Positions 1-40,692 are shown, counted from the first letter of the stretch. The stretch is DNA of 40,692 nucleotides from Spirochaetota bacterium (GCA_018815555.1 JAHIWF010000108.1:1-40692); one strand, 5' to 3'. The notes: a model not told the origin generated them from the sequence alone. Translations and numbers: made by a program.

Positions 1-319
1 GTGTGCGATCCTGGGAACTCCAGGCTGGTGTGCTGACACCGCTTTTGATGATCTCTACAATCCGGAAGCTTCCGTCTTTCTGCCCTGAGCCAGCCTGAAA
101 AGCTGCAATGGCTGCGCTGATGGCTGCGACCAGTTCGGCTCTGTCAGTATTTGGCTTTTCCGCTGCTGCGGTACTTGTGGTCGAGTTTGCTGCTGATGCC
201 ACTGCCGCTTTACGCGGTACAAACACCAATCTGAAAATTTCCAGTACAACCATCAATGAGACCAGGGCCAGAAATACGGTGCCAACACCGATTACTACTA
301 TTGTCCACATGCTTGTCAT
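1..319 (-). CDS. OadG/MmdD-family membrane subunit of a biotin-dependent decarboxylase (3' end outside window)
   Basis: This reading frame is open to the window edge, so it is absent from the ORF track. It starts at ATG 319 and gives at least 106 residues. Residues 4-33 form one hydrophobic helix (TIVVIGVGTVFLALVSLMVV). An Ala/Ser/Thr-rich linker follows, then an Ala-rich helix (AELVAAISAAIAAFQ) and a basic Ser-rich end. That is the architecture of the small gamma/delta subunit of sodium-pump decarboxylases (oxaloacetate decarboxylase OadG, methylmalonyl-CoA decarboxylase MmdD). In those enzymes it anchors the carboxyltransferase to the membrane beta subunit. It begins 10 bases after the mmdA stop codon, so it is the next gene of that operon. 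A second in-frame ATG at 310 is an alternative start. The biotin carrier and the beta subunit would be expected just beyond the edge, which I cannot see. Confidence 0.8.
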   Translation of the reverse strand, partial: MTSMWTIVVIGVGTVFLALVSLMVVLEIFRLVFVPRKAAVASAANSTTSTAAAEKPNTDRAELVAAISAAIAAFQAGSGQKDGSFRIVEIIKSGVSTPAWSSQDRT

Positions 320-329
320 GATACCTGCC

Positions 330-1874
330 TTACACCGGAAGGTTGCCGTGCTTTTTAGCAGGGCGGGCTTCGCGCTTGCCGGCAAGCATGTTCAGTGCTG
401 CGGCCAGACGGCTGCGGGTATCAGCCGGGTCAATTACATCGTCCACATAGCCGCGTACTGCAGCCTTGTAGGGATTGGCAAAATTATGCTTGTATTCATC
501 AATTTTTTGCTTGCGCATGGCATCGGCATCGGCTGCTTCATCAATTTCCTTCTTGAAGATGATATTGGCTGCTCCATCCGGGCCCATGACCGCAATTTCG
601 GCACTGGGCCAGGCAAAAACCTGATCAGCTCCGAGATGTCGCGAACACATGGCGATGTAAGCTCCACCATAGGCTTTGCGAACAATAACGGTCAGCTTGG
701 GAACAGAAGCCTCCGAATAGGCATACAGCAACTTTGCACCGTGACGGATTACACCGGCATGTTCCTGGCCGACACCAGGCAGATAGCCGGCAGTATCGGT
801 GAAGGTAACCAACGGAATGTTAAAGGCATCGCAAAAGCGGATAAAGCGGCTGGCTTTATCCGAGGCATTGATATCCAGCACACCGGCCATAATTTTTGGC
901 TGGTTGGCAATAATGCCGACCGGTTTACCGCCAAGGCGGGCAAAACAGGTTACAATATTCTGGGCATATAAAGGCTGAATTTCAAAATAGTCACCATCGT
1001 CAAAGACCTGACTGATTACATCGCGGATATCGTAGGGCTTATTGGGCTGATCCGGTATCAGTGCAGCCACTTTTGGCAGATTGCGGTGAATGTCGTCACT
1101 TGTTTTGGCAACGGGCGGATCCTCTACATTGTTCTGCGGCAGGTAAGAAAGCAGCTTGCGGATGCCGGCCAGGGTTTCCTGCTCGGAATTGAACATGAGA
1201 CTGGCTACGCCGGATATCTGACTGTGCACCAGTGCACCGCCGAGTGCTTCCGCTGTTACATCCTCGCGGGTTACAGCCTTAATAACCTGAGGCCCAGTAA
1301 TGAACATGTTGGCCGATTTGTCGACCATGATGGTAAAATCGGTAAGGGCTGGTGAATAAACGGCACCACCAGCGCAGGGGCCCATGATCACTGATATTTG
1401 GGGAATGACACCGGAGGCCAGTGTATTGCGGTAAAAGATATCGCCATAACCGGACAGGGCGTCTACCCCCTCTTGGATACGTGCGCCGCCTGAGTCGTTG
1501 ATGCCGATACAGGGGCAGCCTATCTTCATGGCCAGGTCCATGGCCTTGCAGATCTTGGCTGCGTGCATCTCACCCAGCGAACCACCGACAACTGTAAAAT
1601 CCTGGGCAAATACTGTAATCATACGGCCGGCAACAGTACCGTATCCGATGACAACACCTTCGCCGGGGGCTTCAGTTTTGTCCATTCCCAGGTCTACAGC
1701 GCGGTGTTCGACAAAGGCGTCAACTTCGGTGAAGCTGCCTTCGTCCAGTAGGGTTTCTATGCGCTCGCGCGCTGTCATTTTGCCTTTGGCATGTTGGGCT
1801 TCTACGCGTTTTGGTCCGCCGCCAGCCATTATACGATCACGCCGCTGCTTGAGTTCTTTCAGTTTTTCGTCCAT
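330..1874 (-). CDS. mmdA: Methylmalonyl-CoA decarboxylase alpha subunit / acyl-CoA carboxyltransferase (12S type)
   Basis: The product is a 514-residue carboxyltransferase of the crotonase-like fold family shared by MmdA, propionyl-CoA carboxylase beta and the 12S transcarboxylase subunit. It moves the carboxyl group of (S)-methylmalonyl-CoA to biotin, giving propionyl-CoA. Two half-domains are visible. The N-terminal half carries INDSGGARIQEGVDALSGYG and a CAGGAVYSPA oxyanion loop. The C-terminal half carries FTDTAGYLPG and AYGGAYIAMCSRHLG. Length fits the family. The ORF track begins 27 codons too early. ATG 1874 is preceded by GGAG at good spacing and begins MDEKLKELKQRRD, the usual family start. 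A promoter (TTAACA-17-TACAAT) lies about 80 bases upstream and the OadG-like gene follows directly. The neighbours favour decarboxylase or transcarboxylase over a propionyl-CoA carboxylase, but sequence alone does not settle the direction. Confidence 0.93.
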   Translation of the reverse strand: MDEKLKELKQRRDRIMAGGGPKRVEAQHAKGKMTARERIETLLDEGSFTEVDAFVEHRAVDLGMDKTEAPGEGVVIGYGTVAGRMITVFAQDFTVVGGSLGEMHAAKICKAMDLAMKIGCPCIGINDSGGARIQEGVDALSGYGDIFYRNTLASGVIPQISVIMGPCAGGAVYSPALTDFTIMVDKSANMFITGPQVIKAVTREDVTAEALGGALVHSQISGVASLMFNSEQETLAGIRKLLSYLPQNNVEDPPVAKTSDDIHRNLPKVAALIPDQPNKPYDIRDVISQVFDDGDYFEIQPLYAQNIVTCFARLGGKPVGIIANQPKIMAGVLDINASDKASRFIRFCDAFNIPLVTFTDTAGYLPGVGQEHAGVIRHGAKLLYAYSEASVPKLTVIVRKAYGGAYIAMCSRHLGADQVFAWPSAEIAVMGPDGAANIIFKKEIDEAADADAMRKQKIDEYKHNFANPYKAAVRGYVDDVIDPADTRSRLAAALNMLAGKREARPAKKHGNLPV

Positions 1875-1960
1875 CCAGTTACTCCATATAAAAAAGTAGT
1901 AGAGCCTTGCGATCGACGATACGAAACGCCGGCTGCACCTGTCATTACTATCCAAAAATT

Positions 1961-1989
1961 ATTGTACCATGTCATTCTGATGATGTTAA
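1961..1989 (-). promoter_or_regulatory. Promoter for mmdA operon
   Basis: On the minus strand TTAACA and TACAAT are separated by exactly 17 bases, each matching the sigma70 consensus in five of six positions. Transcription would begin near 1953, about 80 bases before the mmdA ATG. The 171-base gap after the epimerase gene fits a separate transcription unit. Confidence 0.6.
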
Positions 1990-2045
1990 GATGGTTACGA
2001 CAATAATTAGCTATTTGTCAATGCTGCGAATATAAGATTGAGTAC

Positions 2046-2447
2046 TCAGTCACGCTGGCAGAGCTCGATAAGCACGCCATTGGTAGATTTGGGATGCAAG
2101 AAGGCAATTTTTGCCCCACCGGCACCGTAGCGCGGCTTTTCGTCAATAAGGCGTACGCCTTTGCTGCGCAGCTCTTCGAGTGCGTCTGCGATATTATCAA
2201 CCTTAAAGGCGATGTGCTGTATACCCTGGCCCTTGCTTTCGATGAATTTGGCAATGGGACCATCGGCTTCGGTTGACTCGAGCAGCTCAATTTCGGTGTC
2301 CCCTACCGGCAGAAAGGCGACCCGAACCTTCTGATCCGCAACTGTTTCCGTGCCATGCAGCTTAAGGCCGAGGATGTCGGTATAAACCTTAAGTGTTTCA
2401 TCGAGGTTGGCTACTGCAATACCAATATGGTCTATTTTTCCTGTCAT
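2046..2447 (-). CDS. mce: Methylmalonyl-CoA epimerase
   Basis: The 133-residue protein is a glyoxalase/VOC-fold epimerase that interconverts (R)- and (S)-methylmalonyl-CoA. The mutase makes the R form and the decarboxylase uses the S form, so this enzyme links the two neighbours. Metal ligands can be seen in the family positions: His in KIDHIGIAV near the N terminus, His in IQHIAFKV in the second half, and Glu near the C terminus in LIELCQ. The length is normal for the family. ATG 2447 has AAGGAGA upstream at good spacing. It lies 26 bases after meaB and is probably the last gene of the mutase operon, before the separate mmdA promoter. Confidence 0.95.
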
Positions 2448-2473
2448 TCTGTTCTCCTTATTGTTACTAAAGC

Positions 2474-3541
2474 TTAATCAGATACAAGCCGTAATCCGGC
2501 AGCAATAATGCCTTCCTGAACTTGTGCGAGCGCCTGATAGTAATCGGTATCTTTATGCAATACGGCTTCGGCTGCATTAGCCAGTTGGCTATGCGCATTA
2601 GCATTATCCAGCCAGCCCAGAAGATTGTCAGCTACGGCGTTGCGTAACTCCCACATGGTATTTTCATGGCGATGTTTGAGCAGCCATTCAGTGTCAGAAA
2701 GCATGGCATGATGTGCCAATATCTCGTCTACCAGAACGCTCACACCTTCGCCCTGTTCAGCTATAGTGAGCAGTACCGGTGGTATTCGTAAAGCTCCGCC
2801 ATGCGGATCTTCCTGCACATTCTCGCCCCTTAACCTGGCTTGCTGTACTGTATGCTCGTACACAGCCTTGTAGAGGCCGGAGAAGCGGGTATTTGCACCG
2901 TTCATGATGGCTGTTTCCATCATGGCACGGGTTTCCCGCACTACCCGCTCCGCGCCGTCCCGATCGGCTTTGTTAACACAGAAAATATCGCCGATTTCCA
3001 TGACGCCGGCCTTAATGGCCTGTATGTCATCACCAAGACCCGGAACTGCAACGAGGACTACGGTGTCGGCGCAGCGTACGATATCGATTTCACTCTGGCC
3101 GACGCCGACTGTTTCAATAATCACTGTATCATAAGCGGCGGCATCCAAAGCCCGCACTGTTTCGGCGGCCGCCCGGGATAAACCGCCCAGGTGACCCCGG
3201 CTGGCCAGGCTGCGTATAAAAACACCCTCATCGGTGGCATGGCGCATCATGCGGATTCGGTCGCCCAGGATTGCTCCGCCGGTAAACGGACTGGAAGGGT
3301 CTATGGCGACAACTGCTACTCTTCGGCCACGATTGCGTAACTCGCCAATGATTTTATCAGTTAAGGTACTCTTGCCGGAACCGGGCGGGCCTGTGATGCC
3401 GACTACATGAGCCTTGCCTGTTTTATCATGTAGTGCCTTGAGTACCTCAATACGTGCCGGATCCTGCCGCTCGATCATAGTGATCAATCTGGCTAGATGT
3501 CGAGGATTATCGAGTATATTCAAGGCCATACGTTCCGACAT
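2474..3541 (-). CDS. meaB: Methylmalonyl-CoA mutase-associated GTPase MeaB
   Basis: This 355-residue P-loop GTPase is of the MeaB/ArgK family. These proteins chaperone methylmalonyl-CoA mutase, gating cobalamin loading and protecting or reactivating the enzyme. Visible motifs are the Walker A loop GPPGSGKST near residue 52, a [18 protein letters not shown] switch region, ETVGVGQSE (Walker B/switch II region) and NKAD for guanine recognition. The C-terminal helices probably form the dimerisation arm. The start at 3541 lies 12 bases after the stop of the B12-binding subunit and has only a weak GGGA upstream. Met5 (base 3529) is an alternative. Position inside the mutase operon supports the assignment over the old name LAO/AO transport ATPase. 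Confidence 0.94.
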
Positions 3542-3553
3542 GAAGCAATCCCG

Positions 3554-3958
3554 TCAGGCTTTCCGCTTCAGATTATTTTTAATGAATTCAATGGTTGTAC
3601 CAGTTGCGGTGCCAGGGGTAAAAATTTCGGCAATGCCGGCAGCTTTCAGCCCCGGGATATCTTCGTCGGGTATTACTCCGCCGCCTATTACCAGCACATC
3701 ATCCATGTTTTTTTCACGCAATAATTCCATTACCCGCGGAAACAGGTGATTGTGGGCACCGGAGAGAATACTCATAGCCACCACATCCACGTCTTCCTGG
3801 AGAGCGGCATTGACGATCTGCTCGGGAGTCTGACGCAGACCAGTATAGATCACTTCCATTCCGGCATCACGAAAAGCGCGGGCCACTACTTTAGCACCCC
3901 TATCATGACCATCAAGTCCGGGTTTGGCTACCAATACACGAATTTTCTGTTCCATCAT
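3554..3958 (-). CDS. Methylmalonyl-CoA mutase, cobalamin-binding subunit
   Basis: The 134-residue protein is a stand-alone B12-binding domain of the mutase C-terminal type. It contains the DxHxxG signature as DGHDRG near residue 17, whose His is the lower axial ligand to cobalt. It also has the [12 protein letters not shown] and [11 protein letters not shown] segments of the Rossmann-like fold and ends with [11 protein letters not shown]. In many bacteria this domain is fused to the catalytic subunit. Here the two are separate genes, an arrangement known from archaea and some anaerobes. It begins 10 bases after the large-subunit stop. Two adjacent ATG codons exist. AGGAG lies 3 bases before the first and 6 before the second (3955), so the second may be the true start. 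Confidence 0.95.
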
Positions 3959-3967
3959 GGGCTCCTG

Positions 3968-5635
3968 TTAAAGTATGACTTTCTGCTGATATTCACCAAA
4001 AATGCCACGTAAAATATCACAAATTTCGCCAAGAGTGGCATAACAGCGCACGGCATCGAGAATTAGCGGCATCAGGTTATCATTGCCCTGTGCTGCTTTT
4101 TCCAAAGTGACCAAACTGTTTTTTACAGCGGCATTATCCCGTTTAGCGCGCAGCTCGCGCAGTTTTTGCGACTGCTGCTCTCCGACTATAGGATCAACTT
4201 TGAGCAATCCGGTTGGAGGGGCTTCTTTGATCTGGAATTTGTTCATGCCCACAACGACCCGCTCGCCGGACTCTATATCCATCTGGTAGGAGTAGGCGGC
4301 ATCCTGGATCTCCTGCTGGACATAACCGCGTTCGATGGCCTTAACCGCACCGCCCATTGAATCGATCCTGGCAATGTATTCAAGCGCTTCTTTTTCGATA
4401 CGGTCAGTCATGCTCTCCACATAGTAGGAGCCAGCCAGCGGATCGATGGTTTCGGTGGCACCGGATTCGTAGGCGACAATCTGCTGGGTACGCAGGGCTA
4501 TGCGTACCGAAGCTTCGGTTGGCAAAGCCAGAGCTTCATCCTTGGAGTTGGTATGCAGAGACTGGGTACCGCCAAGCACGGCAGCCAGGGTCTGGATTGC
4601 CACACGAACGATATTGTTGTCCGGCTGCTGGGCTGTAAGCGTGGAGCCTCCAGTCTGGGTATGGAAACGCAGCATCAGGCTCTTGGGATTACTGGCCTTA
4701 AAACGATTTTTCATGATTGACGCCCAAACGCGGCGGGCTGCCCGGAATTTTGCGACCTCTTCGAAAAGGTCATTATGCGAATTGAAGAAGAAAGAGAGGC
4801 GTGGTGCAAAGTCGTCAACACTGAGTCCGGCTTTGATAGCCGCATCTACATAAGCGATGCCGTCAGCCAGGGTAAAGGCTACTTCCTGCGAAGCAGTGGA
4901 ACCGGCTTCGCGGATGTGATAACCGGAAATGGAAATAGTATTCCAGTTTGGGACATCTTTCGAGCAGTATGCAAAAATGTCGGTAATAAGCCGCATGGAA
5001 GGTTCTGGCGGGAAAATATAGGTGCCGCGGGCAACATACTCTTTTAGAATGTCGTTTTGGATGGTGCCATTAAGCTGTTCGGGTTTAACACCCTGTTTCT
5101 CGGCGACAGCAATGTACATGGCCAGAAGCACCGAAGCCGGAGCGTTGATGGTCATGGATGTGGAAACTTTATCCAACGGAATACCGTCGAACAGGATTTC
5201 CATGTCGGCCAGTGAATCTATGGCTACGCCGACCTTGCCGACTTCACCCTGGGATAAAGCATGATCAGAATCATAACCAATCTGGGTGGGCAGGTCGAAG
5301 GCTACCGAAAGACCGGTAGTCCCCTGGTCCAGCAGAAACTTGTAGCGTTTGTTGGATTCTTCGGCGGTAGAAAAACCGGCATACTGGCGCATGGTCCACA
5401 ATCGACCGCGGTACATAGTGTTCTGTACACCACGGGTGTAGGGATATTCGCCGGGGAAACCGATTTTTTCTACATAATTAATGTCTTTTGTGTCGAGCGG
5501 GGTGTATAAGGTGTTTACCGGAGCATTTGATCCTGTAGTAAACATTTTTTTGCGTTCCGGGAACCGGGCGGCGGCTTTCTGCACGCCAGCCTCATAAGCA
5601 GTGTTGGCTTGCTGGATGGTTTCGATCTCGTTCAT
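3968..5635 (-). CDS. Methylmalonyl-CoA mutase, catalytic (large) subunit
   Basis: This is a 555-residue TIM-barrel subunit of adenosylcobalamin-dependent methylmalonyl-CoA mutase, converting succinyl-CoA and (R)-methylmalonyl-CoA. Characteristic stretches are [19 protein letters not shown] and WTMRQYAGF near the N terminus (substrate-channel region), [38 protein letters not shown], and [19 protein letters not shown]. The track start is 11 codons too long. ATG 5635 gives MNEIETIQQ and is preceded by AAGGGAG at suitable spacing. It is the first gene of a set with the B12 subunit, meaB and epimerase. A strong terminator-like hairpin separates it from korC just upstream, and no convincing promoter fits in the remaining 35 bases. 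Its transcription may therefore depend on readthrough. Confidence 0.95.
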
Positions 5636-5660
5636 GGCAACTCCCTTGCATGATGATTCT

Positions 5661-5698
5661 ATAAACAAAACCCGGTGTCTGGGCTGCAGACGCCGGGT
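5661..5698 (-). terminator. Intrinsic terminator between korC and the mutase operon
   Basis: On the minus strand ACCCGG-c-GTCTG pairs with CAGAC-a-CCGGGT around a five-base loop and is followed by TTTTGTTTAT. One internal mismatch interrupts an 11-bp stem. It lies between the korC stop and the mutase start, where it could end or attenuate the kor transcript. Confidence 0.75.
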
Positions 5699-5704
5699 CG
5701 GAAA

Positions 5705-6244
5705 CTAGGCTGTAGCCTTGGCCGCTGCGGCCAGTTCGAAACCCTTACGTAGCGCGGAAAGGTTAAGATCTTCGGTTCCCTGTGGAACACGGTTTTTAAC
5801 GGCCGTCTCCAACTTGCTCTGGCTAACGACACCGGAAATCCCGGCGAGGACACCTAATGCCACGATATTGGCTACTACTTTTTTACCGATTACCGTAGCT
5901 GCCGTATCTAGAATTGGGATGCGAACAGTGCGAGCTTTTATCTGCGGATCGGGCTCTACTGAAGCGTCTACGATGATAAGGCCCTTGCCCATCAATTTAC
6001 CGTAACTTGTGTAAGCCTCGGTAGTAAGCGCAAGAAGATAATCCGGATCGGTGGCTTTGGGATAATCGATATCATCTTCGGAAATGACCACTTCGGCCTT
6101 ACTGGCACCACCACGGGCTTCCGGACCATAACTCTGGGTTTGTACGGCATTCTTGTTGTCCAGAATCGCGCCTTCGGCCAATACGATACCAGCCAGTAGC
6201 AAGCCCTGTCCGCCAGAACCACTTAATCTGAATTCTGTGCGCAT
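5705..6244 (-). CDS. korC: 2-oxoacid:ferredoxin oxidoreductase, gamma subunit
   Basis: The 179-residue protein is the gamma (catalytic-domain) subunit of the 2-oxoacid:acceptor oxidoreductase family. It opens with the family motif RLSGSGGQGLLLAG. SYGPEARGG and an Asp/Tyr-rich stretch, IDYPKATDPDYLLALT, follow. It works with KorA, KorB and KorD to decarboxylate a 2-oxoacid oxidatively to an acyl-CoA, with ferredoxin as electron acceptor. The start overlaps the end of korB by 22 bases and is preceded by GGGAGGAG, so translation is coupled. It is the last gene before the terminator at 5661-5698. Confidence 0.92.
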   Translation of the reverse strand: MRTEFRLSGSGGQGLLLAGIVLAEGAILDNKNAVQTQSYGPEARGGASKAEVVISEDDIDYPKATDPDYLLALTTEAYTSYGKLMGKGLIIVDASVEPDPQIKARTVRIPILDTAATVIGKKVVANIVALGVLAGISGVVSQSKLETAVKNRVPQGTEDLNLSALRKGFELAAAAKATA

Positions 6245-7083
6245 TCCCGTACTCCTCCCTGAAAATTATCAAACTTGCGTTGCAACTGGGCAACAAGCTG
6301 ATCATAGTCAGCAGTAAATTCGCTATCCGGCTTATTGTACAATTCACCGATCATGAACTTGCCTTCGAGCTTTTCTGGTGCCATGGCCTTGGCTGCCTTG
6401 ATATTGACTGCGCTTTCTTTAAACCAGTTCAGCATATCCACGGCGGTACCCAGCTTGTTTCGGCGGCCAAGATAGGTTGGGCATTGGGTTACTGCTTCGA
6501 CAACCGAAAAACCTTTGTTGAGTAATGCTTTCTCAATCAGATCCTCTAGCAAGGTGGCATGGTAAGCGGTAGCGCGAGCTACATACGTGGCTCCGGCCGC
6601 AATAGCCAGGTTGGCCAAATCGAAACTGCGTTCCGAATTGCCGTAGGGTGCAGTAGTTCCGATCATTCCCTTCGGTGTCATCGGTGAGAATTGGCCTGAG
6701 GTCATTCCATAAATATTATTGTTCATGACAATGGTGGTTATGTCTATATTGCGGCGGGCCGCGTGAATGAAATGGTTTCCACCGATAGCCGTACAATCGC
6801 CGTCACCGGTCATCACTATTACTTTCAGGTTCGGGCGCGAATGTTTTACGCCAGTGGCAAAGGCCAATGCGCGACCGTGCGTAGTGTGTAGCGTGTCAAA
6901 ATCAAGGTAGCCGGGGGCGCGGCTGGAACAACCGATCCCGGATACAACGACAACATTGCTGCGATCCAGATTCAGCCGGGCGATAGCACGAACCAGAGCG
7001 CCGGTAACAGTGCCATGGCCGCAGCCCGGACACCAGATGTGCGGCAGACGCTGCTCGCGGAAATATTTCATGCTCTCACTCAT
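6223..7083 (-). CDS. korB: 2-oxoacid:ferredoxin oxidoreductase, beta (TPP-binding) subunit
   Basis: The 286-residue thiamine-pyrophosphate subunit carries WCPGCGHG near residue 17 (cysteines of the iron-sulfur centre). It then has the TPP/magnesium motif GDGDCTAIGGNHFIHAARRN and VMNNNIYGMTSGQFSP. This layout is typical of KorB and related beta subunits. The start codon overlaps the korA stop in an ATGA arrangement. Together with the 377-residue alpha subunit lacking a fused gamma domain and the small ferredoxin-like delta subunit, this fits the 2-oxoglutarate class. Branched-chain 2-oxoacid oxidoreductases have the same subunit plan, so substrate identity is inferred from the succinyl-CoA-using neighbours. 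Confidence 0.93.
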   Translation of the reverse strand: MSESMKYFREQRLPHIWCPGCGHGTVTGALVRAIARLNLDRSNVVVVSGIGCSSRAPGYLDFDTLHTTHGRALAFATGVKHSRPNLKVIVMTGDGDCTAIGGNHFIHAARRNIDITTIVMNNNIYGMTSGQFSPMTPKGMIGTTAPYGNSERSFDLANLAIAAGATYVARATAYHATLLEDLIEKALLNKGFSVVEAVTQCPTYLGRRNKLGTAVDMLNWFKESAVNIKAAKAMAPEKLEGKFMIGELYNKPDSEFTADYDQLVAQLQRKFDNFQGGVRECAQNSD

Positions 7084-8213
7084 CGCTTGCCTCCCATGAT
7101 GGCTTCGAGAACTTCTTCAGGCCGGAAAAGCTCGCCGTTCACCTTGGTGAGTGATTCTACTGGAGCACGGCAAGCAACAATCCGCTGAATTTCCAGTACC
7201 AGCTGGCCCATGTTCATTTCCGCCACGATGATGCGTTTTACTCGTTTGGATAATTCATCAAGTACGGTTTCCGGGAAAGGCCAGATTGTCTTCGGGCGGA
7301 ACAGTCCGGCTTTAACACCTTTAGCGCGTGCCTGACGAACTGCCGAAAGCGAAGACATGGCACTGGAGCCAAAGGCAACAACCAGCACATCACAGTCATC
7401 GGTATTTTCGGTAAAATAATCACGAATATCCGGCTCAGCTTTTTCGACCTTGCGCATCAGACGTTTGATGGAAGCAGCGGCATTCTCTCCCTTATTGGAC
7501 GGGAATCCGGTTTCGTCATGGAACAAACCGGTTACATGATAGCGGTATCCTTCGCCAAAACTAGCCATCAGCGGTACGCCGCCATCGGGATCGGCTTCGT
7601 ATGGCTTGTAGCCCGTACGGGTTTCCGGTTTGCTCCGATTTACTATTTTGACGCTGGCAGGATCCGGCAATACCACTTTTTCTCGCATGTGACCAATTAC
7701 TTCGTCAGTAAGGACGATAACCGGCACGCGATATTCTTCAGAAATATTGAAGGCTTTAATAGTAAGATCGAAGCATTCTTTAACATTACCCGGTGCCAGC
7801 ACAACGACAGGGTGGTCGCCATGTGTACCCCAACGGGCCTGCATTACATCGCTCTGCGCGGGAGATGTAGGCATGCCGGTGGAGGGTCCCACCCGCTGAA
7901 CATTGATGATGACGATAGGTACTTCAGTCAACGCAGCATAGCCGATATTTTCCTGCATGAGTGAAAATCCGGGCCCACTGGTAGCCGTCATGGCTTTACG
8001 CCCGGTAAGTGCGGCGCCGATGATGGCGGCTATGGATCCTATTTCGTCCTCCATCTGGATGAAGCGACCGCCGGTTTTTGGCAATTCAACTGCACACATT
8101 TCGGCAACTTCGGTAGACGGTGTAATTGGATAGCCGGCATAGAAATCCATTCCGGCGGTGAGTGCGCCCAAGGTACAAGCCTCGTTACCCTGCATAAGTT
8201 TGACATTAGTCAT
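7080..8213 (-). CDS. korA: 2-oxoacid:ferredoxin oxidoreductase, alpha subunit
   Basis: The 377-residue alpha subunit holds the pyrimidine-binding domain of the thiamine enzyme. The N terminus reads MQGNEACTLGALTAGMDFY and then AGYPITPSTE, the classical family signature. TSGPGFSLMQENIGYAALTE and EMNMGQLVLEIQR follow. The ORF track start is 49 codons too early. ATG 8213 has a GGAGG six bases upstream and begins MTNVKLMQG. The gene overlaps the korD stop by 8 bases and the korB start by 4 bases, so the operon is translationally coupled. With korD, korB and korC it would generate succinyl-CoA and reduced ferredoxin, feeding the mutase encoded downstream. Confidence 0.93.
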   Translation of the reverse strand: MTNVKLMQGNEACTLGALTAGMDFYAGYPITPSTEVAEMCAVELPKTGGRFIQMEDEIGSIAAIIGAALTGRKAMTATSGPGFSLMQENIGYAALTEVPIVIINVQRVGPSTGMPTSPAQSDVMQARWGTHGDHPVVVLAPGNVKECFDLTIKAFNISEEYRVPVIVLTDEVIGHMREKVVLPDPASVKIVNRSKPETRTGYKPYEADPDGGVPLMASFGEGYRYHVTGLFHDETGFPSNKGENAAASIKRLMRKVEKAEPDIRDYFTENTDDCDVLVVAFGSSAMSSLSAVRQARAKGVKAGLFRPKTIWPFPETVLDELSKRVKRIIVAEMNMGQLVLEIQRIVACRAPVESLTKVNGELFRPEEVLEAIMGGKR

Positions 8214-8481
8214 GCTCTGCCTCCGGTGATATGCCATAGTCGCGATGGGCGGCATCAATCCCGACAGATTCGGGCTTGCCGCGTTCATGTACCTCAATGG
8301 CAAAATCCGGGCAGCGCAGCTCGCAGAGCCGGCAGCCGATACAAAGGTTCGGTTGAACAACCGTGACCTTACCGTTTTTCAGGGCCAATACCTGTTTGGG
8401 ACAGAATGCGACGCAAATATTGCATCCCTTGCACCAACGTTCCCGGATGACATGTTCGAAAGTTTTCTTCTGTTCGCTCAT
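8206..8481 (-). CDS. korD: 2-oxoacid:ferredoxin oxidoreductase, delta (ferredoxin-like) subunit
   Basis: The 91-residue protein has two [4Fe-4S] binding motifs, CKGCNICVAFCP and CIGCRLCELRCP, separated by 26 residues. It is the electron-transfer subunit that passes electrons from the thiamine/Fe-S core to soluble ferredoxin. It is the first gene of the korDABC operon and overlaps korA by 8 bases. The upstream Shine-Dalgarno is weak (TAGGG). A promoter, TTGACA-17-TATGCT, lies about 65 bases before the ATG. The C-terminal tail after the second cluster (about 35 residues, acidic) is not diagnostic. Confidence 0.92.
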   Translation of the reverse strand: MSEQKKTFEHVIRERWCKGCNICVAFCPKQVLALKNGKVTVVQPNLCIGCRLCELRCPDFAIEVHERGKPESVGIDAAHRDYGISPEAEHD

Positions 8482-8546
8482 AACCCTACACTCGTTGATT
8501 TGTCCGTCCCGAACGGAGAGGCCGTCCAGTAACGAATCTTGACTCC

Positions 8547-8575
8547 AGCATATAATAGAATGAATACTATGTCAA
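8547..8575 (-). promoter_or_regulatory. Promoter for korDABC
   Basis: The minus strand has a perfect TTGACA box, a 17-base spacer and TATGCT (four of six matches). Transcription would start about 58 bases before korD. The remainder of the 270-base divergent region (8482-8751) is AT-rich and holds no gene that I can support. Confidence 0.55.
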
Positions 8576-8678
8576 AGGCCACTTGGCTTGATAATTGAAA
8601 TTTGCATTTTAATTATTAAAATATCGAGACAATAGCGCGTTTTAAGTGCATTACTATATGGAACAAAACTTGCGGCTT

Positions 8679-8687
8679 TGGTATTAT
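8679..8687 (+). promoter_or_regulatory. Possible extended -10 promoter for the carboxyltransferase gene
   Basis: TGG-TATTAT is an extended -10 element about 65 bases before the 8752 start. The -35 region (TGGAAC) is poor, as expected for extended -10 promoters. This is only a weak call in an AT-rich region. Confidence 0.3.
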
Positions 8688-8751
8688 ACCACTGTATTGG
8701 CTGGCAGTCAAAACAAGGATACAGTTTGACTGCATAAACAAGGGAGGCCGC

Positions 8752-10431
8752 ATGGCTAGAACATTGAAAATTCGTGATCTTACCCTTCGTGACGGGCAGC
8801 AGTCGCAATTTGCCACCCGTATGACTCAGAATCAAGTTGACCGGGTATTACCCTTCTATAAAGATGCAGGCTTTTATGCAATGGAAGTCTGGGGCGGTGC
8901 AGTCCCGGATTCAGTCATGCGCTATCTTAATGAGAATCCCTGGAAGCGGCTGGAGAGCATTAAAAATGGGGTACAGGGGGCTTCGAAACTTACCGCATTG
9001 TCGCGGGGCCGCAATCTATTCGGCTACAACCCCTATCCGGATTCAGTGATCGAAGGCTTTTGCCGTAATTCTATACAATCCGGTATTGATATAATGCGAA
9101 TTTTTGATGCCTTGAATGATACCGACAACATGACCAGTAGTATACGTTTTGTGAAAGAAAACGGTGGCTTGGCAGATTGTGCGGTCTGCTTTACCGTTGA
9201 CCCCAAATTCAGCTGGCAGGAAAGGGTTTCTGCCCTGTTTAAGGGTCGCAAGATGCCGCATACCCTGTTTGACATTCCTTATTTTGTGCGCAAAGCCAAA
9301 ACATTGGCAGCCCTGGGTGCAGACATAATAACCATAAAGGATATGGCCGGTTTGGTTGACCCCGCCACCTCGGCCACCCTCATCAAAGCTCTGAAAAACG
9401 AAGTAGCGCTGCCTATCAATCTTCATACTCACTGTACCCCCGGATACGGTGTTGCCAGTTTTCTAATGGCCATGGTAAACGGCGTTGATATTGTGGATAC
9501 AGTAATCATGAACTTTTCCGGCGGACCGGCTGCTCCAGCCTATGAGATTATACAGCTCTTTGCCGACATACTTAAACTGGATACTGGTGTAGATCGCGCG
9601 GTAGTCGGCAATATTAACCGTGAACTGCGCAGCATTCGAGAAGAATTGGCCAAGTTTGACCAGTACAAACGCTTGCCGCCGGAAATTGACCTGAGCACGT
9701 ACAGTATGCCATCAGATTTAGCGCAACTGTTTGCCGATGCCGCCGAGGCCGCTGTAGCCGGCAAGAGTGACACGGTTCTGACCCTCTGCCAGAAGATCGA
9801 AGCAGCCTTTAACTATCCGGAACCGGACAAGCTGGTACAGAATGCCCAGATACCGGGTGGCATGTACTCCAATATGCTGGCCCAACTGCAGGAATATAAA
9901 CTGGAACAGCATGTAGACGAAGTACTGAAAATGGTGCCCCAGGTTCGCCTGGATGCCGGAATCCCGCCTTTGGTAACACCTACCAGCCAGATCGTTGGAC
10001 AGCAGGCGGTTAACTGCATCGTCGATAAAACCCAAGGCAAAGCTTATTACAGCAGTGTTTCCAAAAATTTCATTGATCTGGTAAAGGGTTCGTACGGTAA
10101 GACCCCCTACCCGGTAGATCCGGCTTTCCGCCAAAAAATAGCCGGGGTCCGCGAAGAAACCCCCTATGACACCAGTAAATATAAACCACAACCAAATCCG
10201 GACTTGGCAGAATTTGGCGGAGCCCGCCTTGCTGCCGACGAAAAGGACCAGCTATTGCTGGAGCTGTTTCCCAGTATCGCCGAGAAATTCCTGCGTGGAG
10301 TCCGGGCTGTCGAGTACGCAGCCTGGCAAGAGGAACATGAAGTCAGGTATGTATACGAAGCTCCGGTATCAGTCTGGGAAGATGAGTTCTGGGAGCAGTT
10401 AAGCTTGAATGCCGGCTATGAGGCGTTATAG
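8752..10431 (+). CDS. Pyruvate/oxaloacetate carboxyltransferase (OadA / 5S type) without biotin domain
   Basis: The 559-residue protein has an HMGL-like TIM barrel followed by the conserved pyruvate carboxylase/OadA C-terminal domain. Active-site elements are LTLRDGQQS (metal-binding Asp) near residue 12, TIKDMAGLVDP (lysine that is carbamylated in relatives) and NLHTHCTPG (two metal-binding His). The QIPGGMYSNMLAQL and PPLVTPTSQIVGQQAV stretches are also typical. It catalyses carboxyl transfer between biotin and pyruvate/oxaloacetate. It ends with GYEAL, with no AMKM biotinylation motif, so a separate biotin carrier must serve it. ATG 8752 has AGGGAGG upstream. Being divergent from kor and close to mmdA, it could act as oxaloacetate decarboxylase, as a pyruvate carboxylase subunit, or as the 5S half of a methylmalonyl-CoA:pyruvate transcarboxylase. 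Confidence 0.9.
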   Translation: MARTLKIRDLTLRDGQQSQFATRMTQNQVDRVLPFYKDAGFYAMEVWGGAVPDSVMRYLNENPWKRLESIKNGVQGASKLTALSRGRNLFGYNPYPDSVIEGFCRNSIQSGIDIMRIFDALNDTDNMTSSIRFVKENGGLADCAVCFTVDPKFSWQERVSALFKGRKMPHTLFDIPYFVRKAKTLAALGADIITIKDMAGLVDPATSATLIKALKNEVALPINLHTHCTPGYGVASFLMAMVNGVDIVDTVIMNFSGGPAAPAYEIIQLFADILKLDTGVDRAVVGNINRELRSIREELAKFDQYKRLPPEIDLSTYSMPSDLAQLFADAAEAAVAGKSDTVLTLCQKIEAAFNYPEPDKLVQNAQIPGGMYSNMLAQLQEYKLEQHVDEVLKMVPQVRLDAGIPPLVTPTSQIVGQQAVNCIVDKTQGKAYYSSVSKNFIDLVKGSYGKTPYPVDPAFRQKIAGVREETPYDTSKYKPQPNPDLAEFGGARLAADEKDQLLLELFPSIAEKFLRGVRAVEYAAWQEEHEVRYVYEAPVSVWEDEFWEQLSLNAGYEAL

Positions 10432-10434
10432 ATA

Positions 10435-10668
10435 GTGAAGGCGCACAGATTATGGATCACTACGGCATTTTTTGGTGTAAATGCTATTCTGGCCATATTG
10501 CTCTATCTTCTGTTTGCGAGCCCTTCTTTAGAGCTTCAACCGAGCGCCGAACAACTGGAAAAGGCTCGAATTATTCTGGTGCTAATCATAGCTCCTTTTT
10601 TTATTCTGGATTTGCTGCTCATCAGTTCTTTTTTTAAAAACGGGTTCAACTATAAAAAGAAACTGTGA
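10435..10668 (+). CDS. Small two-helix inner-membrane protein
   Basis: This is a 77-residue protein with two hydrophobic helices, roughly residues 7-28 (LWITTAFFGVNAILAILLYL) and 45-67 (ARIILVLIIAPFFILDLLLI). A charged, polar hairpin separates them and the C terminus is Lys-rich (NYKKKL). The start is GTG, three bases after the carboxyltransferase stop, with only a distant GAGG upstream. It is probably translated by coupling. I do not recognise a family. Tight linkage suggests a membrane partner of the carboxyltransferase, for example something OadG-like in role, but that is inference. A strong terminator follows about 30 bases after the stop. Confidence 0.6.
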   Translation: MKAHRLWITTAFFGVNAILAILLYLLFASPSLELQPSAEQLEKARIILVLIIAPFFILDLLLISSFFKNGFNYKKKL

Positions 10669-10697
10669 TTACTGCATTTTTCAATTGGCGGGAATAT

Positions 10698-10728
10698 AAA
10701 AAAACCGGTGCGACGCACCGGTTTTTTT
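10698..10728. terminator. Bidirectional intrinsic terminator
   Basis: A-tract plus ACCGGTG, loop CGACG, CACCGGT plus T-tract form a 13-bp stem including the A/T flanks, with T runs on both strands. It serves both the 10435 gene (plus) and the M3 peptidase gene (minus), which converge here. Confidence 0.85.
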
Positions 10729-10729
10729 A

Positions 10730-10749
10730 GCGGGCTGCAAGCAGCCCGC
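10730..10749. repeat. Second perfect inverted repeat beside the terminator
   Basis: GCGGGCTGC-AA-GCAGCCCGC is a perfect 9-bp inverted repeat lying between the M3 peptidase stop and the bidirectional terminator. On the minus-strand transcript it forms a hairpin directly before the terminator hairpin. It has no T-run of its own. Confidence 0.7.
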
Positions 10750-10765
10750 ACCACTTTCTATACGA

Positions 10766-12796
10766 TCAACCAGCAAGTCCGCTGTGACGCAGCAGGGGTT
10801 CGATACTAGGATCACGGCCACGGAAGGCCCGGAAATTCTCAGCCGCCGGACGGGAGCCGCCCATAGCCAGAACTTCATCCCAGAACTTTTTACCGGTTAC
10901 CGGATTGGCACCACCGGCTTCTTCGAAGGCACTGTAGGCGTCGGCTGACAATACTTCAGCCCACTTGTAGCTGTAATAACCGGCTGCATAGCCTCCGGCA
11001 AAAATATGACTGAAACTGTTGGGAAAACGGTTGTATGCTGGATACGGCACAACGGCAACTTCCTTGCGCACTTCGTCGAGAAGTTTGAGCCAGTCACCGG
11101 TTTCGGCATCCAGGCTGGAATAGACCAGCATGTCAAAGATACCGAACTCAAGCTGACGGACCATGTCCATGCCGCTGAGGAAATTCTTGGCGGCATACAT
11201 TTTGTCGAACAAGGTTTTGGGCAGCGCTTCGCCAGTGTCAACATGGGCACTCATCTTTTTGACCATGTCCCATTCCCAGCAGAAATTTTCCATGATCTGG
11301 CTGGGCAATTCTACCGCGTCCCACTCCACGCCGGAAATTCCGGATACCGGCAGCTCATCGATGCGGGTAAGCATGTGCTGCAGACCGTGGCCGAATTCGT
11401 GGAACAGGGTTGTAACTTGGTCATGGGTAAACAAGGCCGGTTTACCACCAACGGGCGGGCTGAAATTGCAGGTAAGATAAGCCACCGGTTTCTGGATTGA
11501 CCCATCCTTCAGGATTCGCCTGCCGCGAGCATCATTCATCCAGGCACCGGAACGTTTGCCTTCACGGGCATACAGATCAAAATAGAACCCAGCGAAAACT
11601 TTGCCATCTTTTTTCATGTCAAAATAGCGGACATCCTTATGCCATACCGGAGCCTGTCCGGGAACAATATCGACGCCATACAGGGTTTTTACAACATTGA
11701 ACAGACCTTCAATAGCCATGTTCTCCGGGAAATACTGCTTTACTTCCTGATCGGAAAAGTCATACAGAGCCTGACGCATTTTTTCACGTACATAGAAAAC
11801 ATCCCAGGCCTGCAGGGTATCGATGTTATATTTTTCTTTGGCAAAGGCAGCCAGATCATCAAACTCTTTACGGGCATAAGGCCGTGATTTGGCGGCCAGA
11901 TCACGCAGGAACGACAATACCTGGTCGGGCGTATCGGCCATTTTAACTTCGACTGAGAGCTGAGCGTAATTTGAGAAACCGAGCAAAGCCGCTTTTTCTT
12001 TAGCCAGCTTGAGACGTTCCCGGATAAGTGGTGCATTATTGAAATTGGCAGGCTCAAACTCGGCAGCACGCTTCACATTGGCTTCGTATATCTGCTCGCG
12101 CAGTTTGCGGTTGTCACCATACTGGATAAGCGGAAAAAAGGAAGGGAACTGCAGGGTAATCTTGTAGCCCTCTTTGTTGTCTTTTGCGGCAGCTTCCTGG
12201 TACATGGTCATAACATCATCGGGAATACCGGCCAGTTCGGCTTTGTCTGTAACGAACAAGCTGAAGGCATCAGTGGCATCCAGGACGTTTTCACTAAATT
12301 TGGCTCCCAGTTCTGATAAACGCTGCTCGATATCGGCAAAGCGCTTCTTTTGATCTTCGGGCAGCTCTGCACCGGACAGCCGAAAATCACGCAGGGCCTT
12401 TTTTACGGTGCTTCGCCGGGCCAGCGTCCAGTTTGCAAAATCGGGGGATTCAGCCAGGGCCTTGTACTTGGCATAGAGACCAAGATTCTGTCCAAGCTCC
12501 GAGAAGAACACCGATATTTTGGGCAAATTGGCATTATACTCTTTGCGCAGTTCCGGAGTATTTACAACTGAATTCATGTGATCAACCGCACCCCAGGTCC
12601 GCTCGATGCGTTCAGTTGCATCCACCAGCGGAATAACTATGCTGTCCCAGGAACCAGCTGCTTGTGTTGCGGTAATAGTTTCTATACAGGCACGGGCTTC
12701 AGCTAGCAAGGTGTCGATAGCCGGGCTGATATCCTGAGGTGTAACCTCAGAAAAGCGCGGCAGATCAGAGAAATCCAATAAGGGATTCTTATTCAT
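10766..12796 (-). CDS. M3-family zinc oligopeptidase (oligopeptidase A / dipeptidyl carboxypeptidase type)
   Basis: The 676-residue cytoplasmic metallopeptidase is of the thimet oligopeptidase/PrlC/Dcp family and degrades short peptides. The zinc motif HEFGH lies in TLFHEFGHGLQHMLT near residue 470. The third ligand region, SGVEWDAVELPSQIMENF, lies shortly after. The FDLYAREGKRSGAWMNDARGR stretch and the C-terminal GYAAGYYSYKWAEVLSADAY motif are also standard. The length matches the family, and no signal peptide is visible. The track start is 15 codons too early. ATG 12796 follows GGAGGAAGTG. PrlC and Dcp cannot be told apart confidently from this reading. The gene is monocistronic, with an extended -10 element upstream and a terminator downstream. 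Confidence 0.93.
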   Translation of the reverse strand: MNKNPLLDFSDLPRFSEVTPQDISPAIDTLLAEARACIETITATQAAGSWDSIVIPLVDATERIERTWGAVDHMNSVVNTPELRKEYNANLPKISVFFSELGQNLGLYAKYKALAESPDFANWTLARRSTVKKALRDFRLSGAELPEDQKKRFADIEQRLSELGAKFSENVLDATDAFSLFVTDKAELAGIPDDVMTMYQEAAAKDNKEGYKITLQFPSFFPLIQYGDNRKLREQIYEANVKRAAEFEPANFNNAPLIRERLKLAKEKAALLGFSNYAQLSVEVKMADTPDQVLSFLRDLAAKSRPYARKEFDDLAAFAKEKYNIDTLQAWDVFYVREKMRQALYDFSDQEVKQYFPENMAIEGLFNVVKTLYGVDIVPGQAPVWHKDVRYFDMKKDGKVFAGFYFDLYAREGKRSGAWMNDARGRRILKDGSIQKPVAYLTCNFSPPVGGKPALFTHDQVTTLFHEFGHGLQHMLTRIDELPVSGISGVEWDAVELPSQIMENFCWEWDMVKKMSAHVDTGEALPKTLFDKMYAAKNFLSGMDMVRQLEFGIFDMLVYSSLDAETGDWLKLLDEVRKEVAVVPYPAYNRFPNSFSHIFAGGYAAGYYSYKWAEVLSADAYSAFEEAGGANPVTGKKFWDEVLAMGGSRPAAENFRAFRGRDPSIEPLLRHSGLAG

Positions 12797-12831
12797 CACT
12801 TCCTCCATAGATACAAGTTTTCTGTGTTTTG

Positions 12832-12840
12832 AATATACCA
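12832..12840 (-). promoter_or_regulatory. Extended -10 promoter for the M3 peptidase gene
   Basis: On the minus strand TGG-TATATT forms an extended -10 element about 36 bases before the ATG at 12796. No good -35 hexamer is present. The perfect palindrome TGAACGTTCA (12863-12872) lies just upstream, near the -40 position. Confidence 0.4.
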
Positions 12841-12895
12841 CAGCCTTGTAATAAAGAAAAGATGAACGTTCAATAAAGTTGAATGATATTCCGAC

Positions 12896-13984
12896 CTAGT
12901 GTCGCCGTAGTTTTTTGAGTACTATCTTGTGCCAGAACAGCCGCAATCGTTCCGCCAGGCGAAACAAAAAATATGGGGCCGGCAAAAGCGGCCAATCCCA
13001 GCAGCCGGCGTAATGGCGTAATTGCCCGCCAAAGCCGGTTTTAAAGCGATACAGACCAGCCATGGGATGCCCGGGATCATCAGATGGCGGTATACCGTAC
13101 ATGTCGTAGCTGGTGCAGCCGGCTGCTTTGGCGGCCTTGATGGCCTCCCATTGCAGAAGATACGCCGGCATCAGATTGCGTTTCGTGTCACTGGAGGCGC
13201 CATACAGGTAAACAGCCTGGTTGTCATGGAAGATCGTAACAATAGAAGCGAGTGCCTCGCCTTCATGGCGGGCTACCCAAACCCGGACATCGGCGGCAAA
13301 TTTTGCCTGTTCTCTATGTATGGCATGAGCCAGATTCAAAAGCCGCTGATAATAAGCGGCCTCATGCAGGCTGATACGATCTCTTCTGGCAGTTTCCCTG
13401 TATAAAGCATAAAAGGTTTCAACTGCAGCCTTGTCTTGAGCTGTAATTGTTTCCGGATCGAGTAGAGAACCTGCTTCGGGGAAAGCACTCTCTATAGCGA
13501 TTTGCACCCCTTTTTTGGCTGCCAGTTTGATGTTATAGCGCCATTTGGGTTTCATCGCCGCCAACAAGGCTTCTTCATCCTGACTTAAATCCAGTACGGT
13601 AGTATCAGGCGGTTGCACATCACTGCCCTTGCGGAAAGGTCTAGGCAAGGCCGGGCGAAGCTGTTTCGCTTCTAAAGAGTCATTATGGAACCAGGGAAGA
13701 TCAAAGCGGATGGCTATGCAGCGCGGTGGAAGCTGCTGTTTAAGCAATGGAATCAGCTCGGCCAGTTTTTGATGATTAAAAGCCGGACATGTCGAGCTTT
13801 CAGGGCCATGCGGGATGTAGGCCAGAGAAAAATTGCCGGGCAGTTGATGCACAAACATTTGTACACTTGTAGTATTCGTACCATCAGCTTCGGGCAGCTG
13901 GATGTGTACAGCCAAAATTCCAGGTCGATTTTTAAAGGCCGCCCAGAATTTACTCTGTAAAAAGCTGCCAGCTGCTATCTCCAT
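12896..13984 (-). CDS. FemAB-family peptidoglycan bridge aminoacyltransferase
   Basis: The 362-residue protein has the double GNAT-like fold expected of FemX/FemA/MurM enzymes, which add amino acids from aminoacyl-tRNA to the lipid II stem peptide. Visible features are the N-terminal FLQSKFWAAFK, a central KPKWRYNIKLAAKKGV segment, AVETFYALYRETARRD, and the C-terminal ASIVTIFHDNQAVYLYGASS and AAGCTSYDMYGIPPSDD blocks. These are the usual family landmarks. ATG 13984 has AGGAG at good spacing. Its C terminus is basic and hydrophobic and may touch the membrane. It follows metG by 116 bases. Pairing a tRNA synthetase with a tRNA-using transferase is suggestive, but no evidence shows that methionyl-tRNA is the donor. 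The amino acid used is unknown. Confidence 0.85.
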   Translation of the reverse strand: MEIAAGSFLQSKFWAAFKNRPGILAVHIQLPEADGTNTTSVQMFVHQLPGNFSLAYIPHGPESSTCPAFNHQKLAELIPLLKQQLPPRCIAIRFDLPWFHNDSLEAKQLRPALPRPFRKGSDVQPPDTTVLDLSQDEEALLAAMKPKWRYNIKLAAKKGVQIAIESAFPEAGSLLDPETITAQDKAAVETFYALYRETARRDRISLHEAAYYQRLLNLAHAIHREQAKFAADVRVWVARHEGEALASIVTIFHDNQAVYLYGASSDTKRNLMPAYLLQWEAIKAAKAAGCTSYDMYGIPPSDDPGHPMAGLYRFKTGFGGQLRHYAGCWDWPLLPAPYFLFRLAERLRLFWHKIVLKKLRRH

Positions 13985-14014
13985 GTATACTCCTGTGCAC
14001 TTTTAATTAGCAGA

Positions 14015-14056
14015 CATGTATAATAAATAGCCAAATTGTATTATTTATTATACATG
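14015..14056. repeat. 15-bp perfect inverted repeat containing TATAAT in each arm
   Basis: CATGTATAATAAATA (14015-14029) is repeated inverted as TATTTATTATACATG (14042-14056) around a 12-base spacer. It lies in the 116-base gap between metG and the FemAB gene. It has no T-tract, so it is not a standard terminator. An operator or a weak AT-rich mRNA hairpin is possible. Confidence 0.75.
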
Positions 14057-14100
14057 CCGATAAGTACACGCTGTTATTGTATTGGCTTGCTAATCGGGTA

Positions 14101-16419
14101 TCAGCCAACCTCACCGTTCGGAACCTTGACTGTAGTTAAAGTCTTGGCGCACAATTGAAGCTCTTTGCTACCGACATACACTTTTCCAGCAACAGCCTTG
14201 ATCGGCACCGAAAAGAAAGTATCAATATCAATCTCGGGAGCTGCAGGGCTTGCATAGTCCTGCCCTTCCAGCAAGAGCCTAGTTCCGGGTTCAGCCCATG
14301 AGGCATCGAGTACTTCACATAACTCACCATCAGCAGTCTCAATACTGGCAGCCAACAGCATGCCCTGACTCATAGTGCCACGCAACTTCGCGGGCTTGAG
14401 ATTATTAGCGAGCACGATATGCTTGCCGAGTAATTCTTCCGGTTGGTAGAAAGGTACCAGTCCGGAAATGATAACCCGCTCGTTGCCGCTACCGTCGTCC
14501 AGTGTTTCGATATAGAGTTTGTCAGCTTTGGGGTGTTGCTCGATTTTGATAATTTTGGCAACGCGCAGATCCAGCAATTTTGCAAAACGTTCCTCTACCG
14601 GGAGGTCGGCAAAAGGAAGCAAAACAGGCTTGGGTTCATCTTTTGCTTTAGCCGCAGGTTCAGCCGGAGCATCGGGCTTTGCCTGCTGTTCGGCAGCTGG
14701 TGCCTTGGCGGCTTTAGCCTGATCGCGCTCACTGCGCTCCTTCTGGCTGCCGGAATAGCGCTCGCGTAGCTGGTCAATATGCTTAGGATCCAACTTGGCA
14801 AACAAGACAGTCGGCTCGTGCACTGTCTGTACACCTTCGAGCTGGCCGAGCAGATTCCAGTCTACGGAAGCGGCTCCGGCTGCCGATGAGACAGTCAACC
14901 CAAGGAAGCCGGCCAGTTGACTCATGGCCTGGGGCATATACGGATGCATGAGAATGGCCAGGTCGCGCAGAACGTAACACAAATCGGACAACAGACTGGC
15001 CGCTTTTTCCGGATCCTCGGTACGGGCTTTCCATGGAGCCGTGTCCTGGAAACGTTTGTTGGCGATATCGGAAATTTGGAAGGCCAGGCGGAAGGCTTCG
15101 CGAAGCTCGGCTCGTTCCAGTCGTTTGGTAATCTCGGCTTCCAGGGTGCGTACTTCCTGCCAGAATGCTTCATCAGCCTTGCCAGCCGGTATTTTGCCAT
15201 CGTAGAAACGGACAATAAAAGCCAGGGTGCGGTTTACCAGATTACCCAGATTGCCTATCAGCTCGCCATTAACCTTTTCCAGAAAATCGGCCCAGGTAAA
15301 AGTAAAATCGCTTTTTTCCGGGCGATTATAAAAGATATAAAAACGCCATACATCAGCGGGAATGCCGGTTTCCATGACATCGGTGCCAAAGACGCCGATG
15401 CCCTTACTTTTAGAGAATTTACCTGACTCATAGTTCAGGTATTCGGAGCTGGACATATGATGCAGCATGGTCCAGTTCTGGCCGGAGGCTAAGAGGGTGC
15501 TTGGGAAAATAACTGTATGGAAGGGAATATTGTCTTTTCCGATAAACTGGAACAACTCCACGTTAGCCGGATCCTGCCACCATGATTTCCAGTCCATGCC
15601 GTTCTCGTCAGCCAGCGTGGCGGCGATGGAAATATAGCCGATAGGCGCATCAAACCAGACATAGAAAACTTTGTCTTCAAAACCGGCTTTTGGAACCGGT
15701 ATACCCCATTTCAGGTCACGGGTGATGGCGCGGGGCTTGAGGCCGTCACGGATCCAGGCCTGAGTCATTTGAATGGCATTATTTGACCAGAAGCCGTCGA
15801 CCGAGGCTTTCTGCATCCAGGCCTCGAGTTTGGGTTTGATGCCCGGCAGGTCGATATACAGATGTTTGGTGCTGCGCGGAAGCGGAGTTTCAGCACAGAC
15901 CGAGCAGCGGGGTTCCTTAAGCTCGGTGGGGTCCAGCAGCTTGCCGCAATTTTCGCATTGATCACCACGCGCATCAGCATAGCCGCAATGCGGGCAGTTA
16001 CCGCGCACATAGCGGTCGGCCAGGAAGCGATTGCAGGATCCGCAATATAACTGCTCGATGGTTTCTTCGTGGATAAAACCGGCCTTATCCAGATCATGGA
16101 AAAGGGACTGTACGATTTCAGTCTGGCGGGGAGTGCTGGTGCGGCCGAATTTATCGAAGGCTATACCGAACCACTCATAAATATCTTTATGTATTTTATA
16201 GAAGCGGGTGCACAAGTCGGCCGGACTCACACCTTCTTCCTGGGCACGAGTCTCGGTCGCGGTTCCGTATTCATCGGTACCGCAGACATAGAGGGTTTCA
16301 AAGCCGCGCAGGCGGGAGGCACGGGCGAAAACATCAGCTGACAAAACCTGGATAAGGTTGCCGAGGTGGGGTACGTTATTGACGTACGGCAGGGCGGAGG
16401 TTACAAGGCGTCTTTTCAT
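14101..16419 (-). CDS. metG: Methionyl-tRNA synthetase with C-terminal tRNA-binding domain
   Basis: The 772-residue enzyme charges tRNA-Met. The N terminus TSALPYVNNVPHLGNL carries the HIGH-type motif as HLGN. Four zinc knuckle pairs (CGSC, CPHC, CENC, CSVC) lie near residues 125-175, as in the long E. coli-type enzymes. KFSKSKG is the KMSKS loop near residue 338. An Ala/Lys/Pro/Glu-rich linker of about 50 residues joins the catalytic body to a Trbp111-like OB-fold domain (LRVAKIIKIEQHPKADKLY). No Shine-Dalgarno is visible before ATG 16419. A consensus-like promoter ends only 8 bases before the start, which suggests a leaderless or near-leaderless mRNA. Confidence 0.96.
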   Translation of the reverse strand: MKRRLVTSALPYVNNVPHLGNLIQVLSADVFARASRLRGFETLYVCGTDEYGTATETRAQEEGVSPADLCTRFYKIHKDIYEWFGIAFDKFGRTSTPRQTEIVQSLFHDLDKAGFIHEETIEQLYCGSCNRFLADRYVRGNCPHCGYADARGDQCENCGKLLDPTELKEPRCSVCAETPLPRSTKHLYIDLPGIKPKLEAWMQKASVDGFWSNNAIQMTQAWIRDGLKPRAITRDLKWGIPVPKAGFEDKVFYVWFDAPIGYISIAATLADENGMDWKSWWQDPANVELFQFIGKDNIPFHTVIFPSTLLASGQNWTMLHHMSSSEYLNYESGKFSKSKGIGVFGTDVMETGIPADVWRFYIFYNRPEKSDFTFTWADFLEKVNGELIGNLGNLVNRTLAFIVRFYDGKIPAGKADEAFWQEVRTLEAEITKRLERAELREAFRLAFQISDIANKRFQDTAPWKARTEDPEKAASLLSDLCYVLRDLAILMHPYMPQAMSQLAGFLGLTVSSAAGAASVDWNLLGQLEGVQTVHEPTVLFAKLDPKHIDQLRERYSGSQKERSERDQAKAAKAPAAEQQAKPDAPAEPAAKAKDEPKPVLLPFADLPVEERFAKLLDLRVAKIIKIEQHPKADKLYIETLDDGSGNERVIISGLVPFYQPEELLGKHIVLANNLKPAKLRGTMSQGMLLAASIETADGELCEVLDASWAEPGTRLLLEGQDYASPAAPEIDIDTFFSVPIKAVAGKVYVGSKELQLCAKTLTTVKVPNGEVG

Positions 16420-16427
16420 GGTGCTTT

Positions 16428-16456
16428 ATCATACGGACTGCCTAGCCTGCTGTCAA
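16428..16456 (-). promoter_or_regulatory. Promoter for metG, abutting the start codon
   Basis: The minus strand has TTGACA (six of six), a 17-base spacer and TATGAT (five of six). The -10 box ends 8 bases before the metG ATG, so the expected start point is 0-2 bases from the start codon. Confidence 0.75.
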
Positions 16457-16499
16457 TAAGTAGTAATTGTGCGCTGCGGCTGGAATCAGAAAGTCGGAA

Positions 16500-19400
16500 T
16501 CAGAAAAGCACACGCAGACTGAGTCCGAGTGTATAGGAAAAGACAAAAACCTGATATCCGGAATACAGGTGCAGCTGTTGTTCAAGCTGAACGGTAGCGG
16601 CTGCAGACAGATTACCGGCAAGCACATAACGGGATTCATAATTCTCAAGCAAGCTGATGACTATAGGTAAATCCAGACCGGAGCGTTTTACCTGTAGATC
16701 AAGCGACCACAACTCGCGACTGACACCAGACGCATAACGAAGCGCAAACAGCCAATCTGAAACCAGTTCATCTGGCCCTTCCCCACTTTCTGAATATGCT
16801 GTCTGCGGATCCTGTGCAGTTTCTGCAGGGGGGGCATCAATATTTTCACGTAACAAGGTTTTTTCGAGTACCAGGTCGACCAGGCCACTCAACCAGCTTG
16901 CCGCTAATCTTTTGCTTAGGGACCAGCCGATTCCGTGTTGCCAGATTGATTCAGTGCGATCCTGTTCCCAACTACTGCTTAGTTTCAGGCCGGTGCCGCC
17001 ATTTTCCTGGTCATGCCAGAATAATGACCATTTACCGGTTAATACGGGAAGCACGAGATTCGCTTCCAAAAACTGTAATCCTGCAGAGAATGACCAGGCA
17101 TACTCATCCAGTTCTATCGAGCTCAATACAGGCAGAGCCGACTGTCTGGCAAATACATTAACTGCGGCACCAGCCAAGTCGATTTTCATGGTAGAGCTAT
17201 CTGCGACTATATCCTGTTTTCGTTCCAGTTTTCTGGACCAGAGGAAGGAGAGATCAGTCGGAATCAGCATATCAATCCAGCCAAAACCATTTTTTCGTTT
17301 GATGTTTAACCCGGCTGACGGAGAATATTCTGCTGCTGGCAAAGCAGTACTGGCTGTTTCGAATTGGCTGGAAGGCTGAGGCTGCCAAAATTCTGCTATT
17401 GGCAGAAAGCCCCAGACCGGCAGCAAACTACTGGTTGCGTTTAACCAGGATTTAAAATCAGTGTAAAAAGAGTCTGACACTATAGCGAGCTTGGCAGAAT
17501 GACTGCGGGCATACTGCAGTGTAAAATCAAGAAAGCCGGCGGAGAGTATCAGCTTGGCTTGGGCGGACAGGCGCGATCCAGAAAGCCCTTCTGCAATGCT
17601 TTGTTGCGTAGCTTCTACACTCAGCCAGGTTGACGGACCGGCTTCCAGCTTCAGACTGGAGTTTCTGCTGGCTGCAGGAAGCAGCTGACTCGGGATAAGA
17701 TAACGCCAACTGTCCAGCCAGACCTGGCCCCACGCGGCTGCAGGTAAAACTTGCTGGAGACTGGATTGGTCAAACCCGGCTGCTGCATTGAAAATTCCAG
17801 ACCCGAATCCGAATTTCCAGATATCATTGCGGGCTATCTGCTTCAGGCTTCCACTATATGCAGCGGAAGCCTGGATTCCGCTACTCGCCAATTGAAGTGA
17901 AAGTGTATGTGCTAGAGCGCTGCGGATTGGATCATAAGAAAAGTCATGGCCGGCATTCAGGCTGAGTCCCTTCCAGGCGTGTATCATTCCGCTCAACCGG
18001 CTGGTATAGGCCGAACTGAGCGCATTATAGTCCGGCGAAATATAGGGTTCCAGCTTCAGGCCAAGAGTGAGCGGTCCCAGTGGAGCTGAAGCGCGAAAAA
18101 GAGCGCGCATGGCCACGGCTGTACTTCCTGCGTGATTCTCTGCAAAAGCGTTGATTTTGGTATCAAACCAGAGTGCCGGTTCGTCAGTAGAAGTATATTG
18201 CATACTATTCTCTGAATACAGCCCAAAGCCGTTCAGCGGATTGCCCAGCAGAAAAGCGGCCAACTGTAACACTCCGCCCCCAGGATCGTCTGCGTCGATC
18301 CGCAGCATGGTAATAGTTTCCAGCAGACCATCGCGGGAATATTGCAGGGCAGGAACATCTATGGTTGAACCATCAGGCTGCAAGATATTCAGCTCAGCAC
18401 CGGCGGTGCGTAGATCAATTTCAAAGCGCAGCCAAGTGTTGGCCGGTATTTGTGCTAGGGGAAATGAAAGTTCGGCAATTGACTCAGCACCATGCAGCCT
18501 CAGTGTCAACATCGCATCGGCATTGACCATAGACGGTGGAGCATAATGGAGGAAAAAAGATAGGCTCCTGTGGGTTTCCACTCCGGTACTCTCCGGATAA
18601 TGAACCAGTGAAACGGTATCGCTGGTTTCAGCCAGATTAAGCTGCAGTGACGGCTCATTACTTTGTGATCCCGGCAGTTTGACGAAAAAATCCGCCCAGG
18701 CATGGCGCAGCTCCGGCTGATCAGCCAATGTGGTCAACACAGATTCTTCGTCAATCGCGGTCAGCGGCATAAATACAGATGCATAAGGAGCGGACGGTTG
18801 CAGATTGAACAAGCGCCGATACGGAGCCGCATCGCTTTGACTGTACCGGCCTAAAAGCACGGCCTGCCCTACTAGTGGAGATTCAGGATTCTGATACTCA
18901 ATTTCTGCCAGTATATTTGCCCAGACACTCTGCATAGATTCAGTGCTTTCAGATAGTTCTGTCGGAAAAGGCAGCCTTCCGCCAACGGCAAGCCTTCCGA
19001 GCAATTGCTTGCTCAGTTGATGTTCTATGCCCAGCGCCACGGCCAGCGCTCCATCCGAACGATCGGTAGAGAGTGTGCTGTAATGTATCAGTATTTCATC
19101 GCCCGGTGCTGGTGGTGGCTGCAGCTGAATAAGGCCGCTGGCTGTATCGAAGATAAAATTGCGGTCGGAAATTCCATTGCGGTACACCTGGATGGTATCA
19201 GCAATAGCTGCAGTATCGATAGCTAAGCTTTGGCTGCTGACGGCTGCACTGCGTATCCGGATCCGGTATCCCGGCAGATCCGGTCCAGGCTGATACGTGC
19301 TGCTGTCAGAATCGGTGGTACTTTGCGCTTGGTATATCCAGGCATTATCTAAGTAGAAGGGTTCGCTAAATACCGTGTCCGCTGGAGTGCTCAGTGCACC

Positions 19401-20387
19401 GCGAAGCTGAATCAGACCAGGCCCGACTTGTTCGACCTCCCATAATTCTGCAGGCATACCACTTTGTCTTGAAATAATGTCCACAGTAGTAGAAGCCAAG
19501 TCGGTTTGAAGCGCATACAGGTTTTTCAGCTCGAATGGATTGTACGCAGTTGGATCATACAATTGAACAGACTCATACACCATGCTTGAATCGGCATAAT
19601 CCGCAAACAGCTGACCTGTAGCCGTTTTATCGAGCAGGATAGATCCAGTGGCAAGACTGAGGCTGTATTCAGCTGGACCCAGCTCGCGCCGGCTGCCTCC
19701 TTGCAACAAAAACAAGCGGACTGCCGTAAAGGGTGGATTACCGGGCAGGATAAAGGACTTTCCGCGCAGCCACTGCTGTATTTCAATATATTGGGCTTCG
19801 TCTGGGGTTGTGCCGATGAAACGCCTCGTATGATTTTGTATTGTATCCCAGCGCAGCATAGCAAACAAGCGGGTTTTCTGCTGACGCCAGGAAAATTGCC
19901 CTTTCAGACCAAAAGCCCCTGTGAGTGCGCTGAAATTGAAGCCCGGCCAGACAGGGAAATTGATTTCGGAGTTACCCAAGCGGGCTTCCTGAATGATTTC
20001 TTCGTCATCCCCGAAATAGCCAAGCGAAAAAAGCAGATCCGAGACTGTTTCAGTGACACGAGTCTCAAATTGCCATTTCTGATTCAGTGTAAGCAGCACA
20101 TATAAATCAGGAAGCTGCTTAAATAAAAGCGCTTGAGCAGAAAAGGCCGCTCCATCTGCAGCAGACAGAGCTAATGATCCATCGCTCAAGAAAGATATGT
20201 CCCAAAATCCCTGCATCAGTAATTCTACATTGTCGTCATTTCGGGCCAGACTTAGAATACTTGTTGGTGCTTCACCGGGCAAAAGAACCGGAGCGGCAGA
20301 GGATGTTGTTTGTGTATGCTGTCCGGTAGCCAGGGTGGCATACAGGACCCAAAAAACCGCTGTCAGATGTCTTTTCATAGTGCTCAT
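16500..20387 (-). CDS. Very large predicted outer-membrane beta-barrel protein, SprA-like features
   Basis: The 1295-residue protein has an N-terminal signal peptide (KRHLTAVFWVLYATLATGQ). It contains many alternating beta strands and ends in SLRVLF, the terminal Phe typical of outer-membrane barrels. Residues about 120-200 include DDEEIIQEARLGNSEINFP and FSALTGAFGLKGQFSW. I recall similar segments from the repeated unit of SprA, the Bacteroidota type 9 secretion translocon. Several beta-sandwich-like inserts follow, such as LIQLQPPPAPGDEILIHYST and a lectin-like stretch near residue 640-740. The second half is Trp/Tyr/Ser-rich and barrel-like. The start could be ATG 20387 or 20378. Neither has a good Shine-Dalgarno, and a weak promoter ends 11 bases before the first. 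Function is not established; the SprA link is a hypothesis. Confidence 0.75.
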   Translation of the reverse strand: MSTMKRHLTAVFWVLYATLATGQHTQTTSSAAPVLLPGEAPTSILSLARNDDNVELLMQGFWDISFLSDGSLALSAADGAAFSAQALLFKQLPDLYVLLTLNQKWQFETRVTETVSDLLFSLGYFGDDEEIIQEARLGNSEINFPVWPGFNFSALTGAFGLKGQFSWRQQKTRLFAMLRWDTIQNHTRRFIGTTPDEAQYIEIQQWLRGKSFILPGNPPFTAVRLFLLQGGSRRELGPAEYSLSLATGSILLDKTATGQLFADYADSSMVYESVQLYDPTAYNPFELKNLYALQTDLASTTVDIISRQSGMPAELWEVEQVGPGLIQLRGALSTPADTVFSEPFYLDNAWIYQAQSTTDSDSSTYQPGPDLPGYRIRIRSAAVSSQSLAIDTAAIADTIQVYRNGISDRNFIFDTASGLIQLQPPPAPGDEILIHYSTLSTDRSDGALAVALGIEHQLSKQLLGRLAVGGRLPFPTELSESTESMQSVWANILAEIEYQNPESPLVGQAVLLGRYSQSDAAPYRRLFNLQPSAPYASVFMPLTAIDEESVLTTLADQPELRHAWADFFVKLPGSQSNEPSLQLNLAETSDTVSLVHYPESTGVETHRSLSFFLHYAPPSMVNADAMLTLRLHGAESIAELSFPLAQIPANTWLRFEIDLRTAGAELNILQPDGSTIDVPALQYSRDGLLETITMLRIDADDPGGGVLQLAAFLLGNPLNGFGLYSENSMQYTSTDEPALWFDTKINAFAENHAGSTAVAMRALFRASAPLGPLTLGLKLEPYISPDYNALSSAYTSRLSGMIHAWKGLSLNAGHDFSYDPIRSALAHTLSLQLASSGIQASAAYSGSLKQIARNDIWKFGFGSGIFNAAAGFDQSSLQQVLPAAAWGQVWLDSWRYLIPSQLLPAASRNSSLKLEAGPSTWLSVEATQQSIAEGLSGSRLSAQAKLILSAGFLDFTLQYARSHSAKLAIVSDSFYTDFKSWLNATSSLLPVWGFLPIAEFWQPQPSSQFETASTALPAAEYSPSAGLNIKRKNGFGWIDMLIPTDLSFLWSRKLERKQDIVADSSTMKIDLAGAAVNVFARQSALPVLSSIELDEYAWSFSAGLQFLEANLVLPVLTGKWSLFWHDQENGGTGLKLSSSWEQDRTESIWQHGIGWSLSKRLAASWLSGLVDLVLEKTLLRENIDAPPAETAQDPQTAYSESGEGPDELVSDWLFALRYASGVSRELWSLDLQVKRSGLDLPIVISLLENYESRYVLAGNLSAAATVQLEQQLHLYSGYQVFVFSYTLGLSLRVLF

Positions 20388-20394
20388 TACAGGC

Positions 20395-20427
20395 TATTAT
20401 TGTAGCCGATGAAAGGGAGGCTGGGAA
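20395..20427. promoter_or_regulatory. Divergent promoter region for the large barrel gene and the 20432 gene
   Basis: On the minus strand TTCCCA-17-TACAAT (20399-20427) points into the barrel gene. On the plus strand TTTTCA (20372-20377)-17-TATTAT (20395-20400) points toward the 20432 gene. Each has a four-of-six -35 box, so both are moderate calls. The two -10 boxes overlap. Confidence 0.35.
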
Positions 20428-20431
20428 GCCC

Positions 20432-21385
20432 ATGCGTACAAACCGCACTGAATGCCGGCGCGATTACCATTTTGTCATCCTGACTATGGTCGTTTTTTCG
20501 GCCATAGTTAGTGTTGTTGCCGCCGTAAGCGGCAGCATCAGCAGCAACTGGCACTTACGTATGTATTTTTCTATTGTTCAAGCGCTTTTTGACCTCTTTT
20601 TTATCATCGAATTTGTATTACAGCTGGGTGGAATACCAAAACATCCAGGAGTCTCTACGATTAAACAGACAGTAGACAGCATATTGCAGCTGCTCAGTTC
20701 GGTACTGCCTTTTATATTGGTTTCCGGACCATTTATTTTAGGCTGGGCGGCTGGAGATTTCAGCCTCGCTGCCGTACGTGGCTATTGGCTGAGCCCTGCA
20801 CCAATCGCAATGCTGAGTACGGTTACCGCCCTGAGGCTTCTACGTCCCCTAAGGCTGGTTATATCCAGCCTGTCGATTAAAGCAAAGCCTTTTGTCATTC
20901 CGCTGATTTTAGCTGGCTCGGTGCTGCTGGTTAGCCTTGCTGCCATAGTCGTAGATGGATTGGTTCTGCCCGGTTACCGCAAAACCCTTGCTATGCAACG
21001 ACAAGCTATTGTCAGAAAAATGGACGACAACCTAACTGATACGGCAAACGCAAACCTACAGCTGTATGACGATATTTTAGCCTTGGCCATAAACAGCGAG
21101 CTTCTGTACAAAGCCCCTGAAACTACCGAAGTTAAAGCTGGGGACTATGACTACTACAAAATCGGTCATATAGAAGCATGGTTCCATATGACGGCTTGGC
21201 AACGTGCTCGTTCATTGCTCGAACTTGCGCTCAATGTTTGTATTCTAGGGCTATTTCTTGCTCTATGGTCTCTTTACCGAAACTCGCGACAGCGGTCAAC
21301 TGAAGTACAACCTGAAGTCTCCGCAAAACTCATTCGAGGCCGGCCGGTTGGCGAAGAAGAAATCCAGGGAATTTTGGGCAGATGA
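20432..21385 (+). CDS. Polytopic membrane protein with S4-like arginine helix (ion-channel-related?)
   Basis: The 317-residue protein has about six hydrophobic segments (near residues 14-36, 45-65, 83-106, 122-150, 153-176 and 262-285). The fourth carries arginines at three-residue spacing in LRLLRPLRLV, as in voltage-sensor S4 helices. The second ends in LFDLFFIIEFVLQL, like an S2/S3 acidic helix. An 80-residue polar domain lies between the fifth and sixth helices, where channels carry the pore loop. I see no TVGYG-type selectivity filter. GGGAGG lies 11 bases before the ATG, a long spacing. The stop overlaps the next start (ATGA), so it is co-translated with the DUF503 gene. The channel relation is inferred from topology only. 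Confidence 0.7.
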   Translation: MRTNRTECRRDYHFVILTMVVFSAIVSVVAAVSGSISSNWHLRMYFSIVQALFDLFFIIEFVLQLGGIPKHPGVSTIKQTVDSILQLLSSVLPFILVSGPFILGWAAGDFSLAAVRGYWLSPAPIAMLSTVTALRLLRPLRLVISSLSIKAKPFVIPLILAGSVLLVSLAAIVVDGLVLPGYRKTLAMQRQAIVRKMDDNLTDTANANLQLYDDILALAINSELLYKAPETTEVKAGDYDYYKIGHIEAWFHMTAWQRARSLLELALNVCILGLFLALWSLYRNSRQRSTEVQPEVSAKLIRGRPVGEEEIQGILGR

Positions 21386-21675
21386 TTGTTTCCATGATGC
21401 AAGTACTCATTGAAATTCCTGAAAGCTTCTCTATCAAAGATAAACGTCAGGTTGTAAATTCCATAAAAGAAACTACGATCAGAAAATTCAGGCTTTCCTG
21501 TGCTGAAGTTGATCTGCAGGATTCGCTTAGATTTGCTCAACTCGGCCTGGCGCTCGTTTCCAATTCCGCTGAATTCGGGGAGAAAGTTATGCAAAAAGCG
21601 CTGGCAGAGATAGAAACCGGCTATCCACTTCGTCTACATTCATGGGAAATACATTCAGAATGTTTCAGTCAATAA
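21382..21675 (+). CDS. DUF503 / YlxP-like small protein
   Basis: The 97-residue protein matches the DUF503 pattern from memory. It has the opening hydrophobic strand MMQVLIEIPESFSIKDKRQVV, with SLKDKR replaced by SIKDKR. The middle has FRLSCAEVDLQDSLRFAQLG, and LALVSNSAEFGEKV follows. YlxP-type members sit in nusA-infB-rbfA operons in Bacillota and have been linked to ribosome assembly, without a settled function. Here the gene overlaps the upstream membrane-protein gene (ATGA) and is followed at once by a lipoprotein gene. This is an unusual context. MIV and MMQ (codon 5) are both possible starts. Confidence 0.8.
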   Translation: MIVSMMQVLIEIPESFSIKDKRQVVNSIKETTIRKFRLSCAEVDLQDSLRFAQLGLALVSNSAEFGEKVMQKALAEIETGYPLRLHSWEIHSECFSQ

Positions 21676-22310
21676 TTAAAACCGGAGCTGTACGGGCATG
21701 CAGCGGCTGCAAGATAATTTTACTGCTAGTTTTAACCGTCATGCTGGTATCCTGCCTGGATATTTCAGCCGCGGTAACAATTACCGAAGATTCTGGCATT
21801 CAAGTACAACTGCGCTATCAATTATCAGCCTTCATGATTCAGCTCGCCAAAACCTCGGACTTTGCTTCTTATCTGCCAGTGCCAGCCAGCTATGATGAAC
21901 TGGTTCAAAAAGTTGGCGGTTTTACCGGTGTAACCATTTCAGAGAACAGTTCGGCTGTAAGCAATGCAGTTCAATGCCAGCTTGATTTCCCGAATATTGA
22001 AACAATGGCAGCATTTTTTGAGTCCCAAGCCCTGGAGCTTATTCCAGGCACTGAAGGGGTGAATGCTTTGCGGCTGATAATAAATGGTCCAGCCTTGGTC
22101 GCCGGCACAATGATGTCCGAGAACAATGAACTCAAATCCTATATCGAAACTGTATTTGCCTCCAGTAATGCTGCTCTCAGCTTTACTGGAGGCGGGTTAA
22201 TTATCAGTGGCACCGGGTTTTCTACTGTGGACAATGTTTTGGTTTATTCGTCCCCAATCAATAACCTAATCTTTATGGAAAATCCTGTTCTTCTTGATTT
22301 ATCATGGTGA
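21660..22310 (+). CDS. Predicted lipoprotein of unknown function
   Basis: The product is a 216-residue secreted lipoprotein. A basic N region (VRACSGCK) is followed by the hydrophobic stretch IILLLVLTVMLVSC, with lipidation predicted at Cys32 (lipobox LVSC). The mature part has no motif that I recognise. Its composition is Ser/Asn/Ala-rich with many predicted strands. The track start at 21642 has no Shine-Dalgarno. ATG 21660 has a GGGAA about 11 bases upstream and overlaps the DUF503 gene by 16 bases. The two genes before it and this one are probably one operon. Confidence 0.65.
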   Translation: MFQSIIKTGAVRACSGCKIILLLVLTVMLVSCLDISAAVTITEDSGIQVQLRYQLSAFMIQLAKTSDFASYLPVPASYDELVQKVGGFTGVTISENSSAVSNAVQCQLDFPNIETMAAFFESQALELIPGTEGVNALRLIINGPALVAGTMMSENNELKSYIETVFASSNAALSFTGGGLIISGTGFSTVDNVLVYSSPINNLIFMENPVLLDLSW

Positions 22311-22369
22311 CTCTGCTAGATTTATTACAGCAATAGATAGATAGAAACATGCCCTTTTAGGGAGGCACA

Positions 22370-23524
22370 ATGAAAAAGTATATAGTAGCAATTATATCAG
22401 CGGGATTTTTTTTATTTATGTCTTGTGTATCTAGTCCACAAAGCACAGTGCAACCAGCTGCTCCCACGCAGGATATTACAGGAACTGCCCCGGCTTCCAC
22501 GGTTAAGGCCGATCCGGCTCTTCTTAACGAAATTGAAGCTCTGCGCAGCCAGGCCCGTCAGTCTATAGCCGATAATAAAATCTCTGAAGGCATAAAACTG
22601 TACATATCCGCTATGCTGCGCGCCAGAACCAGCTATCCGGAAATCTTTACCAACCTAAATATGGAAATTGCAGCCATATCCGCCCGCTTAAGTCTGGAAC
22701 CACATGAAGACTGGTTGGGACCAGGTGGTGAGCAGATTAGCGCTTCAACCCGCGAGATCCTTAGTGCTAAATCCATTATGCCTTCAGTATATCTGTACGA
22801 AAATTACGGTTTCGGTAAAGCGGCTATTCCTGATGCGGCCATCCGCTTCGAATTCATAGAAAATAATGGAACACTGGTTCAGACAGTAACTACTGATAGT
22901 TTTGGCATGGCCAATACTACAATTAGCTCAATTGAGAGCTCCGGCAGAAACGCGCATATTCGGGCGTATCCAGTATTCAGCAATGAGGGGTTCTCGTATG
23001 CCTTTAAGGAGCTATACAGAGATTTTGTTTATCTGGCCCCACGAACCCATATTCTGGTTGCAGGCATGGAAAAAACGCCGACAGGAAGCGGCACTGCACC
23101 TCGTAGTATGGATGCTGCAGCTCAATCAATCCGGGATCTGGATTTTGATGTTTCGGTACTTGGGACAACACCAGAAGACCGTAGTTTCAGCCTTGCTATG
23201 AATGGTAATAAAGAGGCTATTGCCATACTTAACAAGGATGGTGAGGCCGGCTATATAGCGCTGCTTTTGCTGGAAATTGATGCACCAACGCAATTGGTGG
23301 TTCAGGGAGTCAGCTACAATATATTTAATACTAATGGCCGCATGACCCTGCGGATTATTCGGACTGACGGCACCGTTGTCTATACCTTACTAAAGGATAA
23401 AGTGCGCGGCCAAGGTGGAAACACGGCAGCCGCCATTGATGACTGTAGACTGAAATTGCAGAATGAAATTACCAACATGATTCGTGATAATAATTCTGTA
23501 ATCAGAGAAGCTTTTCTGGATTAG
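22370..23524 (+). CDS. Predicted lipoprotein with N-terminal helical region
   Basis: The 384-residue lipoprotein has signal sequence KKYIVAIISAGFFLFMSC, with lipidation at Cys19 (FMSC, a spirochaete-style relaxed lipobox). A Pro/Thr-rich linker follows. Then comes a TPR-like helical stretch (IEALRSQARQSIADNKISEGIKLYISAM), a beta-rich middle with an Ig-like look (FIENNGTLVQTVTTDSFGMANT), and a C-terminal alpha/beta domain with AIDDCRLKLQNEITNMIRD. I do not recognise a named family. ATG 22370 is preceded by AGGGAGG. That site lies in a small CCCT-TTT-AGGG hairpin that could weaken ribosome access. The end overlaps dinB tail to tail by 23 bases. Confidence 0.75.
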   Translation: MKKYIVAIISAGFFLFMSCVSSPQSTVQPAAPTQDITGTAPASTVKADPALLNEIEALRSQARQSIADNKISEGIKLYISAMLRARTSYPEIFTNLNMEIAAISARLSLEPHEDWLGPGGEQISASTREILSAKSIMPSVYLYENYGFGKAAIPDAAIRFEFIENNGTLVQTVTTDSFGMANTTISSIESSGRNAHIRAYPVFSNEGFSYAFKELYRDFVYLAPRTHILVAGMEKTPTGSGTAPRSMDAAAQSIRDLDFDVSVLGTTPEDRSFSLAMNGNKEAIAILNKDGEAGYIALLLLEIDAPTQLVVQGVSYNIFNTNGRMTLRIIRTDGTVVYTLLKDKVRGQGGNTAAAIDDCRLKLQNEITNMIRDNNSVIREAFLD

Positions 23525-24692
23525 GTTCTGAGTTTTCCGGCTTAGTTGGCTGTTTCAGTAAGCGTGCTCGGGTAAGTGTACCGAGTCCACTCCGGTTAAC
23601 CTCAAAAACCGCCTTCTCCAACTGACCGGCCCGGCTCTCCCGGGTTGTAAATAATTCCGGCTGGCTTACATCCACGTTGAACCCGAAGAGACTTAGTCCA
23701 ATAAGACGTATAGGGCGACCATTCCATTTTTGGTTAAATAATTTCATGGCTTGTGCATAGATTTCATCCATACAGGTAAAGGCAGCCGGCCGACTGGACC
23801 GGGTGGTGAGCGTGGAGAAATCTTCATATCGCAGTTTAAGTTGAAGTCCATTGGCACTATAATTTTCACGATACAGGCGTTGGCTAAGTTCCTGACAGAT
23901 TTGCAAAAGCACCGCGCTGATGGTTTCACTGTCGATTACATCATTGCCAAAAGTTGTTTCGGTTCCGATTGATTTGCTTCGGGCTTCCTGAGTATAGATA
24001 CCAGGATCCTGTCCCCTGCATACTGTAAATAGAAATTCACCCCCTGCCCTTCCGAAAAGCGATTGCAGCAGGTTTAGGTTGTAATCTGCCAGATTGCTCA
24101 CGCTTTTTATGCCCAATTCGGCGAAACGTTCACGGGTTTTTTCTCCAGCACCCCATATATCTCTTAGTGCCAGTGATCGCATAAAAGCTTCCTCTGTTCC
24201 CGGTGGAACCAGTACCAATCCGTCCGGTTTTTTAAGACCACAGGCGATTTTTGCAATATAACGATTCGCCGCTACGCCTATGGATACACTCAGACCACTA
24301 GCACTGGCAACAGCGGCTTTTATCAATAAAGCAGCCTTTTCTGGTGGTCCCCAGAGTCGCTCTGTACCAGTCATATCCAGGCTGGCCTCGTCAATCGACA
24401 CCTGGTGTACATCGGGTGTAAAATCACCGAATAGTTTTATTATAGTGTCGGATATCTCAATGTAGCGATTCATGCGCACAGGGAGAAAAAACGCCTGAGG
24501 GCAGCGTCGATAAGCCTCATTGATGGGCATGGCCGAATGGATACCGTAGCGCCTGGCTTCGTAGGAACAAGTGGACACTACTCCACGTTGGCCGTGCTGC
24601 GCACCGACAACTACGGGCTTTCCTTTTAGCTCCGGATGGTCATTCTGTTCAACTGAGGCAAAAAAGGCATCCAGATCAATATGAAAATACAC
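23502..24692 (-). CDS. dinB: DNA polymerase IV (Y family)
   Basis: The 396-residue translesion polymerase opens with FHIDLDAFFASVEQ (catalytic Asp). It has VVVGAQHGQRGVVSTCSYEARRYG in the fingers region, and VSIDEASLDMTG with the second acidic pair near residue 102. SIGVAANRYIAKIACGLKKPDGL and IWGAGEKTRERFAELGI (helix-hairpin-helix) follow. The little-finger domain includes SIGTETTFGNDV. The start is GTG 24692 with GGAG about 8 bases upstream. No clear LexA-type box is visible, and the gene is probably co-transcribed with the upstream membrane-protein gene 14 bases away. I cannot identify a clamp-binding motif with confidence at the C terminus. Confidence 0.96.
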   Translation of the reverse strand: MYFHIDLDAFFASVEQNDHPELKGKPVVVGAQHGQRGVVSTCSYEARRYGIHSAMPINEAYRRCPQAFFLPVRMNRYIEISDTIIKLFGDFTPDVHQVSIDEASLDMTGTERLWGPPEKAALLIKAAVASASGLSVSIGVAANRYIAKIACGLKKPDGLVLVPPGTEEAFMRSLALRDIWGAGEKTRERFAELGIKSVSNLADYNLNLLQSLFGRAGGEFLFTVCRGQDPGIYTQEARSKSIGTETTFGNDVIDSETISAVLLQICQELSQRLYRENYSANGLQLKLRYEDFSTLTTRSSRPAAFTCMDEIYAQAMKLFNQKWNGRPIRLIGLSLFGFNVDVSQPELFTTRESRAGQLEKAVFEVNRSGLGTLTRARLLKQPTKPENSEPNPEKLL

Positions 24693-24706
24693 GTTATTAC
24701 TCCAGC

Positions 24707-26428
24707 TTAGCCAAGTGAAGACAAACCAGTATAGCCTAATTCAAAGATTAGTATGACTGCTGCAACAATAGCAATTGCAATGAGCGAACGCGAACCGCGT
24801 TGGAAGCGTTCTCTGCGCGAAACAAGGCTACTCAACCAGAGTAAAAATGGTGTGCAAACCAACGATACATACAAGGCCATCTGCAGCGACGGGCTGATAA
24901 AAGCAATAAGTAAGCGGTCGTAATACACAGCTACCAGTTCTTGAATAATAGCTATTACTGGCAGCAGTACTAAAAAAAGAGAAGCCAAAGAAATTAATCT
25001 TATATGTCCGGCCGTAAGCATCAGACATGCAGACAGCAGGAAAAAAATCCCGTGGGGAAACGAAAATACTGAAATGATTAGGCTGTCCAGCAAAAACAAA
25101 ACCGACCCGGCCTGCAATGCATGTGAACGCCGAACCTTGGGAATGACAGCAAAAATCTCCAGCAGTCCATAGGCCAGAAAGAACAAGGCGAAATAGAACA
25201 CCAGCCTAAGACTGAATATAAAAAGAGGATTACTGCTGCGGGTACGACCGAGTAGCAATAGCAGTAGCTCATCCAGACTGTCTAAAATAAAGCGACCAAG
25301 TGCTATAGTGCCTGCAAACAGAAACAAAACCAGCAAGGCTTCGAACAAGGGCTTGAACCTGCCGGACTTGCGGAAGCCAATTGGGGCGGGTTCGGTATGA
25401 TCAAGCGATCGTATTGTGTGAATAAAACTGGACCAAGGGAGCATGGCTCTAAAAATCAGTATGGCCATGGCAACTGTAAATAAGCCTATGGTTGTAAGCA
25501 GTAGTATGGATTCAGAAATAATCCAGGTATTGCCAAGCACGGCAAAACGTAGATACTGCCCCCCGGTTTCTTCGGTAGATACATGGATTGTGCCAAATTC
25601 AGCCAAGGCAGAGACCAGAGCTTTATCGGCACTGGAAGACAGATACGTCTTCGATCCCTGAATGTTTCCAAGAACCAAGGCCGGCAGATATTCTAACATC
25701 AGCCAGTCTATTGATGTTTCCTGATCCAACAGTCCGAGCCTTAAAAAAAGTGTACGGAGTCTTGATTCTGCAAAATCAACCTGGAATTTTTGCAGATGGG
25801 TTCGTATTGACCGGAGCAATGGTTCCGGAGCTTGTCCATTTCGGTCTTCTGCCTGTAGCAATACCGTTTCCGGCGGATCGGTAAAATAAAAATATAACAA
25901 AGATTCCAGTCCGCTAAAGGGTATAAAAGCGTTGGCCAGGCTGGTCGGATCATCAGTTGCCTGTAATAAAACAAAGAGTACCGGAGCAGAACGGGCAGAA
26001 TTTCTCATGTGGTCAAAAACTGCAAGTAAAGCAGAAATTGACCAAAGGCTGGAGCGTTCGTCTGCCTGGGCAACAAAGGCTTTTGCAACCAGATCATACT
26101 GATTATGAAAATCTTTTAGTGACAGAGCCAGAATGACATCATTCTGCGTAGTGTTAGCAGGAGTTAATAGAAAAAAAAGAGCATTAGACTGCCCCAAAGG
26201 CTGACCCGCAAAAAGTTCCTGGGTTTGTGAGCGTAGGTAGTCAGCCGCGGTGGTAAAGCGTTGCCCAGGTGATTCAGAAAGTAAACGCTGCTGCCATGCT
26301 GTTATCAGGCCGGCGGGCTCTACATGATTCTGGGCATACAGATTTGCAAACGCTGTTACAGCCAGAACCACGAGTAGTACTTTGAAAAAAACAATCTTAT
26401 CAGAACTAAGCATAACGGTATGGCGCAT
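24707..26428 (-). CDS. Polytopic membrane protein with degenerate M28-like extracytoplasmic domain
   Basis: The 573-residue protein has a signal-anchor near residues 12-33 and an extracytoplasmic domain of about 260 residues. Seven or so hydrophobic helices follow (from WIISESILLLTTIGLFTVAM to IAIAIVAAVILIFELG). The outer domain has a segment, SSLWSISALLAVFDHMRNS followed by APVLFVLLQATDD. Its rhythm resembles the zinc-peptidase M28 core, but metal-binding residues are not evident. The overall plan recalls M28-with-TM proteins and eukaryotic GAA1. The track start uses TTG 26488. ATG 26428 fits better, with GGAAAG at 7-8 bases and a normal signal sequence. That Shine-Dalgarno lies inside an 11-bp inverted repeat. 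It is upstream of dinB in the same direction. Confidence 0.65.
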   Translation of the reverse strand: MRHTVMLSSDKIVFFKVLLVVLAVTAFANLYAQNHVEPAGLITAWQQRLLSESPGQRFTTAADYLRSQTQELFAGQPLGQSNALFFLLTPANTTQNDVILALSLKDFHNQYDLVAKAFVAQADERSSLWSISALLAVFDHMRNSARSAPVLFVLLQATDDPTSLANAFIPFSGLESLLYFYFTDPPETVLLQAEDRNGQAPEPLLRSIRTHLQKFQVDFAESRLRTLFLRLGLLDQETSIDWLMLEYLPALVLGNIQGSKTYLSSSADKALVSALAEFGTIHVSTEETGGQYLRFAVLGNTWIISESILLLTTIGLFTVAMAILIFRAMLPWSSFIHTIRSLDHTEPAPIGFRKSGRFKPLFEALLVLFLFAGTIALGRFILDSLDELLLLLLGRTRSSNPLFIFSLRLVFYFALFFLAYGLLEIFAVIPKVRRSHALQAGSVLFLLDSLIISVFSFPHGIFFLLSACLMLTAGHIRLISLASLFLVLLPVIAIIQELVAVYYDRLLIAFISPSLQMALYVSLVCTPFLLWLSSLVSRRERFQRGSRSLIAIAIVAAVILIFELGYTGLSSLG

Positions 26429-26434
26429 TGTCAG

Positions 26435-26475
26435 GCTTTCCGGATTGCAGATTCCGATGTAAAGATCCGGAAAGC
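26435..26475. promoter_or_regulatory. 11-bp inverted repeat covering the Shine-Dalgarno of the membrane-protein gene
   Basis: GCTTTCCGGAT (26435-26445) and ATCCGGAAAGC (26465-26475) are perfect inverted copies with a 19-base spacer. In the minus-strand mRNA the proximal arm contains GGAAAG, the presumed ribosome-binding site for ATG 26428. It could act as an mRNA structure or as a DNA operator between divergent genes. Confidence 0.6.
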
Positions 26476-26559
26476 AGGCAAACGGCAAACTCTGCTTGGC
26501 GCAAGGCCTCCTGAATCGCTTTATTCAAGCTTTTGTCCAGGGACTCAGCCTGAAATCAT

Positions 26560-26588
26560 TTTACATTATTTAAGTAATCAGATATACT
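26560..26588 (+). promoter_or_regulatory. Promoter for the 26631 gene
   Basis: TTTACA, a 17-base spacer and TATACT each match consensus in five of six positions. The start point would be near 26595, giving a leader of about 36 bases that includes AGGAG. Confidence 0.65.
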
Positions 26589-26630
26589 ATACAACAAATA
26601 ACCGATTTATGATACAGGAGCATCTGCTGG

Positions 26631-27797
26631 ATGGGATCTCAAGAACGTAGAGCAATAATAGAGTTGCCGGTCAAGGTTATTCTCACCGAGATCGGTACAA
26701 CCTTTTTCATAAACAACAGAAAAAACCTGAAAAAATTTAAATTGGCAGACAATGTCGAAGAATACGGCATACTTCTAGATAAATTTACCCCATCCAGTCT
26801 GCAGCGGATGATGCTGATCGATTATGTTAGCAAGATTGAGATCTCCACCTGCGAGTTTATGGGAATCCGGCAGGAGGTCATGGACATTGCCAAGCTTATT
26901 ACCTATTCGATGCTTTACCGGCAATATGATAGTTATATTTTCCAGCGGGTTTTGACCAGTGATGTGATTAAAAACTGGAACCGTAAAAACCCTGCCAATA
27001 TCATTGATGACAAAACGAAAATCAATGACAATTTTCTGCAAAACGCACTTAAACACAAAGAAAAAGACATCGCCGAAATCAAGCAAAGTATATTAGCGCC
27101 CATGTATGCCTTCATCAGCAAGAACTCGACGCTGCTGGCCGAAGAAAAAAACGTACAGTTGCTGCTTTCTGAAAAATTCCTGAACAACCTGCGTCCTTTT
27201 ACCTGGTTTATTGTTACCAAGTTTAAGGATTCCGACGGCTATGACCTTCTCATAAAGGACATCAGAACCAGTCTCGCCGAATATATGGAAAAAGCGAAAG
27301 TTGCCGAGTTTATTGCCTTGAATATTATGGAATTGGTAACCAATGCTGAAAATTCCAACCTTAAGCGAGAGGCAAAGGCAATATTCAAAGGGGCTGTAGA
27401 CATGAATGCCGTTCTTTTCGATCCAAATGTTCGTCGGCAAGTCATGGATTCACTGCAGCGGAAAGGAGAGCTGGTTTCCGTTTCTTGGAAAATCGGCTCG
27501 CGCGGCAGTTCAATCGGCACCCAGGGAAAGCTGCAGATTACTATCTACAACAAAGAATCACAATATGAAAAAATGAAAGAAACAATTGATGAGAAGAAAA
27601 GCGCCGATCTGAAGAAAAAATCGCTGATGGATTTTTACAAAGAAGTACCCGAGGGAGAATCAAATACCGAACTGGGCCTGTATTATCTGTCCTACCTCTC
27701 GGAAGCTTGCGAAAAAGTAAATGTAAAATTCGAATCGCTGGTCAATCAGATATCCGGCAGTGACCTGACGGTAATCACTCTGGCCATCAATTTCTAG
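26631..27797 (+). CDS. Protein with degenerate histidine-kinase-type ATPase fold
   Basis: The 388-residue soluble protein has a mixed alpha/beta N-terminal half (residues 1-220) that I do not recognise. The C-terminal half reads like a GHKL/HATPase domain. It has an N-box-like helix IMELVTNAENSN (Glu234, Asn238), a strand GKLQITIYN where kinases carry the DxGxG box, and ELGLYYLSYLSEACEKV, matching the G2 GLGL helix. The final strand SDLTVITLAINF matches the usual GTTFTLTLPL ending. The DxGxG box itself is missing and no phosphoacceptor His region is evident. It may therefore bind nucleotide poorly or serve as a scaffold. AGGAG lies 10 bases before ATG 26631. It stands alone before ppdK. Confidence 0.7.
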   Translation: MGSQERRAIIELPVKVILTEIGTTFFINNRKNLKKFKLADNVEEYGILLDKFTPSSLQRMMLIDYVSKIEISTCEFMGIRQEVMDIAKLITYSMLYRQYDSYIFQRVLTSDVIKNWNRKNPANIIDDKTKINDNFLQNALKHKEKDIAEIKQSILAPMYAFISKNSTLLAEEKNVQLLLSEKFLNNLRPFTWFIVTKFKDSDGYDLLIKDIRTSLAEYMEKAKVAEFIALNIMELVTNAENSNLKREAKAIFKGAVDMNAVLFDPNVRRQVMDSLQRKGELVSVSWKIGSRGSSIGTQGKLQITIYNKESQYEKMKETIDEKKSADLKKKSLMDFYKEVPEGESNTELGLYYLSYLSEACEKVNVKFESLVNQISGSDLTVITLAINF

Positions 27798-27800
27798 TCA

Positions 27801-27829
27801 TTGATTTCATTAACTTTTTTCTATAGAAT
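27801..27829 (+). promoter_or_regulatory. Possible promoter for ppdK
   Basis: TTGATT and TAGAAT are separated by 17 bases (four and five matches). It gives a leader of about 98 bases before the ppdK ATG, which contains the hairpin at 27854-27883. Confidence 0.4.
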
Positions 27830-27853
27830 GTTTCTGTAGCACGTTTTACAGTA

Positions 27854-27883
27854 CCCGGAGTCGGCTGTTTCGCCTGTTCCGGG
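27854..27883 (+). promoter_or_regulatory. Hairpin in the ppdK leader
   Basis: CCCGGA pairs with TCCGGG, and after a 3x3 internal loop GGC pairs with GCC around a six-base loop. No T-run follows, so it is not a terminator. It may be a leader structure of ppdK or a 3' end signal of the preceding gene. Confidence 0.4.
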
Positions 27884-27933
27884 CATAAACTGTGTTCTAT
27901 ATAGTCTTAATCATTGAACGGAGGATTTACCTT

Positions 27934-30732
27934 ATGGCCAAGATCAAGTACGTCTATTTCTTCGGTGCTGGTGATGCCGAGGGCGACGGGTCCATGAAGG
28001 AACTGCTGGGCGGCAAAGGCGCTGGGCTGGCAGAAATGACCAAAATCGGTTTACCGGTTCCGGCCGGCTTTACCGTAACTACCCAAGTTTGCGACCTCTA
28101 TTACAAGAACGGGAGAAAATACCCCGAGGGTCTCAAAGAAGAGGTAGAGAAGCATGTCAAGAAACTGGAAAAAGCTGCCGGCAAGAAACTGGGCGATCCC
28201 AAAGATCCCCTGCTGGTTTCGGTTCGCTCCGGTGCTGCTGTTTCCATGCCCGGCATGATGGAAACCATTCTGAATCTCGGTCTTACCGATCTGTCTGTAG
28301 CCGGCCTTGCTGAGAAAACCGGCAACCGTCGTTTTGCCCTAGATGCCTATCGCCGTTTTATCATGATGTACGGATCCACCGCCAAGGGTATCGAGCGTGA
28401 GCTTTTCGACGAAGCTTTCCTGTCACTCAAAAACGACAAAACCCGCAAGCGCTTGAATGTAAAAGCTGATGTGAAGGTTGCTGATACCGATGTCAATGAA
28501 GCTGAACTTGATGAACTGATTAAAACCTTTAAGGCGATTTACAAAAAACACATTAAAAAAGATTTCCCCCAGGACCCCATGGAGCAGCTTTGGGGCTCTA
28601 TCGGTGCCGTATTCGGTTCATGGATGGCCGACAAAGCAGTTACCTACCGCAAGGTAGAAAAGATCCAGGGAGCTGTCGGTACCGCAGTCAATATTGTACA
28701 GATGGTATTCGGTAACAAAGGCGATAAATCCGGCACCGGCGTTTGCTTTACCCGTGATCCTAACACCGGCGCTAACGAGTTCTACGGCGATTACCTGATA
28801 AATGCCCAGGGTGAAGATGTTGTAGCTGGTATCCGCACTCCTATCAAACTTTCTGATTTTGAAGCCAAGGATCCCAAGGCCTACAAACAGCTGATGGCTG
28901 TTCGCAAGAAGCTTGAAACCCATTACAAAGAGATGCAGGATCTGGAATTTACCGTTGAAGAAGGCGTTCTGTACATGTTGCAGTGCCGTACCGGTAAACG
29001 TTCTCCGGGTGCTGCTTTTAAGATTGCCGTTGATATGGTGAATGAAAAATTGATCACCAAGGAACAGGCTATCAGCCGCATCAAGACTTCCGATATCGAA
29101 GGTATTTTCTTCCCGGCTATCGATAAATCCCAGGCAAAAAACTTGAAGGACAATTTTATTGTTCAGGGTATCGATGCTGTTCCCGGTGCAGCTTGCGGTA
29201 AAGTAGTATTCAGCGCCGCCAAGGCTGAAGAAATGGCCGAGAAAAAAGAATCGGTAATCCTGGTGCGCAAGGAAACCAGTCCGGAGGATGTTGGTGGCAT
29301 GCACGCCGCTCAGGGTATCCTTACTGCTACTGGCGGGAAAACCAGTCATGCAGCTGTTGTCGCCCGCGGCTGGGGTAAGTGCTGTATAGTCGGTTGTGAA
29401 AAACTGAATATCGATTACACCAAAAAAAGCTTCGTTGCTAACGGTATTACCGTAAAAGAAGGTGAGTTCATTACCCTCGATGGTACTAGCGGCAATGTAT
29501 ACAAGGGTGAACTGAAACTGGTCAAGCCCGAACCGCCAGAAGCCTACAGAACCCTTATGGGTTGGGCTGACAAGATTCGTCGCCTCAAAGTACGCACCAA
29601 TGCCGATACTCCGGCTGATGCTCTTAAAGCTCGCAGTCTTGGTGCTGAAGGTATTGGTCTTTGCCGTACCGAGCACATGTTCTTCGAAACTGAAGACCGT
29701 ATTCTGGCTATCCGTGAAATGATTATTGCCGATGATGTCGAAAAACGTAAAAAAGCTCTCAACAAGCTGCTGCCGTTCCAGACAGAAGACTTCCGCGGTA
29801 TTTTCAAAGCCATGGATGGACTGCCGGTTACCATCCGTCTGCTTGATCCGCCACTGCATGAATTTGTACCCCATGACGAAGCTGGCCAGAAGGCTCTTGC
29901 GAAAGCAGTTGGCATCAGCTATGAAGTGGTGAAACATCGTGTAGAGCAGTTGCATGAAGCTAATCCGATGCTCGGTCATCGTGGCTGCCGTCTTACCATC
30001 ACCTATCCTGAAATCCTGGAGATGCAGGTTACAGCGATCATTAAGGCAGCCTGCGACGTTACCAAAAAAGGTGGCAAGGTTCTGCCCGAAATTATGATTC
30101 CACTGGTTATGGATGCTAAAGAGCTTAAACAGCTTGAAGTATTGACCCGTCAGGTGGCAGACAAGGTTATCAAAGATTCCAAAGTAAGTCTTAAGTACAT
30201 GGTCGGTACCATGATAGAGATTCCGCGGGCAGCTTTGCTGGCAGATGAAATCGCGCAGGTTGCTGAGTTCTTCTCCTTCGGTACCAATGACCTCACTCAG
30301 ATGACCTTGGGTATCAGTCGTGATGATGCCGGCCGTTTCCTCCCCGACTATGTGGACGAAAAGAAAGCCGGTGTATTCAAGGCTGACCCCTTCCAGAGTC
30401 TGGACCAACAGGGTGTTGGCTCACTGGTAAAAATCGGTATCGAGAAAGGCCGAGCCACCAAACCAAATCTTAAGATTGGTGTTTGTGGTGAACATGGTGG
30501 AGACCTGACTTCGGTTAAATTCTTCCATAAAGCTGGCATGGATTATGTATCTTCCAGTCCATTCCGTGTACCGGTTTCACGCCTTGCCGCCGCCCAGGTG
30601 GTTATCGAAGAAGCAGCTGCCAAGGCTAAAGCCCCTGCCAAGAAACCAGCGACAAAAAAGGTTGCAGCCAAAGCAGACAGTAAAGCAGCAACTGCAAAAA
30701 CTGCACCCAAGAAACCTGCAGCAAAAAAATAA
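27934..30732 (+). CDS. ppdK: Pyruvate, phosphate dikinase with histone-H1-like C-terminal tail
   Basis: The 932-residue enzyme interconverts pyruvate + ATP + Pi and PEP + AMP + PPi, which in anaerobes often replaces or reverses pyruvate kinase. Domains run in order: ATP-grasp (GGKGAGLAEMTKIGLPVPAGF, SVRSGAAVSMPGMMETILNLGL), the phospho-histidine domain (TGGKTSHAAVVARGWGK) and the PEP/pyruvate barrel (GLCRTEHMFF, LGHRGCRL, CGEHGG with the catalytic Cys, SPFRVPVSRLAAAQ). The normal enzyme ends soon after that last motif. Here about 41 extra residues follow, almost only Ala, Lys, Pro and Thr (KKPATKKVAAKADSKAA), like a histone-H1-type tail. The track start is 14 codons early. ATG 27934 has GGAGG upstream. 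Codon use looks strongly biased, as in a highly expressed gene. A terminator follows. Confidence 0.96.
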   Translation: MAKIKYVYFFGAGDAEGDGSMKELLGGKGAGLAEMTKIGLPVPAGFTVTTQVCDLYYKNGRKYPEGLKEEVEKHVKKLEKAAGKKLGDPKDPLLVSVRSGAAVSMPGMMETILNLGLTDLSVAGLAEKTGNRRFALDAYRRFIMMYGSTAKGIERELFDEAFLSLKNDKTRKRLNVKADVKVADTDVNEAELDELIKTFKAIYKKHIKKDFPQDPMEQLWGSIGAVFGSWMADKAVTYRKVEKIQGAVGTAVNIVQMVFGNKGDKSGTGVCFTRDPNTGANEFYGDYLINAQGEDVVAGIRTPIKLSDFEAKDPKAYKQLMAVRKKLETHYKEMQDLEFTVEEGVLYMLQCRTGKRSPGAAFKIAVDMVNEKLITKEQAISRIKTSDIEGIFFPAIDKSQAKNLKDNFIVQGIDAVPGAACGKVVFSAAKAEEMAEKKESVILVRKETSPEDVGGMHAAQGILTATGGKTSHAAVVARGWGKCCIVGCEKLNIDYTKKSFVANGITVKEGEFITLDGTSGNVYKGELKLVKPEPPEAYRTLMGWADKIRRLKVRTNADTPADALKARSLGAEGIGLCRTEHMFFETEDRILAIREMIIADDVEKRKKALNKLLPFQTEDFRGIFKAMDGLPVTIRLLDPPLHEFVPHDEAGQKALAKAVGISYEVVKHRVEQLHEANPMLGHRGCRLTITYPEILEMQVTAIIKAACDVTKKGGKVLPEIMIPLVMDAKELKQLEVLTRQVADKVIKDSKVSLKYMVGTMIEIPRAALLADEIAQVAEFFSFGTNDLTQMTLGISRDDAGRFLPDYVDEKKAGVFKADPFQSLDQQGVGSLVKIGIEKGRATKPNLKIGVCGEHGGDLTSVKFFHKAGMDYVSSSPFRVPVSRLAAAQVVIEEAAAKAKAPAKKPATKKVAAKADSKAATAKTAPKKPAAKK

Positions 30733-30748
30733 ATAATTTAATGCATCG

Positions 30749-30772
30749 GCAGGCGGTCTGTAGACTGCCTGC
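30749..30772. repeat. Hairpin upstream of the ppdK terminator
   Basis: GCAGGC-g-GTC-tgta-GAC-t-GCCTGC folds into a 9-bp stem with one mismatch. It lies 17 bases after the ppdK stop and just before the main terminator, and may help stabilise the mRNA 3' end. Confidence 0.5.
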
Positions 30773-30778
30773 TTGTGG

Positions 30779-30811
30779 AAGGCCCTGCCCGATATCGGAC
30801 AGGGCCTTTTT
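30779..30811 (+). terminator. Intrinsic terminator of ppdK
   Basis: AAGGCCCTG pairs with CAGGGCCTT. Inner CCGAT/ATCGG pairing extends the stem past one mismatch, and a run of T follows. It abuts the stop codon of the convergent minus-strand gene (30810). Confidence 0.85.
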
Positions 30812-31901
30812 AATTGAGCGGAAGCATGTGTATTGCAGCAGCTTCAAGATAAAAAGAAGGTGTTTGCTCTGGAATATAGCGGATTCTACCGAGTATTTCT
30901 AATGCCTGTGCTTCCAGAATAGTAAACTCAAAAGGTACCTGTACCTTTACTATTCCATCTAGTTGGCGGCCCTGATGATATCCGACTAGCAGATCGAAGG
31001 TCAAACTTGTTTCGGAGTATTCGGTGTTAGCAGGCAAGCCTTTCCAGGCTACAGCTACTTCATTAAAAAGAAATGGAGCTTCGGCCACAGATTTGTAATC
31101 AAAGCGATCAGGTAGAGTTAAAAAACTGGGAGGCCGCACATGCCGCTTTAGTATTTCAGCCTTAGCTTTTAATGCAGAGCTAGCATTTGAAAAGAGAAGA
31201 CGGTTAATCTCAATGAGGGCCGCTTCATCGCGGAACTCATTGAACAGGTTTTTTGCCTGTTCAAAAGCCGATATAGTCTGCGGTCCGGTCAATATAAGCT
31301 TAAAACTACCTTCTGTGCCTACTGGAGCGGCACGCTCTTGCTCGGTGAGTTGAATGGCATCAATTTCTGGACGAGTATTAGCTCGAGCTGCCAGCAAAGT
31401 GCTCAGGTCAGGCAAATATACCAGAAGTATGAAAACTGCGACAATGAGACTGATAAATGAAATAAGCCGAACCGGCTGCCAGTCCGGTTGGGGATATACG
31501 AGTTTTTTAAGCCGATTATTGCGTCGTGGATTAATTTCGTCAATATCGGGCTCAGTTTTGCGTAGATAATCCAACCCACGGCGCGCCAGGCGGTTCCGGC
31601 TATCACGCTCCAAAATCTCGATATATAACTGGACTGCCTTGTCACTTTCGCCACGACGAATCAGTACAGCAGCAAGGCCTGACATTATCGGCACGCTCCT
31701 GAAATCTATCTGTCTGCCGCGACGAAAGCAGGAAAATGCTGCTCCGATATCCTCAGCATGTAGATAGGCTGTTCCAAGTATATAAAGAAAACGCAGATTA
31801 TCGCGATACACCGCTTCCAGAGGCTCAAGCAACTGAATCAGCTTGCCCCAGGCTTTGCGGCGGAAAAGTATTTGAGCTTCATCCAAAGGATTTTTAGCCA
31901 C
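30810..31901 (-). CDS. TPR protein with single transmembrane helix
   Basis: In this 363-residue protein the first 115 residues form helical repeats of TPR type (ILFRRKAWGKLIQLLEPL, YILGTAYLHAEDIGAAFSCF, GLAAVLIRRGESDKAVQLYI). A basic stretch and one helix near residues 147-170 (LISFISLIVAVFILLVYLPD) follow, then about 190 residues outside the cytoplasm with mixed strands. There is no signal peptide, so the TPR part is cytoplasmic and the rest periplasmic. The start is GTG 31901, with GGGGAG about 13 bases upstream inside the preceding gene. It is the last of three tightly spaced genes on this strand. The function is unknown, and the layout suggests an envelope scaffold. Confidence 0.7.
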   Translation of the reverse strand: MAKNPLDEAQILFRRKAWGKLIQLLEPLEAVYRDNLRFLYILGTAYLHAEDIGAAFSCFRRGRQIDFRSVPIMSGLAAVLIRRGESDKAVQLYIEILERDSRNRLARRGLDYLRKTEPDIDEINPRRNNRLKKLVYPQPDWQPVRLISFISLIVAVFILLVYLPDLSTLLAARANTRPEIDAIQLTEQERAAPVGTEGSFKLILTGPQTISAFEQAKNLFNEFRDEAALIEINRLLFSNASSALKAKAEILKRHVRPPSFLTLPDRFDYKSVAEAPFLFNEVAVAWKGLPANTEYSETSLTFDLLVGYHQGRQLDGIVKVQVPFEFTILEAQALEILGRIRYIPEQTPSFYLEAAAIHMLPLN

Positions 31902-31906
31902 GCGGA

Positions 31907-32923
31907 TCAGTAGCTCCCCTGCCTTTGCTCAAGTTTATCCAGAACACTCTCGAGTTGGTCAATTGCTGTCGAGTCTATCGCTTCTGCAGCCTTGAGTAAA
32001 TCATTGAGCTCCTCAAGTATTTCCTTGGCTGCGGATAGGTCTGTTTCCAGATCAAGTTGAACCACTTTCTCTGCGTCGAGAAGCTGTGTCATTATTGGCA
32101 CAGTCTCCGATGAAGCAACAGAACTGGCTGTTAAAAAAGTACCGGAATAGGCAGCACCTAGTACAATCGAGAAATTGCGACTCGCCCCCCGCCTTAGTGT
32201 TTTGCTGTCGTAGTACAAGGCTACTGCACTGTCGTTAATAGAATACGGCAATAAGGTGAAGTTTCGTGTATTAAGTATGTCGAAATTCCAGGGACTATCA
32301 TTAAGTCGCTTCCAGTTAGCCAGAATTATGCTGGATGGACTCTCCACAGTGTCGGTTTCAATAATTAACCCAGTTTTGCTATCCGCACTTGAAATAAGAT
32401 AGCTTGAGGTTTCAGACAGCTTGCTTTCGTTATTTACTACGCTTCCGAACATGTCATAAAAATGACGTCCGGCTTGCTCCCCCAGCCAGGTATCAAAAAG
32501 ATAGCGTAGACCGATCGCGACATCAGCCTGTCCAGTATTGGTTATCTCAAAATCGATGCGCAAGCCATTCGACACCGAAGATGTGCTTGATTTTACCAGA
32601 TTGAGTGATTGGACTACAGTGCAGAAAGATGCCCGGTATTCGATACGGATCGCAGTTGTAGTACTGGTAACTACGGTTCTGAATTCACTTGATTCGCCAA
32701 GCTTATAGGTTTTTTGGTCCAAAAGCAGCGTTGGATAAGTTGTTTTATTCTCTTCGTCGTATAAAAGAGCCAGCCATTGATTGGCACTGACTTGATGATA
32801 TAGAGAAAAACGACCACTGCGTTCATCTACAATAAGTTTGAGTTTGCCGTCACGAAGTTCCAGTGCAGACAGAGGCAGAAGCATGCAAAGCAGCAGGATG
32901 GCGAAAATTATTCGGCGGATCAT
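31907..32923 (-). CDS. Secreted periplasmic protein of unknown function
   Basis: The 338-residue protein has a clear signal peptide (RRIIFAILLLCMLLPLSALE). The body is rich in strands, with segments such as GKLKLIVDERSGRFSLYHQ and NGLRIDFEITNTGQADVAIGLRYLFDTWLG, resembling beta-sandwich carbohydrate-binding or chaperone-like folds. The last 60 residues form an acidic helical tail (DLSAAKEILEELNDLLKAAE). I do not recognise a family. Its ATG shares one base with the stop of the upstream TPR gene (TGATG). Its stop lies 5 bases before the next start, so the three genes are translationally linked. Confidence 0.7.
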   Translation of the reverse strand: MIRRIIFAILLLCMLLPLSALELRDGKLKLIVDERSGRFSLYHQVSANQWLALLYDEENKTTYPTLLLDQKTYKLGESSEFRTVVTSTTTAIRIEYRASFCTVVQSLNLVKSSTSSVSNGLRIDFEITNTGQADVAIGLRYLFDTWLGEQAGRHFYDMFGSVVNNESKLSETSSYLISSADSKTGLIIETDTVESPSSIILANWKRLNDSPWNFDILNTRNFTLLPYSINDSAVALYYDSKTLRRGASRNFSIVLGAAYSGTFLTASSVASSETVPIMTQLLDAEKVVQLDLETDLSAAKEILEELNDLLKAAEAIDSTAIDQLESVLDKLEQRQGSY

Positions 32924-33909
32924 CAGCGAGCCTCCTTGGAGGAGTTCTGGTCAACAAGTTTGGTAAGATAAAAAGAAAGCAGTTCAAGTGTGCGTTCCTT
33001 GAGTTCAATTAACTTCAGCCGTTGGCTGTCTTCTACCTTTTCAGTATTTGCGGTGCTCTGTACACTAGTCGTTGAGGCAGCAGCTGTGAGGCTGGCAATC
33101 TGACGGTCCTTGGCGGCAATAGACAGTCGCAGGGTTTGAAGCTGTGTCGTAAGCTCCGAATTTTGTTGAGCAAGATCTGTATTAGTATCTGAGCCGGAAA
33201 TGCTTTGTTGAAGATCCCCGTAGCGTTTCTGGTACAGGTTTAGTGCCTGTTCATAAGCTTTTTCGCGACGCTGGAACTCTTCAATAACTTTGAGCGATTC
33301 TTCATGGCTCCACTTAAGCAGGGTCAGTAACTCTTCTTCTCGATATTTGAAACGGATAAGATCGATACGATAAGCAGCGGCTTCTGCTTTAATACTATCA
33401 CGATGATCTTCGCGTATGCTGGTGTATATCTTTTCGGCATCAGTAAAACGACCAAGTTCATACAGACTTTCGGCTATCCAGAATAAAGCCGATGCATATA
33501 CTTCAGCCTCTGGATACAGCGTAATAAATGCCTTTAATATCTGCAGTGATTTCTCATATTCCTGCATGATGTAATGAATACGCCCCTGTTGATATAAGAG
33601 TTCTTCCAAACGATTATGACCAGGATATAATTCCAAAAAAGTGTCTATTACAGCTTTGGCGGCAGGATATGAGTTCATGGCTATATGGGTCAGAGCAGAC
33701 CAGTATAAGCCCTCGGCGCGGAGGTCTCCGGCATTCGTCTGCAACAACAAGGCATCGAAAACCGGCAATGCTTCTGTATATCGAGCTTCAGCGAATAAGG
33801 TGATACCTCGACGCAGCTCCGTAAGGGCAGAATTGGGCTGCGCGAAAAGTTGATGCGTAAGCAAGACCGCCAATATTGCCAAAATCTGCAATCTGTACTT
33901 TATTAACAT
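32923..33909 (-). CDS. Secreted TPR / coiled-coil protein (YbgF/CpoB-like plan)
   Basis: The 328-residue protein has a signal peptide (YRLQILAILAVLLTHQLFAQ) and then five or so TPR units of about 34 residues (ALPVFDALLLQTNAGDLRAEGLYW, AKAVIDTFLELYPGH, SLQILKAFITLYPEAEVYASALFWIAESLYELGRF). These are followed by a long charged coiled coil from about residue 205 to 325. TPR units with PG turns recall YbgF/CpoB and BamD, which act in envelope constriction and outer-membrane assembly. In those, however, the coiled coil, when present, is N-terminal. ATG 33909 has AAGGAAGG at 5 bases. An upstream overlapping ORF with an even better ribosome-binding site precedes it. Confidence 0.7.
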   Translation of the reverse strand: MLIKYRLQILAILAVLLTHQLFAQPNSALTELRRGITLFAEARYTEALPVFDALLLQTNAGDLRAEGLYWSALTHIAMNSYPAAKAVIDTFLELYPGHNRLEELLYQQGRIHYIMQEYEKSLQILKAFITLYPEAEVYASALFWIAESLYELGRFTDAEKIYTSIREDHRDSIKAEAAAYRIDLIRFKYREEELLTLLKWSHEESLKVIEEFQRREKAYEQALNLYQKRYGDLQQSISGSDTNTDLAQQNSELTTQLQTLRLSIAAKDRQIASLTAAASTTSVQSTANTEKVEDSQRLKLIELKERTLELLSFYLTKLVDQNSSKEAR

Positions 33910-33961
33910 AGATACCTTCCTTATGCGTATGCCTGGTTAGTTCTGTCTGCAGTGGAACCAT
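33788..33961 (-). CDS. Possible upstream overlapping small ORF
   Basis: A 57-codon frame starts at ATG 33961 with AGGAGG exactly 8 bases upstream, the strongest ribosome-binding site in this region. It runs across the start of the TPR gene in another frame and stops at 33788. The peptide (MVPLQTELTRHTHKEGIYVN...) resembles nothing that I know. It could be a regulatory uORF or chance. Confidence 0.2.
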   Translation of the reverse strand: MVPLQTELTRHTHKEGIYVNKVQIADFGNIGGLAYASTFRAAQFCPYGAASRYHLIR

Positions 33962-34016
33962 ACAAACCGCCTCCTAGATTTTCGGTAAACCTCATCGGCT
34001 TCTGGAGTGCCTATAC

Positions 34017-34691
34017 TCAAGTATCTCCTGAAATTCTTTGCATATTGAATATGTCCTGAACAAGCTGTCTACGATTGCCGGCGCTAAAAAAGGCGCTGCC
34101 CATAACCAGAATATCTGCTTCAGCATTCAGAATTTGTGCTGCAGTTTCAATATTGACTCCGCCGTCTACGGCAATTTTATACCGTGATTCGTTTTGCAAT
34201 CGAAAATCAGCTAGTTTTTTTATCTTGTTTACACACTGCGGGATGAGTTTTTGACCGCCAAACCCCGGATTTACTGTCATAACCAGAACAAGATCAACAA
34301 GCGGCAATAACTCGCTCACTGCATCAATCGGGGTTGATGGTACCAATGCAATCCCGGCCAGAATACCGGCATCTTGAATACGCTGTACCAGACGGTGCGC
34401 ATGGGTTACAGCCTCAAGGTGAAAGGTAATAGCATCAGATCCGGCATTTATATATTCATCCAACAGCTGTTCCGGTTGTTCAACCATCAGATGCGTATCA
34501 AAAAATAAATCTGAGTGCTTCCGCATATCCTGAATCATTTTGGGACCAAAGGTAAGATTAGGAACAAAATGACCGTCCATAACATCAAGATGCAGCCATT
34601 GGGCTCCGCTTGTGCTCACTGAAAGCAGGGCATTACGCATATCAGTAAAGTCAGCAGATAATATTGATGGCGCTACGATAGGTTTACTCAT
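34017..34691 (-). CDS. rpe: Ribulose-phosphate 3-epimerase
   Basis: The 224-residue TIM-barrel enzyme of the pentose phosphate pathway interconverts ribulose 5-phosphate and xylulose 5-phosphate. Family landmarks are all present: APSILSADF at the N terminus, WLHLDVMDGHFVPNLTFGP with metal ligands and catalytic Asp, FFDTHLMVEQP, VMTVNPGFGGQ, KIAVDGGVN with the second Asp, and the phosphate-binding VMGSAFF. The length is normal. No Shine-Dalgarno precedes the ATG. Instead TACAAT ends six bases before it, so the mRNA probably begins at the start codon itself. It is divergent from the TPR-greA genes. Confidence 0.96.
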   Translation of the reverse strand: MSKPIVAPSILSADFTDMRNALLSVSTSGAQWLHLDVMDGHFVPNLTFGPKMIQDMRKHSDLFFDTHLMVEQPEQLLDEYINAGSDAITFHLEAVTHAHRLVQRIQDAGILAGIALVPSTPIDAVSELLPLVDLVLVMTVNPGFGGQKLIPQCVNKIKKLADFRLQNESRYKIAVDGGVNIETAAQILNAEADILVMGSAFFSAGNRRQLVQDIFNMQRISGDT

Positions 34692-34697
34692 GCATAT

Positions 34698-34726
34698 ATT
34701 GTATCATTTTGATGACGCACGCTCAA
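34698..34726 (-). promoter_or_regulatory. Promoter for rpe, abutting the start codon
   Basis: On the minus strand TTGAGC (four of six), a 17-base spacer and TACAAT (five of six). The -10 box ends 6 bases before the ATG, so the predicted start point is the A of the ATG. Confidence 0.65.
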
Positions 34727-34765
34727 GCAGTTTTAATAAATACCGGCCATTCAGATACATCTTGA

Positions 34766-34795
34766 TTGACTTATTTACTTGATATCATGTACAAT
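34766..34795 (+). promoter_or_regulatory. Promoter for the TPR gene upstream of greA
   Basis: TTGACT (five of six), an 18-base spacer and TACAAT (five of six). The start point would be near 34802, 27 bases before the ATG. Confidence 0.6.
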
Positions 34796-34828
34796 TAGCT
34801 AGATTGCACTGCAGGCGACCGGGAAATA

Positions 34829-35764
34829 ATGATACGAACAGAAAATGTAGAGACACTCCTCACCCAGGCATATATGCACGTTTCGCAGGGAAATCTTGAT
34901 CCGGCCATGGAGTTGTTTGAGAAAGCTTTACGTATGGATTTTGACCATCCCGAGCTGCTTTTCGCACTAAAATGCGAAGCCTGGTGGAGAGATACGTTGA
35001 CTAAAGGCGACCTTCGGCCTGACTCTTTTGATGCCGGTGATTTTTTACTTGGTCAATGGAAATCTTTCAAAACCTATCTTGCAGGTATTGACGATGTTTT
35101 TGAAAGAACCAGCCTGGCTTTCAAGCAACTGGCGTTCGGACATGCATTATCTTTTTTTCAGCCATTGATGCAGGAAGGAGATACTTGCGATCCGGAAATC
35201 AGTTACCGGGTTGGTTGCTGTTATAAAGGTATTGGTGATTACGACCATGCGGTCAAGTATATTGAGGATGCAAACCGCTTGTCCAAGGATGACCCATGCT
35301 TCCTGGCTGAACTTGCAGATATCTATGAGTTGGTTAATGAAAGCCGGGCATCCAAGGCACTCTTTCGGGAGGCTTTCTTTCTGAATCCACAAAGGATCGA
35401 TCTTGATATGCTAGAATCGTCCGCCATTGCGAGATTACAGGAAAAGGCCCTTGAAAATGGCAAACGTGGGCATGAAACGGCTGAATGGGTACCGGTTTAC
35501 GGTGAAGTTGGTGGTATTTTTACGGTAAAACGTGAACTAAAGGCAATAGAAGTATCAAAATTAAAAAACACTATTTATGAATTAGAGAGTGAATTGCATA
35601 ATGACGGGTCAAGAAGAAGCGTACTTGTCCCCCGGCTTATTAATAAGTATTTCTGGCTGGCAGATCATTATATCAGCATGAAGGATGAGAAGCAGAAAAC
35701 TGATGAGTTGCTGCTGAAGATAAAATTATTGGATTCGACGATATACAAGATGTATATCGCATGA
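34829..35764 (+). CDS. Cytoplasmic TPR protein upstream of greA
   Basis: The 311-residue protein has no signal peptide or membrane helix. TPR-type units appear at residues about 8-42 (AYMHVSQGNLDPAMELFEKAL) and about 125-195 (YRVGCCYKGIGDYDHAVKYIEDA, AELADIYELVNESRASKALF), separated by a helical insert. The C-terminal 70 residues are charged helices. It lies just before the long greA. From memory, a similar pair occurs in Treponema genomes, so a shared role is possible, but the function is unknown. The Shine-Dalgarno (GGGA) before ATG 34829 is weak. Confidence 0.7.
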   Translation: MIRTENVETLLTQAYMHVSQGNLDPAMELFEKALRMDFDHPELLFALKCEAWWRDTLTKGDLRPDSFDAGDFLLGQWKSFKTYLAGIDDVFERTSLAFKQLAFGHALSFFQPLMQEGDTCDPEISYRVGCCYKGIGDYDHAVKYIEDANRLSKDDPCFLAELADIYELVNESRASKALFREAFFLNPQRIDLDMLESSAIARLQEKALENGKRGHETAEWVPVYGEVGGIFTVKRELKAIEVSKLKNTIYELESELHNDGSRRSVLVPRLINKYFWLADHYISMKDEKQKTDELLLKIKLLDSTIYKMYIA

Positions 35765-35876
35765 ACGATGTCGCTCTATAAGGTGACGACTGAAATGCGC
35801 AGACGGGCTTGGATAGTATATCCGGATTCCGACTGCCTTTTCAATTTGATGATGTAGCATAAAGGGTAATTTATTG

Positions 35877-35882
35877 TATAAT
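35877..35882 (+). promoter_or_regulatory. Possible -10 box for greA
   Basis: A perfect TATAAT lies 27 bases before the greA ATG, in the 145-base gap after the TPR gene. The -35 position 17 bases upstream (GTAGCA) is poor, so greA may have its own weak promoter or be read through. Confidence 0.35.
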
Positions 35883-35909
35883 TGCCCGCAATTGAACGAG
35901 GAGAACAAG

Positions 35910-38594
35910 ATGGCCGATTCGCCGATCACGAAAAAACTTCAAGAAATGCTCAACGAGGAAAAGTGGACTCGTGCGGCTCTTTCAGGGTACACCGTCAGCC
36001 AGATCAAAGAACTGGATAATCTGTTTCATGATGCGGCTCGAGAAAAGGAGCTGGTCGAAATAAAGCAGCTGTGTGACGAACATCTTGGGCATAGCAAGAA
36101 CAGTATAGCCGCCCTATATATCTCCGGTATCATTTCCCTGGCACAACAGCAGATTGATGATTCGAATATGATCGCGCTCATAGAAATTTTTACGGATAAT
36201 CGTAAATGGAATATAGTTGAATATATTTGTAACCGCATACTGGATTACGGAGAAAACCGCCATGCATTGCAGCATCTGGCTGAATGTTATGAAAGTGAAG
36301 ACCGCACTGAAGATATGTATTCAGTATGGGAGCGTTTGGTTCGGGTAGATCACGAAGAAGCTGATATAGTCAAACTCATTGCAGAGAAAAAAGAAAAGGA
36401 AGGCGATGCCGAAGCAGCAATTGATTATTACCGCAAGGCCCTGCATCGTTTTGTCGGCAAAAAACTGTTCAGCAATATCAAGGAAATTTGGAACAAATTA
36501 ATTGAACTTGCCCCAGGCGATATCGACTTTTTCCTGCACGTACAAAGAAAGATTGCTAAGCAGATCAGCGAGGAAAAAGCAGCAGGACTTCTAACAGATT
36601 TATACAAGCATTATAAAAATCAGCAGGAGTGGGATACAGCCATCCAGCTCTTGAAAACAATTATCGACTATGATGACAAGACTCCGCAGTTGCGCAAAGA
36701 AATTATAGAGTGTTACAAGGCTAAATTTGCTGATCATTCCCATGTTGATGAATATATTCGGGTATCCAACCTGGGACAATCCTACCGTAATATTCATGAA
36801 GCTATTGCAGACTTTGAAAAACATATTTCATTTGATGCCGGAAATTTCGTGTACCACCGCACCTGGAACATAGGACGGATAAAAGAAATAAAGGGCGATG
36901 ACATAACAATCGACTTTGCCAAAAAACGTGACCATCATATGAGCCTTAAAATGGCGGTTGAAAGCCTGATCACACTCAAAAAAGATCACATCTGGGTTTT
37001 GAAGGCTATCTGGTCCAAAGATAAGCTGCATGAAAAAATCAAAACTAATATAGGCTGGGCCCTGAAAACAGTAATTACCAGTTTCGACAATACTGCTGAT
37101 ATCAAGAAAATTAAGGCGGAATTAGTTCCTTCAATACTTTCGCCGAGTGAGTGGACCAGCTGGAGTACCAAAGCCAGAACAGCGCTCAAAGACGATCCCA
37201 TCTTTGGCAACGATGCTAATTCTGTTACAACTTTCATTGTACGCGATCGTCCGCTTTCATATGATGAAAAGATATACAATCAGTTTAAAGCCGAAAAAAA
37301 CTTTTTCTCGCGTGTTCAGAATATTCGGGACTTCCTCGAAAAGTGCGAGATTGATTCGGAGTTTTTCAACGAAATGCTGTCCTTTTTTGTCAGCTATGTT
37401 AAATCTTATTCCCAAGCTAACGAATTCGTTATTGCTTCACATCTGCTTTTAGTAGAAATAGCAAGCACCTACCCGCGTCTGAAAAACATCGTAACGACGA
37501 GTTTTATTGATCTATACAACGACTGTCCGGATATTGTCGGCGTCTATGAAAACATGAAAGACAGCACTCTCAAAACTGCATTGTTAAAAAATATTAAGAA
37601 CTTCGCATTAAATTGGCCGGAAATATATATTAAAATTTTCCCATGGTCATTAACACGCTCAATGATTGATATACTTCTCGATACCGGAGAAACGGAACGA
37701 CTATCTGCTATGGTGCAGAATGCTGTTGATAATTATCGGGATAACCGTGAACTATTCATCTGGATCGTTAAGAATCTTTGGGATGAGGTTTGGGTTAAAG
37801 ACTTAAATCTTCCCTATGATAAAATCTTGATTATCTTGATTCACATTCTGGATATTACATTCAAGGAAATCGAAAACCATCGTGATACTACAGAGAATAA
37901 AAAACTGAACAAGCAAGTTGAAACACTTCTCTTCAAAGACAAGCGGCTGGATGATTATCTGTTAGATGCAGACAAAGATACGACCGAAAGAATATATGCG
38001 TTGATTTGTGATGTGAAAGATATCGATGCCAGTATCAAACTAAATCTCCGGAAGAAAATTGTCGAAAAGTATCCGGAATTTCGTTTCAATGATGAAGAGA
38101 AATCAATCGCCTCTCGTGGCTTGATGGTTACGGCCAGCAAGTATGAAGAAAAAACAGTGATGCTGAAATCCATCATGGAAGTTGATGTACCGGCAAATCA
38201 AAAAGAGATAGCCTATGCGTTGTCTCTTGGCGACTTGCGTGAAAATGCCGAGTATAAAGCTGCCAAGGAAAAACAGGATGAGCTTAATGCAAAAGTAGGA
38301 AAACTTAAAAACGAAATTGAGCGAGCCCAAATTTTTGATCGCGGTAATATATCTACCAGTAAAATTTCATTTGGCACAGAAGTATTGCTGGAAAATCTGC
38401 TTGATAAGTCTGAAGAAACCTATATTATCCTGGGACCGTGGGAATCAGATCCTACCAATCATATCATTTCTTATCTTTCGCCACTTGGGAAACGACTGCT
38501 TAACCACAAGGTGGGTGATAAAATTGAATTCTCCCTGCATGAGCGCAAATTCAACTATAAAGTAAAAAAAATAAAATCAGCAGATTTTCAATAA
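35910..38594 (+). CDS. greA: GreA-type transcription elongation factor with long N-terminal helical region
   Basis: In this 894-residue protein only the last 150 or so residues are GreA. These comprise a coiled-coil domain with LGDLRENAEYKAAKEKQ, whose acidic tip residues stimulate transcript cleavage in stalled RNA polymerase, and a C-terminal FKBP-like domain (SFGTEVLLENL, LLNHKVGDKIEFSL). The preceding 740 residues are mostly helical and TPR-like (HALQHLAECYESEDRTEDMYSVW, EAAIDYYRKALHRF). A small beta-rich insert at about residue 310-350 (RTWNIGRIKEIKGDDITIDF) resembles a KOW/Tudor-like barrel. Ordinary GreA is about 158 residues, so this is a large extension, which I recall as a spirochaete trait. 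The track start is 12 codons early. ATG 35910 has GAGGAG at 7 bases. A strong terminator follows. Confidence 0.9.
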   Translation: MADSPITKKLQEMLNEEKWTRAALSGYTVSQIKELDNLFHDAAREKELVEIKQLCDEHLGHSKNSIAALYISGIISLAQQQIDDSNMIALIEIFTDNRKWNIVEYICNRILDYGENRHALQHLAECYESEDRTEDMYSVWERLVRVDHEEADIVKLIAEKKEKEGDAEAAIDYYRKALHRFVGKKLFSNIKEIWNKLIELAPGDIDFFLHVQRKIAKQISEEKAAGLLTDLYKHYKNQQEWDTAIQLLKTIIDYDDKTPQLRKEIIECYKAKFADHSHVDEYIRVSNLGQSYRNIHEAIADFEKHISFDAGNFVYHRTWNIGRIKEIKGDDITIDFAKKRDHHMSLKMAVESLITLKKDHIWVLKAIWSKDKLHEKIKTNIGWALKTVITSFDNTADIKKIKAELVPSILSPSEWTSWSTKARTALKDDPIFGNDANSVTTFIVRDRPLSYDEKIYNQFKAEKNFFSRVQNIRDFLEKCEIDSEFFNEMLSFFVSYVKSYSQANEFVIASHLLLVEIASTYPRLKNIVTTSFIDLYNDCPDIVGVYENMKDSTLKTALLKNIKNFALNWPEIYIKIFPWSLTRSMIDILLDTGETERLSAMVQNAVDNYRDNRELFIWIVKNLWDEVWVKDLNLPYDKILIILIHILDITFKEIENHRDTTENKKLNKQVETLLFKDKRLDDYLLDADKDTTERIYALICDVKDIDASIKLNLRKKIVEKYPEFRFNDEEKSIASRGLMVTASKYEEKTVMLKSIMEVDVPANQKEIAYALSLGDLRENAEYKAAKEKQDELNAKVGKLKNEIERAQIFDRGNISTSKISFGTEVLLENLLDKSEETYIILGPWESDPTNHIISYLSPLGKRLLNHKVGDKIEFSLHERKFNYKVKKIKSADFQ

Positions 38595-38599
38595 TATAA

Positions 38600-38637
38600 T
38601 AACGGGAGGCCTGTATGCAGGCCTCCCGTTACTTTTT
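38600..38637 (+). terminator. Intrinsic terminator after greA
   Basis: TAACGGGAGGCCTG, loop TATG, CAGGCCTCCCGTTA form a perfect 14-bp stem, followed by CTTTTT. It lies 6 bases after the greA stop. Confidence 0.92.
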
Positions 38638-38668
38638 CATCAGGGTTCATCCGAATGGAGAGTACACC

Positions 38669-40692
38669 ATGATTAGAAAACTATTAGTATTTGTTTTTTT
38701 ATTAACTTTTTTTTGCAGCTTTGGCCAGGAAACGGTAGCAACACAGCCGCCGGTGGATTTAGCCATACTGCTTGATTCATCGCAGAGCATGTTTACTTAT
38801 TATGACCAAGTAGTCGAATTTGTTGTCACTGGCATAGTTTCTGAATACATGCGTTTTGGCGACACACTTCATCTTATTTCATTTTCTGACACCACACAAA
38901 TTGAAATTGCCAAAAAACTGCAAACTGAGCAGGATTTAAGAACTGCCATTGCTAGATTATATCTGCTCTATCCGTTTGGCAACAGCACAGATATAATTAC
39001 TGCTCTTCGGAATTCATATCAATATATCAGTGATCTACCAATTTCAAATCGAAAATTGCTCGTACTGATTACAGACGGCTTTCATTCTCCACCTGACTCT
39101 TCACCATTTGCTTCATATTCAACAGAAGAAGTTCGAACAGAAATTCAAAAAATCGCCTCAAAGTACCGCGAAGAAGGTTGGGAAATTCGTATTATCAGTG
39201 TTCCTTTTGCAAGCACTAAGGATGGTACTGTTTCGCTTGACTCCAATACTGGTTCCAGCAGCAGCCCTAGTTCTGCAGCAAACGAGCCCGGGTCGAGTCA
39301 AGAAATATCAAATGCTCCTGGTGCCGGAACCTACCTAAATGACATTGCTGAAGCTATGAGTAGTGGAATCACAGAATTCACCGGTACTAATAGCGAAGTT
39401 GCAGTAAGCTCAGCCGTTTTGCTACCGAAGATATCTATCGATGAGAATTTGGGGCGAAAACGTCATAAGTTTAAATTGCCATTTACAATAGAAAATCAGT
39501 CCGATCGCGAGCTGATTATTGAGATGAATCGTGTAATCATCAACGGTAGTATTAACGTTCTTGAAAAAAACTCAATAATCTCGATCCCTGCAAGGACCAG
39601 CATTTCCACTACTGTTCCGGTAAAATTTCCATCCGATTGGCAAACTGGCATTCATTCAATAGATATCGAGGCACAGTTTGCTGATAACCAGCGTGTAAGG
39701 CCAGCTGTCCTTAATACTGTGTTGGAAATTAATAACAACCCGCTGCTCGACTTTTTTGATAATTCTCTGCGTGTTTTTTTGCTAATTCTTTCTATCTTTA
39801 TAGCAGGAGCAGTAATTGTACTGGTATTATTTGCTGGCAGAGCAGTACACCGCCGTGCTGATACAGTAGTGGTGGATACAGTTCTGGATGGAAGCTCGAA
39901 CGATACTTCAACTGTTGGACTACGCAAGCAAGGTGGAACTACGGCTGTATCAAGCCACGACAATGCTGACGTCTCAATACTATCTGCGGTAAAAAACAGA
40001 GCTGCTACCGGCCTTAGTCTGAATACCACAGTAGCTCAAGCAAAGAATGAAAGCGTGCCTTCGTCAACTATATTATCCAATTATGACAGGCAGCCTTCTT
40101 CATTAAATCCATTGGAACTGAGAAAATCACAACCTTCAATCTTGCAAGATTATAATGCCAATACCTCCCAGTACAAGTTACGTTCAGGCACACAACATGT
40201 GGAAGGTTCTGGTTTGCCATTGAAGACAGCCAGTAAAACTAGCCTAACGGATTTAAGTCATGAAGAAGCTAGTGCAAACAGTAACTTCCAGCTGCAGACG
40301 ATTAAACCGGGCATACTTAGAGTGGAATTTTTTGTTGAAGGTCAAAATCGTGCTATTGGCCGCAGAAACATCAAAACACTTCATGCCGGTGGTAAAAAAA
40401 GCATAGGCGGAAGACGCACTGATGATTTCCTGGTATTTCTTCTGCCGATTGGTCATAATATTGCTGATATCTGTTATGATGGAGCTAAGCTGGTTTTTGT
40501 ACCTCGAAAACCAATATTTATAGAATCCAATAATCAAGATCCCTTTGAACTCGCTTTGGGTGATCGGGTTTACATCCGAAGTCGAAAAGGCAAAATAATG
40601 AAACTATATTTTGAGCAATATATCTCACCCAAAGACAAACTGAATCAACTCTTACATTGTGTTGAGGCACCAGGTATAAGTGCATTACTCGA
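38669..40692 (+). CDS. Membrane-anchored von Willebrand factor A protein with cytoplasmic FHA-like domain (3' end outside window)
   Basis: The frame is open to the window edge (at least 674 residues), so it is missing from the ORF track apart from shadows. It has a signal peptide (LLVFVFLLTFFCSFGQ). A vWA domain at about residues 28-230 carries a complete MIDAS set: LLDSSQSM (DxSxS at 36-40), a Thr in FGNSTDIITAL and Asp in LITDGFH. A beta-sandwich-like region reaches residue 360, and one membrane helix spans about 366-390 (LLILSIFIAGAVIVLVLFAG). The cytoplasmic side has a Ser/Asn/Gln-rich linker, then a beta-rich domain with KKSIGGRRTDDFLVFLLP that resembles an FHA phosphothreonine-binding core. 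ATG 38669 has GGAG at 8 bases. It may sense or bind a ligand outside and signal inside; this is inference. Confidence 0.75.
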   Translation, partial: MIRKLLVFVFLLTFFCSFGQETVATQPPVDLAILLDSSQSMFTYYDQVVEFVVTGIVSEYMRFGDTLHLISFSDTTQIEIAKKLQTEQDLRTAIARLYLLYPFGNSTDIITALRNSYQYISDLPISNRKLLVLITDGFHSPPDSSPFASYSTEEVRTEIQKIASKYREEGWEIRIISVPFASTKDGTVSLDSNTGSSSSPSSAANEPGSSQEISNAPGAGTYLNDIAEAMSSGITEFTGTNSEVAVSSAVLLPKISIDENLGRKRHKFKLPFTIENQSDRELIIEMNRVIINGSINVLEKNSIISIPARTSISTTVPVKFPSDWQTGIHSIDIEAQFADNQRVRPAVLNTVLEINNNPLLDFFDNSLRVFLLILSIFIAGAVIVLVLFAGRAVHRRADTVVVDTVLDGSSNDTSTVGLRKQGGTTAVSSHDNADVSILSAVKNRAATGLSLNTTVAQAKNESVPSSTILSNYDRQPSSLNPLELRKSQPSILQDYNANTSQYKLRSGTQHVEGSGLPLKTASKTSLTDLSHEEASANSNFQLQTIKPGILRVEFFVEGQNRAIGRRNIKTLHAGGKKSIGGRRTDDFLVFLLPIGHNIADICYDGAKLVFVPRKPIFIESNNQDPFELALGDRVYIRSRKGKIMKLYFEQYISPKDKLNQLLHCVEAPGISALL

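Follow-up and report, generated by a model that had tools for sequence, protein, structure and literature searches.

The closest described relative of the protein analysed here is SprA (Sov), the outer-membrane translocon of the type 9 secretion system (T9SS) of Bacteroidota, represented by the family models TIGR04189 and PF14349 and by the structures PDB 6H3I, 8GL6 and 8GL8. SprA is a barrel of 36 strands with an extracellular cap and a lateral opening, at which PorV docks. In F. johnsoniae the C-terminal domain of a cargo protein is held in the SprA pore by loops of PorV, and leaves the pore sideways together with PorV (PMC10994853). A 2016 survey placed the T9SS in Bacteroidetes alone (PMC4793230), and a 2024 review in the FCB group (Fibrobacteres–Bacteroidetes–Chlorobi; PMC11205867). 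A survey of SprA in the oral microbiota, whose main text makes no mention of Treponema, reported that Ignavibacterium and Melioribacter have SprA, PorV and Plug but lack the remaining T9SS proteins (PMC11705866). We found no report of SprA or of a T9SS in spirochaetes in the open-licence literature that we searched.

We analysed a stretch of 40,692 nucleotides from a Spirochaetota bacterium (GCA_018815555.1, JAHIWF010000108.1), hereafter the window. An open reading frame on its minus strand (16500..20387), beginning with ATG, encodes a protein of 1295 amino acids that ends in ...LGLSLRVLF. On the basis of the reading frame, homologue searches, an AlphaFold model and Foldseek, we assign it as a SprA-like giant outer-membrane barrel. 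It is not a chance reading frame: of the 296 genomes of the phylum that were searched, 45 contain relatives when the protein itself is the query, and 89 when the query is a profile of the N-terminal part of the family (alignment A2, the first ~420 residues of 35 sequences). These relatives are between 1100 and about 2300 residues long. One of the T. denticola-like genomes (G173; L037:6718-10154, minus strand) has the barrel reading frame broken into two overlapping frames, whether by a frameshift, an error or recoding, and the cargo gene described below is present.

The N-terminus reads MSTMKRHLTAVFWVLYATLATGQ and resembles a signal peptide (residues ~1–22; 20322..20387, minus strand), with Met4 as a possible alternative start. 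The first-pass annotation had claimed both this signal peptide and a terminal Phe; both claims held, the former by reading of the sequence without a signal-peptide predictor, the latter with the Phe being almost invariant across the barrel family, where near-invariant positions are also found in the N-terminal half. The N-terminal domain (residues 40–460; 19008..20270, minus strand) is homologous to residues ~177–762 of SprA (the span of the A2 alignment; profile–profile P 4.8e-8). Within it lies a unit (residues 121–200; 19788..20027, minus strand), LGYFGDDEEIIQEARLGNSEINFP...LTGAFGLKGQFSW...IEIQQWLRGKSFIL, which the annotation had likened, by eye, to the repeated unit of SprA; the two motifs that it quoted are present exactly, at residues ~127–170. 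This unit aligns with LAYTGEEDEIIKSLEAGNVSM...GGAALFGMKADLQFG...FEIKVDEYDENRHFFL of the Parabacteroides SprA, which opens the alignment between A2 and SprA. A second unit shared with SprA (residues ~395–445; 19053..19205, minus strand; consensus PGSVxVYxNGI...YDxxxGxxxL...DxIxI) aligns with GSVRVTAGGATLTENVDYTVDYSLGRVTI. A beta-rich insertion (residues ~563–718; 18234..18701, minus strand), possibly jelly-roll like, was assigned by eye from the strand pattern of the model and remains an inference. The C-terminal barrel strands, identified by DSSP on the model, occupy residues ~706–1295 (16503..18272, minus strand) and include the terminal Phe.

Searched directly, the window protein had no meaningful match in Pfam, NCBIfam or PHROGs or among PDB sequences, and neither curated SprA model, PF14349 (threshold 27 bits) or TIGR04189 (threshold 200 bits), matched it. 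The PF14349 cut-off was not reached in any of the 296 genomes of the phylum. Since this model produced only scraps below its cut-off, reliance on curated models only would have led to a false rejection of homology. We therefore rely on comparisons between profiles. SprA sequences were collected from a record of Parabacteroides and by genome scanning, and 25 of them were aligned. Comparison of A2 with this alignment by hhalign gave a score of 79.1 (P 4.8e-8, probability 95%) over a collinear stretch of 420 columns, whereas reversed profiles scored 18–20 and 50 column-shuffled profiles no more than 22.9. TonB receptors and UPF0164 barrels, used as unrelated-barrel controls in the profile–profile comparison, gave no signal. 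The two families also found each other in HMMER searches. The A2 HMM recovered almost all SprA open reading frames among 613 (best E 1.8e-11), the sole non-SprA match being one weak frame (E 0.36); in the reverse direction, the SprA HMM recovered T. denticola-like members of the barrel family with E of 2e-5 to 7e-5.

Decisive evidence comes from bridging sequences found in other families of the phylum, which match both SprA and the window family. One such member (L205) gave E 4e-46 against the window family, 2e-23 against SprA and ~1e-33 against TIGR04189. Against the latter model, bridging members reached E of 1.1e-33 and 1e-23, at 83–116 bits, which is below the cut-off of 200 bits. An alignment of 18 bridging proteins matched SprA over 1082 columns (P 2.5e-53), and the window family matched the same alignment over 899 columns (P 9e-51). 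As this set joins the two families, homology is beyond doubt, and through the bridging members it spans most of the chain; for the C-terminal part (family columns 1172–1492), the match to the C-terminus of the bridging proteins is weak (P 8e-4). The window protein is thus a distant but real, shortened homologue of SprA. Because the curated cut-offs are not met, we class it as a SprA-like homologue and not as SprA or a SprA equivalog. Two further giant frames of the phylum (L219 and L220; 2443 and 2519 amino acids) were tried as bridges and matched neither family. No SprA was found in the viral contigs searched; a later match was a phage gene with one short common peptide, and was dismissed.

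The predicted structure is consistent with this assignment. AlphaFold modelled residues 96–1295 of the window protein as a very large barrel (mean pLDDT 78, pTM 0.55), and did likewise for a T. denticola-like member of 1139 amino acids (pLDDT 82, pTM 0.54). DSSP on the models gave roughly 30 long strands, an approximate count, against 36 in SprA. This supports the claim of dense beta content and a large barrel made in the first-pass annotation, and a small barrel is not what was predicted. In Foldseek searches of the PDB, SprA chains took ranks 1–4 for both models, with E of 1.1e-18 to 1.2e-12 for the window model and 6.8e-16 to 5.5e-08 for the T. denticola-like one; the next matches, human ApoB100 and LptD, had E of 9e-7 or worse. 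TM-scores were modest (up to 0.46–0.50 on the query), which is in line with a chain only half as long as SprA. SprA was stated in the annotation to be about twice the size of the window protein, which agrees with ~2400 against 1295 amino acids.

Along with a very large single-chain barrel, predicted by modelling on the spirochaete side, the N-terminal unit and the GSV-x-V-x-x-G unit, the spirochaete and Bacteroidota systems have in common the co-occurrence of the barrel with a PorV-like protein and a protein bearing a C-terminal domain. A PorV model gave one strong match, of full or nearly full length, in nearly every one of the 12 spirochaetes searched, with E down to 3e-22. This protein belongs to UPF0164 (PF03687); its match to the PorV/PorQ family (NF033709) is full length, but it does not reach the curated PorV cut-off, has a TPR tail at its C-terminus and is labelled FadL-like in T. 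pallidum, where the UPF0164 proteins are treated as fatty-acid importers (PMC8407342). The model of the T9SS sorting domain found about one protein per genome, giant and of secreted type, as opposed to the tens of substrates of a T9SS. Its conserved Ig-like domain sits, as does the T9SS type A sorting domain (TIGR04183), at the extreme C-terminus, ending ...DEIRKVMVVK (the ...RKVMVVK end being a point of likeness); however, it fits FlgD_ig (PF13860) better than TIGR04183. In the window's own genome the PorV-like gene (contig C200, L181) and the cargo gene (contig C170, L169; 1901 amino acids) are both truncated by contig ends.

Unlike in the SprA systems of Bacteroidota, we detected no GldL, GldM or PorU peptidase alongside the spirochaete barrel. 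These absences rest on searches of the genome set, with TIGR03513 and TIGR03517 as the motor models. For GldM, 12 spirochaetes gave nothing significant (fragments with E 0.02–0.1), while four of four Bacteroidota controls were strongly positive. The GldL and PorU searches covered eight spirochaetes of the class, eight genomes from the rest of the phylum and four Bacteroidota controls. GldL was found in none of the eight class-level spirochaetes and in all four controls; the spirochaete matches were weak and partial, lay in unrelated frames of ~380–1100 amino acids (chemotaxis-like in size), and were rejected. The C25 peptidase of PorU was absent from the same eight class-level genomes and present in three of the four controls, with one weak match in a distant genome of the phylum (E 1.4e-6). 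The first-pass annotation had proposed looking for other T9SS parts; of these, then, the PorV-like protein and the C-terminal-domain cargo were found, and GldL, GldM and PorU were not.

We compared the distribution of the three components with family-specific profiles. The genomes with the barrel and those with the cargo domain were an identical set of 46 at the level of the class. Each of the 46 contained exactly one cargo match (E 1e-40 or better), in frames of 1186–7462 amino acids (median 2510; some truncated by contig ends), and each contained a PorV-like gene (E 1e-140 or better). At least 25 classmates had neither barrel nor cargo. The barrel–cargo association gave a Fisher value of 1e-19, and the same was seen within one genus, where 17 genomes had both and 11 had neither (5e-8); neither value is corrected for relatedness, and losses were not mapped on a species tree. 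The three genes are not adjacent in the class-level genomes. Outside the class, in all six loci examined (L223, L224, L225, L226, L227 and L228), the gene for the C-terminal-domain protein has a PorV-like gene as its immediate neighbour, and both lie on the same strand. Four distant genomes of the phylum (G012, G025, G036 and G002) encode ten or more proteins with the C-terminal domain; it is possible that these represent a multi-cargo version of the system. UPF0164 genes were also found without barrel or cargo, in G056, G111, G146, G209 and G228. In G056, from the same order as the window genome, there are five genes of the UPF0164/FadL-like kind (at ~593 kb and ~935–946 kb); this fits the five of T. 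pallidum (PMC8407342), which G056 resembles, and they may be remnants of the carrier or its reuse.

It has been computed that the barrel is homologous to SprA and UPF0164 to PorV, that the cargo has a conserved domain at its extreme C-terminus, that the three occur strictly together, and that GldL, GldM and the PorU peptidase go undetected. Formation of a complex, the direction of transport, lateral exit and retention on the surface are inferred. We consider it likely that the three components form a reduced, single-cargo, T9SS-like export module, in which the barrel works in the manner of the T9SS translocon, although export itself is inferred and not supported by experiment. In this model, the giant surface protein, the main and possibly the sole substrate in each species, would pass the inner membrane by means of its signal peptide, and the barrel would serve as its channel through the outer membrane. 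The C-terminal Ig-like domain of the cargo would be gripped in the SprA-like pore by loops of the PorV-like UPF0164 barrel, docked at a lateral opening; the carrier would then exit sideways with the cargo, and may retain it on the surface. As homologues of all three parts occur strictly together, the same cycle as in F. johnsoniae is the simplest reading. The proposal in the annotation of an undescribed protein-translocating or surface-assembly barrel is supported, the homology being computed and translocation only inferred.

Several points stand against the export model: the barrel misses the curated SprA cut-offs and is about half the size of SprA, GldL, GldM and the PorU peptidase were not detected, the cargo domain is FlgD_ig-like, the genes are not adjacent in the class-level genomes, and UPF0164 also occurs without the barrel. 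With the motor proteins GldL and GldM undetected, the energy source of the presumed export cannot be assigned. We do not file the system as a T9SS, because the motor and curated-model tests are not met. The SprA–PorV–Plug sets of Ignavibacterium and Melioribacter are alike in having a translocon and carrier without the known motor, but belong to another phylum, and their SprA can be recognised by ordinary search, unlike the spirochaete barrel. A bolder reading, towards which we lean by a small margin, is that this is the spirochaetes' own system, present in oral and gut treponemes too, comprising a translocon and carrier for one giant protein without GldLM and, in many treponemes, a polyprotein of DinB, signal peptide and barrel. 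If true, the history of the T9SS-type export machine would be broadened by a branch in the spirochaetes, and nature would offer an example of SprA-type export that does without the known rotary motor. Treponemes would gain a named candidate route for a very large surface protein, and a new role would be suggested for the UPF0164/FadL-like proteins, which are studied as syphilis vaccine candidates.

Of the alternatives, the one that survives best, though unlikely, is a full T9SS in disguise, with a GldLM-type motor that has diverged beyond recognition by TIGR03513 and TIGR03517. In its favour, the barrel, a true homologue, already lies below the curated cut-offs, and other parts could too. Against it, the spirochaete GldL and GldM matches were weak or fragmentary where all four Bacteroidota controls were strong, and Ignavibacterium and Melioribacter set a precedent for motor-less sets (PMC11705866). 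Somewhat less likely still is a SprA homologue with a changed job, such as the transport of lipids or nutrients or a structural role in the outer membrane, with only an indirect link to the cargo. The halved size, the missing T9SS parts and the view of UPF0164 proteins as FadL-like importers (PMC8407342) would fit this; however, the barrel and the single C-terminal-domain protein match one-to-one in 46 genomes, also inside one genus, and genes for such proteins adjoin PorV-like genes in relatives. Plain convergence of a generic large outer-membrane barrel unrelated to SprA, which the alternating strands common to all such barrels and the empty direct Pfam and NCBIfam scans might suggest, is all but ruled out, as profile scores far exceed the shuffled and reversed controls, TonB receptors and UPF0164 give no signal, SprA alone tops the Foldseek lists, and the bridging alignment matches both families, which refutes it.

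The polyprotein included in the bolder reading rests on the neighbourhood of the barrel gene. In the window, dinB (DNA polymerase IV; 23502..24692, minus strand) is located upstream of the barrel gene at a distance of ~3.1 kb; we regard it as a neighbourhood marker and do not claim it as a part of the machine. metG lies downstream on the same strand, and the immediate upstream genes are on the opposite strand. The interval between dinB and the barrel gene holds opposite-strand genes including a DUF503 gene, in an order partly common to relatives. In T. denticola-like genomes the dinB and barrel frames abut, and in about 21 Treponema-like genomes dinB continues in frame, without a stop, through a signal peptide to the barrel (loci include L059:6437-12391 and L060:8160-14219, both minus strand, L045, L046, L047, L056, L061, L187 and L190). 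At several of these junctions no ATG, GTG or TTG precedes the hydrophobic stretch, which makes a separate start of the barrel unlikely there. It is possible that a DinB–barrel polyprotein is made and cut by signal peptidase, a proposal for which there is no direct evidence. A DNA polymerase as the leader of an outer-membrane protein would be very odd. Whereas the spirochaete barrel gene is found beside dinB or fused with it, in the Parabacteroides record (L067) sprA comes immediately after ruvA; both neighbours are DNA-repair genes.
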